DNA from: Mesorhizobium sp. 131-2-1 | GTDB taxonomy: Bacteria > Pseudomonadota > Alphaproteobacteria > Rhizobiales > Rhizobiaceae | NCBI RefSeq assembly: GCF_016756535.1 | Contig: NZ_AP023247.1 | Span: 6,696,501 to 6,760,500, forward strand | Direction: 5' to 3' | DNA: 64,000 nt | Part shown: positions 1 through 64,000 of the stretch, in pieces | How positions within the stretch are numbered: the stretch's first letter is position 1 | Layout: each line of letters opens with the position of its first letter | Position numbers and translations under genes: made by a program | Notes under the pieces: generated by a model | The model's database searches: none | Seen by the model: the letters and a program-made list of their open reading frames with translations, nothing else | Told to the model about the DNA's origin: nothing

Positions 1-239
1 GCCATCCGGCGTTGGATCACGGCGGCGCACTGGACGGCATCGACGACGCTGGCGAACTCGACCAGCGCGCCGTCGCCCATGAGCTTGATAATGCGGCCGT
101 GGAATTCCTTGATCGCCGGGTCGACCAGTTCGCGACGGCAACCCTTCAATCGTTCGAGCGTGCCGACCTCGTCCTCGCCCATGAGGCGGCTGTAGCCAAC
201 CACATCAGCAGCAAGTATCGCAGTAAGCCTTCGCTCCAT
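1..239 (-). CDS. Class III adenylate/guanylate cyclase, N-terminal part (runs off the window)
   Basis: Only the first 79 codons are inside the window; the rest lies left of base 1. The ATG at 239 opens MERRLTAILAADVVGYSRLM, the usual start of rhizobial class III cyclases, in which the aspartate of AADVVGYS is the first metal ligand. It continues through an HGRIIKLMGDGALVEF stretch that carries the second metal-binding aspartate. The family makes cAMP from ATP in the cytoplasm and usually has a C-terminal TPR or TolB-like region, not visible here. The start is nearly identical in sequence to the cyclase at 45.7 kb, so the two are probably paralogues. Family call is secure; completeness cannot be judged. 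Confidence 0.85.
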   Translation of the reverse strand, partial: MERRLTAILAADVVGYSRLMGEDEVGTLERLKGCRRELVDPAIKEFHGRIIKLMGDGALVEFASVVDAVQCAAVIQRRM

Positions 240-483
240 ACCTACCTGCGCCCTCCCCGGTCGATCAAGCGGCCTCGCTGCAGACTATTCCAGTCCCGCG
301 TCGGACGCGAGGGTTCGACCGCTATCCCATGGGGACAGCCAACGCCCATCGTTCAATCACTTCTCGTGGTGATTTATGTTGCGCGAGGCGCAATCCAACC
401 ACTTCCCCCGGCTTGCGCCCGGCGCCGAATGGCGGGATGCTGCTTTAGGCAAACCGGGGGGCAAACCGGCACGCCGGATCGGA

Positions 484-987
484 ATGGCTGCTGGAAGATC
501 TATGTCGCGAGCTTGCTTCGCCCTTGTTGCCATCGTTGCCTTGATGACGCCGGTAGAGGCAGGCGAGCGCGTGTCTCATCTGCTTGACCACGCCAGTCTC
601 GCGACAGCCTATGCGCAGGAATCCGATACCGTCACCGCCTATACCACCGCGATGGCGCGCTTCCGCCTGCAACTCGGAACACGTCCCGGCCAAACCAGCC
701 TCGCGGTTCCTCTTGAGCCGCGGCTGTTGCGCACGGAATTCAGCCAACGGACATGGCGCTCGGCGGACGGCAGCCTGCTGCAGGGCTTCGCCGGCAAGGG
801 CGGCTTCCGGCTGACCGCCGGCAACTGCCTTGCCCAGATCTGCCTGGCCAGCGAATGCAGCGACGATGGCTGGCCGGTCTATGCCTGCAGCGACGGGCGC
901 AAGCGCAAGATGTCGGTCACCGATTTCGTGACGGCGGTGTTCGACGGCGTTTCCTATAGGCGGTTGAGCGCACCCCCGGCGGAATGA
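484..987 (+). CDS. Small secreted protein of unknown function
   Basis: I do not recognise the family. From the ATG at 484 the product is 167 residues; an ATG at 502 with a GGAAG ribosome site just upstream is equally plausible, and the frame is open back to 376. Either start gives a clear Sec signal peptide: a basic n-region (RSMSR), the hydrophobic core CFALVAIVALM and a VEA-type cleavage site. The mature part has four cysteines (in CLAQICLASEC and YACSDGR) that could form disulfides in the periplasm. It stands alone between the divergent cyclase fragment and a pseudouridine synthase. Function unknown. Confidence 0.6.
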   Translation: MAAGRSMSRACFALVAIVALMTPVEAGERVSHLLDHASLATAYAQESDTVTAYTTAMARFRLQLGTRPGQTSLAVPLEPRLLRTEFSQRTWRSADGSLLQGFAGKGGFRLTAGNCLAQICLASECSDDGWPVYACSDGRKRKMSVTDFVTAVFDGVSYRRLSAPPAE

Positions 988-1278
988 CGTCTCAACACGT
1001 CGCTCATTCTGCCGGACAGGCTTTCGGCAAAGGCCAGTCTACTTCACCCTGAACGCCGCCTGCACCGCGCGGTTGACCGTCACCGGCAGTATCGACATGT
1101 GGTTCTCGCCGGCATGCAACCGAAGCCGGCGCCGAGACCGGGGAAGGCGTTCAGCCGCTCGGCCATGACCAAGTTGGTCGGGTTTTGCGGCGGCGCGAGT
1201 CAATGGAACCCAGGTGGGTTGCGATCCCGCCGCCGCCCGTGGCATCTGTCGCCGTTCATCGGGAAAGAATGCCGGATC

Positions 1279-2037
1279 ATGGCACGACCGCCGCATACCA
1301 TCAGACGACCTCCGAGCGTGGGTGTCAGCCTCAGCCGCGCGCTGTCGAAGCTTGGGCTGTGCTCGCGCAAGCAGGCCGAGCTGCTGGTCGCGGAAGGCCG
1401 CGTGCGGGTGGCGGGCAAGGTCGCGCGCGATCCGTCGATGCGTGTCGACCTCGACCGCGACCGCATCACGGTCGACGGGGAGCGCGTGGTCGCCGAGCGC
1501 AAGGTCTATCTGATGCTCAACAAGCCGCGCGGCCTGGTCACCACCCGCGACGACCCCGCGGGTCGCGGCACGGTCTATGACTGCCTCGAGGGGCTCGACC
1601 TGCCCTTCGTGTCGCCGGTCGGCCGCCTCGACAAGGCGAGCGAAGGCCTGCTCTTGATGACCAACGACACGCGCTGGGCGAATGGGCTGCTCGATCCCGC
1701 CTCGCATGTCGGCAAGACCTATCATGTGCAGATCGGCACCTCGCCCGACGAAACCATGCTGGGGCGGTTTCGCAGCGGCGTGACGGTCGACGGCGAACTG
1801 TTGACGGCGCGCTCGATCGAGATGCTGCGCAGCGGCGGCCGCACGGCGTGGCTCGAAATCGTGCTCGATGAAGGCCGCAACCGCCAGATCCGCCGCCTGC
1901 TCGGCGCCTTCGACGTCGAGGTGCTGAGGCTGATCAGGGTGGCGATCGGCCCCTTGCAGCTCGGCGATCTTGCCAAGGGCAAGGCGCGGCACCTGACAGC
2001 GGAGGAACTGGCGATGCTGGCGGGCGAGAGCAAGTAG
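1279..2037 (+). CDS. Pseudouridine synthase, RsuA/RluB/E/F family
   Basis: A 252-residue enzyme expected to isomerise a uridine in rRNA to pseudouridine. An N-terminal S4 RNA-binding domain (about residues 16-60, LSKLGLCSRKQAELLV) is followed by the catalytic core, with LNKPRGLVTT and the signature VGRLDKASEGLLLMTND, whose aspartate is the nucleophile. The C-terminal part has LDEGRNRQIRRLL, also typical of this family. The frame is open upstream to 1099, but the ATG at 1279 gives a family-length protein starting just before the S4 domain. Which rRNA position is modified cannot be told from sequence alone. It stands alone, convergent with the phosphatase at 2057. Confidence 0.9.
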   Translation: MARPPHTIRRPPSVGVSLSRALSKLGLCSRKQAELLVAEGRVRVAGKVARDPSMRVDLDRDRITVDGERVVAERKVYLMLNKPRGLVTTRDDPAGRGTVYDCLEGLDLPFVSPVGRLDKASEGLLLMTNDTRWANGLLDPASHVGKTYHVQIGTSPDETMLGRFRSGVTVDGELLTARSIEMLRSGGRTAWLEIVLDEGRNRQIRRLLGAFDVEVLRLIRVAIGPLQLGDLAKGKARHLTAEELAMLAGESK

Positions 2038-2056
2038 GGACGACCGACGATGCCGG

Positions 2057-2635
2057 CTATTTCTGGTTCCACCGGCGGATCACCGGCTCGGTCAGGTCGT
2101 GCTCGTAACCGAGAATGCTGAGGCTGGCAGTGTCGAGTACAAAGAGCGCGCCGCCTTCGGGCGGCAGAGCCACCCACCGCGCCGCAAGCACGCGCAGGAA
2201 ATGCGCGCTCGAGAATATGAGGACATTGCCGGATGTGGCGCGAAGCCCTGCGATGATGGCATCGGCCCTGGCGCCGACATCGGCCGCCTGCTCGCCGCCC
2301 GGACAGCCGTCGCGAAACACGTTCCAGCCGGGACGTTTGGCGATAATCTCCTTCGTCGTCACACCTTCATAGGCGCCGTAGTCCCATTCCTGCAGGTCCG
2401 GCTTCTTGACCGCGGCAGCGCCGAAGCCGGCCAGCCTGCAGGTGTCGAAAGCGCGCTGCGAAGGGCTCGACCATACGGCCTGGAAGGTCAGGCCCTTGAG
2501 CCGATCGGCGACACCACGGGCGGCTTCCTCGCCCCTTGCCGTCAGCGGAATGTCGGTGCGGCCGGTGTGCTTGCCGGAAGCGCTCCATTCCGTCTCGCCA
2601 TGGCGTATGAGGTAGATTTCGGGAAACGCGCTCAT
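2057..2635 (-). CDS. Histidine phosphatase (phosphoglycerate mutase-like) family protein
   Basis: A 192-residue member of the histidine phosphatase superfamily. The phosphorylated histidine sits in the N-terminal LIRHGETEWSASGKHTGR motif (RHG, residues 10-12), and the second catalytic histidine is in SSAHFLRVLAARW near residue 147. The family covers cofactor-dependent phosphoglycerate mutases and many small-molecule phosphatases; the short length and the variable middle favour a phosphatase, but the substrate is unknown. The ATG at 2635 begins a compact domain with no extra N-terminus. It lies downstream of dctA on the same strand, but a hairpin terminator (2701-2735) between them makes co-transcription unlikely. 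Confidence 0.85.
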   Translation of the reverse strand: MSAFPEIYLIRHGETEWSASGKHTGRTDIPLTARGEEAARGVADRLKGLTFQAVWSSPSQRAFDTCRLAGFGAAAVKKPDLQEWDYGAYEGVTTKEIIAKRPGWNVFRDGCPGGEQAADVGARADAIIAGLRATSGNVLIFSSAHFLRVLAARWVALPPEGGALFVLDTASLSILGYEHDLTEPVIRRWNQK

Positions 2636-2700
2636 CAGCCGGCCCTCACGGTTGAATGCGGCCGATGGAACCGGCCCGCGCCACCCTATGCGGCGATCGG

Positions 2701-2735
2701 AAAAAAGAACAGGCCGCGGCGGAGCCACGGCCTGT
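2701..2735 (-). terminator. Rho-independent terminator of dctA
   Basis: Inverted repeat ACAGGCCG (2709-2716) / CGGCCTGT (2728-2735). Read on the minus strand the stem is followed by TTCTTTTTT (complement of 2701-2708), as an intrinsic terminator needs. It is 83 bases past the dctA stop, beyond a palindromic repeat. Confidence 0.75.
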
Positions 2736-2763
2736 CCAGGCTCGGGAGGATGCCTCCTTGATT

Positions 2764-2810
2764 GCGCAATTCCGACGGAAAACCGCTGGACACTTTTCCT
2801 GGAATTGCTT
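2764..2810. repeat. Palindromic intergenic repeat, family A, copy 1
   Basis: About 47 bases with the layout GCAATTCC ... GGAAAACCG ... CACTTTTCCTGGAATTGC, outer ends complementary (CAATTCC/GGAATTG). Near-identical copies occur at 24896, 54520 (inverted) and 56889. It sits directly after the dctA stop codon. Confidence 0.8.
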
Positions 2811-2817
2811 CGGTCGA

Positions 2818-4152
2818 TCAGGCAGGCTGGAGACCGCCCGACAGCGCCAGGTCGGCCTCTTCCGGCAACTGGCCAGCCATGGCGGCGGCGAATTGCTTCT
2901 GGTCGAGCTCGCCTTCCCAGCGCGCCACGACGATGGTCGCCACCGCGTTGCCGACGAAGTTGGTCAGCGCGCGGCATTCCGACATGAAGCGGTCGACGCC
3001 GAGGATCAGCGCCATGCCGGCCACCGGCACCGTAGGCACGACCGAGAGCGTGGCGGCGAGCGTGATGAAGCCGGCGCCGGTGATGCCGGCGGCACCCTTG
3101 GAGCTCAGCATGGCGACAAGCAGCAGCAGGATCTGGTCGCCGAAGGTGAGCGGCGTGTCGGTGGCCTGGGCGATGAACAGCGCGGCCAGTGTCATGTAGA
3201 TGTTGGTGCCGTCGAGGTTGAAGGAATAGCCGGTCGGGATGACCAGGCCGACCACCGAGCGGTTGCAGCCGGCACGCTCCATCTTGGCCATCAGGCCCGG
3301 CAGGGCGGCTTCCGAGGACGAGGTGCCGAGCACGAGCAGCAGCTCTTCCTTGATGTAGCGGATCAGCGCCAGGATCGAGAAGCCGTTGTACCATGCCACG
3401 GCGCCGAGCACGACCAGCACGAAGAGCAGCGACGTCAGGTAGAAGGTGCCGATCAGGAAGGCGAGATTGGCGATCGCGCCGATGCCGTATTTGCCGACGG
3501 TGAAGGCCATGGCGCCAAAGGCGCCGATGGGGGCGGCCTTCATCAGGATGGCGACGAGGCGGAAGATCGGCGCGGTCAGCGCCTGCAGGAAGTCGACCAC
3601 CGGACGGCCGCGATCACCAACCAGGGCCAGCGCGACGCCGAACAGCACCGAGAAGAACAGCACCTGCAGGATGTCGCCCTGGGCGAAGGCGCCGGTGATG
3701 GTGTCGGGGATGATGTTCATCAGGAAGCCGACGATAGTTGTGTCGTGCGCCTTCTCGGTGAAGGTCGACACCTTGCTGGCGTCGAGTGTCGCCGGATTGA
3801 TGTGCATGCCGGCGCCCGGCTGGACGACGTTGGAGACGACAAGGCCGACGACCAGCGCCAGCGTCGAGAAGACCAGGAAGTAGATCATCGCCTTGCCAGC
3901 GACGCGGCCGACCTTGTGCAGGTCGGAGACCCCGGCGATGCCGGTCGCCACGGTCAGGAAGATCACCGGCGCGATCACCATCTTGACCAGCTTGATGAAG
4001 GCATCGCCGAGCGGCTTCAGCGACGCGCCGATGTCGGGATAGAAATGGCCGAGCAGGATGCCGGCGGCGATGGCCGTCAGGACCTGCACATAGAGATGCC
4101 GATAAAAGGGTATCTTGCCGCGCGGCTCGGCGGCAGCGAATGCTGTCTGCAT
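2818..4152 (-). CDS. dctA: C4-dicarboxylate transport protein DctA
   Basis: A 444-residue inner-membrane symporter of the glutamate/dicarboxylate:cation family that takes up succinate, fumarate and malate. The protein has the family's hydrophobic segments from residue 15 on ([16 protein letters not shown]), the serine-rich re-entrant loop [10 protein letters not shown] and the TM7 signature NLDGTNIYM. Length matches rhizobial DctA (about 440). The start at 4152 is preceded by GGAGG at good spacing; the frame stays open upstream to 4299 but lacks family sequence there. It is divergent from dctB, with a sigma-54 promoter at 4238-4253 and two dyads fitting DctD enhancer sites at 4328-4377. In rhizobia this gene is essential for symbiotic nitrogen fixation (family knowledge). 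Confidence 0.97.
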
Positions 4153-4237
4153 GACGTCCTCCGTTGCGCCCCGATCGAGAAGCTCGACCTCCCGGGGCTT
4201 TGACCTCCAACAGCCTCGCGGCTGCCGACTCTTTGTT

Positions 4238-4253
4238 AGCAACGGGCGTGCCA
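4238..4253 (-). promoter_or_regulatory. Sigma-54 (RpoN) -24/-12 promoter of dctA
   Basis: The minus strand reads TGGCACGCCCGTTGCT, a full match to the TGGCAC-N5-TTGC sigma-54 consensus, with GG and GC 10 bases apart. Expected transcription start is near 4228, giving a leader of about 75 bases before the dctA ATG. Confidence 0.9.
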
Positions 4254-4327
4254 GTTTCGGCCGACGCAGATTTTCTTTGATTTTGTTGGCTTTTTTCAAA
4301 CCGAAGGGCGTCCTGCCTGGCCAAGGC

Positions 4328-4343
4328 GTGCGGTCATCCGCAT
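4328..4343. promoter_or_regulatory. Probable DctD binding site, promoter-proximal
   Basis: Dyad TGCGG-TCAT-CCGCA at 4329-4342. Its centre is about 108 bases upstream of the predicted dctA start and 33 bases (three helical turns) from the next dyad. Assigned to DctD by position and by resemblance to the rhizobial dctA upstream activator; not proven. Confidence 0.65.
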
Positions 4344-4359
4344 AGGCCGAATTGTGTTT

Positions 4360-4377
4360 TGTGCGAAATCATGCACA
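4360..4377. promoter_or_regulatory. Probable DctD binding site, promoter-distal
   Basis: Dyad TGTGC-N8-GCACA. It overlaps the first codons of dctB if the ATG at 4371 is used, or lies just before them if the ATG at 4386 is used. Confidence 0.6.
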
Positions 4378-6260
4378 GATGGGCGATGCTGCAGCGCCCC
4401 GCAGCCGGCCCTGTTGCCGGCCTTTCTCCAACGCCCGAGCAACTCGGCAAAAGGGCGCGCCGGGCCTGGTTGCTGTTTGCGGGCGTAGCGCTCGCCATCA
4501 TCGCCGCGGCGCTCTACGGCGCTGGCCTCTATGGCCGTGCGGTCGAGGTCGACGCGCTGGCCGCACAGGGGCGCACCGATGCCAATCTGAAGGTGGCGCT
4601 GCTGCGCGCCGTGCTGGAGAACCCGCGCGCGCTGCCGCTGCTTCTGTCCGAAGACCAGCAGGTGCACGACGCGCTCAGCGAGCGCAGCCCCGCCGCGATC
4701 GACATGCTCAACCGCAAGCTGGAAGGCCTGGTCTCCGGCACCAAGGCGTCGGTGCTCTACGTCACCGGCACGGACGGCCTGGCGATCGCCTCGAGCAACT
4801 GGCGCGAGCCGACCAGCTTCGTCGGCAACGACTACGGTTTCCGCGCCTATTTCTCCCGCGCCATGCAGTCGGGAACCGCCGAATATTTCGCGCTCGGCAA
4901 TGTCAGCAAGCGCCCCGGCCTCTACATCTCGCGCCGTGTCGGCAGCGCCTCCGCAGCGCTCGGCGTCGTCGTCGTCAAGATGGAGTTCGACCAGCTCGAG
5001 GCCGACTGGCACGAGGCGAACCGCCCGGCCTATGTCAGCGACGAGCATGGCGTCGTGCTGATCACCAGCGTGCCGTCCTGGCGCTTCATGACGACGGCGC
5101 CGCTTGCCGTCGCCACGCTTGCCGAGATCCGCGACAGCCAGCAGTTCGGCGACGCGCCGCTGGTACCGCTGCCGATCACGCGGCCGCAAGCCCTGAGCGC
5201 CGACGTGTCGATGGTGCACGCGATCACGCCGGGCGGCAGCGACGCCGAATATCTCAGGCTGTCGACGCCGGTCGCCTCGACGCCGTGGCGGCTCGACTAT
5301 CTCGTTCCGGCCGAGGCGCCGATCGCCGCGGCACAGCGTGAAATGCGGCTGCTGGCGCTCGGTGTCGTCGGCCCGCTCATCGGCCTTGCCGCCTATCTGT
5401 TGTGGCGCCGGCAGTCGGGCAAGATGCGCATCGCCGCCGAGCAGGCGGCGCGCGCCGAGCTCGAACGCCGCGTCGTCGAGCGCACCGAGGATCTGAGCCG
5501 CGCCCGCGACCGGCTGCAGGCCGAGATCACCGACCACCGCAGCACCGAGGCCAAGCTGCAGGTGGTGCAGCAGGAGCTGGTGCAGGCCAATCGGCTGGCC
5601 ATCCTCGGCCAGGTCGCCGCGGGTGTCGCGCATGAGATCAACCAGCCGGTGGCGACCATCCGCGCCTATGCCGACAATGCGCGCGTCTTCCTCGACCGCA
5701 AGCAGACCGCGCCGGCCGAGGAAAACCTCGGCGCCATCGCGGCGTTGACCGAGCGCATCGGCACCATCACCGACGAGTTGAAAACCTTCGCCCGCAAGGG
5801 CCGCACGGCGGCCGAGCCGGTCGAGTTGCGCGGCGTCATCGAGGGCGCGGTGGTGCTGCTCAGAAGCCGCTTCGCCGGCCGGCTCGACGCGCTTGACATC
5901 ACGCTGCCGCCGCCGTCGCTCAAGGTGATGGGCAATCGCGTGCGACTGGAACAGGTGCTGATCAACCTGTTCCAGAACGCGCTTGAGGCGCTGGACGGAC
6001 GTGACGGCGCCAGGGTCGAGGTGTCGGTGGAGGAAAGGGACGACGGCGTCGTGCTCGGCGTTTCGGACAACGGGCCGGGCATTCCGCCGGCGATCCTGAA
6101 ATCGCTGTTCACGCCCTTCAACACGTCCAAGGAGAAGGGACTTGGGCTTGGCCTCGTCATCTCGAAGGACATCGTCGCCGACTATGGCGGACGCATCGAG
6201 GTCGCGAGCGGCGCCGAGGGCACCCGTTTCACCGTCTATCTTGCGAAGGCAACGGCATGA
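4371..6260 (+). CDS. dctB: C4-dicarboxylate sensor histidine kinase DctB
   Basis: A 629-residue inner-membrane kinase that senses periplasmic dicarboxylates and phosphorylates DctD. One membrane span lies near residues 32-55 ([20 protein letters not shown]), then a periplasmic sensor region of about 270 residues, a second span near residue 325 ([17 protein letters not shown]) and a coiled-coil linker. The kinase core has the phospho-acceptor H421 in [16 protein letters not shown], the N box [17 protein letters not shown] and GLGLGL. ATGs at 4371 and 4386 are both possible and neither has a strong ribosome site; the first was taken. The stop overlaps the dctD start by four bases, so the two are translationally coupled. 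Length and order match rhizobial dctBD. Confidence 0.95.
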
Positions 6261-7612
6261 CCACCAACAACCAGGTCCCAGTCATCCTGATCGATGACGA
6301 CGAGGATCTCCTGAGGGCGACGAGGCAGACCCTGGAGCTTGCCGGCTTCGCGGTGTCGGCCTTTTCGGCGGCAAGCGAGGCCCTGGCCGGGCTCGATGCC
6401 GGTTTCGCCGGCGTGGTGGTGTCGGATATCCGCATGCCCGAGATCGACGGGCTGCAGCTTTTCGACCACATCGTGGAGATCGACCCGGACATCCCCGTCA
6501 TCCTCGTCACCGGCCATGGCGACATCGCGATGGCCGTCAAGGCGATCAAGGATGGCGTCTACGACTTCATCACCAAGCCCTTCGCCGCCGACCGGCTGGC
6601 GCAAAGCGTGTGGCGGGCGGCCGAAAAGCGCCACCTGGTGATGGAGAACCGCGCCCTGCGCGAAGCAGCCGAGCAGGCGCAGGACAGCCTGCCGCTGATC
6701 GGCCAGACGCCGGCGATGGAGCGGCTGCGCCGGACGCTGCGGCAGATCGCCGACACCGATGTCGACGTTCTGGTGACCGGCGAGACCGGCTCCGGCAAGG
6801 AGGTGGTGGCAAGCCTGCTGCACCGCTGGAGCCGCCGCGCCCAGGGCAATTTCGTTGCGCTGAACTGCGGCACGCTGCCGGAGACGGTGATCGAGAGCGA
6901 ATTGTTCGGCCATGAGGCCGGCGCCTTCACCGGCGCGCAGAAGAAAAGGATCGGCCGCATCGAGCATTCAAGCGGCGGCACGCTGTTCCTCGACGAGATC
7001 GAAAGCATGCCGCCGTCGACCCAGGTGCAGATGCTGCGGGTGCTGGAAATGCGCGAAGTGACGCCGCTAGGCACCAATGAGATACGGCCCGTAGACCTGC
7101 GCGTCGTCGCCGCCGCCAAGGTCGATCTCGGCGATCCCGGCCAGCGCGGCGCCTTCCGCGAGGACCTCTACTACCGGCTGAACGTGGTGACGCTGTCGAT
7201 CCCGCCGCTGCGCGAGCGCCGCGACGACGTGGCCCTGCTGTTCGGCTATTTCGCCGAGCGCGCCGCCGCCCGTTTCCGACGCTCGATGCCGGCTGTACCG
7301 GCGGCCATCCATCGGCATTTGAGGGAGCACGACTGGCCCGGCAATGTGCGGGAGCTTGCGCATTTCGCCGAGCGCTTCGTGCTGGGGCTGGAAGACGCCG
7401 GCTGGGTCGAAGGCCCTGCCGCGGCCGAATCGGATGCGGCCATTCCGCTGCCCGAAAGGCTCGAGCGCTACGAGGCCGAGATCATCCGCGAGACACTTGG
7501 CCGCAATGACGGCGATGTCCGGCGCACCATCGAAGCGCTGGGGATTCCGCGCAAGACCTTCTACGACAAGCTGCAGCGGCACGGCATCGTGCGCAGCGAT
7601 TTTTCCAGATAA
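6257..7612 (+). CDS. dctD: C4-dicarboxylate response regulator DctD (sigma-54 activator)
   Basis: A 451-residue NtrC-class activator. The receiver domain (residues 1-120) has the acidic pair near residues 11-13 and the phospho-acceptor D57 in VVSDIRMPE. The AAA+ domain has Walker A GETGSGKE (about residues 175-182), the sigma-54 contact loop GAFTGA and Walker [13 protein letters not shown] Fis-type helix-turn-helix lies at the C-terminus ([20 protein letters not shown]). Once phosphorylated by DctB it should bind the dyads at 4328-4377 and drive the RpoN promoter of dctA. Nothing in the sequence suggests loss of function. Confidence 0.96.
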
Positions 7613-7783
7613 TTCAAGCGCGTGGAACGCAACGCAGGGCGCAGCCGTTTGAAAGGCGCCGCAAACCGTGGCACGTCGGCACCAGATGGCCCCGAAGATC
7701 GCGGCGGAGGCCCCTGGCGAGGCGTGTTCGGGTTGCACTCGGCGAATGTTGATGGTTTGTTGCCGGGCAGCGGAGATTGAGAG

Positions 7784-8128
7784 ATGCGAGAACCCGTGGG
7801 TCAAGACGAATATGGGTCGACCAGCCCGTTCGATCCGGACGAGCTGTCGAATTTGAACGCGATCGGCCCGGCCATGGGAACCGGCAACGACTTCGAGAAG
7901 TACGCCGTCGCGGTCATCATCGTGTTCGGCGCGCTGATCATTGGCGGGCTGATGGCCGCCTCGATGACCTTCGGCCACCGCAACGGCTTCCTGTTCGCGC
8001 TTGGCGGCGCGACATCCGCCTGGATATCAGGCAACGCGCTGCTGCTCGACCGTCCCCGCCTCTATGCCCTGTTCGTCGGCATCGCCGCTCTTATGCTGTT
8101 GGCCTCCACGCTGACGCTGGTCGTCTGA
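7784..8128 (+). CDS. Small membrane protein of unknown function
   Basis: A 114-residue protein starting at an ATG preceded by GGAGATTGAG. The first 35 residues are hydrophilic. Then come about three hydrophobic segments: AVAVIIVFGALIIGGLMAA, a short one around GFLFALGGATSAWISGNALLL, and LYALFVGIAALMLLASTLTL at the C-terminus. No family recognised. It sits between dctD and the convergent gamma-glutamyltransferase gene, 171 bases after dctD, with no clear operon link. Composition is normal for the genome, so it is probably a real inner-membrane protein. Confidence 0.65.
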   Translation: MREPVGQDEYGSTSPFDPDELSNLNAIGPAMGTGNDFEKYAVAVIIVFGALIIGGLMAASMTFGHRNGFLFALGGATSAWISGNALLLDRPRLYALFVGIAALMLLASTLTLVV

Positions 8129-8145
8129 ACCAGGCCTACCCACGC

Positions 8146-9885
8146 CTAGTATCCCAGCGCCTCGCCGGCTGCGGCGCGGCTGTCGATGGCGCCATTGTAG
8201 CGCGCGCCGCCGCCTTTCTCGATTTCGCCCAAGCTCTTGCCGCCGACCAGGATGCCGGCCGCCTGGCCCCAGGTCTTGTCGGCGAGGTCGAGGTGGTAGC
8301 CCATGCCGGCCAGCAGTCGCTCGGTGTCCGGCGACAGTCCGAACGGTTCTACATAGACCGTGTCCGGCAGCCACTGGTGATGGATGCGTGGCGCGTCGAT
8401 CGCCTCCTGGATGTTCATCCCGTGGTCGATGACGTTGACGATCGCTTCCAGCGTGATGGTGATGATGCGCGAGCCGCCGGGGCTGCCGATGACCATGAAC
8501 GGCTTGCCGTCCCTGGTGACCACGGTCGGGCTCATCGAAGACAAAGGCGTCTTCTTCGGCTGGATGGCATTGGCCTCGCCCTGGACCAGTCCGTAGAGAT
8601 TGGGCACGCCGGGCTTCTGGGTGAAATCATCCATCTCGTTGTTGAGCAGGATGCCGGTGCCGTCGGCGACCACGCCGGCGCCGAACGAGCCGTTCAGCGT
8701 ATAGGTCACCGCCACCGCGTTACCGTCCTTGTCGATGATCGAATAGTGCGTCGTCTCCTTCGACTCGCCGAAGCCCTTTGGCATCAGCTCCTGCGAGACG
8801 CCGGCACGGAACGGATCGATCTTGTCGCGGATGTCCTTGGCGTAACCCTTGTCGAGCAGCTTTGAGACCGGATTGTCGACGAAATCCGGATCGCCCAACG
8901 CCGAATTGCGGTCGACATAGGCGTAGCGCATCGCCTCGACCATGACATGCACCGTCTCCGCCGAGCCAGCGCCGAGATAGGATAGCGGATAACCCTCCAG
9001 CACGTTGAGGATTTCGCAGATGATGACGCCGCCGGAGCTTGGCGGCGGCGAGGAGATGATCTCGTAGCCGCGATAGGAGCAGGTCACGGGTTTCAGCTCG
9101 CGCACGGCATATTGCTCGAAATCGGCCTTGGCGAGGATGCCGCCCTTGGCACCGCTCGCCTTGACGATCGCGTCGGCGATGGCGCCCTTATAGAAGGCAT
9201 CGGGTCCCTTCTCGGAGATCGCCGACAGCGAGGCGGCGAGGTCCGGCTGGGCGAGCCGCTCGCCGGAGGCGTAGGGTTTGCCGTCGGGTTTCAGGAAGAT
9301 GGCGGCCGCCGCGGGATCCTTGGCCAGCCGCTCGGCGCCGCCGGCGAACGAGGCGGCATCGCCCTGATTGAGGACGAACCCATCCTTGGCATAGGCGATC
9401 GCCGGCGCCATCAGCTCCTGCCTGGGCAATGTTCCGTATTTCTCGCGCGCCATCTCGAAGCCGGCAACGGAGCCGGGCACACCGACGGCCAGATAACCGT
9501 CGAGGCTGGCGCCCTTCACCGGCTTGCCGTCCTTGTCGAGATACATGGTCCTGGTCGCGGCGAGAGGCGCGCGCTCGCGAAAATCGAGGAAGGTCGAGCG
9601 GCCATCCTTCAGGCGGATGGTCATGAAGCCGCCGCCGCCGATATTGCCGGCGTTCGGGTAGACGACGGCCAGCGCATAGCCGACGGCGACCGCCGCATCG
9701 ACGGCGTTGCCACCCTTCTTCAGCACCTCGACACCGACTTCGGTGGCGAGATGCTGCGCGGTCACCACCATGCCGTGCTCGCCTTTCGCTGGGGTGGGCG
9801 AAGCGGCGAAGGCGGCTGGCAATGGTGTGAAGGCAAAGGTGAGCGATAGGCTGACGGCGATCAGCGTCCGGCGGGTGAGATGCAT
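8146..9885 (-). CDS. ggt: Gamma-glutamyltransferase (glutathione hydrolase)
   Basis: A 579-residue periplasmic enzyme that cleaves the gamma-glutamyl bond of glutathione and related peptides. The N-terminus is a signal peptide (basic MHLTRR, hydrophobic ISLSL-type core, AFA/AS cleavage). The precursor has family motifs GKGEHGMVVTAQHLATE-like near residue 35, NAVDAAVAVGYAL and GNIGGGGFM. The autoprocessing threonine that becomes the N-terminus of the small subunit is in ESKETTHYSIIDKDGNAVA, followed by TLNGSFGAG. The C-terminal subunit has MSPTVV and the glycine-rich IGSPGGSRI substrate loop. Length is typical. A 298-base region with a large inverted repeat separates it from the rhamnose locus. 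Confidence 0.95.
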   Translation of the reverse strand: MHLTRRTLIAVSLSLTFAFTPLPAAFAASPTPAKGEHGMVVTAQHLATEVGVEVLKKGGNAVDAAVAVGYALAVVYPNAGNIGGGGFMTIRLKDGRSTFLDFRERAPLAATRTMYLDKDGKPVKGASLDGYLAVGVPGSVAGFEMAREKYGTLPRQELMAPAIAYAKDGFVLNQGDAASFAGGAERLAKDPAAAAIFLKPDGKPYASGERLAQPDLAASLSAISEKGPDAFYKGAIADAIVKASGAKGGILAKADFEQYAVRELKPVTCSYRGYEIISSPPPSSGGVIICEILNVLEGYPLSYLGAGSAETVHVMVEAMRYAYVDRNSALGDPDFVDNPVSKLLDKGYAKDIRDKIDPFRAGVSQELMPKGFGESKETTHYSIIDKDGNAVAVTYTLNGSFGAGVVADGTGILLNNEMDDFTQKPGVPNLYGLVQGEANAIQPKKTPLSSMSPTVVTRDGKPFMVIGSPGGSRIITITLEAIVNVIDHGMNIQEAIDAPRIHHQWLPDTVYVEPFGLSPDTERLLAGMGYHLDLADKTWGQAAGILVGGKSLGEIEKGGGARYNGAIDSRAAAGEALGY

Positions 9886-9972
9886 GGCGGGGACTCCGGG
9901 GCGTGGGGGGTGCCTTAGGGAAACCTCTTAGGATGGATGAGTCCAGCTAATAGTGAAGGCTTGCGATCCTTC

Positions 9973-10131
9973 ACACCCCCCTCTGTCCTGCCGGACATCT
10001 CCCCCGCAAGGGGGGAGATTGGCAGCTTCGCAGACGGCGCCTCTTTTGCGGCGCTGGCGATTTACGAAGGTCGCGATGACAGCCGATCTCCCCCCTTGCG
10101 GGGGAGATGGCCGGCAGGCCAGAGGGGGGTG
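9973..10131. repeat. Long inverted repeat with internal hairpins (intergenic mosaic element)
   Basis: Left arm 9973-10019 and right arm 10086-10131 are almost exact reverse complements of about 46 bases (CACCCCCCTCTG ... GGGGGGAGAT). Each arm also contains its own hairpin (ATCTCCCCC-GCAA-GGGGGGAGAT), so the element can fold as one large or two small hairpins. The 66-base spacer has no coding signal. It fills most of the gap between ggt and rhaI. Confidence 0.85.
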
Positions 10132-10183
10132 CTCAAGCGCCGCCCTCGCCTCTGTCGAATCGACGAAACCGTCGAATTACTGC

Positions 10184-11476
10184 CTAGACAATCCCACCAC
10201 CACCGCCAGCGACAGCCGGACGCTCCGCCGCGACCTTCGCCCGGTAGCCGGCTTCACGATAGGTTGCGACCGGATCTATGGCGCCGCCGGTCTTCAGCCG
10301 CGCCATGGCAAGGATCGGCTCGACGTCGGTGCGATAAGCCGCTTTCAGAGCTTGCGTGGCCATCAGCGCGTCATTGCTCTCCTGAAAACCTTCCAGCGCC
10401 TTGCGGTCGACGAGCAGCGCCTGCGCATAGGCGCGCTGCACCTCGACCGCCGACAGCATCAGGCTTTCGATCGGGTCGGTGACGTTGTGGCTCTGGTCGA
10501 GCATATGCGCGGGGTTGAAGCCTTCAGCGCCCGAGAGCTCGGCATCGACCAGCTCGTTGAAGACCAGGAACAGCCGGTAGGGGTCGATCGAGCCGGCATC
10601 GAGATCGTCGTCGCCATATTTGGAATCGTTGAAGTGGAAGCCGCCGAGTTTCTTGAACTGGATCAGACGCGACACGATCATCTCGATGTTGACGTTGGGC
10701 GCGTGATGACCGAGGTCGACCAGGCAGAAAGCCTTGTCGCCGAGTTCCTTGGCGATGAGGTAGTTGGTGCCCCAATCCTGCACGACCGTCGAATAGAAGG
10801 CCGGCTCGTACATCTTGTGCTCGGTGAACAGCCGCCAGTCATCCGGCAGGCCGGCATAGATCTCCTTCATGGCGTCGAGATAGCGTTCAAACGCCTTGGC
10901 GAAATTGACCTGGCCGGGGAAGTTCGAGCCGTCGCCGATCCAGACCGTCAGCGCCTTCGAGCCTAGCGTCTTGCCGATCTCGATGCATTCGAGATTGTGC
11001 TCGACCGCCTGGCGGCGCGTGCCGGCATCGGCGTGCGACAGCGAGCCGAATTTGTAGGAGAGCTCCTGGTCCTTCGCGTCGGAGAAGGTGTTGGAGTTCA
11101 TGGCGTCGAAGCCGAGGCCGAAGCGCGAGGCCGCCTGCTTCAGCCGTTTCGGATCGGCCTTGTCCCACGGGATGTGCAGCGAGACGGTCGGGGTCGCCCG
11201 CGTCAGCTGGCTGATCACGGCGCAGTCCTCGATCTTGTCGAAGATGTCGCGCGGCTCACCGGCGCCGGGAAAGCGGGCAAAGCGAGTGCCGCCGGTGCCA
11301 ACGCCCCAGGATGGGATCGCCACGGCGAATTTTTCCACCCTGTCGCGGATGGCGTCGATGGCAATGCCGCGCCGGTCGAGGCGCTCGCCAAGCGAGGCGT
11401 AGTCGCGCTCGATGTCGGCCTTGCGCGCGGCGTTGTCTTTTTCAACGACGTCGGCGGAGATGATCTTTTCGGACAA
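10184..11476 (-). CDS. rhaI: L-rhamnose isomerase (rhizobial type)
   Basis: A 430-residue TIM-barrel isomerase converting L-rhamnose to L-rhamnulose. Metal and substrate residues appear in FTEHKMYEPAF, LVDLGHHAPNVNIE and GFHFNDSKYGDDDLDAGS, the motifs of the xylose isomerase-like barrel. The start is a TTG at 11476: it has GGGAGGAAC six bases upstream, whereas the longer in-frame start at 11491 would place that ribosome site inside the coding region. It follows rhaD on the same strand, separated by 92 bases holding a palindromic repeat, and matches the rhaDI order described in Rhizobium leguminosarum. Expression should be controlled from the divergent promoter at 13.7-13.8 kb. Confidence 0.93.
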   Translation of the reverse strand: MSEKIISADVVEKDNAARKADIERDYASLGERLDRRGIAIDAIRDRVEKFAVAIPSWGVGTGGTRFARFPGAGEPRDIFDKIEDCAVISQLTRATPTVSLHIPWDKADPKRLKQAASRFGLGFDAMNSNTFSDAKDQELSYKFGSLSHADAGTRRQAVEHNLECIEIGKTLGSKALTVWIGDGSNFPGQVNFAKAFERYLDAMKEIYAGLPDDWRLFTEHKMYEPAFYSTVVQDWGTNYLIAKELGDKAFCLVDLGHHAPNVNIEMIVSRLIQFKKLGGFHFNDSKYGDDDLDAGSIDPYRLFLVFNELVDAELSGAEGFNPAHMLDQSHNVTDPIESLMLSAVEVQRAYAQALLVDRKALEGFQESNDALMATQALKAAYRTDVEPILAMARLKTGGAIDPVATYREAGYRAKVAAERPAVAGGGGGIV

Positions 11477-11510
11477 TGCTGTTCCTCCCAAATGCGTTCA
11501 GCTGGCGCTG

Positions 11511-11567
11511 CCCCTCATCCGGCCCTTCGGGCCACCTTCTCCCCGTGAACGGGGCGATGGAAGAAGG
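11511..11567. repeat. Palindromic repeat between rhaD and rhaI
   Basis: Hairpins GGCCC-TTC-GGGCC and CCCCGT-GAA-CGGGG inside the CCCCTCATCCGG...CACCTTCTCCCC layout, related to one arm of the element at 55822. It lies inside the transcription unit and may shape processing of the rhaDI message. Confidence 0.75.
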
Positions 11568-11568
11568 C

Positions 11569-13671
11569 CTAGCGCGTAAAGCTCTGCGCGTTGCCGGCAT
11601 CGACGTTGATGATGTTGCCTGTCGACTTGGCCGACATGTCGGAGGCGAAGAAGTAGATCGCCTCGGCGATGTCCTCCGGGAAGACTGAGCGCTTCAGCAT
11701 CGAGCGCGAGCGGTAGTGCTCCTCCAGATCATCGGTCGACATCTTATAGGCAGCGGCGCGCTGTTCCTTCCACTCGCCAGTCCAGATCTTGGAGCCGCGC
11801 AGCACGGCGTCGGGATTGACGACGTTGACCCTGATCTGCGCCTCCGCGCCTTCAAGCGCCAGGCAGCGCGCGAGGTGGATCTCGGCCGCCTTGGCGGTGC
11901 AGTAGGCGGCGGCGTTGGGCGAAGCGGCAAGCCCGTTCTTGGAGGCGACGAAGACGACGTTGCCACCGATCTTCTGGGTGCGGAACAGCCGGAACGCCTC
12001 GCGCGAGACCAGGAAATAGCCGGTGGACAGTATGTCCATGTTCTTGTTCCACAGCGCTAGCGACGTCTCTTCGATCGGCGCCGAGGAGGCAAGGCCGGCA
12101 TTCGAGACGAGAATGTCGATGCCGCCGAACTCGACCGACGTTTCGGCGAAGCCCGCGACGACCTGGTCTTCCGACGTGACGTCGATCACCACCGGCCGCA
12201 CGAAATCCTTGCCGAAGGCCTTGGTCAGTTCCTCATTGGCGCTGGCGAGCGCCGCCTCGTCGATGTCGGCCAGCACCACGCAGGCGCCTTCGCGCAGCAG
12301 CCGGTTGGCCGTCGCGCGACCGATGCCGCCGGCGCCGCCGGTGACCAGCGCGATCTGGCCGGCCAGCGCCTTCGGCTTCGGCAGCCGCTGCAGCTTGGCT
12401 TCCTCGAGCTGCCAGTATTCGATGTCGAAAGCCTCCTGCGCCGGCAGGCCGACATAGGACGACACAGTCGAGGCGCCACGCATGACGTTGATGGCATTGA
12501 CATAGAATTCGCCGGAGATGCGGGCTGTCGCCTTGTCGCCGGCGAAGGTGAACATGCCGACGCCGGGCATCAGATAGACCACGGCATTGGGATCGCGGAT
12601 GGCGGGCGAATCCGCATGCTTGCAGCTGTCGTAATAGGCCTGGTAGCCGACGCGGTATTCGGCGATGTCGTCGGCAAGACGCGCAATGACGGCATCGACG
12701 TCGGGAGTCGCCGGATCGAACTCGATCACCAGCGGCCGGATCTTGGTGCGCAGGAAATGGTCCGGACACGAAGTGCCAAGCGCTGCCAGCGGCCGCAAAT
12801 CCCTGGAGTTGACGAATTCGAGCACGGCGGGCTGGTCGTCGAAATGGCCGAGCTTGTGGCTCTTTTCCGAGATCAGGCCGCGGATCCTCGGCATCAGCGT
12901 CGCGGCAATGGCGCGGCGCGCCGGCGCGTCGAGCGACTTCACCACCGCACCGCCGAAGATCGGCACACCGTCCGACCGGCGCTCGAACCATTCCATCGCC
13001 TGGTTGATCACCGAGATCGTCGTCTCGTAGCACTCCTTCGGCGTGTCACCCCAGGTGAACAGGCCGTGACTTTCGAGCACGACGCCTTTGGCGTCAGGAT
13101 TTTCGAGGCAGAACTTTTCCAGCCACAGACCGAGTTCGAAGCCCGGCCGCTTCCAGGGCAGCCAGCCTATGGCATCGCCAAAGATTTCCCTGGTGATCGC
13201 CTTGGAGTCCTTGGCGGCGGCAATGGCGATAATGGCGTCGGGATGCATGTGGTCGACGCAGGCTTTGGGCACGAAGGCGTGCAGCGGCGTGTCGATGGAG
13301 GCCGCGCGCGGATTGAGGTTGAAGGTGCAGTGCGGCAGGTAGCCGACCATCTCATCCTCATGCGCGAGGCCGCGATAGAGGCCTTTCAGCGCGCGCAATT
13401 TGTCCATGTAGAGCGTGGCGAAGCCATCGAGCTTGATCGAGGCGCTGTCGCCGCCGGAACCCTTGACCCACAGCACTTCCACCTCCTCGCCGGTCAGCGG
13501 GTCCTTCTGCCAGACCTTGGACGAGGTGTTGCCGCCGCCATAGTTGGTGACGCGCTTGTCGGAACCGAGCGTGTTCGAGCGATAGACCAGAAGCTCGGGG
13601 CCGCTCATCCCATTGGCCGTCGCATCAACCCACAGATTGGCGAGGCGCGAGCCGGAGCGCTTGTCGAGCAT
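11569..13671 (-). CDS. rhaD: Bifunctional rhamnulose-1-phosphate aldolase / short-chain dehydrogenase
   Basis: A 700-residue two-domain cytoplasmic enzyme. The N-terminal part (to about residue 400) is a class II aldolase domain with zinc-ligand histidines in VDHMHPDAI and a further ESHGLFTWGD motif; it should split the phosphorylated sugar to dihydroxyacetone phosphate and L-lactaldehyde. The C-terminal part (about residue 430 on) is a Rossmann dehydrogenase with VTGGAGGIGRA and the catalytic YCTAK motif, expected to oxidise lactaldehyde. The ATG at 13671 has GGGAGG at ideal spacing; upstream codons lack family sequence. It is first in the rhaDI unit, divergent from rhaR, and similar in length to R. 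leguminosarum RhaD. Confidence 0.95.
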   Translation of the reverse strand: MLDKRSGSRLANLWVDATANGMSGPELLVYRSNTLGSDKRVTNYGGGNTSSKVWQKDPLTGEEVEVLWVKGSGGDSASIKLDGFATLYMDKLRALKGLYRGLAHEDEMVGYLPHCTFNLNPRAASIDTPLHAFVPKACVDHMHPDAIIAIAAAKDSKAITREIFGDAIGWLPWKRPGFELGLWLEKFCLENPDAKGVVLESHGLFTWGDTPKECYETTISVINQAMEWFERRSDGVPIFGGAVVKSLDAPARRAIAATLMPRIRGLISEKSHKLGHFDDQPAVLEFVNSRDLRPLAALGTSCPDHFLRTKIRPLVIEFDPATPDVDAVIARLADDIAEYRVGYQAYYDSCKHADSPAIRDPNAVVYLMPGVGMFTFAGDKATARISGEFYVNAINVMRGASTVSSYVGLPAQEAFDIEYWQLEEAKLQRLPKPKALAGQIALVTGGAGGIGRATANRLLREGACVVLADIDEAALASANEELTKAFGKDFVRPVVIDVTSEDQVVAGFAETSVEFGGIDILVSNAGLASSAPIEETSLALWNKNMDILSTGYFLVSREAFRLFRTQKIGGNVVFVASKNGLAASPNAAAYCTAKAAEIHLARCLALEGAEAQIRVNVVNPDAVLRGSKIWTGEWKEQRAAAYKMSTDDLEEHYRSRSMLKRSVFPEDIAEAIYFFASDMSAKSTGNIINVDAGNAQSFTR

Positions 13672-13741
13672 GGATATCCTCCCTTGGGACGCAAAAAGGC
13701 GCGGTCCTTTTCGCGGGGAATGTCTACGCAAGCGGCGCGCT

Positions 13742-13814
13742 TGTCAATCACAAACGATCAATATCGATCATATTGCACTGCACAATGAAAATATATGATC
13801 GGAAATGATTGACA
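13742..13814. promoter_or_regulatory. Divergent rhaDI / rhaR promoters and RhaR operator region
   Basis: Two TTGACA -35 boxes face outwards: minus strand at 13747-13742 and plus strand at 13809-13814. They lie in a 9-base inverted repeat (TGTCAATCA at 13742, TGATTGACA at 13806). The plus-strand box is followed after 17 bases by CTAGAT. Between them is AT-rich DNA with a perfect dyad CAATAT-N5-ATATTG (13759-13775), a good candidate operator for the DeoR-type regulator RhaR. Confidence 0.7.
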
Positions 13815-13856
13815 CTGCTCGTTTTGAGTGCCTAGATGGCCAGGCAGGGAGGAACC

Positions 13857-14666
13857 ATGCACGAAAAAGAGCGCCACAGGATCATTCTGTCCGCCGTCCA
13901 GGAAAAGCCTGTCGTGACGGTGCAGGAAATGGTCGACCTGACCGACTCCTCGGAGGCGACGATCCGGCGCGACATCGCGGCCCTGCATGTCCAGAAGCGG
14001 TTGCGCCGGGTGCGCGGCGGCGCCGAGGCGATCTCGCCGCCGCAGTTCATTGGCCTCGCCGGCCGGCCCTTCTCGGTCAACGAGACGCTGAACGCCGCGC
14101 AGAAGCGGGCGATCGCGCGAGAAGCCGTCGACCTCTGCAAGGACGGCGAGCCGATCATCATCAATGGCGGCACCACCACCTTCCAGATGGTGCATTACCT
14201 GACCGGCCGCCGCATGCCGATCTTCACCAATTCCTTCCCGATCGCCGAGCATCTGCTGAAGCACTCGAAGAACACGGTGATGCTGTCCGGCGGCACCATC
14301 TATCGCGAGCAGAACATCATCCTGTCGCCCTTCGACAATGACGTGACGCGCAATTTCTATGCGCGCCGTATGTTCATGGGCGCGCAAGGGTTGGGGCCGC
14401 TTGGGCTGATGGAGGGCGACCCGCTGCTGATCCAGGCCGAGCAGAAGCTGATCGACCAGGCCGATGAGTTGGTGGTGCTGGTCGATTCCTCGAAATTCCG
14501 CATGCGCTCCAGCCTGATCCTCTGCGGCCTGACGCGCATCGCCACCGTGATCACCGACGACGGCATCGAGGACCGCGAAGCCAAGATGCTCGAAACCGCC
14601 GGGGTGACGCTGATCGTCGCCCGCAAGACGGCAACCGAGAAGGAAGAATCTTCACTGCAGGCCTGA
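13857..14666 (+). CDS. rhaR: DeoR-family transcriptional regulator of rhamnose genes
   Basis: A 269-residue cytoplasmic repressor-type regulator. The N-terminal winged helix (about residues 5-60) has the DeoR signature VQEMVDLTDSSEATIRRDI. The C-terminal sugar-phosphate sensing domain is isomerase-like, with IINGGTTTFQMV and a DSSKFRM motif near the end. The ATG at 13857 follows GGGAGGAACC; the alternative at 13836 would put this ribosome site inside the gene. It is the first gene of the rhaRSTPQUK unit and is divergent from rhaDI, so it probably controls both sides from 13742-13814. The likely inducer is a rhamnose pathway intermediate (inference from the family). Confidence 0.92.
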   Translation: MHEKERHRIILSAVQEKPVVTVQEMVDLTDSSEATIRRDIAALHVQKRLRRVRGGAEAISPPQFIGLAGRPFSVNETLNAAQKRAIAREAVDLCKDGEPIIINGGTTTFQMVHYLTGRRMPIFTNSFPIAEHLLKHSKNTVMLSGGTIYREQNIILSPFDNDVTRNFYARRMFMGAQGLGPLGLMEGDPLLIQAEQKLIDQADELVVLVDSSKFRMRSSLILCGLTRIATVITDDGIEDREAKMLETAGVTLIVARKTATEKEESSLQA

Positions 14667-14721
14667 GACCACCTCGCGCCCGCAGCGGCGATGGAATGCA
14701 ACGCTCAAGGGAGGATATTCG

Positions 14722-15717
14722 ATGAGCTTTTTGAAGAAACTGCTGGTTACGGCGGCCTTTTCCGCCGCCATGTTCGTGAACGGCGCCTATGCCGAGAACG
14801 TCAAGATCGCGCTGGTGGTGAAGTCGCTCGGCAACGGCTTCTTCGACGCCGCCAACAAGGGCGCCGAGGAAGCGGCCAAGGAACTGGGTGATGTCGACGT
14901 CATCTACACCGGCCCAACCAAGGCGACCGCCGAGGCGCAGATCGAGGTGATCAACTCGCTGATCGCGCAGAAGGTCAACGCGATCGCCGTTTCGGCCAAT
15001 GACGCCGACGCGCTGGTGCCGGTGCTGAAGAAGGCGATGGAACGCGGCATCACCGTGATCTCGTGGGACTCCGGCGTCGCCAAGGAAGGCCGCCAGCTCC
15101 ATCTCAACCCGTCCGACACCGGCCTGATCGGCGAGACCATCATCAAGCTCGCCGCCGACTACCTGCCGGAAGGCGGCGACGTCGCCATCCTGTCGGCCTC
15201 CTCGACCGCGACCAACCAGAACGCCTGGATCGAAGCGGCCAAGAAGGTGCTGCCGGAGAAGTTCCCGAAGATCAAGCTCGTCGCCACCGTCTACGGCGAT
15301 GACGACTCGGCCAAGAGCACGGACGAGGCCAAGGGCCTGCTCAAGTCCTATCCGAACCTCAAGGCGATCATCGCGCCGACCACCGTCGGCGTCGTCGCCG
15401 CCGCACAGGTCGTCACCGACGCGAACCTGATCGGCAAGGTCAACGTCACTGGTCTCGCGCTGCCGTCCGAGTTCAAGAAGTTCATCGACAACGGCGCCAG
15501 CCAGGCTGTCGCGCTGTGGAACCCGATCGACCTCGGCTACTCGGCGATCTATCTGGCCCACGACCTGGCGGTGAAGAAGGAAGAGGCCAAGCCCGGCGCA
15601 ACGCTGTCGATCGGCCGTGTCGGCAAGGTGACGCTCGACGACACCAACTCGGCTGCGATGGCTCCGCCCTTCCAGTTCGACAAGACCAACATCGAGAAGT
15701 TCTCCAAGATCTATTGA
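14722..15717 (+). CDS. rhaS: Rhamnose ABC transporter, periplasmic binding protein
   Basis: A 331-residue sugar-binding protein. It starts after GGGAGGATATTCG and carries a signal peptide (FLKKLLVTAAFSAAMFVNG, cleavage at AYA/EN). The mature part is a type I periplasmic-binding fold (ribose-binding family) with VVKSLGNGFFDAANKG at the first strand and ISWDSG and PTTVGVVAAAQ further on. It should deliver L-rhamnose to RhaP/RhaQ. A perfect 30-base palindrome (15737-15766) follows the stop codon and may stabilise the rhaS message, as binding proteins are needed in excess over membrane parts. Confidence 0.94.
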   Translation: MSFLKKLLVTAAFSAAMFVNGAYAENVKIALVVKSLGNGFFDAANKGAEEAAKELGDVDVIYTGPTKATAEAQIEVINSLIAQKVNAIAVSANDADALVPVLKKAMERGITVISWDSGVAKEGRQLHLNPSDTGLIGETIIKLAADYLPEGGDVAILSASSTATNQNAWIEAAKKVLPEKFPKIKLVATVYGDDDSAKSTDEAKGLLKSYPNLKAIIAPTTVGVVAAAQVVTDANLIGKVNVTGLALPSEFKKFIDNGASQAVALWNPIDLGYSAIYLAHDLAVKKEEAKPGATLSIGRVGKVTLDDTNSAAMAPPFQFDKTNIEKFSKIY

Positions 15718-15736
15718 TCCTGGCGCCCTTCACACT

Positions 15737-15766
15737 GATGCGGCGGGGCGATCGCCCCGCCGCATC
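15737..15766. promoter_or_regulatory. Perfect 30-base palindrome after rhaS
   Basis: Every base from 15737 to 15766 pairs around a centre at 15751/15752 (GATGCGGCGGGGCGA and its exact complement). There is no T tract, so it is more likely a 3' message stabiliser or processing point than a full terminator. Confidence 0.75.
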
Positions 15767-15801
15767 CTCAAGCGGATCCTGCTTCAGGGCCTGACACGGA
15801 T

Positions 15802-17361
15802 ATGGACACGACAGCCCAGCACAAAGTGGAGACGGAACGGCCCGCACCTTCAGGCCCGTCCCAGAGCGCCAGCCCGCGCCTGACGCTTTCCGGCATTTCG
15901 AAAAGCTTCCCCGGTGTCCGCGCCCTGCACAATGTCAGCCTGTCGCTCTATCCGGGCCAGGTCACGGCGCTGATCGGCGAGAACGGCGCCGGCAAGTCGA
16001 CGCTGGTCAAGATCATGACCGGCATCTACCAGCCCGACGCCGGCGAAATCAGCATCGACGGCGAGGCCACGACGCTGCATAGCGCGCATGCCGCCTTCGG
16101 CCATGGCATCACCGCCATTCATCAGGAAACCGTGCTGTTCGACGATCTTTCGGTCGCCGAGAACATCTTCCTCGGCCACGCGCCGCGCACCCGCTTCGGC
16201 ACGATCGACTGGCGCACCATGCGCAAGAATGCGCGCGAGGTGCTGGAGACGATGCGCGCCGGCCATATCGATGCCGACGCAAGGCTGAAGGACCTCGGTA
16301 TCGCCAACAAGCATTTGGTTGCAGTCGCCCGCGCGATGTCGATCGATGCACGCATCGTCATCATGGACGAGCCTACCGCGGCACTGTCGATGAAGGAGAT
16401 CGAGGAGCTTTTCCTCTTGATCGAGTTCCTGAAGAGCGAAGGCAAGGCGGTGCTGTTCATCAGCCATAAGTTCGACGAGATCTACCGCATCGCCGACCGC
16501 TACACCGTCTTCCGCGACGGCGAGATGGTCGGCGAAGGCCTGCTCAAGGACGCCGGCCAGAACGAGATCGTGCGCATGATGGTCGGCCGTAACGTCGACC
16601 ATATCTTCCCGCAACGCGAGCCAAAGATCGGCGCGCCGGTGCTTTCGGTCGCCGGCCTGTCGCATCCGACCGAGTTCGACGACATCGGCTTCGAGCTGCG
16701 CAAGGGCGAGATCCTCGGCTTCTATGGACTGGTCGGCGCCGGACGCAGCGAGGTGATGCAGGCGATATCGGGTATCACCCGCACCAGTCGGGGCGCCATC
16801 ACACTTGAAGGCCAAACGATTGCGCCGAGATCGGCCGCGGATTCGATCGAGGCCGGCATCGTCTACGTGCCGGAAGAGCGCGGCAAGCAGGGCGTGGTGA
16901 TCGGGATGCCGATCTTCCAGAACGTGTCGCTGCCCTCGCTCATGCGCACCTCCAAAACCGGCGTGCTTCGGCTGGCGGAAGAGTTCGCGCTCGCCCGTTC
17001 CTACACCGAGCGCCTCGACCTGCGCGCCTCCTCGCTCAGCCAGGATGTCGGCACGCTTTCCGGCGGCAATCAGCAGAAGATCGTCATTGCCAAATGGCTG
17101 GCGACGGCGCCGAAGGTCATCATTTTGGACGAGCCGACCAAGGGCATCGACATCGGCTCCAAGGCGGCCGTGCACGGCTTCATGGCTGAGCTGGTGGCGC
17201 AAGGCCTGTCGGTGATCATGGTCTCCTCGGAGCTGCCTGAGATACTCGGCATGTCGGACCGGGTGGTCGTCATGCGCGAGGGCCGCATCGCGGCCGTGCA
17301 CGAGAACACGGGACTGGACGCCGAGACGCTGGTCAGGACGGCAGCGGGGATCGCGGCATGA
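15802..17361 (+). CDS. rhaT: Rhamnose ABC transporter, ATP-binding protein (two ABC domains)
   Basis: A 519-residue cytoplasmic ATPase with two nucleotide-binding domains. The first has Walker [10 protein letters not shown], a Q-loop region around IHQETVLFDDLSVAENIF, and Walker B VIMDEPTAALS. The second has the degenerate Walker A GLVGAGRSEV usual in sugar transporters, the signature LSGGNQQK and Walker B VIILDEPTKGIDIG. An extra 30 or so residues precede the first domain. Its stop overlaps rhaP by four bases. The symbol follows the R. leguminosarum rha locus; it is not the proton symporter RhaT of E. coli. Confidence 0.94.
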   Translation: MDTTAQHKVETERPAPSGPSQSASPRLTLSGISKSFPGVRALHNVSLSLYPGQVTALIGENGAGKSTLVKIMTGIYQPDAGEISIDGEATTLHSAHAAFGHGITAIHQETVLFDDLSVAENIFLGHAPRTRFGTIDWRTMRKNAREVLETMRAGHIDADARLKDLGIANKHLVAVARAMSIDARIVIMDEPTAALSMKEIEELFLLIEFLKSEGKAVLFISHKFDEIYRIADRYTVFRDGEMVGEGLLKDAGQNEIVRMMVGRNVDHIFPQREPKIGAPVLSVAGLSHPTEFDDIGFELRKGEILGFYGLVGAGRSEVMQAISGITRTSRGAITLEGQTIAPRSAADSIEAGIVYVPEERGKQGVVIGMPIFQNVSLPSLMRTSKTGVLRLAEEFALARSYTERLDLRASSLSQDVGTLSGGNQQKIVIAKWLATAPKVIILDEPTKGIDIGSKAAVHGFMAELVAQGLSVIMVSSELPEILGMSDRVVVMREGRIAAVHENTGLDAETLVRTAAGIAA

Positions 17362-18335
17362 AGAATTTGCGCAAATACCGCGAGATCTGGCTGCTTGCGG
17401 CAATAGCCGTGCTGATCGGGCTGATCTCGACGCGCTTTCCGGGCTTTGCCGACCTCGCCAATCTGCGACAGGTGTTCAACGACACCTCGATCCTGATGAT
17501 CCTGGCGCTCGGGCAGATGGTGGTGATCCTGACGCGCTCGATCGACCTTTCGATGGCCTCCAATCTCTGCTTCACCGGCATGGTGGTGGCGATGCTGAAT
17601 GCCGCCCATCCCGCGATCCCGATCCCGATCCTGATTGTCATCGCGCTTCTGGTCGGGCTGGTGCTCGGCGCCATAAACGGTTTCCTGGTGTGGCGGCTGA
17701 ACATCCCCTCGATCGTGGTGACGCTGGGCACGCTCACCATCTATCGCGGCGCAACCTTCGTGGTGTCCGGCGGCGCCTGGGTCAATGCCGACCAGATGAG
17801 CCCGGACTTCATCAATTTCCAGCGCGCGGCCTTCCTCGGCATCCCGGTGCTGTCCTGGATCGCCATTGCGGTGATTGCGCTGTTCTTCGTGGTGATGACG
17901 CGCACCGCGATCGGCCGCTCGATCTACGCCATCGGCGTCAATCCGACGGCGTCGGTCTATGCCGGCATTGATGTCGGCCGGACGAAATTCATCGTCTTCT
18001 GCATTTCCGGCATGATCGGCGGGCTTGCCGGCTATCTGTGGATCTCGCGCTATGTGATCGCCTCGGTCGAGGTCGCCAACGGCTATGAGCTCAACATCAT
18101 CGCCGCCTGCGTCATCGGCGGCATCTCGATCGCCGGCGGCATCGGCTCGGTCGGCGGCGCGGTGCTCGGCGCGCTGTTCCTCGGCATCATCTCCAATGCA
18201 CTGCCGGTCATCAACATCTCGCCCTTCTGGCAGATGGCGATCTCGGGCAGCGCCATCATCCTGGCGGTGGTTCTGAATGCGCGCGGCGAACGCCGCCAGG
18301 GCCGCATCATTCTCAGAAAGGCGGAAGCGGCATGA
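17358..18335 (+). CDS. rhaP: Rhamnose ABC transporter permease 1
   Basis: A 325-residue inner-membrane permease of the ribose/xylose type, with repeated hydrophobic segments from residue 10 (WLLAAIAVLIGLISTRFPG). Conserved permease sequences include IDLSMASNLCF near residue 55, LVLGAINGFLVW, and GGISIAGGIGSVGGAVLGAL near the C-terminus. It overlaps both rhaT and rhaQ by four bases, so the transporter genes are translationally coupled. It pairs with RhaQ to form the membrane channel. Confidence 0.92.
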   Translation: MKNLRKYREIWLLAAIAVLIGLISTRFPGFADLANLRQVFNDTSILMILALGQMVVILTRSIDLSMASNLCFTGMVVAMLNAAHPAIPIPILIVIALLVGLVLGAINGFLVWRLNIPSIVVTLGTLTIYRGATFVVSGGAWVNADQMSPDFINFQRAAFLGIPVLSWIAIAVIALFFVVMTRTAIGRSIYAIGVNPTASVYAGIDVGRTKFIVFCISGMIGGLAGYLWISRYVIASVEVANGYELNIIAACVIGGISIAGGIGSVGGAVLGALFLGIISNALPVINISPFWQMAISGSAIILAVVLNARGERRQGRIILRKAEAA

Positions 18336-19333
18336 CCGACGCCCCTCATCCGCGCCATATCCCCGACCGGCTCGACAAGCCGCTGTCGTCGGCGATCTTC
18401 TCCTGGGAGGCGCTCCTGGTGGTGATCGCGGTTCTCATCTTCGCGGTCAACAGCTTCGCCTCGCCCTATTTCCTCGACCCGTGGTCGCTGTCCGACCTGA
18501 CCTTCAACTTCACCGAAAAGGGGCTGATCGCGCTCGCCATGGCGCTGCTGATCATCTCGGGCGAGATCGACCTGTCGGTCGCCGCGATCGTGGCGCTCGC
18601 CTCGACGATGATGGGCATGGCCGTGCAGGCCGGCGCCGGCACGCCGGTGCTTGTCCTGATCGGCATCGTCGTCGGGCTCGGCTGCGGCGCCTTCAACGGA
18701 CTGCTGGTCACCCGGCTCGGCCTGCCCTCCATCGTCGTCACCATCGGCACGATGAGCCTGTTCCGCGGCATCGCCTTCATCATCCTCGGCGACCAGGCCT
18801 ACAAGGGCTATCCGGAAAGCTTCGCCTTCTTCGGCCAGGGATATGTCTGGTGGGTTTTCTCGTTCGAGCTGGCGCTGTTCCTCGTTGCCGCACTCGTCTA
18901 CTGGTTCGTGCTGCATCGCACGAGCTTCGGCCGGCGTGTCTTTGCCATCGGCAACAATCCGGTCGCATGCCAGTTCTCCGGCGTCCGCGTCGACCGCATC
19001 AAGTTCATCCTGTTCTGCCTGACCGGGCTGATGTCGGGCATCGCCTCGGTGCTGATCACCTCGCGGCTCGGCTCGACCCGGCCGTCGATCGCGCAGGGCT
19101 ATGAGCTCGAAGCCATCACCATGGTGGTGCTGGGCGGCGTCAGCATTCTGGGCGGCGCCGGCAGCATTCTCGGCGTCGTGCTTGCCGCCTTCATCATGGG
19201 GCTGGTGACATTTGGGCTTGGGTTGCTCAACGTGCCCGGCATCGTCATGTCGATCTTCATCGGCCTCTTGCTGATCATCGTTATCGCGCTGCCCATCCTC
19301 TGGCGGCGCCTGCGCGAGGGACGCTTCGCCTGA
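18332..19333 (+). CDS. rhaQ: Rhamnose ABC transporter permease 2
   Basis: A 333-residue paralogue of RhaP. It has a longer cytoplasmic N-terminus (about 30 residues) before the first membrane segment, then [34 protein letters not shown] and the C-terminal [20 protein letters not shown]. Its last base overlaps the first base of rhaU. Together with RhaP it should form the heterodimeric channel of the rhamnose importer. Confidence 0.92.
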
Positions 19334-19647
19334 TGGAGAAATACGCCTTCAAGATGAAGCTCGATCCCGGCATGAAGGCCGAATACAAGCGCCGCCATGA
19401 CGAGATCTGGCCGTCGCTGGTCGCGCTTCTGAAGCAGGCCGGCATTTCCGACTATTCGATCCATCTCGACGAAGAGACCAACATCCTGTTCGGCGTGCTG
19501 TGGCGGCGCGACGACCACGGCATGGCCGACCTGCCCAAGCATCCGGTGATGCAGCGCTGGTGGGCGCATATGGCCGACGTCATGGAAACCAGGGCCGACA
19601 ATGAGCCGGTGGCGGTGCCGCTGGAAACTGTGTTCCATATGGTATGA
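19333..19647 (+). CDS. rhaU: L-rhamnose mutarotase
   Basis: A 104-residue cytoplasmic enzyme that interconverts alpha and beta anomers of L-rhamnose. It shows the family pattern: [24 protein letters not shown] at the start (the histidine of RRHDEIW is the usual catalytic one), a central [13 protein letters not shown], and the tryptophan pair in [13 protein letters not shown]. Length equals the family norm. It overlaps rhaQ by one base and rhaK by four. Confidence 0.95.
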
Positions 19648-21002
19648 TCCGCCACGTCGCCGTCATCGATATCGGCAAGACCAACGCCAAGGTCGCGCTG
19701 GTCGATCTGGCGACCCTGCGCGAGACAGCCTTGCGCCGGACCGCCAACGCGCCTCTTGCCGATGGTCCCTACCCGCACCACGACGTCGAGGCCCTCTGGG
19801 CCTTCATCCTGGACAGCCTTGGCGCGATCCACCGCGAGCAGCGCATCGACGCCATATCGATCACCACGCACGGCGCGACGGCGGTGCTGGTCGACGCCGA
19901 CGGAGGCCTGGCGCTGCCGGTGCTCGACTATGAATTTTCGGGGCCTGACGACCTCGCCAAGGACTATGACGCGGTCCGCCCGCCCTTTGCCGAGACCGGC
20001 ACGCCACGCCTGCCAGCCGGCCTCAACATAGGCGCGCAGCTCTTCTGGCAGCAGAGGCGTCTCCCCGCCGAATTCAGCAAAACGGCCGCGATCCTGACGT
20101 ACCCGCAATACTGGGCGCAGCGGCTGACGGGCGTGACTGCCAACGAGGTGACATCGCTCGGCTGCCATACCGACCTGTGGAGCCCGTGGAAGTCCGATTT
20201 TTCGTCGCTGGTCGATACAATGGGCTGGCGTTCGATGATGGCGCCGGTGCGGCCGGCGAAGGATCGCCTCGGGCCGATCCTGCCGGCCCTTGCTGGGCAA
20301 ACCGGGCTCGACCCGCAAACACCGGTGTTCTGCGGGCTGCACGATTCCAACGCCTCGCTGCTGCCGCATCTCTTGTCCGACCGGCCACCCTTCTCCGTCG
20401 TCTCGACCGGCACCTGGGTGGTTTCGATGGCGGTCGGCGGCAAGAAGATCGCGCTCGACCCGGCGCGCGACACGCTGGTCAACGTCAACGCGCTCGGCGA
20501 TCCGGTGCCTTCGGCGCGCTTCATGGGCGGGCGCGAGTTCTCGTTGCTGACGGATGGCAAGCCGCAGGACTGGAGCGAGGACGACATCGCCGTCGTGCTG
20601 GCGCGCAGGACACTGCTTCTGCCCTCGACCCAGCAGGGATCGGGGCCGTATCCGCATCGCGACGCGCTATGGCTCAACGCCGACGGTCTGAGCGTCGGCG
20701 AACGTTTTGTCGCCATCTCCTTCTATCTGGCGCTGATGACCGCGACCTGCCTTGAGCTGATCGGCGGCGACGGGCCGACGACCGTCGAGGGACCTTTTGC
20801 CCGCAACCGCCTTTTCATCCGCATGCTGGCAGCGGCCACCGGGCGGCCGGTCGTCGCGTCGGAAACCGCGACAGGAACCAGCATCGGCGCCGCCCTGCTG
20901 GCGTCGGATGGTAGCGTGGCGACGGACAAGGGGGAACGGACCGAGCCACCGGCCGACCCGGCCTGGAGCGGCTATGCCCGCGCCTGGCGAACCGCTCTAT
21001 AG
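19644..21002 (+). CDS. rhaK: Rhamnose/rhamnulose kinase, FGGY family
   Basis: A 452-residue sugar kinase of the FGGY type. The N-terminal ATPase fold opens with [16 protein letters not shown], and a second phosphate motif STGTWVVSM lies near residue 256. The C-terminal part has [13 protein letters not shown] and [12 protein letters not shown], typical of the adenine-binding face. It phosphorylates the sugar before aldol cleavage; in R. leguminosarum the matching kinase is also required for transport through the linked ABC system (published for that species, assumed here). Last gene of the rhaRSTPQUK unit. Confidence 0.92.
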
Positions 21003-21115
21003 GGCGCTGCCCCTTACCGCGAAGCGATCGACACAACGAGCCTTTGAAGGCTGTTCGGCGGCAAACGTGAAGCCGCTCACATAATCATACTATGTATTAG
21101 CGCATGTATATGAAG

Positions 21116-21136
21116 CATTGATTGCTCTGATCAATG
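21116..21136. promoter_or_regulatory. Inverted repeat upstream of the cupin gene
   Basis: Dyad CATTGAT-N7-ATCAATG in a distinctly AT-rich stretch, 45 bases before the cupin start. The 7-base spacer rules out a standard FNR/FixK box (which needs four), so another regulator is likely. Confidence 0.5.
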
Positions 21137-21180
21137 TAAAATGCGGATACATTTTTAATCAACCTTTCTTGGAGGCAAAG

Positions 21181-21687
21181 ATGAGCTCCACGTTCAAACC
21201 TACGCATATCGATTTCGTCGACGGCAAGAAGCGCATCGAAGAGGCCCTGGCGAAAGTCGGACACAAGATGAACTCGAGGATCCTGACGTCGAGAGACAAG
21301 GAGGCCGTGGCTCTGTGCAACCTTCTCGGCGTTCCGCGCGAGCAGCTTCCCACCGGATTTATGAAGTGGCAGTTGCCCTTCTATCTGGACGGCGGCCAGT
21401 TCTTCATCACCGCGACGGCGCCGAACGCGGAAGTCGGCGAACATTCGCACGACAATGACGGCGTCCGCTTCATCATGTCCGGTTCGGTCTACTACGACGG
21501 AATCGAACTCAATGCGGGCGACTGGATGTATATTCCGAAGGACAAGCGCTATTCGCTCAAGGTCGGGCCGCTCGGGGCAAGCATGTGTTACTGCTATTGC
21601 TGTTGCTGCGCGGGCCGCGAGCTCAACAAGAACGACCTGATCGACCCGGCGCCGTTCGTGCGCGTTCGGCAATCCCTGCAGCGGTAA
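21181..21687 (+). CDS. Cupin-domain protein with a dense cysteine cluster
   Basis: A 168-residue cytoplasmic protein beginning at an ATG after CTTGGAGGCAAAG. Residues 65-130 form a cupin barrel: GEHSHDNDG gives the HxH of motif 1 (H88, H90), although the usual glutamate is not in its normal place, and GDWMYIPKDKRYSLKVG matches motif 2 with tyrosine replacing the usual histidine. The odd part is residues 136-143, MCYCYCCCC, six cysteines in eight residues, directly after the second cupin motif. This could be a metal or redox site, but no known function is assigned. It follows rhaK but has a 178-base AT-rich gap with its own dyad, so it is probably independent. Confidence 0.75.
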   Translation: MSSTFKPTHIDFVDGKKRIEEALAKVGHKMNSRILTSRDKEAVALCNLLGVPREQLPTGFMKWQLPFYLDGGQFFITATAPNAEVGEHSHDNDGVRFIMSGSVYYDGIELNAGDWMYIPKDKRYSLKVGPLGASMCYCYCCCCAGRELNKNDLIDPAPFVRVRQSLQR

Positions 21688-21750
21688 GTTCAGCCGTCCC
21701 GTCGCGGTGTCTCGCCGCCGCGACGGGCTTCTGGCGCCGGCAGCTGCCGC

Positions 21751-23577
21751 TCAGAGAATCCGCTTGCCGAACGCCGACATGACGAAGTTGATCGTCTCGG
21801 TCGCCAGCTTCCGGTCCAGATCGGCCGTCAGGCCGGAAACGCTCATCGACAGCAGTCCGCCGGACAGTGCGATCGTCTCCATCGCCTGATGCGTCTCGCG
21901 CACGGTGATGCCGCCGGAGCCGGGCGCCCAGCCGGCGAACTCGGTGACCTCGGGCGCATAGGCGACGTGGAATCCTTGCGTGCCCGAGGAGGCGATGTGG
22001 ATCGCCTCGCGCATGACGTCACGCATGCCCATGGCGTCGATATCGGCCATGGTGAAGGCAGAGACACGCGAATCCGTCAGCACCCGGGCCTCGGCCGGAT
22101 CGGCATGGCGCAGCCCGACGATGACGACATTTTCCGGCGAGAGCTGCGGCAGCAAGGCGCCGGGCTTGTGGTCGAGGCCCAGCGCCCGCGCCAGCACGGA
22201 GGCCTCCGGCAGGTCGATGCTTTCGAGCTCTTCGGGCATCAGCGCGGCGATGGAGTCGATCCAGATCAGCCCGAAGGAATGGGTGGCGCGCGCGGTCGCG
22301 GCAAGTGCTGTATGGGCGACGCGGCGGTCGGCGCCGGCGGCGAGCCGGATCAGGCCCGATGGCGGCCGCTCGACATCGGCGAGTTCCACCACATCGAAAT
22401 TCATCACCTCCAGCCGTGCCCCGGTCGCCTCGCGGGCGAGGATGCCGGCGGCCGCCGGCTCGGCCGAGATGGACACCATCTTGCGCCCGGAATAGTCGGC
22501 GACATCGTGCATCGGAGCCTTCTCGACATATTCCGAGGTCATCGCCAGAAGCATGGCGCCGTAGCTCATGCGGAAGGCGACGCGGTCGCCGACGGCGGGC
22601 GGCGGGACGGCATCCTGCACGTCGAGCAGCAGATGGTCGCTGGAGGCGCCGAGCACGCGCACGCCCTTGGCGATCGGGATCAGGCCTTCGACCAGCACGT
22701 CCTCGCGGCCGATATTGGCGATTGCGCGCAGCCTGTCGCCCTCATCGGGAAACACCGGCTGGTTGCCGAACGCGTCGTAGCCGGACTGGCCGATCGGCCG
22801 CGATGGTTTCTTCTTGACTTCGATGATGTCGGCGGTCAGCCGGCAGGCATCGAACTCCAGCGCTTGCCAGGGCGGATCGCGGAAGGTTTCCAGCCCTCCC
22901 TGCAGGATCGCCTCGCCGACCCTGAGATTGTTGATGCCGGCGGGCAGCCGGCCTTCGAGCAGCAGCGGCAGCGAGGACGACGCGCCGCCGGAAATCCAGT
23001 CGAGGCTTTTGCCCGACAGACGCTCGATCTTGTAGGCATGGGCGACGAGCTGGCCGAGGTTCTCCTCGGTCGGCATGATGGCGCCGAAGCAGCCGAGATT
23101 GGTGCCGATACCGGCGATGCGCACGCCCCTCATCTCCAGGACCTGCTCGACGGTCGGCACCAGATCGTTTGGCCAGATACCTTCCCTCAGATCGCCGAGA
23201 TCGATCATCAGCATGATGTCGTGGACGCGGCCCATCCGCTCGGCGATGCGGGCGATCTCGCGGATGATCGTAAGCTCCGACTGCAGGCTGATGTCGACGG
23301 TCCGCACCACCTCCTCGACGCGGGCGATCGGCGGGCTGCGCAACAGCATCACCGGCGCATTGATGCCGCTGTCGCGCAGCCGGCGGATGTTCTCGAAGCG
23401 CGACTCCGCGATGCCGGCAACGCCGCCGCGCAGCATGGCGCGCGCCACCTGCGGCATGCCGCAGGCGCCCTTGGTGACGCCGAACACCTTGATGCCCGAC
23501 TGCGCGCAGCGCTCGACGACGGTTCGCGCATTGCGCTCGATGCGGCCAAGATCGATGGCGACTTGCGGTCCGGACAT
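21751..23577 (-). CDS. PLP amino-acid racemase fused to a degenerate arginase domain
   Basis: A 608-residue two-domain protein. Residues 1-360 are a type III PLP enzyme of the alanine/ornithine racemase (YhfX/Orr-like) group: PLP lysine K36 in KVFGVTKGACG, phosphate-binding GGASSSLPLLLEG, and RVGEAILQG. Residues 361-608 align along their length with arginase: GADRR (415-419) where arginase has GGDHS, WIDSIAA (439-445) where it has DAHAD, VAYAPEVTEFAG (538-549) where it has the SFDVDALDP metal motif, then APGSGG and TVRETHQAM, which are retained. All metal ligands except D441 are replaced, so arginase chemistry is unlikely and a regulatory or binding role is probable (inference). The gene starts two bases after the dadA-like stop, so the two are co-transcribed. 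Confidence 0.85.
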   Translation of the reverse strand: MSGPQVAIDLGRIERNARTVVERCAQSGIKVFGVTKGACGMPQVARAMLRGGVAGIAESRFENIRRLRDSGINAPVMLLRSPPIARVEEVVRTVDISLQSELTIIREIARIAERMGRVHDIMLMIDLGDLREGIWPNDLVPTVEQVLEMRGVRIAGIGTNLGCFGAIMPTEENLGQLVAHAYKIERLSGKSLDWISGGASSSLPLLLEGRLPAGINNLRVGEAILQGGLETFRDPPWQALEFDACRLTADIIEVKKKPSRPIGQSGYDAFGNQPVFPDEGDRLRAIANIGREDVLVEGLIPIAKGVRVLGASSDHLLLDVQDAVPPPAVGDRVAFRMSYGAMLLAMTSEYVEKAPMHDVADYSGRKMVSISAEPAAAGILAREATGARLEVMNFDVVELADVERPPSGLIRLAAGADRRVAHTALAATARATHSFGLIWIDSIAALMPEELESIDLPEASVLARALGLDHKPGALLPQLSPENVVIVGLRHADPAEARVLTDSRVSAFTMADIDAMGMRDVMREAIHIASSGTQGFHVAYAPEVTEFAGWAPGSGGITVRETHQAMETIALSGGLLSMSVSGLTADLDRKLATETINFVMSAFGKRIL

Positions 23578-23579
23578 CG

Positions 23580-24830
23580 CTAGTTCCTGTAAACCAGCCC
23601 CTCAGGATCGATCTCGGGCTTGCGGCCGGCGACGATGTCGGCGAGGAATTTTCCGGAGCCGCAAGCCATTGTCCAGCCGACATGGCCATGGCCGGTGTCG
23701 AGATAGAGATTGGCGTAGCGCGCCTGGCCGATCACCGGCACCGAGTTCGGCATCATCGGCCGCAACCCGGCCCAGAGTTCCGCCTTCTTCTCGTCGAAGG
23801 CGCCGGGGAACAGGTCCTTGCCGGTCCTGAACATGGCGGCGAAATCGCGGGGACGAAAGCTGCGGTCGAAGCCGGTGAACTCCGCGGTCGAGGCGAGCCG
23901 CAGCCGGTTGCCGAGCCGCGAATAGCCGATCAGCTGGTCTTCGTCGGCGCCGCCCATGGTCGGCCCCTTGCTCTCATCCTCCAGCGGGATGGTCGCGGTG
24001 TAGCCCTTCACCGGATAGACCGGCAGGTCGATGCCGTAGCGGCGGCCGAGCAGGCCGCTTTCCGGTCCCATGGAGATGACCACCGCGTCGCCGACAACCG
24101 GGCCGGCCGAGGTCATCACCGCGCGCACACGGTCGCCCTCGATCTGGAGGCCCTCGACGGTCGTGCCGAAGAGGAATTTGACGCCGAGCTTTTCGGCCGA
24201 ATAGGCGGCGAGCCTTTCCACGAACTGCCGGGAATCGCCGGTCTGGTCGATCGGCGAATAGACACCGCCGGCGATCTTGTCCCTGGCGCCGGCGAGGCCA
24301 GGCTCCAGCTCGATCAGCCGGTCGCGGCCGACGATCTCGATCGGCAGGCCGTGTTCGGCGAGATAGCGGTAGTTGTCGGTGCCGGTGTCGAGACTGTGCT
24401 GCGAGCGGAAGAAGTAGAGGATGCCCTTCTTGCGTTCGTCGTAGTGGATACCGGTCGCTTCCGAAAGCGCGTTGATGCAGTCGCGCGAATAGAGCGCCAG
24501 GCGCAACTTGACCTGGCTGTTGGCGCGCAGGCGCGCCACCGTGCACTGACGCAGGAAGCGCAGGCTCCAGGCCAGGAAATAGGGATCGAAGCGCAGCCGG
24601 ACCTTGATGCCGAGATCATGGTTCCAGAGCCCGCGCAGGAAGGTCTTCAGCGCGGCCGGCGAGGCCCAGGCGGTGGCGTCGCCCGGCGAGACAAGGCCGG
24701 CATTCGACTGGCTGGTGCCGCGCGCGGCGCTCTGGTGACGCTCGATCACCGTCACGTCATGGCCGTCGCTCGCCAGATAGTAGGCGGCCGCCGTGCCAAC
24801 GACGCCGGCTCCGAGCACCAAGACCTTCAT
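23580..24830 (-). CDS. dadA: FAD-dependent D-amino-acid dehydrogenase
   Basis: A 416-residue oxidoreductase of the DadA/glycine oxidase group. The N-terminal FAD dinucleotide fold is VLGAGVVGTAAAYYLASDG with the following acidic VIERH. The conserved TSQSNAGLVSPG loop and the C-terminal GHGHVGWTMACGSG motif are typical of D-amino-acid dehydrogenases, which oxidise D-amino acids to keto acids and pass electrons to the respiratory chain at the inner membrane. Length is close to the usual 415-435. It is first of a two-gene unit with the racemase-pseudoarginase, which suggests a D/L-amino acid (perhaps D-ornithine or D-alanine) route. The exact substrate cannot be read from sequence. Confidence 0.88.
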   Translation of the reverse strand: MKVLVLGAGVVGTAAAYYLASDGHDVTVIERHQSAARGTSQSNAGLVSPGDATAWASPAALKTFLRGLWNHDLGIKVRLRFDPYFLAWSLRFLRQCTVARLRANSQVKLRLALYSRDCINALSEATGIHYDERKKGILYFFRSQHSLDTGTDNYRYLAEHGLPIEIVGRDRLIELEPGLAGARDKIAGGVYSPIDQTGDSRQFVERLAAYSAEKLGVKFLFGTTVEGLQIEGDRVRAVMTSAGPVVGDAVVISMGPESGLLGRRYGIDLPVYPVKGYTATIPLEDESKGPTMGGADEDQLIGYSRLGNRLRLASTAEFTGFDRSFRPRDFAAMFRTGKDLFPGAFDEKKAELWAGLRPMMPNSVPVIGQARYANLYLDTGHGHVGWTMACGSGKFLADIVAGRKPEIDPEGLVYRN

Positions 24831-24895
24831 GCCGCCCCCCTCGAACGGTTCACCGTTTCACGGAAACGCAGAACCGCTCCATCTCCTTGTTTTGA

Positions 24896-24942
24896 CGCAA
24901 TTCCGGACGGAAAACCGTTTCACGCTTTTCCTGGAATTGCTT
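24896..24942. repeat. Palindromic intergenic repeat, family A, copy 2
   Basis: Same layout as the copy at 2764 (GCAATTCCGGACGGAAAACC ... CTTTTCCTGGAATTGC). It lies in the 216-base gap between galE and the upstream end of the dadA-like gene; nothing else is recognisable there. Confidence 0.8.
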
Positions 24943-25046
24943 CGGCAGATCGAACCGGCCGGCGCGCCTCCAGGCGCTGCCTTCAAGACCCTCAATAGCG
25001 CTTCTCGACCCGCAGGACGAGCCCTTGGGCCGGGAAGCCTATTGGG

Positions 25047-26042
25047 TCAGCCCCGCGCTGAGTTCTTGCCGGTCAGGATGCGCTCCCAGGCCAGCGCATC
25101 GGAAACGATCAGGTCGAGATCGTCGCGCTGCGGCGTCCAGCCAAGCTCAGCGCGGGCAAGCTCGGAATTGGCGACAATGGCTGCGGCGTCGCCAGGGCGG
25201 CGATCGCCCATCCTGACCTCGAAATCACGGCCGAAGGCGCGCCGGACGCTGTCGATGACTTCCAGCACCGAATAGCCGTGGCTGTAGCCGCAATTGGCCA
25301 CAAGGCTCTCTCCGCCAGCGCGCAGCCGTTGCAGCGCCAGGCGATGCGCGGCCGCCAGGTCGCTGACATGGATGTAGTCGCGGATGCAGGTGCCGTCAGG
25401 CGTCGGATAGTCGGTGCCGAACACCTGCATGAAGGGGCGCTTGCCGAGCGCGGTCTCGCAGGCGACCTTGATCAGATGCGTGGCGCCGGGCGTCGACTGG
25501 CCGGTGCGGCCCTTGGGATCGGCGCCGGCGACGTTGAAATAGCGCAGCGCCGTATAGCGGATATCGTGCGCCTTCGCCGCGTCGCGCAGCATCCATTCGC
25601 TCATCAGCTTGGACAGCCCGTAGGGCGAAACCGGCGAAAGCCCGGCATCCTCGCGCACCGGCTCCAGCCCGGCGCCGCCATAGACCGCGGCGGTGGAGGA
25701 GAAGATGAAATGCGGCACGCCTTCGCGCACGGCCGTTTCGATCAGGGTCCGCGTCTTGGAGGTGTTGTTCTCGTAATAGCCGAGCGGGTCTGAGACCGAT
25801 TCGGGGACCACGATCGAGCCGGCGAAATGGATGATCGCGTCGACCTTGTTGTCCCTGATGATCTGGCCGACCAACTCGCGGTCGGCGACGTCGCCGACGA
25901 CGAGCTTGGCCTCCGGCGCCACCGCCCATTCGAAGCCGGTCGAAAGCCGGTCGAGAACGACGACGCTCTCGCCCGCGTCCAGAAGCTCCCAGACCATATG
26001 GCTGCCGATATAACCGGCACCGCCCGTCACCAAAACCGTCAT
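25047..26042 (-). CDS. galE: UDP-glucose 4-epimerase
   Basis: A 331-residue extended short-chain dehydrogenase that interconverts UDP-glucose and UDP-galactose in the cytoplasm, feeding surface polysaccharide synthesis. NAD is bound by VTGGAGYIGSHM at the N-terminus; catalysis uses the serine/threonine pair in FSSTAAVYG and the YxxxK of SPYGLSKLMSE. Family motifs LRYFNVAGADP and TCIRDYIHVSDLA are intact. Length is normal. It is divergent from hemA, with a 276-base gap that contains a FixK/FNR box. Confidence 0.93.
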   Translation of the reverse strand: MTVLVTGGAGYIGSHMVWELLDAGESVVVLDRLSTGFEWAVAPEAKLVVGDVADRELVGQIIRDNKVDAIIHFAGSIVVPESVSDPLGYYENNTSKTRTLIETAVREGVPHFIFSSTAAVYGGAGLEPVREDAGLSPVSPYGLSKLMSEWMLRDAAKAHDIRYTALRYFNVAGADPKGRTGQSTPGATHLIKVACETALGKRPFMQVFGTDYPTPDGTCIRDYIHVSDLAAAHRLALQRLRAGGESLVANCGYSHGYSVLEVIDSVRRAFGRDFEVRMGDRRPGDAAAIVANSELARAELGWTPQRDDLDLIVSDALAWERILTGKNSARG

Positions 26043-26181
26043 CCGCGTCCTCGCTGGTCAAGATTTATCGGAAACTGTCTCAACAGCCGCCTTACTGGAA
26101 AGCGCGCCGCAAGACCACTAGAACCCCGAATGTTAAATCCGTAACAGTCCCTTCGCCCTGTGGCATCGTACTGAAACAAAG

Positions 26182-26195
26182 TTGATCCACATCAA
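26182..26195. promoter_or_regulatory. FNR/FixK-type anaerobox upstream of hemA
   Basis: TTGATCCACATCAA, a perfect TTGAT-N4-ATCAA dyad, 123 bases before the hemA ATG and 140 bases before the galE start. FixK control of hemA is known in Bradyrhizobium; here it is inferred from the site. Confidence 0.8.
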
Positions 26196-26318
26196 GGGAA
26201 TAGGCCACGATCCGTGGTCGTTAGGAACAGGCTTGGGGCGTGGCATTTTGACCAAAGGGCCCCGGTGGACGCCTGATGGGGCAATGACTATGATCCGGCA
26301 CAAAATCGGGAAAGCGAC

Positions 26319-27596
26319 ATGAACTACCAGCGGTTCTTCGAGGAAGCGATCGACCAGCTCCATGCCGAGCGGCGCTACCGCGTTTTCGCCGACCTCGAAC
26401 GCATTGTCGGCAAATTCCCGCGCGCCATCTGGCGTTCCAACGGCCGCGCCCAGGAAATCACCGTCTGGTGCTCCAACGACTATCTCGGCATGGGCCAGCA
26501 TCCCGATGTCATCGACGCCTTCCAGAAGGCGGCCGGCAAGATGGGGTCGGGCGCCGGCGGCACCCGCAACATCTCCGGCACCAGCAACCCGCTGGTGGAG
26601 CTGGAACTGGAGCTGGCGGACCTGCACGACAAGGAAGCCGCGCTCGTCTTCACCTCCGGCTTCGTCTCCAACGAGGCCTCGATCTCGACCATTGCGCGGC
26701 TGCTGCCGAACTGCCTGATCATTTCGGACGAGCTCAACCACGCCTCGATGATCGAGGGCGTGCGCCGTTCGGGCGCCGAAAAGAAGATCTTCCGCCACAA
26801 TGACGTCGCCCACCTGGAGAGCCTCCTGCAGGCCGCGGGGCGCGAGCGCGCCAAGCTGATCGTCTTCGAGAGCGTCTATTCGATGGATGGCGACATCGCG
26901 CCGATCAAGCAGATCGTCGAGCTCGCCGAGCGCTACAACGCCATGACCTATATCGACGAGGTCCATGCGGTGGGCATGTACGGTCCGCGCGGCGGCGGCA
27001 TCACCGAGCGCGAGGGGCTGACCGACCGCATCGACATCATCGAAGGGACGCTCGCCAAGGCCTTCGGCACGCTCGGCGGCTATATCACCGGCACCAGCGC
27101 GGTGATCGATGCCGTGCGCTCCTATGCGCCGGGCTTCATCTTTACCACGGCGCTGCCGCCGGCCGTTGCCGCCGCAGCCACCACCTCGATCCGGCACCTG
27201 AAGCGCTCGCAGGCCGAGCGCGACGCGCAGCAGCGCCAGGCGTCGCGGACCAAGGAGGTGCTTGCCGCCGCCGGCCTGCCGGTGATGGAATCGTCCACCC
27301 ACATCGTGCCGGTGCTGGTCGGCGATCCCGAACTCTGCAAGATGGCCAGCGACCGCCTGCTCGGCGTCCACGGCCTCTACATCCAGCCGATCAACTATCC
27401 GACGGTGCCGCGCGGCACCGAGCGGCTGCGCATCACGCCGACGCCGTTCCATTCGGACGCGCTGATCGCCGAACTTCAGGATGCCCTGGTCGAGACCTGG
27501 GACGCGCTCGGCATCCCCTATGCCTCGACCGGCAGGCCGGCCGTCGCCAAGAGCGACCGGATCATTCCATTGCTGGTGCCGAAGTCAGGCGGCTGA
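26319..27596 (+). CDS. hemA: 5-aminolevulinate synthase
   Basis: A 425-residue PLP enzyme that condenses glycine and succinyl-CoA to 5-aminolevulinate, the first step of haem synthesis in alphaproteobacteria. The N-terminus [28 protein letters not shown] is the typical start. The glycine-rich loop is [13 protein letters not shown], the PLP-aspartate region is [11 protein letters not shown], and the PLP lysine is K247 in EGTLAKAFG. Length and motifs are standard. The FixK-type box at 26182 suggests induction at low oxygen, when respiratory cytochromes and symbiotic haem demand rise. Confidence 0.97.
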
Positions 27597-27602
27597 AGCC
27601 GT

Positions 27603-27727
27603 TTGAAACTCTAGTCCGGCGGCCATCCGCTGCAACTTTCTGCGCTTCCGGTGCTCACGGACCTGAATGTCCGCTGCGCTCCGGTTCTCGAAAGCCGCAC
27701 CGGCTGACTCACCGGACCGAGTTTCAA
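27603..27727. repeat. Inverted repeat element between hemA and the aminotransferase gene
   Basis: Outer arms TTGAAACTC..GTCCGG (27603-27619) and CCGGACCGAGTTTCAA (27712-27727) are complementary except for two bases. Inside is a smaller hairpin (CGGAC ... GTCCG) within the CGCTTCCGGTGCTCACGGAC / GTCCGCTGCGCTCCGG unit. It lies between convergent genes and may act as a two-way terminator. Confidence 0.65.
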
Positions 27728-27743
27728 TCCGGCTTCAGGCTGC

Positions 27744-28910
27744 TCAGACCGTCTTCATCCATTTCGCCAGGCGGTGCGCCGCTTCCTCGAGCTGATCGAG
27801 GCGGCGGTGGAAGCATAGCCTGAGGAAGGCTTCGCCGCCGGGACCGAAGGCGGTGCCCGGCGCCAGGCCGACATTGGCCCGGTCGACGATGTCGAAGGCG
27901 GCGGTCCGGGAATCGGTGATGCCGTCGACGGTGAAGAACAGATAGAAGGCGCCCTGCGGAACGGTGAAGCGGGCCTTGCCGGTCGCACCCAGAATGCCGC
28001 AGACCAGGTCGCGCGCCGCATGCGCCCTCTCAACCTGCTCGACGATGAAATCATCGCCCCCGTCGAGGGCGGCGACGGCGCCGCGCTGCATGAACTGGGC
28101 GACACCCGAGGTCGAATACTGGATCAGGTTCTCGAACACCTGCTGCAAGGCGGGATGGGTCTTGATCCAGCCGACGCGCCAGCCGGTCATCGCCCAGTTC
28201 TTGGAGAAGCTGTTGACGAACAGGATACGGTCTTCCGCCGCCGCGACGTCGAGGAAGGACGGCGCGCGGCCTCGGCCATAGTGGAAATGCGAGTAGATCT
28301 CATCGGCGATGATCCACAGGCCTCTTTCGCGGGCAAGGTCGAGGATCGCCTGCAACGTCTCATGATCGGCAGTCCAGCCGGTCGGGTTGGACGGCGTGTT
28401 GACGAACAGCGCCTTGGTTCGCGGCGTAATCGCGGCCGCGATCTTGTCGACGTCGCAGGACCAGCCATTGCCGGACTGGTCGAGGACAACAGGAACCGGC
28501 ACGGCGCCGGCGACCCCGGCCGCGGCGGCGAAGTTCGGCCAGGCCGGCGACAGATAGATCACCTCGTCGCCCGCGCCGGCGAGCGCGTCGATCGCCAGTT
28601 GGATGGCATGCATGCCGGACGCGGTGACAATGAATTCCTCATCGCCAAAGCTCTTTGCGAAATGCCGGCCATAGTAGCGGGCAAGCGCCTGCCGCAGCTC
28701 CGGAATGCCCTTCTGCCAGGTGTAGAAGGTCTCGCCGGCGGCAAGCCCACGGGCGGCGGCATCGCTGATGAAGGCCGGCGTCGGCAAATCGCCCTCGCCG
28801 GCCCAGAGCGGGATAAGGCCTTCGCGCAGCCGGCCGTGGTTGACGACGGCGACGATGCCGCTCTCGGGGGCGGCGCGGGCCTCGGCGCGCAGGGTCTGGA
28901 TCAGGGTCAT
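27744..28910 (-). CDS. Pyridoxal phosphate-dependent aminotransferase, class I/II
   Basis: A 388-residue fold-type I aminotransferase related to aspartate aminotransferases. The PLP-contacting sequences are all present: TASGMHAIQLAIDAL near residue 97, NTPSNPTGW near residue 172, IIADEIYSHFHYG, and the PLP lysine K237 in NSFSKNWAMTGWRVGW. The C-terminal GPGGEAFLRLCF carries the substrate carboxylate arginine. The amino donor and acceptor are not predictable from sequence. It is monocistronic as far as can be seen, convergent with hemA and separated from mscL by a terminator. Confidence 0.9.
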   Translation of the reverse strand: MTLIQTLRAEARAAPESGIVAVVNHGRLREGLIPLWAGEGDLPTPAFISDAAARGLAAGETFYTWQKGIPELRQALARYYGRHFAKSFGDEEFIVTASGMHAIQLAIDALAGAGDEVIYLSPAWPNFAAAAGVAGAVPVPVVLDQSGNGWSCDVDKIAAAITPRTKALFVNTPSNPTGWTADHETLQAILDLARERGLWIIADEIYSHFHYGRGRAPSFLDVAAAEDRILFVNSFSKNWAMTGWRVGWIKTHPALQQVFENLIQYSTSGVAQFMQRGAVAALDGGDDFIVEQVERAHAARDLVCGILGATGKARFTVPQGAFYLFFTVDGITDSRTAAFDIVDRANVGLAPGTAFGPGGEAFLRLCFHRRLDQLEEAAHRLAKWMKTV

Positions 28911-28966
28911 GCAAAAGTCCGTTTGGTTTGCCGACAGCTAGCGTGTTTTACCGCGCCCGCAAACAG

Positions 28967-28996
28967 AAAACCCCGGCCGAAAATGGCCGGGGTTTT
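28967..28996. terminator. Rho-independent terminator (after mscL)
   Basis: Perfect 12-base stem AAAACCCCGGCC (28967-28978) / GGCCGGGGTTTT (28985-28996) with a six-base loop. It has T tracts in both directions and sits just past the mscL stop. Confidence 0.9.
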
Positions 28997-29018
28997 GGTC
29001 CAGAAGTCCGCTCCGGCG

Positions 29019-29441
29019 CTATTTTTTGGCCAGGAGATCGCGAATTTCGGTGAGCAACGCGACATCTGCCGGTGGCGGCGCGGCGGGCGCTGCCGGCTTC
29101 TCGGCCTCCAGCCGCTTGCGCAAATTGTTCACTGCCTTGACCATCAGGAAGATGATGAAGGCAAGGATGAGGAAGTTCAGCACCGCCGTGATGAAGCTGC
29201 CATAGGCGAAGACGGCGCCTTCTTTCTTGGCGTCGGCCAGCGCGCTCGAGTGGACGTTCGAGGATAGTCCGAAGAAGTAGTTGTTGAAGTCCAGCCCGCC
29301 GAAGATCGCCCCGACGATTGGCATGATGACGTCGTCGACCAGCGAAGTGACGATCTTGCCGAAGGCGGCGCCGATGATGACGCCGACGGCCAGGTCCATG
29401 ACATTGCCCTTGGAAATGAATTCCTGGAATTCTTTCAGCAT
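29019..29441 (-). CDS. mscL: Large-conductance mechanosensitive channel MscL
   Basis: A 140-residue inner-membrane channel that opens under osmotic downshock. The N-terminal amphipathic start [20 protein letters not shown] and the first membrane helix [20 protein letters not shown] are the MscL signature. The second helix is [16 protein letters not shown], followed by a charged C-terminal bundle helix that ends [12 protein letters not shown]. The ATG at 29441 has AAGGAGG upstream; longer in-frame starts do not fit the family. Terminated at 28967-28996, and divergent from the hybrid kinase gene. Confidence 0.97.
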
Positions 29442-29685
29442 TCGACCCTCCTTGCCATGGCCGTGCTGCCGTCCCCAGCTTCCGCCCGGCGCCAGCCCGC
29501 GCCCACCATAACAAAAACCCCCGGTTGCAAAACGGGAAAATGGGCCAAGGCGCCGCTTTCTGCCCGTCACGCGCGGCCTTTGCCCCTGCGCCCATGCGCC
29601 GAAAGCCGTGATGGACTCGCCCCCAAAGCTGTGGTTGCGTCTGGCATCGGCCGACGGGAGACCGGCCAGGGAGGAGGTTCGAACC

Positions 29686-32600
29686 GTGCAGGGCTGGTTC
29701 ATCGTCATCATCGCGATCGCCTATGTGACGCTGCTCTTTGCCATCGCCAGTCTTGGCGACCGGCGCGCGGCAGCGGCCGGACTCGGCCGTGCCCGCCCCT
29801 TCATCTATGCGCTCAGCCTCGCCATCTACTGCACGTCCTGGACGTTCTTCGGCTCGGTCGGCCTGTCCTCTGAGCGCGGCCTGGAATTCCTCGGCATCTA
29901 TACCGGCCCGGTGCTGGTGTTCGTGTTCGGCTTTCCCCTGCTCAACCGCCTTGTCAGGCTGGCCAAGACCGAGAAGATCACCTCCGTCGCCGATTTTCTC
30001 GGCGCGCGCTACGGCAAGAGCTTCACCGTCGCGGCGATCGCCACGCTGATCGCGACCATCGGCGCGGTGCCGTATATGGCGCTGCAATTGAAGGCTATCT
30101 CCGGCTCGGTCAGCCTGATGGTCGAGCACTATACCGGCTCGCCGCCCTCGTTCGACCCGTTCGTCAGCGACATCTCGCTGGTGGTGGCGATGCTACTTGC
30201 GCTGTTCGCGGTGCTGTTCGGTACCCGCCATGCCGACGCCACCGAGCATCAGGACGGGCTGGTGCTGGCGGTGGCGGTGGAAACCGTCGTCAAGCTCGCT
30301 GCCTTCCTCGCCATCGGCCTGATGGTGACGTTCCTGATCTTCGGCGGCCCCGGCGACATGTTCGACAAGCTGGCCGACAATGCGCAGGCGCGGCAAGCCA
30401 TGGGTTACGGCACCTCCCTGGCCACCTGGCTCGTGCTGACCTGTCTCAGCGGCTTTGCCATCCTCATGCTGCCACGCCAGTTCTACGTCACCATCGTCGA
30501 GAACCGCAGCGAGGCCGAACTGCGCACCGCGACCTGGGTGTTCCCGCTCTATCTGGTGGCGATCAACCTGTTCGTGCTGCCGATCGCCTTTACCGGCCTG
30601 GCGCTGGTCGGCGACAAGACCAGCAGCGACCTCTATGTGCTGTCGCTGCCGCTGTTCACAGGCCATGATTTGCTCGCCATGGCGGCGTTCATCGGCGGCC
30701 TTTCGGCGGCGACCGCCATGGTCATCGTCGAGAGCGTGGCGCTGTCGATCATGATCTCCAACGACCTCGTAATCCCGCTGTTCGTGCGCCGCCTGCTCAA
30801 GACCTCGACCTTGGAAAACGAGGACTGGTCGACGCTCATCCTCAATGTGCGGCGCGGGGCGATCTTCGCCATGCTGTTCATCGCCTTCCTCTATTATCGC
30901 GAAAGCACCAACAGCGCGCGGCTGTCCTCCATCGGCCTGATGTCGTTCGCGGCCATTGCCCAGTTCGCGCCGGCGCTGATCGGCGGGCTGATCTGGCGCG
31001 GCGCCAATGGCAGAGGCGCGGCGCTCGGCATGGTCGCAGGCATTCTGGTGTGGGCCTACACGCTGCTCCTGCCTTCGCTGGTGGGTGCCGACGCCGTCAT
31101 CATCGTCAACGGCCTGTTCGGTTTCGAAGCGCTGCGGCCGCAGGCACTGTTCGGCACGGTCGCCGAGCCGCTGAACCATGGCGTGCTGTGGAGCCTGTCT
31201 ATCAACACGCTGTTCTTCGTGCTCGGCTCGCTGTCCCGCGCCTCCGTGCCGCTGGAGCGCATCCAGGCGGCGATCTTCGTGCCGCGCGAAGCCGGCCCGA
31301 TGCCGAGCCTGAGGCGCTTCCGCACCGCCGTCACCGTCAACGACCTCAAGGACACGATTTCCCGTTATCTCGGCGTCGAGCGCACCGAGAGATCGTTCCA
31401 GTCGTTCGAGAAGGACACCAACGTGTCCCTGCATGGCAATGAGCAGGCCAGCATGGACGTCATCCGCTTCTCGGAGCAATTGCTGGCGAGCGCCGTCGGC
31501 TCGTCCTCGGCGCGGCTGATCTTGTCGCTGCTGTTCCGCCGCAACGACCGCGATTCCAAGGATGCCTTCCGCCTGCTCGACGATGCCACCGAGGCGCTGC
31601 AGCACAATCGCGACCTGTTGCAGATCGCGCTCGACCAGATGGAGCAAGGCATCACCGTCTTCGACCGGGATTTCCGCCTGATCTGCTGGAACCGCCAGTA
31701 CCGGGCGCTGTTCGACCTTCCCGACGAGATGGGTCAGGTCGGCGTCTCGCTCGACCGGATCCTGCGTCATCTCGTCGAACGCGGCGACTTCCCGGGCGAT
31801 CAGCGGGTGGCGATGCTCAACCGCCTGACCAGCTTCGACGGTCCCTGGCAGATGGAGCTGAAGACCAGCGGCCGCATCCTGGAGCTGCGCTCCAATCCGA
31901 TGCCGGACGGCGGCATCGTCGCCACCTATGCCGACATTTCCGGCCGTGTCGAACAGGATCTCGCGCTGAAGCGGGCCAACGAATCGCTTGAGCAACGCGT
32001 CAAGAACCGCACCGCCGAGCTGACGCGGGTCAACGAGGAGCTGGCGCAGGCGCAGATGCTGGCCGAGGAGGCCAATCTCGGCAAGACGCGCTTTCTCGCC
32101 GCTGCCGGCCACGACATCCTGCAACCGCTCAACGCTGCCCGCCTCTACTGTTCTTCACTGATCGAGAAAGCCGGCAAAGGGGCCGCCGGGAAGGCCGCGG
32201 TCAACATCGAATCCTCGCTGGAATCGGTCGAGACCATCCTCGGCGCCGTGCTCGACATTTCCCGCCTCGATGCGGGTGCGATGAAGCCTGACGACACCGC
32301 CTTCAGCCTCGACGGGCTGCTCGGCCAGATCGGCAACGACTTCCGGCCGCTAGCCGCCGAGAAGAGGCTCGGCCTGACCATCATGCCGTCGTCGCTCACC
32401 GTGATGACGGACCGCAATCTGCTGCGCCGGCTGATCCAGAACCTGGTGTCGAACGCGATCAAATACACCCGCCAGGGCCGCATCCTGGTCGGCGTCAGGC
32501 GACGCGGCTCGCTGGCCGAGATCCAGGTCATCGACACCGGCATCGGCATCGCCGGCGACAAGCTGAACACGGTGTTCCACGAGTTCACCCGGCTGGACGA

Positions 32601-33171
32601 GGGCGCGCGCGAGGCCGAGGGGCTCGGCCTCGGCCTTTCCATCGTCGACCGCATCGCCAGGGTGCTGAGGCTGGAGATCCGGATCTTCTCAATCCCGGGC
32701 AAGGGCACGCGCTTTTCCGTCATCCTGCCGGTGGCGGCGGTGGCGGTTCCCCGGCGCGAGCTCGAGAAGGCGCCGGCGCGCGCGCCCTCCTCGCTGGCCG
32801 GTCTCGGCGTGCTGTGCATCGACAACGACGCCCGCATCCTCGACGGCATGCGGCTGCTGCTCGAAGGCTGGGGCTGCAAGGTCGACACCGCTTCGGGCTC
32901 GGCCGCCGCCCAGGCTGCCGGTGCGTCAACGCCGGACGTCGTCCTTGCCGACTACCACCTCGATGGCGAGACCGGGCTGGACGTGATCCGCAAACTGCGC
33001 GCGCTGTGGCACGCCGATATCCCCGCCGTGCTGGTCACGGCGGATCGCTCGAACGAGGTCCGCGCCGCCGCCAACCAGATGGACATTTCCGTCATCAACA
33101 AACCGGTGAAGCCGGCGACGCTGCGCTCGATGATGGAGCGCATGCGCCGGCTGGCGCCGGCAGCGGAGTGA
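29686..33171 (+). CDS. Hybrid histidine kinase with sodium/solute symporter-like sensor domain (CrbS-like)
   Basis: A 1161-residue membrane kinase. Residues 1-480 are a solute:sodium symporter domain (from [16 protein letters not shown], through [21 protein letters not shown] and [13 protein letters not shown]). Next come a linker, a PAS domain (about 640-750, [21 protein letters not shown]), a coiled coil, and the histidine kinase with H809 in [15 protein letters not shown] and a [14 protein letters not shown] lid. The C-terminus is a receiver with D1089 in [12 protein letters not shown]. The GTG at 29686 has AGGGAGGAGG upstream; a start at 29608/29611 is possible but has none. The layout matches CrbS/MxtR kinases that govern acetate use; the adjacent LuxR-type regulator is the likely partner. 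The ligand here is inferred. Confidence 0.88.
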
Positions 33172-33204
33172 TCCGCATCCGGCACTCGATACGGTCGAGA
33201 CGTT

Positions 33205-33882
33205 TCACTTTCCCGCGGCCGGCTCGGCGCCGATCCTGGAGAGCTGGATCACCGCCTGGGTGCGGCTGTCGACCCCGAGCTTCTGCAGGATGGCCGAGAC
33301 ATGCGCCTTGACCGTCGCTTCGGAGACGCCGAGCTCATAGGCGATCTGCTTGTTGAGCAGGCCCTCCGCCAGCATGCCGAGCACGCGCGTCTGCTGCGGC
33401 GTCAGCGCCTGCAGGCGCTTGATGAGGTCGGAGATCTCGGGGTCGCGCTCGACGCCGAGATCGATGCCGACGGGCGCGGCGATATCGCCGGCCAGCACCG
33501 TCTGCACGGCGCGGCGGATTTCCTCCATGCTGGCCGATTTGGAGATGAAGCCGGAGGCGCCGAGGTCGAGAGCGCGCCGGATCGTCACCGGGTCGTCATG
33601 CGCCGAGACCACCACCAGCGGCACGGCCGGGTGAACGGCGCGCAGCGAGATCAGGCCGGAGAGGCCGCTGGCGCCCGGCATCGACAGGTCGAGCAGCACC
33701 AGATCGATATCCTCATTGGCCATGACCAGCGCCTTGGCGCGTTCGAAATCACCGGCCTCGTGGATGGCGGCGACATCGCCTATGCCGGCAAGCGCCTCCT
33801 TCAGCGCGCCGCGAAAAAGCGGATGATCGTCGGCGATGACGAACGTGTAACCCGACGGCAAATAGTCCTCCCCGAATCCCAT
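33205..33882 (-). CDS. LuxR/NarL-type response regulator (CrbR-like)
   Basis: A 225-residue two-domain regulator. The receiver (about residues 10-125) has the acidic pair in VIADDHPLFRGALKEAL and the phospho-acceptor aspartate in VLLDLSMPGASG, then VVSAHDD and GFISKSAS with the conserved lysine. A GerE-type helix-turn-helix is at the C-terminus (LTPQQTRVLGMLAEGLLNKQIAYELGVSEATVKAHV). It is convergent with the symporter-type hybrid kinase, 33 bases apart, as in CrbS/CrbR pairs that activate acetyl-CoA synthetase. No acs gene lies within the window, so its targets are elsewhere. Confidence 0.88.
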   Translation of the reverse strand: MGFGEDYLPSGYTFVIADDHPLFRGALKEALAGIGDVAAIHEAGDFERAKALVMANEDIDLVLLDLSMPGASGLSGLISLRAVHPAVPLVVVSAHDDPVTIRRALDLGASGFISKSASMEEIRRAVQTVLAGDIAAPVGIDLGVERDPEISDLIKRLQALTPQQTRVLGMLAEGLLNKQIAYELGVSEATVKAHVSAILQKLGVDSRTQAVIQLSRIGAEPAAGK

Positions 33883-33956
33883 GCTTATCTGTTCTTACGG
33901 GATCGGGCCGATTATGCGGCGATATCGGCCGTTTTCAAGCGGCAAAGACCAGACGC

Positions 33957-34394
33957 TCAGGTCTTTTGCTGGTTGAGCCTGGAGCCGTCGTCGCCGCTCT
34001 CCTTATCCATGTCCTTGACGATATCCTTGAACGTCCGGAAGAACTGCTCCATGTAGCCCATCGTCTTGTTGAAATCCTCTTCGCTCGGCAGCTGCGATTC
34101 GAGCCGGGCGGAAAGCGAGTTCTCAAGCTTGGCTACACGCTCGTCCAACGCCTTGATCGAGCTCTGCAACTTGTCGATCTCGTCCTGGTAGGCGGCGCGC
34201 TCGTCGGCCGCCGTCTTGCAGACGAGCTGGCCGGAGCGCTCCTCGCAGATCGACATGGCGCCGGTCTGGGTGTCCATGCGGACATAGCCGTTGGCCGACT
34301 TTTCCAGCCGGTAGCGATCGGTTTCCTCGGAAAAGGCCGACACGGCGACCAGCGAGAAAAGTGCCGCTGGGATCAGTATGTAATGCGGACGCAT
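33957..34394 (-). CDS. Exported protein of unknown function with a coiled coil
   Basis: A 145-residue protein. The ATG at 34394 follows GGAGGACA, so the ATG four codons upstream (34406), which contains that ribosome site, was not used. Residues 1-22 form a signal peptide (HYILIPAALFSLVAVSAFS). The mature part has a short domain with two cysteines, DTQTGAMSICEERSGQLVCK, then a predicted coiled coil (YQDEIDKLQSSIKALDERVAKLENSL). I recognise the general rhizobial pattern but no named function. Confidence 0.7.
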   Translation of the reverse strand: MRPHYILIPAALFSLVAVSAFSEETDRYRLEKSANGYVRMDTQTGAMSICEERSGQLVCKTAADERAAYQDEIDKLQSSIKALDERVAKLENSLSARLESQLPSEEDFNKTMGYMEQFFRTFKDIVKDMDKESGDDGSRLNQQKT

Positions 34395-34560
34395 ATTGTC
34401 CTCCATGAGCCAGTCGATACAACCATATCACGGCTTTGCGCCGGAAGTGGGGAAGAGTCATTCCTGGCCTTGGGCAGGCTCAGACGGAAAACCGTGCAAC
34501 ATCTTTCCGGAACCTGCCTGCACCCTTTCCCGCACGGTTCGTTCGGACTATAGCGCAGCA

Positions 34561-34911
34561 ATGTCTCAGTTTATCTACAAGATCGCGCCCGAAGCCCTAT
34601 GGCGCGAAGCGGAGAAAAACGGCCGCTTCACCGGCGCGCCGATCGACATCGCCGATGGCTTCATCCATTTCTCGACCGCCGACCAGGTGCGGGAGACGGC
34701 GGCGAAGCATTTTGCCGGCCAGACCGGCCTGCTGCTGATCGCCATCGATGGCGACCGCCTTGGCGATGCGTTGAAATACGAGATCTCGCGCGGCGGCGCG
34801 CTGTTCCCGCATCTCTACGCGCCGCTCGATCTCGGCGCGGTGGCTTGGGTGCGTCCCCTGCCGCTCGGCGCTGACGGCCGGCATGAATTTCCCGACCTGG
34901 AGACCGAATGA
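34561..34911 (+). CDS. DUF952 family protein
   Basis: A 116-residue cytoplasmic protein of the DUF952 family, with the characteristic IYKIAPEALWREAEKNGRFTG start, ADGFIHFSTADQVRETAAKHFAG in the middle and LFPHLYAPLDLGAV. The family resembles a small ADP-ribosyltransferase-like fold, but no activity is assigned. The start was set at the ATG at 34561, where the family begins. Its stop overlaps the pyrD start by four bases, so the two are translationally coupled; this pairing with pyrD is common in rhizobia. Confidence 0.88.
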   Translation: MSQFIYKIAPEALWREAEKNGRFTGAPIDIADGFIHFSTADQVRETAAKHFAGQTGLLLIAIDGDRLGDALKYEISRGGALFPHLYAPLDLGAVAWVRPLPLGADGRHEFPDLETE

Positions 34912-35984
34912 GCATGCTCGACCGGATCGGCCAGAAACTGCTGTTCACGCTCGATCCGGAAACGGCGCATGGCCTGTCTATCGCGGCGCTCCGATGCGGC
35001 CTGCCGGTCACCCCGCGCGCCCCGCGCGACGAGCGGCTGAAGGTGCGCGTCGCAGGTCTCGATTTTCCGAACCCGCTCGGCATGGCGGCGGGCTACGACA
35101 AGAACGCCGAAGTGCCGGACGCGCTGCTTGGCCTCGGCTTCGGCTTCGCCGAGGTCGGCACCGTCACGCCGCTGCCGCAGCGGGGCAATCCCAAGCCGCG
35201 CATCTTCCGGCTGATCACGGACGAAGCGGTGATCAACCGGCTGGGCTTCAACAATGAGGGCCATGAGGCCGCCGAAAGGCGCCTTGCCGCCCGCAAGTGG
35301 CGCACCGGCATCGTCGGCGTCAACATCGGCGCCAACAAAGACAGCGCCGACCGCATCGGCGACTACGAACGCGGCGTCACCCGCTTCGCGCCCTACGCCA
35401 GCTACCTCACGGTCAACATCTCGTCGCCGAACACGCCGGGCCTGCGCAGCATGCAGGCGCGCGAGCAGCTCGGCGAGCTTCTGTCGCGTGTCATGGCCGC
35501 GCGGGCGTCGGCTGCGGCAAAGCCGCCGGTCTTCCTCAAGATCGCACCGGATCTGATCGAGGCCGAGCTGGAAGATATCGCCGCCGCGGTCACCGAGAAG
35601 CAGATCGACGGCGTCATCGTCTCCAACACGACGCTCGCACGCACGGGCTTGCGCAGCACGGCTGTCGCTCGAGAAACCGGCGGCCTGTCCGGCAAGCCGC
35701 TGTTCGAGCGCTCGACCGCGGTGCTGGCCAGGATGCGCAGGCTGCTCGGCCCTGAGATGGCCATCATCGGCGTCGGCGGCGTCGACTCCACCGAGACGGC
35801 GCTGGAAAAGATCCGCGCCGGCGCCGATCTCGTGCAACTCTATACCGGCATGATCTATGCCGGGCCCTCACTAGCGGGGCGCATCGTGGCCGGCATGGCG
35901 CGATTTGCCGAGAAGGAAAGGCTGAAGTCGCTGCGCGATTTGCGCGACAGCAGCCTCGATCATTGGGCCGCCAAGGCTCATTGA
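34908..35984 (+). CDS. pyrD: Dihydroorotate dehydrogenase (quinone), class 2
   Basis: A 358-residue inner-membrane-associated flavoenzyme that oxidises dihydroorotate to orotate in pyrimidine synthesis, passing electrons to quinone. The class 2 N-terminal extension (first 40 residues, ETAHGLSIAAL) is present. Motifs include NPLGMAAGYDKNAE, FNNEG, the catalytic-serine region TVNISSPNTPGLR, and the FMN-binding IIGVGGVDS and VQLYTGMIYAGP. Length is family-typical. It overlaps the DUF952 gene by four bases. Confidence 0.96.
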   Translation: MSMLDRIGQKLLFTLDPETAHGLSIAALRCGLPVTPRAPRDERLKVRVAGLDFPNPLGMAAGYDKNAEVPDALLGLGFGFAEVGTVTPLPQRGNPKPRIFRLITDEAVINRLGFNNEGHEAAERRLAARKWRTGIVGVNIGANKDSADRIGDYERGVTRFAPYASYLTVNISSPNTPGLRSMQAREQLGELLSRVMAARASAAAKPPVFLKIAPDLIEAELEDIAAAVTEKQIDGVIVSNTTLARTGLRSTAVARETGGLSGKPLFERSTAVLARMRRLLGPEMAIIGVGGVDSTETALEKIRAGADLVQLYTGMIYAGPSLAGRIVAGMARFAEKERLKSLRDLRDSSLDHWAAKAH

Positions 35985-36112
35985 AAGCCTTGGCGCGCCG
36001 ACCGATGCGCCCACACCTTCATGTCCGCCATCTCCATTGCCGCAACCGTCACCTTCTGGCTCTGACCAACGAGTTTCGAGCCTCGTCGCGCTCATTGCGT
36101 AGCCTGATACGT

Positions 36113-36517
36113 TCAGGCGGTCGCTGTCGGGTTCATCCACACGATTTCCCAAACATAGCCATCCGGGTCTTCAATGTGGCGGTTATACATGAAGCCAAGA
36201 TCCTGTGCTGGGTTGGGATCGGCGCGACCGCCCGCCGCAACCGCCCTGGTCAGCGTTGCATCAACGGCGTCGCGGTCATCGACAGTGAGGACGATCATTG
36301 CCTGGCTGTCACGCCGTGCGTCGCCGATCGGGCGTTTGGTGAATTCGCGGTAGTGGTCATGGGTCAGCAGCATCACCCCGATCGCGTCCGAAAACATGAG
36401 CGAGGTGGATTTCTCGCCCGAAAACTGCGGGTTCACAGTGCCGCCTAGCGCCACGTAGAACGCCGTCGACGCCGACAGGTCACGGACAGGCAGGTTCACG
36501 AAAATCATTTTGGACAT
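36113..36517 (-). CDS. VOC (glyoxalase/bleomycin-resistance) family protein
   Basis: A 134-residue protein of the vicinal oxygen chelate fold. The family pattern is clear: MIFVNLPVRDLSASTAFYVALG at the start, a central SLMFSDAIGVMLL, and C-terminal RHIEDPDGYVWEIVWM with the metal-ligand glutamate. The ATG at 36517 follows GAAGGAGAAAG. It is divergent from a MarR-type regulator, with a perfect 22-base palindrome between them, suggesting that the regulator controls this gene. Substrate unknown; relatives range from lyases to resistance proteins. Confidence 0.88.
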   Translation of the reverse strand: MSKMIFVNLPVRDLSASTAFYVALGGTVNPQFSGEKSTSLMFSDAIGVMLLTHDHYREFTKRPIGDARRDSQAMIVLTVDDRDAVDATLTRAVAAGGRADPNPAQDLGFMYNRHIEDPDGYVWEIVWMNPTATA

Positions 36518-36581
36518 CACTTTCTCCTTCTCCGGGCCAGCGCCCTGCGCTACTGTCTTGCTACAATGTTAGTAGGTACAG

Positions 36582-36603
36582 TGTATCTTGATATCAAGAT
36601 ACA
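36582..36603. promoter_or_regulatory. Perfect 22-base palindrome, probable MarR operator
   Basis: The half-site TGTATCTTGAT (36582-36592) is followed immediately by its exact complement. It lies 65 bases before the VOC start and 23 bases before the MarR start, where a dimeric MarR protein could repress both. Confidence 0.8.
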
Positions 36604-36625
36604 TCTTGTCGAGGGAATATTTGCC

Positions 36626-37108
36626 ATGGATCGCGCCGAGGCTGCGGCTAAGCAATGGGCTCGCGAGCGCCCCGATCTCCCATCCTTGCCTATTGAAATG
36701 GTCGGTCGGCTGCTGGATGCCGCCGCGCGCGTGATCCGCGATCACATGAACCCGTTGCTCTCGGAAGTAGGCCTGAACGTAGGTGAATTCGATGTGCTCA
36801 CGCCGCTCAGACGCTCCGGCGAACCCTATATGCTTTCACCTACGCAGCTTTACGAATCGGCAATGATCTCGTCGGCCGGCATGACAAACCGCCTGGACCG
36901 GCTGGAGCGCGCTGGGCTGGTTGAACGACGCCCCGATCCCAACGACCGGCGCGGCAAGAAAATTGCGCTAACGGCTGACGGCAAGCGCGCGATAGACGAT
37001 TTGATTGGTCCAATGGTGGCGCTAGAAGAGCAATTAATCTCCGTGCTGACGCCGGCGGAGCAGGAGACTCTTAACGCTCTACTTAAGAAATTGCTCACCG
37101 GCCTCTAG
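36626..37108 (+). CDS. MarR-family transcriptional regulator
   Basis: A 160-residue winged-helix dimeric regulator. The DNA-binding part has LSPTQLYESAMISSAGMTNRLDRLERAGLVERR followed by the wing PDPNDRRGKKIALT, the MarR hallmark. An extended N-terminal helix (residues 1-35) with RAEAAAKQWARERPDL resembles the PecS/HucR-type subgroup that senses small phenolics (inference). The ATG at 36626 follows GAGGGAAT; an upstream in-frame start (36566) would begin inside the operator palindrome. It probably represses itself and the divergent VOC gene. Confidence 0.88.
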   Translation: MDRAEAAAKQWARERPDLPSLPIEMVGRLLDAAARVIRDHMNPLLSEVGLNVGEFDVLTPLRRSGEPYMLSPTQLYESAMISSAGMTNRLDRLERAGLVERRPDPNDRRGKKIALTADGKRAIDDLIGPMVALEEQLISVLTPAEQETLNALLKKLLTGL

Positions 37109-37174
37109 GTCGTTGTCCACGCCAGCGTCACCTCTCCCTGAATCAATGAGTCCTGACCTAAGCAGAGGTACTAC

Positions 37175-38584
37175 CTAAAACGCAGTCCGCACCCGCCGCC
37201 GCATGATCGCAAACAGGCTGAAGCCGCGCACCAGCAGGAAGACATGCAGCGCCGCCCACAGGCCGTGATTGCCGAAGGTCGGCGCCAGGGCGAACAGCGC
37301 GGCGCTGAAGGCGAGGAACGACAACAGCATCATGTTGCGCATGTCGCGCGACCAGGTGGCGCCGATGAAGACGCCATCCATCTGGAACGCCAGCACACCG
37401 CTGAGGGCCGTGAATGCTGCCCAGGGCAGATAGATGTCGGCAACCGAGCGGACCTCGGGCGATGTCGTGATGACGCCGACCAGATCGACGCCGGCCAGCA
37501 GCAGCACAAGGGTGGCAACGCCCGCCAGGCTGAAACCCCAGAAGAGAGTTAGCCGCACCGCTTGCCGGAACGGCGTTTCGGCGCCCGCACCGATGGCGCG
37601 ACCGGCGAGCTGCTCGGCAGCGGTGGCGAAGCCGTCGAGGAAATAGCCGGCGATGAGGAAGAAGTTCATCAGCACGGCGTTGGCGGCCAGCGTCACCGTG
37701 CCGAACTGGGCGCCCTGGCGGGTGAACAGCGCGAAGGCGGCGAGCAGCGAGAAGGAGCGGATCATGATGTCGCGGTTGAGCGACAGCATGTGCCGGAATG
37801 CCGACAGGTCGAGGATGCGCTGACGCGACGGCCGAGGCGAGGCGCGGAAACGCCTGACGACAATGGCGAGGCCAAGCAGCATGGCCAGCAACTCGCCGGT
37901 AACGGTCGCCCAGGCAACGCCGGCGACGCCCCAGCCGAGCTTCAGGCCGAGCAGGATGCAGAGCGCGATGTTGATGCCGTTGAGCACCGCCTGCAGCATC
38001 AGGCCCAGCCCGCCCTCGCCGCGCCCCAGCACATAGCCGAGGATGGCGAAGTTGATCAGCGAGAAGGGCGTGGCGAGCAGCCTGATATGGACATAGATGG
38101 CCATCGCTTCGCTGACGCGCGGTTCGGCGCCCATGAACTTTTGCCCGCCAATGGCGATCAAGGGTGCAAGAGCGGCCAGCACGATACCGGAGACGACGGC
38201 GATCAGCACGGCGCGCCAGAACACCGCCTGCTCTTCCAGTTCGTCGCCGCGCCCCAACGCCTGGGCGACGAGGCCGGTCGTACCGGAGCGCAGGAAATTG
38301 AAGGTGGTGAAGACGACGTCGAAGGCGAGCGCGCCCGCCGCCAGGCCGCCGAGAAGGGCGGCGTCGCCGAACTGGCCGACCACCGCCGTATCGACGATGC
38401 CGAGCAGCGGCGTCGTCAGATAGGCGAGCGTCATCGGCACGGCGATGGCGAGCACCGAGCGGTTGGTGACGGCGAAGGACCGGCCGGCGGCCGATGTCGA
38501 CAGCTGATCCAGAGCCTGATCCTCATGGCGGCTTGATCGGACGACCGATGTGCCCCACTTTCCTGACGCCGCGCAATCATTCAT
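37175..38584 (-). CDS. MATE family efflux transporter (DinF type)
   Basis: A 469-residue inner-membrane multidrug and toxin extrusion transporter, expected to export small molecules using a cation gradient. The two pseudo-repeats begin at LAIAVPMTLAYLTTPLLGIVDTAVVGQFG and, in the second half, at DIMIRSFSLLAAFALFTRQGAQ. About 12 membrane segments can be seen. The start at 38584 leaves about 40 hydrophilic residues before the first helix, longer than usual, so a start closer to residue 30 is possible. It is divergent from the histone-deacetylase-like gene. Confidence 0.88.
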   Translation of the reverse strand: MNDCAASGKWGTSVVRSSRHEDQALDQLSTSAAGRSFAVTNRSVLAIAVPMTLAYLTTPLLGIVDTAVVGQFGDAALLGGLAAGALAFDVVFTTFNFLRSGTTGLVAQALGRGDELEEQAVFWRAVLIAVVSGIVLAALAPLIAIGGQKFMGAEPRVSEAMAIYVHIRLLATPFSLINFAILGYVLGRGEGGLGLMLQAVLNGINIALCILLGLKLGWGVAGVAWATVTGELLAMLLGLAIVVRRFRASPRPSRQRILDLSAFRHMLSLNRDIMIRSFSLLAAFALFTRQGAQFGTVTLAANAVLMNFFLIAGYFLDGFATAAEQLAGRAIGAGAETPFRQAVRLTLFWGFSLAGVATLVLLLAGVDLVGVITTSPEVRSVADIYLPWAAFTALSGVLAFQMDGVFIGATWSRDMRNMMLLSFLAFSAALFALAPTFGNHGLWAALHVFLLVRGFSLFAIMRRRVRTAF

Positions 38585-38616
38585 TCGGCGCCGGCCAACC
38601 GAATCCCAAGCCTGGC

Positions 38617-39534
38617 ATGCCGCTGCAGATCGTCCACCACCCCGACTATGAAGCCGGCTTCGCCGTCAATCATCGTTTCCCGATGAGCAAATATCCGCTT
38701 TTGATGGAAGCGCTCGACGCGCGCGGACTGGCGAGGCGCGATACGCTGACCATGCCCGAGCCGGCGCCGGCAGCGTGGCTGAAGCTGGCGCACGCGGCCG
38801 ACTATGTCGACCAGGTCCTGGCCTGCGAGGTGCCCGCAAAGATCGAGCGCGAGATCGGCTTTCCGGTAAGCCCGCGGGTCTCGCTGCGGGCGCAGCTCGC
38901 CACCGGCGGCACGGTGCTGGCGGCGCGACTGGCGCTCCGCCACGGCATTGCCTGCAACGCCGCCGGCGGTAGCCATCATGCGCGGCGCGCGCAGGGCGCA
39001 GGCTTCTGCACCTTCAACGACGTCGCGGTCGCTTCGCTGGTGCTGCTCGCCGAGGGTGCCGCGAGAAACATCCTGATCGTCGATCTCGACGTGCATCAGG
39101 GCGACGGCACGGCGGATGTTTTGAAGGATGAACCACGCGCGTTCACCTTTTCCATGCATGGCGAGCGTAACTATCCGGTGCGCAAGATCGCTTCCGATCT
39201 CGACGTCGCGCTGCCCGACGGCACCGGCGACGCGGCCTATCTCGACAGGCTGGCCGGCATCCTGCCTGACCTCTCGGCCAGGACGCGCTGGGACATCGTC
39301 TTCTACAATGCTGGCGTCGACGTCCATGCCGGGGACAGGCTGGGCCGGCTGTCGCTTACCGATGAAGGCCTGCGCGCCCGCGACGCGATGGTGATACGCC
39401 ATTTTCGCGGGCTCGGAATGCCGGTCTGCGGCGTCATCGGCGGCGGCTATTCGACCGACGTGGCAACACTTGCCGCGCGCCACGCCATCCTGTTCGAGGT
39501 GGCGTCAGGCTTCGCCGGAAATCACTTCCTGTAG
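38617..39534 (+). CDS. Histone deacetylase-like (arginase/deacetylase fold) hydrolase
   Basis: A 305-residue zinc hydrolase of the histone deacetylase/acetylpolyamine amidohydrolase family. Catalytic residues are in GGSHHARRAQGAGFCTFND (His-His pair), LIVDLDVHQGDGTA (zinc Asp and His), and FYNAGVDVHAGDRLGRL (zinc Asp). The ATG at 38617 fits the family start, PLQIVHHPDYE. Bacterial members act on acetylated small molecules or acetoin-related substrates; the real substrate is unknown. It overlaps the convergent DUF6460-like gene by 13 bases at the 3' end. Confidence 0.92.
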   Translation: MPLQIVHHPDYEAGFAVNHRFPMSKYPLLMEALDARGLARRDTLTMPEPAPAAWLKLAHAADYVDQVLACEVPAKIEREIGFPVSPRVSLRAQLATGGTVLAARLALRHGIACNAAGGSHHARRAQGAGFCTFNDVAVASLVLLAEGAARNILIVDLDVHQGDGTADVLKDEPRAFTFSMHGERNYPVRKIASDLDVALPDGTGDAAYLDRLAGILPDLSARTRWDIVFYNAGVDVHAGDRLGRLSLTDEGLRARDAMVIRHFRGLGMPVCGVIGGGYSTDVATLAARHAILFEVASGFAGNHFL

Positions 39535-39785
39535 CTGGCGATCCTCAGCAGGATGAAGACCGGCACGACGATCGCCGCGCCCAAAAGAATGTAGCCGAGG
39601 AAACGGTCGATGGCATGGAAGCCGAGATTCCACAGATCGATGAAGAATTGGCGGATACCGTAGTAGACGTCCATCGGCGACCAGCCGAAGGCGTGCATGA
39701 CGAGGCCGACGAGGAACGAAACCACCAGCAGCTTGATGAGCACCCGAAGCGGTGAGTCACCGAGAAAGCGCGTCAGTGCGGACAA
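39522..39785 (-). CDS. Small membrane protein, DUF6460-like
   Basis: An 87-residue protein with two hydrophobic segments, LLVVSFLVGLVMHAFGW and LGYILLGAAIVVPVFILLRIA, separated by an amphipathic stretch rich in aromatic residues. It resembles the alphaproteobacterial DUF6460 proteins; that assignment is from memory and not certain. Its 3' end overlaps the deacetylase-like gene on the other strand by 13 bases. Function unknown. Confidence 0.7.
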   Translation of the reverse strand: MSALTRFLGDSPLRVLIKLLVVSFLVGLVMHAFGWSPMDVYYGIRQFFIDLWNLGFHAIDRFLGYILLGAAIVVPVFILLRIASYRK

Positions 39786-39879
39786 GGGCCGTCTCCACGT
39801 TTCGGCTGCCCCGATTCGGGGGATCGATCCCAGAAATACGCACTTGCCCGCCCGGCATCAAGCCGGAGGGGCACGTTCG

Positions 39880-40635
39880 TCAAATGCGCCAACGGAAGAT
39901 GCGGGCCCATGGCGGCCGATCGCGATAGACTTCCCGCGAGCGCCAGAGCCTGTTGTAGCGGTTGCCGCCGCCGATGCCGAGTTCCGACAGGGGGCCGCCG
40001 CCCCGCTTGCGCTTGACCGCCACCAGTTCCCTGGCGTGCTGAAGGCAATGGCTCGGCTTCTGCGCAGCTTCGGCGTCGCCTGGTGGCAGCGTCAACCTGA
40101 CCGCCTCTCCGACGATGAGGTCTTCCGGATCGCAGGTCAGGGCGATGGCCTTGCCGAACAGCGTCGGGCCGGTCGGACACAAGGCGGTCGGCCCGTAATA
40201 TTCACGCTTCACATTGGCGCAGACCAGCTCGATGGCCTTGGCCAGAGCCCTGTGGCGCAAGGGAGCGGCGACCACGCCGAGGCTGGTGTCCCATGGCGTC
40301 GAACTGAGGAAGTCCCGAAACACCGACAGCCGTCCCTCGTCGCGCGGAACGCCGCGCAGGAATTGATAGGAAAGATCGGCGTAGACGCCGCCCTGCTCGT
40401 AGAGCAGGCAATATTTTGCGAGATCTGCCTTGTAGGAATAGGGGCGCAAGGCGCGGAAGGCCGACAACACCTCGGCGTCGAAATGCGCCGCGATGAACTC
40501 GCTCAAAGCCGCTTCCTCGAACAGGACATGTTCCTCGCCCGGATGCGCGGCCTTGAACGAGCGGATGTTCTCGCTGACCCGTTCGGGAAGGTCGGTGCTG
40601 TGGTCGTCCGTTATGATAATGCTGAATAGCGGCAT
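39880..40635 (-). CDS. Glycosyltransferase, GT32 (sugar-binding DXD) type
   Basis: A 251-residue cytoplasmic or membrane-associated transferase. The recognisable core is SYKADLAKYCLLYEQGGVYADLSY, which matches the GT32/Och1 pattern (ADL.RY..L...GG.Y.D.D), except that the second aspartate of the DXD metal motif is serine. It is 13 bases downstream of the acyltransferase-like gene on the same strand, so the two are probably one operon acting on a surface glycolipid. Donor and acceptor sugars are unknown, and the DXS change leaves activity uncertain. Confidence 0.75.
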   Translation of the reverse strand: MPLFSIIITDDHSTDLPERVSENIRSFKAAHPGEEHVLFEEAALSEFIAAHFDAEVLSAFRALRPYSYKADLAKYCLLYEQGGVYADLSYQFLRGVPRDEGRLSVFRDFLSSTPWDTSLGVVAAPLRHRALAKAIELVCANVKREYYGPTALCPTGPTLFGKAIALTCDPEDLIVGEAVRLTLPPGDAEAAQKPSHCLQHARELVAVKRKRGGGPLSELGIGGGNRYNRLWRSREVYRDRPPWARIFRWRI

Positions 40636-40648
40636 GAGCTCTCGACCG

Positions 40649-41602
40649 TCAGCGCGCGGTGAACGCGGTCAGTTTCTCCCAGTCACGCCATTGATGCGGC
40701 CAGCTTTGCAAATAGGGCAGGTGCCGGTCTGCAAAATCCTGCGCGGCGCTTTGGATCATCTCGGCCTTGTCCCGATGGCGGGTGAGATCGATCGGCCGCT
40801 CGACGGTCACGTGCAACTTGCCGGTGCTGTCATCGCGCACGACGAAAACTGGCAACAGCGGAGCGCCGGCGATCCTGGCCAGCCGGGGGGCGCCGCTGGC
40901 CACCTCCACGGCCGATTCGCCAATCCGCGCCTTGACCAGCATTTCGCCCTCCCAGGCTCCCGCGGTTATTGAAACGAACTTGTTCGCTCGAAGCAACCGA
41001 CGAGCCTCGTTCATGCTGGCAGCGGGATCGGCGCGGTCGATCACGATGCGGCCGGCGGCATATCTCAGCTCCGCGCCACTCCTGATCGGATTGAGGAAAC
41101 GGATGCCGAAACGCGACTTGGTGAAGCCATGCTCGGGCCTGCTGACGTGAAAGACCTCGAACCCGGCCCTGGCAAAGGCCATCTTCGCCGCCAGCGCATT
41201 GAAGCTGAAATGCGCGATCCACAGCACCGCGCCATGGCCCGCATCTTGCGCGGCTTCGAGATGCTCGATGCCTTGCAATGCGATGGCCGGGCTCCATCCA
41301 CCAAGCCGCTCGCGCACGATCTGTATGTGATGCTCGTGGCGCGTCGCGCGGACGCGGCGCAGGTGGTCATCGCCGACCAGTCCGAACGAACGAAGGGTCT
41401 GCAGGACACCGCTATCCCGCGGGGCGAAAGATACGCTGCCCAGCCGCTCCATCGACAGGCAAATCGCTCGCCATCCCCACTCGGGAACGAACAGTGAGAC
41501 AATCGCGAAGGCAGGAAGCTGCAGCAGAAATTTGAGATCTTCCGGCGCAAATATCTTCCTGGCCTCGGCGGCCCGTTTTCTCTTGCGTATGTTGAATTCC
41601 AA
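40649..41602 (-). CDS. Lipid A acyltransferase-like (LpxL/HtrB family) protein lacking the catalytic acid
   Basis: A 317-residue protein related to lauroyl/myristoyl acyltransferases that complete lipid A. The N-terminal region (LKFLLQLPAFAIVSLFVPEWG) is membrane-binding. The HX4(D/E) catalytic site region reads WIAHFSFNALAAK, which aligns with the usual HFGNWE but has alanine (A136) in place of the acid after H131. The downstream substrate pocket (ITAGAWEGEM, GAPRLARIAGAPLLPVFV) is preserved. The start is uncertain: TTG at 41602 is used because it gives a family-like N-terminus; the frame is open to a TTG at 41650. It precedes the GT32 gene in a likely two-gene operon. Confidence 0.72.
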   Translation of the reverse strand: MEFNIRKRKRAAEARKIFAPEDLKFLLQLPAFAIVSLFVPEWGWRAICLSMERLGSVSFAPRDSGVLQTLRSFGLVGDDHLRRVRATRHEHHIQIVRERLGGWSPAIALQGIEHLEAAQDAGHGAVLWIAHFSFNALAAKMAFARAGFEVFHVSRPEHGFTKSRFGIRFLNPIRSGAELRYAAGRIVIDRADPAASMNEARRLLRANKFVSITAGAWEGEMLVKARIGESAVEVASGAPRLARIAGAPLLPVFVVRDDSTGKLHVTVERPIDLTRHRDKAEMIQSAAQDFADRHLPYLQSWPHQWRDWEKLTAFTAR

Positions 41603-41775
41603 GCCGGGTCCCCACCCACACCTTGCTTGCTGTAGTCGGCAGGCAAACAACTGCCGATCCCCAAAGCAAAGGCGCTCCTAGCATGACCGATCGCCGGCAT
41701 CAAAGGCTCTCTCGTCATTCGGGCACCGCTTTGGCGATTGCCCGAAGCCCGGCCATCATGGTAACGAGGGCGCGC

Positions 41776-41849
41776 GCGGGTATGATGTAATGGTAGCCTG
41801 TCAGCTTCCCAAGCTGAACGCGCGGGTTCGATTCCCGCTACCCGCTCCA
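41776..41849 (+). tRNA. tRNA-Gly (anticodon CCC)
   Basis: A complete cloverleaf: acceptor stem GCGGGTA (41776-41782) with TACCCGC (41839-41845), anticodon stem TCAGC/GCTGA around loop TTCCCAA (anticodon CCC), T arm GCGGGTTCGATTCCCGC, discriminator T and encoded CCA at 41847-41849. Confidence 0.95.
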
Positions 41850-41936
41850 GCAAAATCAACCTATCAGGCGGAGCCTTCCCGCACCCTGCCGCGGCCGCGC
41901 GCGGTCCAGTTCAGGTGCGGATGGATCCTGCGCCGG

Positions 41937-42389
41937 TCACGCCAGCACACCGCACAGCGGAAGATGCTTTGCCACCTCGTCGACTTCCATCCGCACTATG
42001 GTGTGCGTCAGGCCGCCATGCTCATCGATCCATTGCCGCACCCAGTCAGGGTATTGCGAGAGAAGGTAATTTGCGGCGACTGCGTTCTGCCGGGCGCCGA
42101 CGCCGTAGGGCAGGTGGAAGCCGAAGGAGGCGTGTGGGGTCACGCAGAGCTGTTCCACCGGCAGCGACAGATAGAGCGTGCAGGCGCTGTCGCACGCCCC
42201 CTCCAGGCTCACCGGCTCGTCGGCGGCGCGCAATTCGGCGATGTGCAGGGCAAAGCTCACGATCTGGCCACCAGGATTGTCGCCGACCGTCTCGGCCTTC
42301 GCGGGCAGCGCCGTCAGGATAGCGGCGAGCCCAATCGCCATGGTCTTCGACGTCCATCCAAGTTTTGCAGGCAGCAGATCGATCTTCAT
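41937..42389 (-). CDS. Periplasmic protein of unknown function (ClpP/crotonase-like fold suspected)
   Basis: A 150-residue protein with an N-terminal signal peptide (MKIDLLPAKLGWTSKTMAIG followed by LAAILTALPAKA). The mature part has GGQIVSFALHIAELRAAD, then CDSACTLYLSLP with a serine in a helix-cap context and PHASFGFHLPYG. This pattern resembles predicted periplasmic proteins of the ClpP/crotonase-like superfamily (COG3904-like), with the serine as a possible active site; that is an inference. The ATG at 42389 was chosen because it begins the signal peptide; the frame is open upstream to 42452. Confidence 0.65.
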   Translation of the reverse strand: MKIDLLPAKLGWTSKTMAIGLAAILTALPAKAETVGDNPGGQIVSFALHIAELRAADEPVSLEGACDSACTLYLSLPVEQLCVTPHASFGFHLPYGVGARQNAVAANYLLSQYPDWVRQWIDEHGGLTHTIVRMEVDEVAKHLPLCGVLA

Positions 42390-42547
42390 ACTGTGGTCTC
42401 GCGTTTGTCTCGCGGCGCCTACGCTAGCATCAAGATGGTTAACATTAGGCAACGCTAATCAAACTTCCGATCGGTCTGTTACACTCGCGCGAGCGAGCCT
42501 GCCGCTTGAGGCGAGGACTGCCCGTCGAACAGGATGGTCGGCGCGCC

Positions 42548-43135
42548 CTATGGCGAAGGAGACTCCAGGAAGCGCTCGACGAACTGGCCGGCCGGCAGGT
42601 CGAAAGCCGCCTTCTCCCGCATCAGTCTTTCGATCGGCCAGTCCCACCAGCGGATTTTCTGCATGCCGGCGATCGTCTCGTCCGGGAACCGATATTTGAT
42701 GACCCTTGCCGGATTGCCCCCGGCAATGGCGTAGGGCGGAATGTCCCTGGTCACCACGCTGCGGGCGGCAATCACGGCGCCGTCGCCGATGGTGACGCCG
42801 GACAGGACGACGGCGTCGGTGCCGATCCAAACATCGTGGCCGAGCTTGATGGGGCCGTTCGTTCGCAGATATTCGAAGGTCGACCTGGTTTTGAACAGCT
42901 GGTGCTGCAGCGCGTAGTTCGCGGCCGTGTCCGTCGGATGGTTTGCCTGACAGAAGAAGCGGACGCCGGGAGCGATCGCGCAGAACGAGCCGATCTCGAC
43001 CGGCGACTGTTCGGTGCAGTTAAAGAAAGAGCGCCCGTGCAGGCTCTTGGAGTACCGGCCGATCCTGGCATGGGCCGGAATGGCGTTTGGATCGGCCTTC
43101 AGGCCGAGCAGGATGCGCAGTTTCTTGAAAGCCAT
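42548..43135 (-). CDS. Hexapeptide-repeat O-acetyltransferase, CatB/VatD-like
   Basis: A 195-residue acyltransferase of the left-handed beta-helix class. Repeated hexapeptides are visible (VEIGSFCAIAPGVRFFCQAN, then IKLGHDVWIGTDAVVLSGVTIGDGAVIAARSVVT). The catalytic histidine is in QANHPTD; the C-terminus has the FPDETIAGMQKIRWWDWP motif common to xenobiotic and sugar acetyltransferases. It should transfer acetyl from acetyl-CoA to a hydroxyl of a sugar or drug; the acceptor is unknown. It lies just before the AT-richer gap at 43.1-43.7 kb. Confidence 0.88.
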   Translation of the reverse strand: MAFKKLRILLGLKADPNAIPAHARIGRYSKSLHGRSFFNCTEQSPVEIGSFCAIAPGVRFFCQANHPTDTAANYALQHQLFKTRSTFEYLRTNGPIKLGHDVWIGTDAVVLSGVTIGDGAVIAARSVVTRDIPPYAIAGGNPARVIKYRFPDETIAGMQKIRWWDWPIERLMREKAAFDLPAGQFVERFLESPSP

Positions 43136-43573
43136 CGATGGAGAGCCCTACCCCGACGATTACGTTGGTATCCGGGCTCCCGACTTGTAAAGGGTGGATT
43201 TTGGGTTTTGAACATGCGCGAAGGCATTCGAGACGCCCGAGCTGTCGGCGTCTTTCAACACGTTCACCGCCGGCGGTCACATGCGGAGCATGAGCGATCC
43301 GCCGGATTTCACGCGACTGGCGAGCAGGCCCACACGATCCGCTTCCGGCGCCTAGTCGATATCTGATGGGAGAAGCGGGTGGTGTGGCGAGATGAATAGG
43401 ATGCCAAGGACCATCGTAACGTGTTGTTCACCAATCCTATAAAGGTCTTGATGAGAATAAATATACGACCTTGCTAAAGTGTACTTCGCATGATCACGTT
43501 GCCGCAATGTGCCCAGTAATTTTCATTGTTGGGTACTCAGGTGACGGACGCAGTCCCTGACTACGCGCAATAA
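43136..43573. other. Intergenic region, partly AT-rich, no gene seen
   Basis: About 440 bases. From 43370 on, the composition becomes distinctly AT-richer than the neighbours. Short frames are broken by stops. No promoter, repeat end or integrase was recognised. It may mark the edge of acquired DNA that includes the orphan gene at 43724. Confidence 0.4.
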
Positions 43574-43696
43574 GAAGGCAATGCAATTTTTCGCTACGAC
43601 ACCCAAGTCGCCGGCGAGAACGGGTGGGACATCAACAGAACCGTCCTACTCTACACCACAGGTTCCTTTCTATCGCCACAGAGCGAGCACGACTGA
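43574..43696 (+). pseudogene. Possible coding remnant before the 611-residue orphan
   Basis: A 40-codon open stretch (GNAIFRYDTQVAGENGWDIN, then RTVLLYTTGSFLSPQSEHD and a stop) has natural-looking codons, and the same frame continues upstream as VTDAVPDYAQ before an in-frame TAA at 43571. No start codon fits. It may be the decayed end of a neighbour of the orphan. An alternative frame (43581-43727, 48 codons) overlaps the orphan start by ATGA and could be a leader peptide. Neither is secure. Confidence 0.25.
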
Positions 43697-43723
43697 CCAC
43701 TTTCAGGCAGCTGGATTATCGTT

Positions 43724-45559
43724 ATGACTTCAACGATCGAGCTTCAGGTTAGTGCCCAAAAGTTCACCGACCAGGTGCTCCAGACGCTGCTCGCAAAACC
43801 GCGGCCGCTCCCGGACCCCTACCTCGGCATGCAGCTACAGCGGGTGCGCTATCGCGGCGTGAGCCTCCGCCGCGACGTGATCGCGTCCTACCGCCTATTG
43901 CATGTCAACGCCGGCCACGACCAAGGTCCCGGGTACTACGACATCAGCGCTCGGCAGACGCAGCTGGCTGTCGACGTTAGCGTCGAGATAACGGCCGAGG
44001 CCAACATCGCAGCACAACCGAACCGCCTCGCGACTCCCGACGTGATCATTGATGGCACGCTCGTCTTCAACCTCGAGGTCAAGCAGTCCTCGATCGGCGT
44101 GCTGGCACTCGAGACGAGGTTCCGCGACCTCGAGGTCGGCATCTCGTTCCCGTCGATCGCGGGCGTCGTCGACCCGAAGCAATGGGCGATGGACAAGCTG
44201 AAATCGCTTCTCAACCTGAAGCCTCTCAAGTTAGACCTCTCAGACACGCTCGCCGAGGGCCTGCAGTTCTGGAACCAGGGGATCGCCCTCGACGCGACGG
44301 GCAACGCGCTGGTCATCCGTGCCGAGGTGGCCAACGACGGCAACCCCTCTCGCTGGACCGACTTCTACAACGGCGTGATCACGGAGAGACTTGGCGGCGC
44401 TGACTGGGCCGTTGTCGCACTCCCGCGGGACCTGAGCCTCACGATCCAGACGGAGATCTGGGGGCGGCTTGCACAGGCGCTCGGCCAGTATCGGGTGCGC
44501 ACCGTCGATGTGCAGTATTCCGGCCACGGCGATCGCGCCTCCTTTACGATCACGCCGTATCTTGAGGTGTGGGAGGACGGCGTCGAGGTGTTCGGCAACG
44601 TCGTTTCCGCCTCGTTCGGTATCTCGGTCGGATACGAGACCGGCAAGGTAGTAGTCGAAATCGACGCTTCCGCGGCCGACGACCTTGCCGACGGGATTCG
44701 CGCCGTGATCGCCGGCCTCGTCGCAGCGTTCGTCCCGCTCGCCGGCTGGCTGGCGGCGATTGTGCTCAACGAGGTGCTCGGCGTGCTGCTCGACGAGGTG
44801 TCCCACACCATCGCCGAGATCGCCTCCGGGATCGAAGGTCTCCCGGAAGGTACGACGGTCGAGGATATCGAACGCTTCAAATACCGCGCCCGCATTCCGT
44901 TCACGGCGCCGAGCGCCCTCCCTGGCGCGATCACGACGTTCTCGGCCGATGCCGAGGCGGTGACCGTCGGCGGCACATGGAGCGTGACGAACCTAAGCCC
45001 CGGCGAGTTGAAAGTGACAGCGTCGCGGTTCGCGCGAAATGCTCCGTTCGTGTCGTGCGGCCTGCTGGGCGACTCCACGCTCAAGGCATTCGACGACGAC
45101 CCAGCCGGCTCGGTCACTATGCACGCCGAGGCTGAGCTCACGTCGACCGGCACCGCGCCCGTATCGGTCGACAACGTCATTTCCGTGCGCATGCCCGCCA
45201 CGGACGGCAGCACCGGGCTTACCTTCGTCCCCGGCGAGAACGCGTTGCCCTCCAAGCTCGAGCTCGACGGGCCAGGCTCGCTACGGCTCGCCGAACCGAT
45301 CGTGGTCGAGGTCCGCACCAGCATCGGTGTGGTGCGGCTGAAGTTCGACCAGGTCGCCAGCCCAGTGATCACCGTGCCGGAACTGCGGCGGCTGCGAACG
45401 CAGATCAAGGCGAACCTGGCATACTGTGATGCCGAGGAGTTACCGATCTGGTGGCTCAAGAAGCACGATCTGATTCCGGGCGGCCCCGACCTCACGGCCG
45501 AGGAGATTAAGGCGAAGCTCCTGGAGGAGACCCTGACAACCATCCCCGCCTTCTACTAA
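43724..45559 (+). CDS. Orphan 611-residue protein with a central hydrophobic hairpin
   Basis: I do not recognise a family. There is no signal peptide. Residues 80-160 are beta-rich with alternating hydrophobics (QLAVDVSVEITAEANIAAQP, TLVFNLEVKQSSIGVLALE), a look compatible with TULIP/P47-type lipid-binding domains, and a similar stretch recurs near residues 225-310. Residues 318-375 are strongly hydrophobic and helical (IRAVIAGLVAAFVPLAGWLA, then IVLNEVLGVLLDEV), suitable for membrane insertion. The C-terminal third is again beta-rich and ends LLEETLTTIPAFY. Codon choice looks somewhat different from neighbours and the upstream DNA is AT-richer, so transfer is possible. Neighbours give no functional hint. 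Confidence 0.7.
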   Translation: MTSTIELQVSAQKFTDQVLQTLLAKPRPLPDPYLGMQLQRVRYRGVSLRRDVIASYRLLHVNAGHDQGPGYYDISARQTQLAVDVSVEITAEANIAAQPNRLATPDVIIDGTLVFNLEVKQSSIGVLALETRFRDLEVGISFPSIAGVVDPKQWAMDKLKSLLNLKPLKLDLSDTLAEGLQFWNQGIALDATGNALVIRAEVANDGNPSRWTDFYNGVITERLGGADWAVVALPRDLSLTIQTEIWGRLAQALGQYRVRTVDVQYSGHGDRASFTITPYLEVWEDGVEVFGNVVSASFGISVGYETGKVVVEIDASAADDLADGIRAVIAGLVAAFVPLAGWLAAIVLNEVLGVLLDEVSHTIAEIASGIEGLPEGTTVEDIERFKYRARIPFTAPSALPGAITTFSADAEAVTVGGTWSVTNLSPGELKVTASRFARNAPFVSCGLLGDSTLKAFDDDPAGSVTMHAEAELTSTGTAPVSVDNVISVRMPATDGSTGLTFVPGENALPSKLELDGPGSLRLAEPIVVEVRTSIGVVRLKFDQVASPVITVPELRRLRTQIKANLAYCDAEELPIWWLKKHDLIPGGPDLTAEEIKAKLLEETLTTIPAFY

Positions 45560-45743
45560 TCCCTCCTGGTCGCGGGCGCTCGTGGTTGCGCCATGGCGGA
45601 CCTGCACAGATCGCGGCGCCAACGTCGGTTTAGCACCGCCAATTCCGGACATCGGTTTTGGACGCAGGCGCGGTCGGCCTGCCAAAAGAGCCAAGCGGTT
45701 CCCGCGGAGGCGCAGTTTCGGAGCGCGCCAGCGGGATTTAGAT

Positions 45744-47663
45744 ATGGCACGAACCGCTGAACCTGATACTTTAGACATCTCTGAAAATCCGGATTTCCGC
45801 ATGGAACGTCGGCTTACTGCGATCCTCGCCGCCGATGTGGTTGGCTACAGCCGCCTCATGGGGTTGGATGAGGCTGGTACGCTGTCGGCTCTGAAGACGC
45901 ATCGGCGCGAGATGGCCGACGCCAAGATCGCCGAGCACCAGGGCCGCATCGTCAAGCTCACCGGCGACGGCATGCTTGTCGAGTTCCCGAGCGTGGTGAA
46001 CGCCGTTGCCTGTGCCACGGAGATCCAGCGCAAGATGCGCGAGCGCAACGTCGAAGTGGCGGAGGACCGTCGCATCGAGTTTCGCATCGGCATCCATCTC
46101 GGCGACATCATCTTCGAGGACAACGACATCTATGGCGACGGCGTCAACATCGCGGCGCGCATCGAAAGCATCGCCAGGCCGGGCGGCATCGCAGTGTCCG
46201 GGTCGGTCCGCGACAATGTCGGCAACCGGCTCGATCTGACGTTCGAGGACACCGGCGAGCAGGCGCTCAAGAACATCGAGCGGCCGGTCAGGGTCTACAA
46301 CGTCAACCTCTTCCAGTCCGCTCCGCCGCCACGTGTGACGAGCGGCGCTGCGCAACCCAAGTCGGGGCCGGCGAAGGAAAGGCCGTCTATCGCCGTCCTT
46401 CCCTTCAACAACATGAGCGGCGACCCCGAGCAGGAATACTTTTCCGACGGCATCACCGAGGACATCATCACCGACCTGTCGAAGATCTCGGGGCTGCACG
46501 TCATCGCCCGCAACACGGTGTTCACTTACAAGGGCAAGCCTATCAGGGTACAGCAGGCAGCACAGGAACTCGGCGTCAGATTTGTTCTGGAGGGTAGCGT
46601 GCGCAAGGTTGGGTCGCGCGTGCGCGTCACCGGACAGCTCATCGACGGTGCGGATGGCGGGCACGTCTGGGCCGACCGCTACGATCGCGATCTGACCGAT
46701 ATTTTTGCGATCCAGGACGAGATCACTCACACCATCGTCGACCAGCTGAAGGTCAAGCTGCTGCCGGAAGAAAAAGAGGCGATCGAGCTGGCGCCGACTG
46801 AGAATGTCGAGGCCTATACCTACTATCTCAGGGGGCGGGAGTTTTTCCACCGCGGTTCGAAATCATATTACAGGCTGGCCAGGCGAATGTTCGCCATGGC
46901 GATCGAACTCGACCCGCTCTATGCGCGCGCCTATGCCGGTACCGCCGATTGCGACTCGTTCCTCTTTCTCGACTATAGCGAGGAGGTTTCGCTCGAGGGC
47001 ATCCTCGCCAACGCCGCGAGGGCACTCGAGATCGACAGCGGTCTGGCCGAAGCGCACGCCTCTCGCGGACTCGCCTTGGCGGTCGGCCAACGCTACGAGG
47101 AGGCCGAAACGGCGTTTGAACGGGCGATCGCAAGCAATCCCAATCTGTTCGAAGCGCATTACTTCTACGCCCGCTGCTGCTTCGCACAGGGTAAGCTGGA
47201 GACGGCCGCCACGCACTGGGAGCGCGCGGCCGAGATCGACCCCAATGACTATCAGTCATCGATGTTGCTCATGCAGGTCTATCGCTCGCTCGGGCGATAT
47301 GTCGACAGATTGGAGACGGCTCGCAGAGCCATCGAGCGCGCGGAACGGCAACTGGCGAGGAACCCTGAAAATGCCCGGCCCGCCTATCTCGGCGCCAACG
47401 CACTCTTAGGATTGGGAGAGTTCGATCGGGCAAAGGAGTGGGCGGCGCGCGCGCAGGTCATCGATCCCGACGACGTCCTGACCCAATACAATCTTGCTTG
47501 CTTTCATTGCATACTTGGCGATCGTGATCGGGCGTTCGACCTGCTCGAAAGGGTGATGCCGCGGGCCAACCATGAAATGAAGGCTTGGGTTCTGCACGAC
47601 TCCGATTTCGACCCGCTTCACAACGATCCACGCTGGCAGAAGGTGCTCGATCTCACCAGCTAA
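45744..47663 (+). CDS. Class III adenylate cyclase with TolB-like and TPR regions
   Basis: A 639-residue cytoplasmic signalling protein. The N-terminal cyclase domain (residues 20-190) begins MERRLTAILAADVVGYSRLM with the first metal aspartate and has KLTGDGMLVEF with the second, then YGDGVNIAARIESIA. It is followed by the SIAVLPFNNMSGDPEQEYFSDGITEDIITDLSKI stretch common to TolB-like N-domains (about residues 213-330) and by TPR helices from about residue 370 to 620 (EAHASRGLALAVGQRYEEAE, EAHYFYARCCFAQGKLETA). An ATG at 45801 would also give a complete cyclase domain. The start of the cyclase domain nearly matches the fragment at 1-239. Confidence 0.9.
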   Translation: MARTAEPDTLDISENPDFRMERRLTAILAADVVGYSRLMGLDEAGTLSALKTHRREMADAKIAEHQGRIVKLTGDGMLVEFPSVVNAVACATEIQRKMRERNVEVAEDRRIEFRIGIHLGDIIFEDNDIYGDGVNIAARIESIARPGGIAVSGSVRDNVGNRLDLTFEDTGEQALKNIERPVRVYNVNLFQSAPPPRVTSGAAQPKSGPAKERPSIAVLPFNNMSGDPEQEYFSDGITEDIITDLSKISGLHVIARNTVFTYKGKPIRVQQAAQELGVRFVLEGSVRKVGSRVRVTGQLIDGADGGHVWADRYDRDLTDIFAIQDEITHTIVDQLKVKLLPEEKEAIELAPTENVEAYTYYLRGREFFHRGSKSYYRLARRMFAMAIELDPLYARAYAGTADCDSFLFLDYSEEVSLEGILANAARALEIDSGLAEAHASRGLALAVGQRYEEAETAFERAIASNPNLFEAHYFYARCCFAQGKLETAATHWERAAEIDPNDYQSSMLLMQVYRSLGRYVDRLETARRAIERAERQLARNPENARPAYLGANALLGLGEFDRAKEWAARAQVIDPDDVLTQYNLACFHCILGDRDRAFDLLERVMPRANHEMKAWVLHDSDFDPLHNDPRWQKVLDLTS

Positions 47664-47999
47664 TACGGTTGATCGGCGATGATCGAGCGCACCGAAGCGG
47701 CAAGCTTTCCAGGTGTTGCCAGACTAACAGGTCAAAACGTGTGAGGTTACAGACCGTGACGGCCCCTTCGGCCGGATGGCCGCCAACCTACAGCGGCCTT
47801 GCAACCTGAACGAATCGACAGGCGGCTTCACGAAAACCTGCCGGCGACCGTCTACATGCCATTGCTCGAGCGTGGCCGGTCAATGGCTGCATTCGAAGCA
47901 GAACTGATTGCCGGCTTCGAATCGTCGGCACGCCGTTGCTGGCTGGAGGCACTTTGTTGTCGGCAAGCGAGCGCAGCTAAATGTCGTTTGGGCGCGATT
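47664..47999. other. Intergenic region, nothing recognised
   Basis: 336 bases between convergent genes. A plus-strand frame at 47799-48044 is open but shows no domain or ribosome site. No terminator or repeat of note was found. Confidence 0.4.
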
Positions 48000-48812
48000 T
48001 CAGACCGGCTTGCGACCCCACGCTTGAGTGACGACGAAAGTTAGGCCCGTGGTTTTTGGATCACCTGCAACTTGCTCGCATTCGACGATCGCATCATCCA
48101 GCTCGGATTTGGTCATCAGGCCAGCGTCCAGAATTCGGTTCCTTAGCGAGGTCGCGAACTGGATAGGCAGCCGCAGGTACGGGTGACCTGGCGCTAGGGC
48201 GACAACGGCGGCGCGCACGCGCAAGTCCTCAGCTCCCCGCTCGCGCAGCATCTTGTGAGTACGTCGGCCTGCGTCGAAATCACCTCCGCCGCGGCGGAAT
48301 GCCTCGAGAATTGCCGCCTTCAGCCGGTCCCACGCGTCAGACGGCGGGTAGCAGCGCCACGCCGCGCTGTCCGGCTCCTGGATCGCAATGATGCCGCCGG
48401 GCTTCGTCAGCCGCCAAAGCTCATCCATCAGCTGCGCATCCCGGCCGACCGGCGCAAAGAGGAAACGGACGTGCGCGAGGTCAAACGAGTTGGCGGGAAG
48501 CGGGGACGCGTAGGCGTCAGCTTCCAGGATCTCAACCTTCGGCAGATTGTTTTCGGCGACAAATGCGCGGGCGGCGCGAAGCTGCATGGCATCGATGTCG
48601 ACACCTACGATGCGCCCTGACGCCCCAGCGCGCCGCGCCAGAGACCCAAGGATGCCCATGGCCCCGCAACCGAGATCCAGGCAGTGCCAGCCCTCCATCG
48701 GGCCAAGGCTGTCGAGCCACGCCTCTGTCTCCGGCTCCCACACGCGCGCCTGGAGGCGCAGGCGCTCAAGCTCTGAAGCGCTGTCCGACAGCAAATAGTC
48801 GGCACTGGACAT
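48000..48812 (-). CDS. SAM-dependent methyltransferase, class I
   Basis: A 270-residue cytoplasmic methyltransferase. The Rossmann core has motif I LDLGCGAMGILGSLARR, motif II acidic VGVDIDAMQ, a LEADAYASPLP stretch after it, and FDLAHVRFLFAPV and LWRLTKPGGIIAIQEPD further on, the pattern of the UbiE/type 11 group. The ATG at 48812 has GGAGGG upstream. The C-terminal hundred residues, with a helical cap, resemble small-molecule methyltransferases. The acceptor is unknown and no operon partner is present. Confidence 0.88.
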   Translation of the reverse strand: MSSADYLLSDSASELERLRLQARVWEPETEAWLDSLGPMEGWHCLDLGCGAMGILGSLARRAGASGRIVGVDIDAMQLRAARAFVAENNLPKVEILEADAYASPLPANSFDLAHVRFLFAPVGRDAQLMDELWRLTKPGGIIAIQEPDSAAWRCYPPSDAWDRLKAAILEAFRRGGGDFDAGRRTHKMLRERGAEDLRVRAAVVALAPGHPYLRLPIQFATSLRNRILDAGLMTKSELDDAIVECEQVAGDPKTTGLTFVVTQAWGRKPV

Positions 48813-48836
48813 CGTCTGGACCCTCCGCTTGGCCAC

Positions 48837-49149
48837 GAACCCTACGACGGATCAACGAAGGACCAAAGACGTGTTGCCGGGCAGGCTTTGCCCGACCGGG
48901 CAGAGCCGGTTCGCGACACCCTGGACCGATTGGTCCGCTTTCTAGCCCAGTCACCCAAAAACGGAAAGTCCGGTTGCGGCCCCACCCGGTCATTCGAGAA
49001 ACCGGAGGCGAACGACCGCTCTGACGCTTAATGGTCCGTCTGAGCCGCGACCAGTGCACGCCGTTTGATTGGCCACAATGTCAAAACCATTGCGCCGCCG
49101 GTTAAGTCCGTCGCCGTCCGGCCTTGGCTTGCGGCCGCCGACCCAGCCG
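48837..49149. other. Intergenic region, no gene recognised
   Basis: About 313 bases with a local GCCGGGCAGGC / GCCCGACCGGGC type hairpin near 48877-48903. No coding frame with family similarity or ribosome site was found. Confidence 0.35.
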
Positions 49150-50139
49150 TCATCCCACTTCCCGCAGGATGAAATCGTGCAGCATCTTGGCGGCCGGCGA
49201 GAGCACGCGGTTCTTCACCGTGATCAGGCTGTAGGGCCGGACCTCGATGTCGAACTCGGTCTGGACGACATCGATGGCGCCCGCCAGCCCGTCGGGATTC
49301 TGGATGAATTTCGCCACCTGCACCGACACCGGCGCGATGGCATCGGACTGCGCCACCATGACCAGGGTGAGCAGCAGTGAAGATGTGTTGAGGATGCGGT
49401 CCGGCAGCGCGATGTTGCGATTGAGGAAGTTGCTCTCCATCGCCTGGCGCAGCGGCGAGCCGCCGGACTGGAAGACCCAGTCGTAGGCGGCGGTCTCCTC
49501 CAGCCGCACCGCCTTGCCCTTGCTCAGCGGGTGGCCGCGGCGCACGATCAGGCAGGCCTTCTCGACGCCGATGACGCGCGATTCGAACAGGCGCGGATTG
49601 AGGTCGTCGGGGATGCGGGCGATGATGAAATCGTGGCGCGACGCAATCAGCTCGCGCGCCAGCACGTTCGAGGTCTCAACCTGCATGGTGATCTCGATGC
49701 GCGGATAAAGGCGGCGGATCTCGCGGATCGCCGGCACCGCCAGCTCGATCGCCGGCGCCGTCACCGCGCCCAGGAACACCGAGCCGCCCTTGCCCGCCTT
49801 GAGCTCGGATATCTCGCGGTCGGCCTCGCGCATCTCGAGCAGGATCGAGCGTGCGCGCCTGGCCAGCGCCTTGCCGTAGGGCGTGAGCGTGATGCCGCGC
49901 GGCAGCCGCTCGCAGAGCTTCACGTCGAGCACCGCCTCCATCTCCGAAATCATGCGCGAGGCGGCGGGCTGCGAGATGTTCATCACCTGGGCCGCGGCGC
50001 TTACCCGGCCGTGATCGTCAAGGGCTGCGATCATGCGCATGTGGCGCAGGCTGAGCCCGCTGCGCAGAAGCGTTTCGCCATCGCCCGGCAGTTCGTCGTA
50101 TGCGCCTGAAATGCCATCAGGATTGCGCAGTGCCGCCAT
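49150..50139 (-). CDS. gbpR: LysR-family regulator, GbpR-like (control of chvE)
   Basis: A 329-residue LysR regulator. The DNA-binding helix-turn-helix is ALDDHGRVSAAAQVMNISQPAASRMI followed by LFERLP-type KLCERLPRGITLTPYG. The effector domain follows (residues 110-325). The ATG at 50139 is preceded by GGAGCGAAG; a start at 50202 is possible. Its place next to and divergent from chvE-gguABC is that of gbpR in Agrobacterium, where the protein activates chvE in response to sugars such as arabinose and galactose. The symbol rests on this synteny plus family similarity. Confidence 0.85.
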   Translation of the reverse strand: MAALRNPDGISGAYDELPGDGETLLRSGLSLRHMRMIAALDDHGRVSAAAQVMNISQPAASRMISEMEAVLDVKLCERLPRGITLTPYGKALARRARSILLEMREADREISELKAGKGGSVFLGAVTAPAIELAVPAIREIRRLYPRIEITMQVETSNVLARELIASRHDFIIARIPDDLNPRLFESRVIGVEKACLIVRRGHPLSKGKAVRLEETAAYDWVFQSGGSPLRQAMESNFLNRNIALPDRILNTSSLLLTLVMVAQSDAIAPVSVQVAKFIQNPDGLAGAIDVVQTEFDIEVRPYSLITVKNRVLSPAAKMLHDFILREVG

Positions 50140-50217
50140 ACTCTGTCTTCGCTCCCGCAACTGTTCGTCGGCTGCCGATATATACCAGTTTCGATATAGC
50201 AACCATCAGAGATCGCA

Positions 50218-50235
50218 TTTGACAGTTATGTCAAA
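50218..50235. promoter_or_regulatory. Inverted repeat in the gbpR-chvE intergenic region
   Basis: TTTGACA-GTTA-TGTCAAA, a perfect 7-base dyad 197 bases before the chvE start and 79 bases before the gbpR start. It fits a LysR box (T-N11-A) and is a candidate GbpR site; another regulator is possible. Confidence 0.55.
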
Positions 50236-50431
50236 GGGACACACCCTTCGCGCGTCCCGTGGCATGACGGTCGATGACGAGGGAGATCGTGTCGGCTGAA
50301 ATCAGCGCCGCGGGGCCGATTGGGAGGATACCGGAGATCGATAGACGACAGCGGCGCATCTCGCGCTCCTGCTCGCCTGCGCGGCCCGAGAAGCCCCGAG
50401 GTGTCGCGTCCATCAACCAGGGAGAGTTACT

Positions 50432-51499
50432 GTGAAAATCATCAAGACACTGGCCGCCGTGGCGGCCCTTGGCATCGCGGCCATGACGCTGCCGGCGCAT
50501 GCGGGCGAAGGCCTTGTCGGCGTGCTGATGCCGACTAAGACCTCGCAGCGCTGGATCAACGACGGCGACGCCGTCAAGTCGCAGCTCGAGGCTCTCGGCT
50601 ACACGGTCGACCTGCAGTACGCGCAGGACGACATCCCGAACCAGCTCAGCCAGCTGGAAAACGAAATCACCAAGGGCCCGAAGGCGCTGATCATCGCCTC
50701 GATCGACGGCACCACCATGGCCGATGCGCTGCAGAAGGCCAACGACGCGGGCGTCGTCGTCGTCGCTTATGACCGCCTGATCAAGAAGACCCCGAACGTC
50801 GACTACTACACCACCTTCGACAATTTCGGCGTCGGCGTGATCCAGGCAAACTCCCTGGTCAAGGGTCTCAAGGAGCGCTTCCCGAACACCAAGCCGTGGA
50901 ACGTCGAACTGTTCGGCGGCTCGCCGGACGACAACAATGCCTTCTTCTTCTACAATGGCGCGATCTCCGTCCTGCAGCCGCTGATCGACGACGGCTCGAT
51001 CAAGATCAAGTCCGGCCAGACCGGCATGGACAAGGTCGGCACGCTGCGCTGGCTCGCCGCTACCGCCCAGGCCCGCATGGACAACCTGCTCTCGGCCAAC
51101 TACTCGGACGGCAGCCGCGTCGATGGCGTTCTGTCGCCCTATGACGGCCTGTCGCGCGGCATCACCGCCTCGCTGCGCGCTGTCGGTTACGGCACGGATG
51201 CACAGCCCTGGCCTATCGTGACCGGTCAGGACGCCGAGACCGCCTCGGTCAAGCTGATCATCTCGGGCGAGCAGTACTCGACGGTGTTCAAGGACACCCG
51301 CGAACTGGCCAAGGCCACCGTGCAGCTGGTCGACAAGGTGCTCTCCGGCGGCAAGCCCGACGGCCTCGACGAAAAGACCTACAACAACGACGTCAAGGTC
51401 GTTCCCTCGATCCTGTTGACGCCGCATGACGTCGACAAGTCGAACTACCAGGCGCAGGTCGTCGACTCCGGCTACATCAAGGCCGACGAGCTGAAGTAA
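50432..51499 (+). CDS. chvE: ChvE-type multiple sugar-binding periplasmic protein
   Basis: A 355-residue sugar-binding protein starting at GTG after AGGGAGAG. The signal peptide is [20 protein letters not shown] with cleavage at AHA/GEG. The mature fold is the galactose/xylose-binding type: [20 protein letters not shown] at the first lobe, a long sugar-binding segment [18 protein letters not shown], and [14 protein letters not shown]. It binds arabinose, galactose, glucose or xylose for the GguAB importer; in Agrobacterium it also presents sugars to the VirA sensor (family knowledge, not implied here). Confidence 0.95.
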
Positions 51500-51515
51500 T
51501 CCGGCTTCAAAGGGA

Positions 51516-51544
51516 GGGGTCCTGCGCGACGCAGGGCCCCTTTT
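51516..51544 (+). terminator. Hairpin with T tract between chvE and gguA
   Basis: Stem GGGGTCCTGCG (51516-51526) / CGCAGGGCCCC (51530-51540), loop CGA, then TTTT. Read-through is expected, giving less gguAB than chvE message. Confidence 0.8.
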
Positions 51545-51689
51545 CGTTCGCAAGCGACGCCGGTATTGTTTTTTGCCGGCTTCTGCAGCGCCATGCACCG
51601 TCGCGGCGCGGGCCAGACTGCAGTATGTTGATTTCGCGCAAGACGCTTTCCGAAACCGGAAGGCATGCGCCAGGGAGCGGAAATTCCTA

Positions 51690-53221
<1,532 letters not shown>

Positions 53222-53225
<4 letters not shown>

Positions 53226-54514
53226 GCACAGAAAGCGCTCCCGCACCGCAGAGCGGCGCAGCCGAAGACGTCAAGCAGGGTCCGCGCGTCGCCGTCTCGG
53301 CGCTGACGACGAACCTGCGCGAATACGGCCTGATCATCGCGCTGATCGTCATCATGCTGTTCTTCCAGTACACGACATCGGGAACGCTGTTCAAACCGGT
53401 CAACCTCAGCAACCTGGTCCAGCAGAACTCGTTCATCATCGTGATGGCGCTGGGCATGCTGCTGGTCATCGTATCCGGCCATATCGACCTCAGCGTCGGT
53501 TCGGTCGCGGGCTTCATCGGGGCGCTGGCAGCGATGATGATGGTCATCTGGCCGCTCGGGCCGCTCAGCAATCCGCTGGTGGTTTCAATCATCTGCCTTG
53601 TCGTCGGCGGCGGCATAGGCGCGGCGCAGGGCTACTGGATCGCCTATCACCGAATACCGAGCTTCATCGTCACGCTGGCGGGGATGCTGATCTTCCGCGG
53701 CATCTGCCAGGCACTGCTGGGCGGCGGCTCCTCGGTCGGCCCGCTTCCCGACAGTTTCAAGGCGCTGAGCTCGGGCTTCATTCCCGACGTGATCGGCCCG
53801 CTGACGCTCATCCCGCCGACGGTGAATGCCGCCGGCAAGACCATCCTCGGCAGCGGGCTTACGCTGCACATGACGACGATCGTGCTCGGACTGGTCGCTG
53901 TGCTGGCCTATGCCTATTTCGGGCTGAGGGCCCGCCGCAAGCGTGAGAGTCATGGCTATGAGGCCGAGCCCTTCCCGCTGTTCGTCATCAAGACCTTGGT
54001 CGGCAGCGCGCTGGCGCTGTTCCTGGTTGTCCAGTTCGCGAGCTACAGGGGCCTGCCGGTCGTGCTCCTGGTGATGGGCGTGCTGATCTCGCTGTTCGTC
54101 TTCGTCACCAAGCGCATGACCATCGGCCGCCGCATCTATGCGATGGGCGGCAACGCCAAGGCGGCGCAACTGTCGGGCATCAACACCGAGCGGCTGACCC
54201 TGATGGTGTTCATCAACATGGGCGTGCTTTCGGCGCTCGGCGGCCTGATCATCGCGGCCCGGCTCGGCCAGGCGGTGCCCGCGGCCGGCCTCGGCAGCGA
54301 GCTCGACGTCATCGCGGCTGTCTTCATCGGCGGCGCCTCGGCGATGGGCGGCGTCGGGCAGGTCATCGGCGCGGTGGTCGGCGGCTTCATCATGGGCGTG
54401 ATGAACAACGGCATGTCGATCATGGGCGTCAATGTCGACTGGCAGCAGGTGGTCAAGGGCCTGGTGCTGCTCGGCGCGGTGATCTTCGACGTCTACAACA
54501 AGAACAAGGCCTGA
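53222..54514 (+). CDS. gguB: Sugar ABC transporter permease GguB
   Basis: A 430-residue inner-membrane permease of the ribose/xylose family, longer than usual (325-335) because of an insertion of about 90 residues in the middle ([20 protein letters not shown]), as found in the XylH/GguB subgroup. Characteristic segments are [35 protein letters not shown], and [20 protein letters not shown] near the C-terminus. Overlaps gguA by four bases. Confidence 0.93.
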
Positions 54515-54519
54515 CAGGA

Positions 54520-54564
54520 GCAATTCCAGGAAAAGTGCGTAGCGGTTTTCCGCTGGGAATTGCG
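54520..54564. repeat. Palindromic intergenic repeat, family A, copy 3 (inverted)
   Basis: Reverse-orientation copy of the repeat at 2764 (GCAATTCCAGGAAAAGTGCG ... CGGTTTTCCGC ... GGAATTGCG), starting five bases after the gguB stop. The remaining 250 bases to gguC hold no recognised signal. Confidence 0.8.
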
Positions 54565-54815
54565 CAGAGACGAAATATTTGGAGCGGGTCGGCTGCTCAA
54601 AGCTGAACCGCTCCAGCGAGGAAAGCAGGAGGCATACGGGTCCAGATCGCGAAGCTGCCGGCAACCCGCCGGCGCCAAAGAAGTCCCGCAAGGACCAGGC
54701 TCGCGAGCGCAATCCGGACGAAGAGTTTCAACCGTGGCGCGGAACTGTTCCGGGCCGCGACGGTCAGGGTTTGCCAATCGGCGGCCGGGCCAAGGCAAAA
54801 GAGAGAGGGTTCATC

Positions 54816-55808
54816 ATGCTGATCTCCCAGATCCTCGACGACGCCGAGACGATCCGCGTCGTCGCCCGCAACGGCGGCAAGACCCGGATCATCAACGGCG
54901 CCCGCAGCGTCTATTCGCTGGCGATGGAGGCGGCCCGCACCGGCACCGGCCTCGTGGCGCTGATCGAGCGCAAGGGTTTCGGCGAAACCGTCGATCTCGA
55001 TGCCGTTTACAAGAAGGGACGGCTGGTCTCGCCGATCAACCATCCGGATCCCGCGCATCTGCATCTCACAGGCACGGGCCTCACACATCTGGGCTCCGCC
55101 GCGACGCGCGATTCCATGCACAAGAAGCTCAGCGCCGACGGCGAGGAGCAGCTCACCGATTCCATGAAGATGTTCCGCATGGGGCTCGAGGGCGGCAAGC
55201 CGGCGAAAGGCCAGATCGGCGTGCAGCCGGAATGGTTCTACAAGGGCAACGGCACGATGGCGGTGGCGCCCGGTGCGGCGCTGATGTCGCCCGCCTTCGC
55301 GCAGGACGCCGGCGAGGAGCCGGAGATCGCCGGCATCTATGTCATCGGCGATGACGGCGCGCCGTTCCGTGTCGGCTTCACCCTGTCGAACGAGTTCTCC
55401 GACCATGTGACGGAGCGGGTGAACTATTTGTTCCTCGCCCACTCCAAGCTGCGCAACGCCTCGTTCGGACCGGAGATCCTGATCGGCGACCTGCCTGCGG
55501 ACATCAGGGGCTCCTCGCGCATCCTTCGCGACGGCAAGCTGCTATGGGAAAAGCCGTTCCTGTCGGGCGAGGCGAACATGTCGCACACCATCGCCAACCT
55601 CGAGCATCACCACTTCAAATATTCGGCCTTCCGCCAGCCGGGCGACGTGCATGTGCACATGTTCGGCACCGCGACGCTGTCCTTCGCCGACGGCGTCAAG
55701 ACCGAGGCCGGCGACACTTTCGAGATCGAGGCGAAGGATTTCGGCCTGCCGCTGCGCAACCCGCTCGAGATCGAGAAGCCGGTGAAGGTGGCGGTGAAGG
55801 CGCTGTAA
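54816..55808 (+). CDS. gguC: GguC / AraD1-family protein (fumarylacetoacetate hydrolase superfamily)
   Basis: A 330-residue cytoplasmic protein of the FAH superfamily, AraD1 group, which includes enzymes of sugar acid breakdown downstream of L-arabinose or D-galactose. Typical sequences are HLHLTGTGLTHLGSAATRD at the substrate cap, GQIGVQPEWFYKGNG, FTLSNEFSDHVTE and LGPEILIGDLP-type FGPEILIGDLPADI; the metal-binding acid residues are in EEPEIAGIYVIGD. The ATG at 54816 follows AGAGAGAGGG. It keeps the chvE-gguABC order of Agrobacterium. The exact reaction is not proven. Confidence 0.9.
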   Translation: MLISQILDDAETIRVVARNGGKTRIINGARSVYSLAMEAARTGTGLVALIERKGFGETVDLDAVYKKGRLVSPINHPDPAHLHLTGTGLTHLGSAATRDSMHKKLSADGEEQLTDSMKMFRMGLEGGKPAKGQIGVQPEWFYKGNGTMAVAPGAALMSPAFAQDAGEEPEIAGIYVIGDDGAPFRVGFTLSNEFSDHVTERVNYLFLAHSKLRNASFGPEILIGDLPADIRGSSRILRDGKLLWEKPFLSGEANMSHTIANLEHHHFKYSAFRQPGDVHVHMFGTATLSFADGVKTEAGDTFEIEAKDFGLPLRNPLEIEKPVKVAVKAL

Positions 55809-55821
55809 GCTCCAGCCTTCC

Positions 55822-55967
55822 CCTTCTCCCCTTGTGGGAGAAGGTGGATCGGCGCGCAGCGCCGAGACGGTTGAGGGGTGCGCGAAGGATCGCCGTCGGC
55901 GTCAAGCTGGAGCACCCCTCATCCGGCCGAGCTGCGCTCGGCCACCTTCTCCCACAAGGGGAGAAGG
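55822..55967. repeat. Inverted repeat with 26-base arms
   Basis: Perfect arms at 55822-55847 and 55942-55967, each containing a small internal hairpin (CTTCTCCC ... GGGAGAAG), enclosing about 95 bases with CCCCTCATCCGGCCGAG. It lies between gguC and the convergent amino-acid binding protein gene and may terminate both. Confidence 0.85.
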
Positions 55968-55981
55968 AAGAGGCTCAAACC

Positions 55982-56761
55982 TCAATAGATATCGAAATCG
56001 AAATACTTGGCCTGGATCTTCTTGTAGGTGCCGTCGGCGACGATGGCGTCGATGGCCGCGTTGAGCTTGTCGCGCAGCGCGGTGTCGTCCAGGCGCACGG
56101 CGATGCCGGCTTCGGTCTCGGTGCCCTTGACGTCGCCGACCAGCTTGCAACAGCCGTCGCTCGCCTTCTTGAGCCAGTCCACCAGCACGAACTTGTCCGA
56201 AATGACGGCGTCGAGCCGGCCGTTCTGGAGATCGGTGATCGCCTCTTCCTGTGTCGGGTAGAGCTTGACCTCGGCGCCGGCCTTGCCGTAGGCGTCCTGG
56301 GCATAGTCGGCCTGGGTGGTCGAGGCCTGGGCGCCGACCGTCTTGCCGGCGAGCGCCGCCGGTTCGGTCGCGGTGAGCTCGCTGTCCTTGGGCGCCACCA
56401 GCGCCAGCGGCGTCGTATAGTATTTGTGGGTGAAGGCGACCTGCTTCTTGCGTTCCTCGGTGATGCTCATCGAGGCGATGATGGCGTCAAACTTCTTGGC
56501 CTGCAGCGCCGGAATGATGCCGTCCCAGTCCTGGGTGACGATCTCGCATTCGACCTTCATCTGCGCGCACAGCGCATTGGCGATGTCGATGTCGAAGCCC
56601 TCGACCTTGCCGTCCGGCGTGATGGTGTTGAACGGCGGATAGGCGCCCTCGGTGCCGATCTTGACCTTTTCCGCCGCCTGCGCCGACAAGGTGCCGGCGC
56701 CGACCGTCAGCATGGCGGCAGCGGCCGCCGACAGGATCCATCTCGAAATCCGCATTGTCAT
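55982..56761 (-). CDS. Polar amino-acid ABC transporter substrate-binding protein
   Basis: A 259-residue periplasmic binding protein of the lysine/arginine/ornithine group. Signal peptide RISRWILSAAAAAMLTVG with cleavage at AQA/AE; the mature domain begins KVKIGTEGAYPPFNTITPDG and has GFDIDIANALCAQM, ASMSITEERKKQVAFT and a GRLDAVISDKFVLVDWL stretch. The start used is the ATG at 56761 after AAGGGGAAG; an ATG two codons later is also possible. No permease or ATPase gene is adjacent, so it must work with components encoded elsewhere, or with a related transporter. Confidence 0.88.
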   Translation of the reverse strand: MTMRISRWILSAAAAAMLTVGAGTLSAQAAEKVKIGTEGAYPPFNTITPDGKVEGFDIDIANALCAQMKVECEIVTQDWDGIIPALQAKKFDAIIASMSITEERKKQVAFTHKYYTTPLALVAPKDSELTATEPAALAGKTVGAQASTTQADYAQDAYGKAGAEVKLYPTQEEAITDLQNGRLDAVISDKFVLVDWLKKASDGCCKLVGDVKGTETEAGIAVRLDDTALRDKLNAAIDAIVADGTYKKIQAKYFDFDIY

Positions 56762-56888
56762 CTTCCCCTTCATTTCCGTCACCTTGACGGGTTGGGCGAC
56801 AGCCAAGCATGGCGCGCCGAACCGGGCAAGCGGAGTCTGATGCTGACGATGGGGCCGAGCGGTTTCCGCTCTGACCATTTTGCTTTCA

Positions 56889-56936
56889 CGCAATTCCGGA
56901 CGGAAAACCGCTGCGCACTTTTCCTGGAATTGCTTT
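56889..56936. repeat. Palindromic intergenic repeat, family A, copy 4
   Basis: Matches the copy at 24896 (GCAATTCCGGACGGAAAACC ... CACTTTTCCTGGAATTGCTTTA). Its end supplies part of the TAA stop codon of the dCTP deaminase gene. Confidence 0.8.
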
Positions 56937-58029
56937 AGCGCGCGGCGCGGAAATGCTTGGAGAGCTTCAGGCCCTGCGCCTGGTAGTTCGAGCCGAGATC
57001 GCTGCCGTAGAGCGCCCGCGGCCGCTTCAGCATGTGCTCGTAAACGAGGCGCCCGACGATCTGGCCATGATCGAGGATGAAGGGCACCTCGTGGCTGCGC
57101 ACTTCGAGCACCGCCCGGCTGCCGGTGCCGCCGGCCGCCGAATGGCCGAAGCCCGGATCGAAGAAGCCGGCATAATGGACGCGGAATTCGCCGACCAGCG
57201 GATCGAAGGGCGTCATCTCGGCGGCGTAGAGCGGCGGCACATGCACCGCCTCGCGGCTGACCAGGATGTAGAACTCGTCCGGATCGAGCACCAGTTCGCC
57301 GGCGCCGCTCTTGTAGAGCGGCTCCCAGAAGTCGACGACGTCCTGCGCGGCGCGCTTGTCGACATCGACAAGGCCGGTGTGGTGCTTGCCGCGATAGCCG
57401 ACCAGCCCGTCCTTGTCGCCGTCGAGATCGATCGACAGCGCGATGCCGCCGCCGGAGATGTTGGGCGGCTCGGTGGCGACCAGCATCTCGGCATGGTGGA
57501 GGTCGCGCAACTCATTCTCCGACAGCAGCGCGTTGCCGGTGCGGAAGCGTATCTGCGACAGGCGCGAGCCGGCGCGCACGACGATCGGGAAGGTGCGCGG
57601 GCTGACCTCGAGATAGAGCGGGCCGTGATAGCCGGCGGCGATCTTGTCGAACTCGTGGCCGCGATCGGTCATCACCCGGGTGAAGATGTCGAGCCGCCCG
57701 GTCGAGCTTTTCGGATTGGCCGAGGCGGAGACATTCGCCGGCAGTGCCAGGCTTTCCATGAGCGGCACGATGTAGACGCAGCCCGTCTCCAGCACGGCGC
57801 CGTCGGCGAGATTGATCTCGTGCAGCTTCAGCCGGTCGAGCTTGTCTGCCACAAGATGATCAGGCCCGGGCAGGAAGGAAGCGCGCACGCGGAAAGCCGT
57901 GTCGCCCAGCCTGAGGTCGAGGCTGGCCGGCTGGACCTGGTCGGCATCGAGGGCGCGCGGCGACTTCAGCGCGCCGGACTGGAACAGCGCGGAAATGTCC
58001 TGATCGGGAAGAATGCCTGTCTGCCGCAA
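56935..58029 (-). CDS. dcd: dCTP deaminase-type protein (2'-deoxycytidine 5'-triphosphate deaminase), long form
   Basis: A 364-residue member of the dCTP deaminase/dUTPase family, roughly twice the length of E. coli Dcd (193). The N-terminal half has the family opening with ASLDLRLGD, YIVPLMESLALPANVSASANPKSSTGRLDIFTR and GSRLSQIRFR, which carries catalytic and metal residues. The C-terminal half repeats the fold (FEWPLYKSG-like and AGFFDPGFGHSAAGG), as in the alphaproteobacterial form. It should supply dUTP for thymidylate synthesis. Its stop overlaps the family A repeat. Confidence 0.88.
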   Translation of the reverse strand: MRQTGILPDQDISALFQSGALKSPRALDADQVQPASLDLRLGDTAFRVRASFLPGPDHLVADKLDRLKLHEINLADGAVLETGCVYIVPLMESLALPANVSASANPKSSTGRLDIFTRVMTDRGHEFDKIAAGYHGPLYLEVSPRTFPIVVRAGSRLSQIRFRTGNALLSENELRDLHHAEMLVATEPPNISGGGIALSIDLDGDKDGLVGYRGKHHTGLVDVDKRAAQDVVDFWEPLYKSGAGELVLDPDEFYILVSREAVHVPPLYAAEMTPFDPLVGEFRVHYAGFFDPGFGHSAAGGTGSRAVLEVRSHEVPFILDHGQIVGRLVYEHMLKRPRALYGSDLGSNYQAQGLKLSKHFRAAR

Positions 58030-58118
58030 AGCTGGCTCCGCTCCAAGGCCGCTGGTACAAACCTCTTAATGAAGCCGGCAATTGACGCAAGCGCGGTGCG
58101 GGTCTAAAGGGTCGTTAT

Positions 58119-58172
58119 CCCGTGGTGATTTGGCCGGTCGGCTTGCAGCCACGTTAAACAAGTCGCTAAAGG
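58119..58172 (+). ncRNA. SAM-II riboswitch
   Basis: Sequence CGTGGTGATTTGGCCGG (58121-58137) pairs through CGTGG with CCACG at 58149-58153, and the rest, CGTTAAACAAGTCGCTAAA, is the near-invariant SAM-II core that forms the pseudoknot. It lies 75 bases before metZ and senses S-adenosylmethionine, turning metZ off when SAM is high. Confidence 0.95.
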
Positions 58173-58198
58173 ACCGTCGGGCCGCAAGGCCGTATGGA

Positions 58199-58229
58199 CC
58201 GGTTGCGACTTTTCGCGGCCGGTTTTTTT
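58199..58229 (+). terminator. Rho-independent terminator between riboswitch and metZ
   Basis: Stem CCGGTTGCGA (58199-58208) / TCGCGGCCGG (58213-58222) with two G-U pairs, loop CTTT, then seven T. It suggests that transcription termination contributes to SAM control of metZ. Confidence 0.9.
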
Positions 58230-58247
58230 GTATCTGGAAGTAGAGCG

Positions 58248-59435
58248 ATGACGAAGAAGCGTGACTGGAAGCCTCAGACGGCACTCGTGCATGGCGGGAC
58301 GCTGCGTTCCGGCTTCGGCGAGACATCAGAGGCGATGTACCTCACCCAGGGCTATGTCTATGAGACGGCGCAGGCGGCGGAAGCCCGCTTCAAGGGCGAG
58401 GAACCGGGCTTCATCTATTCGCGCTACGCCAATCCCACCGTCGACATGTTCGAGAAGCGCATGTGCGCGCTGGAAGGTGCTGAAGACGCGCGCGCCACCG
58501 CCTCCGGCATGGCGGCGGTCAGCGCGGCACTGCTGTGCAGCGCCAAGGCCGGCGACCATATCGTAGCGGCGCGGGCGCTGTTCGGCTCCTGCCGCTGGGT
58601 GGTCGAGACGCTGGCGCCGCGATACGGCATCGAGGCGACGCTGGTCGACGGCACCGACATCGCCAATTGGGAAAAGGCGGTCAGGCCGAACACCAAGCTG
58701 TTCTTCCTCGAAAGCCCGACCAACCCGACGCTGGAAGTGGTCGACATCGCTGCCGTCGCCGCGCTCGCCAATTCGATCGGCGCCAGGTTGATCGTCGACA
58801 ATGTCTTCGCCACGCCCTTGCAGCAGAAACCCTTGCAGCTCGGCGCCCATATCGTCGTCTATTCGGCGACCAAGCACATCGACGGCCAGGGGCGCTGCCT
58901 CGGCGGCGTCATCCTGTCGGACAAGAAGTGGATCGACGAGAACCTGCACGACTATTTCCGCCACACCGGCCCCAGCCTGTCGCCGTTCAACGCCTGGACG
59001 CTGCTCAAGGGGCTGGAGACGCTGCCGCTGCGCGTGCGCCAGCAGACGGAAAGCGCTGGCAAGATCGCCGACTTCCTGGCCGAACGGCCGGAGATCGCCC
59101 GTGTCATCTATCCGGGCCGGGCCGACCACCCGCAGGCCGAGATCGTCAGGAAGCAGATGTCGGGCGGCTCGACGCTGATCTGCCTCGACGTCAAGGGCGG
59201 CAAGCAGGCGGCCTTCGCCTTCCAGAACGCGCTCGACATCGTGCTGATCTCCAACAATCTCGGCGACGCCAAGAGCCTGATCACCCATCCGGCGACGACG
59301 ACGCACAAGAACCTCAGCGACGAGGCGCGCGCCGAGCTCGGTATCGGCCCAGGCACGCTCAGGCTCTCGGTCGGCCTGGAGGATGCGGACGATCTGCTCG
59401 CCGATGTCGAGCAGGCGCTGAAGTCGGCGAAATAG
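58248..59435 (+). CDS. metZ: O-succinylhomoserine sulfhydrylase
   Basis: A 395-residue PLP enzyme of the Cys/Met metabolism group. It replaces succinate of O-succinylhomoserine with sulfide to give homocysteine. The PLP lysine is K209 in VVYSATKHIDGQGR; family sequences RYANPTVDMFEKRM, ATASGMAAVSAAL, FFLESPTNPTLEVVDI and GDAKSLITHPATTTH are complete. The ATG at 58248 follows GGAAGTAGAGCG and lies after a SAM-II riboswitch and terminator, as known for alphaproteobacterial metZ/metA genes. Sulfhydrylase rather than lyase is favoured by the DGQGR motif. Confidence 0.95.
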   Translation: MTKKRDWKPQTALVHGGTLRSGFGETSEAMYLTQGYVYETAQAAEARFKGEEPGFIYSRYANPTVDMFEKRMCALEGAEDARATASGMAAVSAALLCSAKAGDHIVAARALFGSCRWVVETLAPRYGIEATLVDGTDIANWEKAVRPNTKLFFLESPTNPTLEVVDIAAVAALANSIGARLIVDNVFATPLQQKPLQLGAHIVVYSATKHIDGQGRCLGGVILSDKKWIDENLHDYFRHTGPSLSPFNAWTLLKGLETLPLRVRQQTESAGKIADFLAERPEIARVIYPGRADHPQAEIVRKQMSGGSTLICLDVKGGKQAAFAFQNALDIVLISNNLGDAKSLITHPATTTHKNLSDEARAELGIGPGTLRLSVGLEDADDLLADVEQALKSAK

Positions 59436-59446
59436 ACAGGCGCCGG

Positions 59447-60601
59447 TCAGGCGCTCGACGGCGTCTCTTGCAGTTCGGCCGCCTTGGTGCCGATGGTCAT
59501 GGCGTTGCCACGCCAGTCGACGGCGCCGCCCAGCCAGCCGCGCGCCCATATCGCCGGCAGCATCGCGTCCCGCACGATCATGGCGGCGACGATGCGCGGC
59601 GATAGATACCAGCCCTTGGCCCAGGCGAGCGCGCATTCCGGCAGGTAGGCGAACGCCAACACGCAAAGCGCGGTGGCCGGCAGGCTGACGCCGGAATGAG
59701 CCGCCGCCAACAGCGCGAACAGCAGCGGCAGCGCCGCACCGGTCATGATCTCCGGCGCGAAGAACAGCGGGAAGGTGACGCGGCGCAGCCGCGCCCAGCG
59801 CGCCTGGCGCGACCAGATCTCACCAAACCTGCGCTCGCCGAGCGGCTGCTCGAAGGGCGAAGCGACGAGATGTACGCGAAGGCCAAGCCCGTTGACCAGC
59901 TTGGTCGCGGCGGCGTCCTCGGCGATCTCGGCGGCGAGGGCGCGAATGCCGCCATTGGCGTCGAGCATGGGCTTGTTCCACAGCATGCTCTTGCCCTGGG
60001 CAAAGCCGAGACCGAGCGCCTCGCCAGCATATTGCCAGCGCGCCTGCAGCGTGTTGAGGAAGGCGCATTCGACCTCGGCCCAGAAACCATCCGGCCGCGA
60101 GCCGATCGGCGTCGAGCAGACCAGGCCGGTGTCCGACCGCCAGGCGGCCATCAGATGCTCGATATAGTCGCGCGGCATCAGCACGTTGGAATCGGCGAGG
60201 ATCACCCAGTGGTGGCGCGCCGCCTCCCAGCCCTTGACGCAATTGTTGAGCTTCGGATTGGCGCTGACGCGGTCGTCGCCGACCAGCAGCCGCGCCGGCA
60301 CTTCGGGAAACCGGGCAATCGCCCTGTTTATCAGCGTGACCACCGGATCGTCGCCATGGGCGACGCAGAAGACGAGCTCGTAACGCGGCCAGTCGAGCGT
60401 GAAGGCGCGCTGGAGCGTCTCCTGCGTGAACGTCTCGATGCCGCGCGAGGGGATGACGATCGACACCGGCGGCGTCCGGCCGGCCGGCCGCGACACGCCG
60501 CGCGGCGGCTCAAGCCTGAAAGCCGCGAACAGGATGCTGGCGAGATTGACGAGAAGCAAGGCTATCGAAAGCAGGGCAGCGGCTATGGCGATCAGGTCCA
60601 T
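59447..60601 (-). CDS. GT21 family glycosyltransferase (glycosylceramide/processive diacylglycerol type)
   Basis: A 384-residue membrane glycosyltransferase. The N-terminal hydrophobic segment (IAIAAALLSIALLLVNLASIL) anchors it; the catalytic core has VSIVIPSRG, the aspartates in VILADSNVLM and AEDAAATKLVNG, and the RQARWARLRR motif of the (Q/R)xxRW type. Two hydrophobic segments follow. These are GT21 features. Related enzymes of Agrobacterium and Mesorhizobium loti make glycosylated diacylglycerols that replace phospholipids under phosphate limitation; the gene may also act on ceramide. A possible Pho box at 60707 supports the phosphate role. The start at 60601 begins the membrane segment. 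Confidence 0.85.
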   Translation of the reverse strand: MDLIAIAAALLSIALLLVNLASILFAAFRLEPPRGVSRPAGRTPPVSIVIPSRGIETFTQETLQRAFTLDWPRYELVFCVAHGDDPVVTLINRAIARFPEVPARLLVGDDRVSANPKLNNCVKGWEAARHHWVILADSNVLMPRDYIEHLMAAWRSDTGLVCSTPIGSRPDGFWAEVECAFLNTLQARWQYAGEALGLGFAQGKSMLWNKPMLDANGGIRALAAEIAEDAAATKLVNGLGLRVHLVASPFEQPLGERRFGEIWSRQARWARLRRVTFPLFFAPEIMTGAALPLLFALLAAAHSGVSLPATALCVLAFAYLPECALAWAKGWYLSPRIVAAMIVRDAMLPAIWARGWLGGAVDWRGNAMTIGTKAAELQETPSSA

Positions 60602-60706
60602 CGAGGTCTGGTCACTCCGGAAAAGCCGGCCTGGGAATGGCCGTCTTGAACAAGTCGACAGAGCGATGAGTCGCCCGGCACGGTCCGCGCACACCATCAT
60701 TGTCGT

Positions 60707-60724
60707 GTGTCACTTAAATGACAT
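60707..60724 (-). promoter_or_regulatory. Possible Pho box upstream of the GT21 glycosyltransferase
   Basis: On the minus strand: ATGTCATTTAAGTGACAC. This matches the CTGTCAT-N4-CTGTCAC Pho box at 11 of 14 half-site positions, 106 bases before the glycosyltransferase start. The same DNA also reads as a TGTCA-N6-TGACA dyad, so another regulator cannot be excluded. Confidence 0.5.
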
Positions 60725-60827
60725 TGTTTGCCGGCACGTGCGCATAAGGACGGAAGGGATGGGCATCACGCATCGTTGACCTGATAGCGGAGCGAGCCGA
60801 AAGTTCCCGAACTGTTTGGAGCAGCTC

Positions 60828-61220
60828 ATGTACCGCGCCGTCACGCGCAAAATCGAAGTGCAGGTCAGGCCGTTCTATCTGGAGGATCGCTCCGATCCGT
60901 CGGAGAACCGCTATGTCTGGGGCTATCACGTGACCATCGACAACCAGTCGGACGAGTTCGTGCAGCTGCTGTCGCGCTATTGGCACATCACCGACGGCAG
61001 CGGCCGCGTGGAGGAGGTGCGCGGTGCCGGCGTCGTCGGCGACCAGCCCGAGCTCAATCCCGGCGACAGCTACCAGTACACCTCCGGCTGCCCGCTCTCG
61101 ACGCCGTCGGGCATCATGGTCGGCCACTACACGATGCGCAACAAGCGGGGCGAGACGTTCGACGTCGCCATCCCCGCCTTCTCGCTCGACCTGCCGGGCA
61201 CGCGGCGGACGGTGAACTGA
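60828..61220 (+). CDS. apaG: ApaG family protein
   Basis: A 130-residue cytoplasmic protein of the ApaG/DUF525 fold (fibronectin-like beta sandwich). It shows [22 protein letters not shown], the conserved [24 protein letters not shown], and [22 protein letters not shown]. The ATG at 60828 follows GGAGCAG; the TTG four codons earlier is less likely. Its role is unclear in general (linked to Ap4A and cation stress in enterobacteria); in Rhizobiales it is commonly near hslO and metZ, as here. Confidence 0.95.
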
Positions 61221-61291
61221 TATCCAGCTCGCAACCCTACCATCGCGGCCCGGGCTACTGTCGAAGCGCCGCCTTCTACTCCATGAGCAGC

Positions 61292-62203
61292 CTAAGGCCC
61301 CTTTTTCTCACCGGGTTTCATGGGCGGAAGCGTCTTGATGTAGGCGTAGACAGCCGCGACATCCTCGCTGCTGAATTCCTTGAGCATTGCGAAGGGCATG
61401 ACGTTGCTTACGACGCTGCCGTCCGGGCGCTTGCCGCTCTTGAACATTGCGGCGAACGCGGCTTCGGTAGGGTAACGCGATATGGCGCTGTCTTCACCGG
61501 GAGTCAGGTTGGCCGCCGGCGGCCAATCGGGGGGGCCGCCTTCGATCGGGCCGCCGCTGAGGGACGGATTGTGGCAGCCGATGCAGGCATTGGCGACATA
61601 GGCGCCATGGGCGAGCACATCTGTGGCGGCAACTGGCTGCGGCGGAGGCAAGGTGTGGTCGACCTTTTCCGCGGCATCGCGGACGAAGCCAAGCGCATAG
61701 AGCAGCCGAACAAGAAGCGGAATACGGAACTCGGCGGGGGTGCCGGTGGCAGGGGGCAGGCTTCTGGCATAGCCGATGATGGCCGCGATATCGTCGTCCG
61801 TGTAGCGGGCGAAGTCCTCGCTGGGCATGACGAGCAGCGGCCGGTTGTCCGGCTTCACTCCATGGCGGATGACCTTGACCCAGTCGAGATCGGTGAAGTT
61901 GGCGACGACGCTGCCCGCGGCCGGGGTGATGTCGGGGGTCTTCACGAAGAAGCCTCCTGAATCGAGCATGACCTTGCCGGCACCGTCGGGACCATGACAC
62001 TCGGCGCAGCCGCGGGAGTCGAAAAGGTATTTGCCGCGCTCAAGCGCGGCAGAGCTGGTGGCGGCGGTGACCGGCTGGACGTTCAGGTCTACGACGCGAT
62101 CGAGCTTCTGCCGGCTTCCAACAACGGCATAGATGACACCCGCCGCGCTGATGGCGACAACAATGCATGCGAGCCATAGGAAGATCTTGAAGAGTTTGTA
62201 CAT
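61292..62203 (-). CDS. Membrane-anchored dihaem cytochrome c
   Basis: A 303-residue cytochrome with two haem-binding sites, CAECH (about residue 69) and CIGCH (about residue 209). An N-terminal uncleaved hydrophobic helix (LFKIFLWLACIVVAISAAGVIYAVVG) anchors it to the periplasmic face of the inner membrane. Each haem domain has a downstream methionine in MPSEDFARYTDDDIAAIIGYA and MPFAMLKEFSSEDVAAVYAYI, the usual axial ligands. Such proteins pass electrons from dehydrogenases of alcohols or sugars to oxidases. The start at 62203 (ATG) is taken over the upstream TTG. It lies between apaG and hslO, with no dehydrogenase gene next to it. Confidence 0.9.
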   Translation of the reverse strand: MYKLFKIFLWLACIVVAISAAGVIYAVVGSRQKLDRVVDLNVQPVTAATSSAALERGKYLFDSRGCAECHGPDGAGKVMLDSGGFFVKTPDITPAAGSVVANFTDLDWVKVIRHGVKPDNRPLLVMPSEDFARYTDDDIAAIIGYARSLPPATGTPAEFRIPLLVRLLYALGFVRDAAEKVDHTLPPPQPVAATDVLAHGAYVANACIGCHNPSLSGGPIEGGPPDWPPAANLTPGEDSAISRYPTEAAFAAMFKSGKRPDGSVVSNVMPFAMLKEFSSEDVAAVYAYIKTLPPMKPGEKKGP

Positions 62204-62332
62204 AGAGGCGCCCAAGAGCGCCGATGCAAAATCCCTCAATATCCACCGGCAACCGGCGCAGAGAGATATTGTTCGAAAGGGGTGCGACTAGCAAGCGCAC
62301 CCCCAGCGGTCATAGTCACGACCACAAGCGAT

Positions 62333-62367
62333 GCCCTCACCGGTCTGCATGGCAAACCGGTGAGGGC
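62333..62367 (-). terminator. Hairpin after hslO
   Basis: Perfect 12-base stem GCCCTCACCGGT (62333-62344) / ACCGGTGAGGGC (62356-62367) with an 11-base loop, eight bases past the hslO stop. No T tract, so it may be a weak terminator or a 3' stabiliser. Confidence 0.55.
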
Positions 62368-62374
62368 GTGAGCC

Positions 62375-63385
62375 TTACTGAGCGGCGCCGAACTCCGTCG
62401 GATCGAAGTCATACTGCGTCGAGCAGAACTCGCAGGCGACGTGGATGCCCCCATCCTCGGTGCTGTCCTTGATCTCGTCGGCGGAGAAGCCCGCGAGGAT
62501 GCCACGGATCTTCTCGCGCGAGCACGAGCACTGGTCGGCTACCGGCACGCCGCCGAACACACGCACGCCGTGCTCGTGGAACAGCCGGTAGAGCAGCCGC
62601 TCGGCGCCGACCGTCGGATCGATCAGTTCGGTTGGCTCGATGGTGCCGAGCAGCGCCAGCAACTCCTGCCAGGAATTGTCCGCCGGATCATGCACCGCCT
62701 CGCGCGGATCGCCGTCGCCGCCGGAAATATCCGGCACGCGCATGCGTTCCGGCGCCTTCGGCAGGAACTGCGCCAGAAGACCGCCGGCGCGCCACTGCTC
62801 GCGGGCGCCGCCGGGACCGGGGGTCACCAGCTTGGCCACCGACAGCCTGATATCGGTCGGAATCTGCTCCGACTGGCGGAAATAGGTGCGCGCGGCCTCC
62901 TCCAGCGAGGAGCCGTCGAGCTGGACGATACCCTGATAGCGCTGCGTGTGGACGCCCTGGTCGATGGTCAGCGCCAGCACGCCGTTGCCGAGCAGCGTCT
63001 GCTGCGAGACCTCGCCGGCGGCGGTCAGCGCCTGCAGCCGGTCGGCATCGAAGCGCGCATAGCCGCGCAGCGCATGCGGCGTGGAGAAATCCGCCACCAG
63101 CATGTCGACCGGCCCATCGGTGCGGGTCTGCAGGATGAACTTGCCCTCGAACTTCAGCGAAGTGCCAAGCAGCACCGTCAGCACGCAGGCTTCCGCCAGC
63201 AGGCGGGCGACCGGCTCCGGATAATCGTGGCGGGCAAGAATGGCGTCGAGCATCGGCCCGAGCTGGACGGTGCGGCCGCGCACGTCGAGCGGGGCGACCT
63301 CGAAGGGCACGACGTGATCGTCGCCGGCATAGCCGAATTCGCCGAGTTGCGGGTGATGTTCAGTCACTTGACGGGTTTCCAACAT
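62375..63385 (-). CDS. hslO: Hsp33-type redox-regulated chaperone
   Basis: A 336-residue cytoplasmic chaperone activated by oxidative stress. The C-terminal redox switch has the four zinc-binding cysteines CSCS (in ADQCSCSREKI) and CEFC (in VACEFCSTQYDFD). The N-terminal folding domain has LLAEACVLTVLLGTSLKFEGKFILQ and GNGVLALTIDQG. The ATG at 63385 follows GGAGC; the alternative at 63436 is less well placed. It is next to argF, a usual rhizobial arrangement, and is followed by a hairpin. Confidence 0.95.
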   Translation of the reverse strand: MLETRQVTEHHPQLGEFGYAGDDHVVPFEVAPLDVRGRTVQLGPMLDAILARHDYPEPVARLLAEACVLTVLLGTSLKFEGKFILQTRTDGPVDMLVADFSTPHALRGYARFDADRLQALTAAGEVSQQTLLGNGVLALTIDQGVHTQRYQGIVQLDGSSLEEAARTYFRQSEQIPTDIRLSVAKLVTPGPGGAREQWRAGGLLAQFLPKAPERMRVPDISGGDGDPREAVHDPADNSWQELLALLGTIEPTELIDPTVGAERLLYRLFHEHGVRVFGGVPVADQCSCSREKIRGILAGFSADEIKDSTEDGGIHVACEFCSTQYDFDPTEFGAAQ

Positions 63386-63487
63386 GACAAAGCTCCGGGG
63401 CGCGGCCATGCCGCCCTTTTGGGGGCATGCGTCCAAACGCGCTCGATTTGCGTGATGCGCCGCAGATAGGCATCACACCTCCGGAGA

Positions 63488-64000
63488 TCAAGCTCCCAGA
63501 CACCAGGCCAAAACCGCCTTCTGGGCGTGCAGCCGATTCTCGGCCTCGTCGAACACCACCGAATGCGGGCCGTCGATGACCTCGTCGGTCACCTCCTCGC
63601 CGCGATGCGCCGGCAGGCAGTGCATGAACAGCGCGTCGGGCTTGGCCTTCGCCATCAGCGCCGCATTGACCTGATAGGGCAGGAAGACGTTGTGGCCGCG
63701 CGCGCGATGCTCCTGGCCCATCGACACCCAGCAGTCGGTGACAATGCAATCGGCTTGGTGGACAGCCTCCTCGGCCGAGCGGGTGAAGTTCAGCTTGCCG
63801 CCATTGGCCTTCGACCAGTCGATGTGCTTCTCGTCGGGCTCGCTGCCTTCCGGCACGGCCACGTTGAGGTTGAAGCGGAACCGCGCCGAGGCCTCGAGCA
63901 GCGAATGCAGCACATTGTTGCCGTCGCCGGTCCAGGCAAAGGTCTTGCCTGCCACCGGACCGCGATGTTCCTCGAAGGTCATGATGTCGGCCATCAGCTG
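63488..64000 (-). CDS. argF: Ornithine carbamoyltransferase, C-terminal part (runs off the window)
   Basis: The last 170 codons of the enzyme that makes citrulline from ornithine and carbamoyl phosphate; the start lies beyond base 64000. Visible motifs are [20 protein letters not shown] [28 protein letters not shown] with the ornithine-binding aspartate, and [20 protein letters not shown] with the catalytic cysteine. The C-terminus ends [10 protein letters not shown], as usual. It is upstream of hslO on the same strand, 102 bases apart. Confidence 0.95.

Follow-up and report, generated by a model that had tools for sequence, protein, structure and literature searches.

A racemase fused to a dead arginase domain in Mesorhizobium, and its possible place in arginine catabolism

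The fusion and its dehydrogenase partner

The window considered here, the whole 64 kb stretch of Mesorhizobium DNA that was analysed, carries on its reverse strand (-) a gene (21751..23577) for a 608-aa protein in which an Orr-like PLP racemase is joined to a pseudoarginase, confirming an observation made in an earlier note on this DNA. The racemase domain (residues 4-353; 22519..23568, reverse strand, as are all features below) is a fold-III PLP domain of the alanine-racemase superfamily as judged by NF040742, PF01168 and Foldseek, and the pseudoarginase domain (residues 365-608) occupies 21754..22485. Two bases upstream of the fusion lies the gene (23580..24830) of a 416-aa DadA-like FAD D-amino-acid dehydrogenase. 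The structure model of the fusion is moderate (pLDDT 77.2, pTM 0.53), and the relative placing of its two domains was for that reason left unused; the VIA list rows span approximately residues 354-608 only, and the racemase half rests on Foldseek and sequence.

Among the models searched, the nearest family model of residues 4-353 is that of the ornithine racemase Orr (NF040742) and not of an arginine racemase; it scores 393.9 bits over this span, under the NCBIfam cut-off of 480, and three other fusions score 335.3, 400.9 and 416.5 bits. PF01168 gives 93.9 bits over residues 8-224, above the Pfam gathering score of 24.1, and Foldseek matches this half to alanine racemases. The domain is 42.7% identical to an Acetoanaerobium protein; its DAFGN is common to two Orr-like rows (L183 and L184), and its CFGAI is common to L183, with CYGAV in L184. 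Orr itself stands alone at about 350 aa, whereas the fusion is longer, scores below the family cut-off and has a different gene context. K36 (23470..23472), which by its position we take to be the PLP lysine, is as intact as had been claimed, being Lys in 68/68 aligned fusions.

The partner passes the DadA model (NF001933; 455.8 bits, cut-off 383), and the proposed pairing proves to be conserved: a DadA gene lies directly upstream of the fusion in 64 of 67 loci, within 20 bases in 55 and at 189-373 bases in nine, and is absent from this position in L085, L086 and L016. Such a pair might serve alanine catabolism of the DadAX kind, or a catabolism of broad specificity, with the C-terminal domain as decoration. 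The DadA score agrees with this, as do two public plasmid records that label the fusion 'alanine racemase'; the same two records also carry the name 'D-amino acid dehydrogenase' and a term for D-alanine. We nevertheless hold this to be very improbable, given that the alanine racemase model TIGR00492 gives only 32 bits (cut-off 168), that other DadA-type copies exist in the genome, the closest of them sharing 45% identity with the partner, and that the related operons described below suggest guanidino compounds.

Distribution and gene neighbourhood

The two domains are kept together, at full length, in 66 of the 71 genomes of the genus with a match, the other five having partial or split matches; Aminobacter also carries the fusion. 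The class sample (385 genomes, E <= 1e-30) gave 13 matches besides the window's own genome, all stand-alone, and the phylum sample (398 genomes, E <= 1e-50) gave 14, ten stand-alone and four fused, all four in the window's family. Fusions outside the order were found in neither sample; the two overlap in genomes and each covers only part of its group. A betaproteobacterial host, suggested by a plasmid record labelled Roseateles, was rejected: the record bears the flag UNVERIFIED_ORG, and the proteins of its operon share 91-97% identity with those of a Shinella record, so that we take it for a mislabelled relative. In a tree of 35 rows, 11 of them fusions (L018, too short, was left out), ten fusions group with the Acetoanaerobium protein and an annotated Ilyobacter Orr, with support of 88/80 that is not strong and with long branches. 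The eleventh, L016, itself on a long branch, groups with stand-alone rows apart from the other fusions, and because of it the 11 fusions need two changes on this tree; from these sequences, the fusion may be of single origin.

In distant genera, the operon that contains the pair also encodes a permease, an agmatinase-type ureohydrolase, a 2-ketoarginine decarboxylase and an aldehyde dehydrogenase, to which five loci add a Rid protein; in the NCBI annotation of the two plasmid records the operon spans permease to Rid. As traced by tblastn with Shinella proteins, the order in L117, L118 and L119 is USP, ureohydrolase, decarboxylase, aldehyde dehydrogenase, ATP-grasp, C45, DadA, fusion, Rid; in L120 a permease and USP precede the stretch from decarboxylase to fusion, and L091, L093 and L088 have, within the stretch examined, decarboxylase or aldehyde dehydrogenase to fusion. 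The L117 decarboxylase scores 731.3 bits on NF005712 (cut-off 500). A ureohydrolase is linked in G121, G150, G198, G336 (in the order ureohydrolase-DadA-fusion) and G095, where it adjoins the most distant of the fusions, as well as in the two plasmid records. These ureohydrolases pass the agmatinase model (379.9 in G095, cut-off 302), and their substrate is presumably guanidinobutyrate; the Rid of the operon scores 50.6 on a RidA-type model, below its cut-off of 106.25. The ATP-grasp gene was detected in 4/19 tested genomes at E <= 1e-30, namely the four with the longer operon, and this enzyme and the C45 hydrolase are superfluous to the arginine pathway proposed below.

Within the 64 kb window, the pair has no decarboxylase, ureohydrolase or Rid gene beside it. 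The AruI-type gene of this genome sits elsewhere, adjoining an arginine-deiminase-like gene, and the AruI copies in the Mesorhizobium genus loci examined have neighbours other than the fusion. Within the family, AruI does not mark the genomes that have the fusion: 22 of 29 chosen genomes pass the cut-off of its model, 8/9 with the fusion and 14/20 without it.

Because the operon in other genera holds an AruI-type 2-ketoarginine decarboxylase and a ureohydrolase, we consider arginine a likelier substrate than ornithine. Ornithine, to which the earlier note had pointed, was set aside as first choice on account of these neighbours, although the Orr-like racemase domain still speaks for it. An ornithine (or ornithine and lysine) racemase would make D-ornithine from L-ornithine, DadA would convert this to 2-oxo-5-aminovalerate, which cyclises, and the pseudoarginase would be the relic of an arginase that once supplied the ornithine within one chain. 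A racemase-arginase ancestor is chemically sensible, Orr is the top family model and most fusions group, though weakly, with the Ilyobacter Orr; yet the score stays under the Orr cut-off, the AruI-type and ureohydrolase genes of the related operons act on guanidino compounds, and an intact metal site occurs in 0/68 aligned fusions. We regard this alternative as unlikely.

A lost active site and a partly kept subunit interface

The C-terminal half falls in the ureohydrolase/arginase superfamily, as had been proposed, by fold and by the gathering score of PF00491, and it gives only 70.4 bits on the active-arginase model TIGR01229 (cut-off 227.6). The claimed loss of the metal site also stands. 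One of the six ligands is left, D441 (22255..22257; D122 of Bacillus caldovelox arginase, 1cev), which is Asp in 68/68 fusions; R418 (22324..22326) replaces ligand H99 of 1cev, and a search of the 68 aligned fusions for an intact site found none. Outside this alignment are L007 (the same gene as L008), L103 (a plain arginase), L078, L094, L095, L098, L101 and L102 (broken, cut or partial) and the stand-alone L017-L026. The substrate loop residues S135, G136, N137, H139 and G140 of 1cev are kept in 3, 2, 0, 0 and 3 of 28 non-redundant fusions, and E271 in 0/28. Given these losses, arginine or ornithine appears unlikely to bind in the old catalytic pocket; what survives is part of the subunit interface.

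Both domains are under purifying selection, with median dN/dS values (105 pairs of 15 sequences) of 0.127 for the C-terminal and 0.096 for the N-terminal domain. The former is somewhat the higher, but together with the full-length conservation these values led us to reject a decaying domain. We read it as a module that serves oligomerisation without catalysis and possibly senses arginine.

The residues equivalent to human Asp204, Arg255-Glu256 and Glu262, namely D514 (22036..22038; 1cev D199), R560-E561 (21895..21900; 1cev R249-E250) and E567 (21877..21879; 1cev E256), are common to 1cev and the fusion and invariant in 68/68 fusions. D514, E561 and E567 are interface residues, and human Arg255 presumably has an interface role too. 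The fusion also shares with the Bacillus enzyme its fold and the position of its C-terminus, without an S-tail, and differs from it in the lost active site. Twelve arginases (1cev and 11 of 16 extracted; L001, L002 and L004 were left out as agmatinase-like, L033 and L036 as short) have 51 invariant columns, ten of which are conserved throughout the 28 non-redundant fusions, the comparison having been made with 13 of these and repeated with all. The three literature-derived interface residues are among the ten (chance 0.0058, for residues picked after the data were seen). According to PMC7925462, Bacillus arginase binds arginine between subunits, and two of the kept residues sit at the equivalent site.

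The signs of an arginase-type oligomer are nevertheless mixed: against D514, E561 and E567 stands Bacillus E278, which is Glu in only 1/28 non-redundant fusions and whose change to Ala is described in PMC11271267 as breaking the hexamer. Bacterial arginases range from monomer to hexamer (PMC6988801), and interface residues invariant across arginases generally may be kept for folding. The absence of E278 lowered our estimate of the preferred reading and of interface sensing, and raised that of a passive C-terminal domain, an element for stability or for docking to DadA or the membrane, with neither a ligand nor an arginase-like oligomer. The vanished substrate pocket fits such a role, as does the decarboxylase domain of Fusobacterium Oda, which is reported in PMC8503589 and PMC12826042 to be active alone and to rescue growth; the selective retention of the other interface residues argues against it. 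We consider the passive domain a real possibility, though a tentative one.

A proposed arginine pathway and its parallels

Our preferred reading, to which we give a probability of roughly 0.48, is that the fusion-DadA pair forms the entry to an oxidative arginine pathway, with the C-terminal domain as an oligomerisation platform. The N-terminal domain would turn L-arginine into D-arginine, and might act likewise on further basic amino acids, and the DadA-like flavoprotein would take D-arginine via iminoarginine to 2-ketoarginine; in the fuller operons, Rid, 2-ketoarginine decarboxylase, aldehyde dehydrogenase and the ureohydrolase, acting as a guanidinobutyrase, would lead on to GABA and urea. 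The arginase domain would no longer hydrolyse anything, and through its retained interface would hold racemase dimers in a larger assembly, where activity may be tuned by arginine bound between the subunits and not in the dead pocket. That arginine at this site actually assembles or switches on the racemase, and so gates the D-arginine dehydrogenase/2-ketoarginine route, we find doubtful; if true, an enzyme would have come to sense its former substrate allosterically, via its interface and not its active site.

The earlier statement that no such system had been described holds for this exact form, which our literature searches, with subscription papers mostly outside their coverage, did not find; it does not hold for pseudoenzymes of this kind, the closest parallels being Oda and MetCb. 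Oda, described in PMC8503589 and PMC12826042 with citation of Mothersole 2022, joins an ornithine decarboxylase to an arginase that no longer functions, and is likewise a basic-amino-acid PLP enzyme with a C-terminal arginase domain short of metal ligands. Its decarboxylase, however, has the aminotransferase (aspartate-aminotransferase) fold, whereas the N-terminal domain here is PF01168; two Asp ligands are replaced in Oda and five of six here, and Oda is reported as a single-gene unit. MetCb, of the metformin hydrolase MetCaCb, is a ureohydrolase relative from Aminobacter, in which this fusion occurs too; according to PMC11271267, five of its six metal ligands are lost and it is retained as a protein-binding partner, although as a separate protein paired with an active ureohydrolase and with no PLP enzyme fused.

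The pseudoarginase might similarly pair with the neighbouring active ureohydrolase, as MetCb does with MetCa, so that one complex would hold both the first step and the last. The linked genes listed above and the matching loss of five ligands would suit this, but the partner ureohydrolases are agmatinase-type and by eye lack the arginase R-E pair, a search around the pair in the window and in L079, L085 and L086 found none, and the best copy in L120 (82%) lies elsewhere in its genome; we judge such a complex improbable. The chemistry has a parallel in Pseudomonas aeruginosa, where the D-arginine dehydrogenase DauA, with Rid proteins, takes D-arginine via iminoarginine to 2-ketoarginine (PMC5619798); 2-ketoarginine is the substrate of AruI-type decarboxylases. 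In P. aeruginosa, DauB makes L-arginine from 2-ketoarginine, whereas for the fusion we predict a racemase; the dehydrogenase beside it fits the DadA model, and the Rid of the fusion operons falls below the RidA-type cut-off.

Our reading predicts, for rhizobia and their relatives, an arginine racemase not yet characterised and an operon that burns arginine; two public records annotate the pair otherwise. The fusion would be a second, seemingly independent case of a basic-amino-acid PLP enzyme carrying a dead arginase, with another PLP fold and in another phylum than Oda, and it raises the question of why dead arginase domains are retained; the contrast between the lost pocket and the kept interface residues is open to a simple mutational test.

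A degenerate arginase domain with retained interface residues

For the 608-residue product of 21751..23577 (minus strand), the description in the earlier note, an amino-acid racemase fused to an arginase domain without its metal site, was confirmed. On alignment to the Bacillus caldovelox arginase 1cev the metal ligands are mostly lost. H99, D122, H124, D126, D226 and D228 of 1cev fall on R418, D441, I443, A445, A541 and E543, respectively, and E271 falls on G582. Across the 68 aligned fusions (66 distinct sequences, the window's own gene among them as L008) the D441 position is Asp in every row; His occurs at the H99 position in three and at the H124 position in one, and Asp at the D126 and D226 positions in none and at the D228 position in 10, so that 54 rows carry one ligand and 14 carry two, the maximum. 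The substrate-loop residues S135, G136, N137, H139 and G140 are retained in 3, 2, 0, 0 and 3 of 28 non-redundant fusions. Because both sets of residues have largely been lost, the sequences make it very unlikely that the C-terminal domain has arginase activity or binds arginine in the classical pose.

Ten of the 51 columns invariant among 12 reference arginases are retained in all 13 diverse fusions, and likewise in all 28: D122, G173, D199, G202, G245, R249, E250, E256, S292 and G295 (1cev numbering). D199, E250 and E256, which we take from the alignment to be human Asp204, Glu256 and Glu262, correspond to D514, E561 and E567 of the fusion, each invariant in 68/68 fusions, as is R560. The chance of all three named residues falling among ten of 51 is 0.0058, a guide only, as the residues were picked after the data were seen. 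Excerpts of PMC7925462 describe Arg308 of the human arginase S-tail as bridging Glu262, the rat Arg308 as also bridging Asp204 of the adjacent subunit, and the B. caldovelox enzyme as being without Arg308 and having an L-arginine molecule bound at that part of the interface. In a title that PMC11271267 cites, Glu256 and Asp204 are named for the oligomer of human arginase. Fusion residue 608 coincides with 1cev residue 299, the C-terminal end of each, and therefore the fusion, like 1cev, has no S-tail. As counter-evidence on the interface, exchange of E278 for Ala breaks up the Bacillus hexamer according to an excerpt of PMC11271267, but this position is Glu in 1/28 fusions as compared to 9/12 arginases. 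In the Mesorhizobium group (105 pairs, 15 sequences) residues 361-608 had a median dN/dS of 0.127, against 0.096 in residues 1-354, and six Aminobacter pairs gave 0.102 and 0.070 for these two parts.

Our search of open-licence papers found none that describes an arginase domain joined to a racemase. The closest precedent is Oda, the Fusobacterium ornithine decarboxylase joined to a dead arginase, whose isolated decarboxylase domain is active and rescues growth (excerpts of PMC8503589 and PMC12826042). MetCb is a pseudo-ureohydrolase that occurs as a separate protein, has five of its six ligands altered and is required by its active partner (excerpt of PMC11271267). The present protein is set apart by its PLP fold, by its context and by which interface residues it retains.

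Gene neighbourhoods of the fusion

All loci but L058 could be assessed for a DadA-like dehydrogenase gene (23580..24830, minus strand, in the window). In 64 of these 67 it is the next gene upstream, in the same orientation as the fusion, at 20 bases or fewer in 55 and at 189-373 bases in nine. It is absent beside L085, L086 and L016; the best DadA match elsewhere in the genomes of the first two is 44% identical, and the window's genome holds another copy 45% identical to the linked one.

In NZ_CP132312 (Shinella zoogloeoides) and NZ_CP084753, the NCBI annotation gives, in this order, a divergent Lrp regulator, amino acid permease, universal stress protein, agmatinase, 5-guanidino-2-oxopentanoate decarboxylase, aldehyde dehydrogenase, 'biotin carboxylase' (ATP-grasp), C45 peptidase, D-amino acid dehydrogenase, the fusion and a RidA family protein. 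Loci L117, L118 and L119 keep this order from stress protein through Rid; L120 has permease and stress protein, then decarboxylase through fusion, without ureohydrolase or Rid, and the available stretches of L091, L093 and L088 run from decarboxylase or aldehyde dehydrogenase through fusion, without Rid. The L117 decarboxylase scored 731.3 bits (cut-off 500) and its ureohydrolase passed the TIGR01230 agmatinase model (215.9, cut-off 174.3). Genome G336 has ureohydrolase, DadA and fusion in that order. The most distant fusion (G095, 41%) is accompanied by genes that by eye resemble an ABC transporter, whose presumed binding protein matched no NCBIfam model, and by a gene of the agmatinase type (379.9 bits against a cut-off of 302).

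The ATP-grasp (NF005096) and C45 autoproteolytic hydrolase genes (L117:12207-14764) lie between aldehyde dehydrogenase and DadA in nine loci (L117-L120, L088, L091, L093, L181, L182), and have no role in the pathway proposed below; of 19 genomes tested, the ATP-grasp gene was found in four, those that carry this operon. In NZ_CP132312.1 and NZ_CP084753.1 the fusion is labelled 'alanine racemase' and the dehydrogenase beside it is assigned to D-alanine catabolism, although the window's fusion scored far under the alanine-racemase model's cut-off. Sugar ABC transporter genes (by eye an ATPase and two permeases) and, after them, an FGGY-type kinase gene (15802-21002, plus strand) adjoin most Mesorhizobium loci compared, not the Aminobacter loci, and of the relatives compared only L075 has the cupin-like gene between kinase and fusion (21118-21687, plus strand) in this position.

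Distribution and stand-alone relatives

The query matched 71 of 146 genomes of the genus (E <= 1e-100), 66 at full length and five partial or split, and the fused form was found in 9/397 genomes of the order sample, its own included. Mesorhizobium, Aminobacter and Aestuariivirga are among the named relatives, and plasmid-borne fusions occur in Shinella and in records that bear the labels Roseateles sp. XES5 and Sinorhizobium sp. RAC02. Outside the order (class sample 385 genomes, phylum sample 398) relatives were all stand-alone, with no fusions.

Alphaproteobacterial stand-alone racemases, which are Orr-like, have a different partner: one gene family, DUF1611 in the one member scanned (170 bits against a DgcN cut-off of 480), is directly upstream in 12/12 loci with the racemase called (L123-L127, L129-L134, L136; 14 fetched, 23 known). 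A DUF1611 gene is also annotated under plasmid matches H8, H9, H14 and H16, and the pair looks like a conserved two-gene unit. Within residues 266-268 of the racemase domain, the position that would correspond to the second catalytic Tyr of alanine racemases is occupied in the fusions by Y, F, I, V or R, and stand-alone rows have no Tyr there, so that the opposite-face base of the family is not obvious.

A possible route of arginine catabolism

The simplest route would run from L-arginine to D-arginine, iminoarginine, 2-ketoarginine, 4-guanidinobutyraldehyde, 4-guanidinobutyrate, and finally GABA and urea. Of the enzymes of this route, just the first two are side by side in the window. In Pseudomonas, DauA and Rid proteins carry out the segment from D-arginine to 2-ketoarginine (excerpt of PMC5619798). 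Completion in the window's genome is only inferred, because its AruI-type (2-ketoarginine decarboxylase) gene lies elsewhere, beside an arginine-deiminase-like gene, and such genes occur both with the fusion (8/9 genomes) and without it (14/20). This gene (L149, G000:C1:330787-332364; 785.7 bits) and its neighbour with a PF02274 domain, near what by eye is a TetR-like regulator, have similar surroundings in G336 (L152) and possibly belong to another guanidino pathway.

Fold-III racemases are dimers. Since arginase oligomers range from monomer through hexamer in excerpts of PMC7370999 and PMC6988801, joining an arginase domain to such a dimer could build an assembly larger than the racemase dimer. 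The earlier interpretation, that a pseudoarginase may sense or bind arginine or ornithine and regulate the racemase, is partly supported and redirected: the fusion is probably an arginine racemase, and its dead arginase domain has probably been retained for a non-catalytic purpose, for which its interface is the likeliest candidate.
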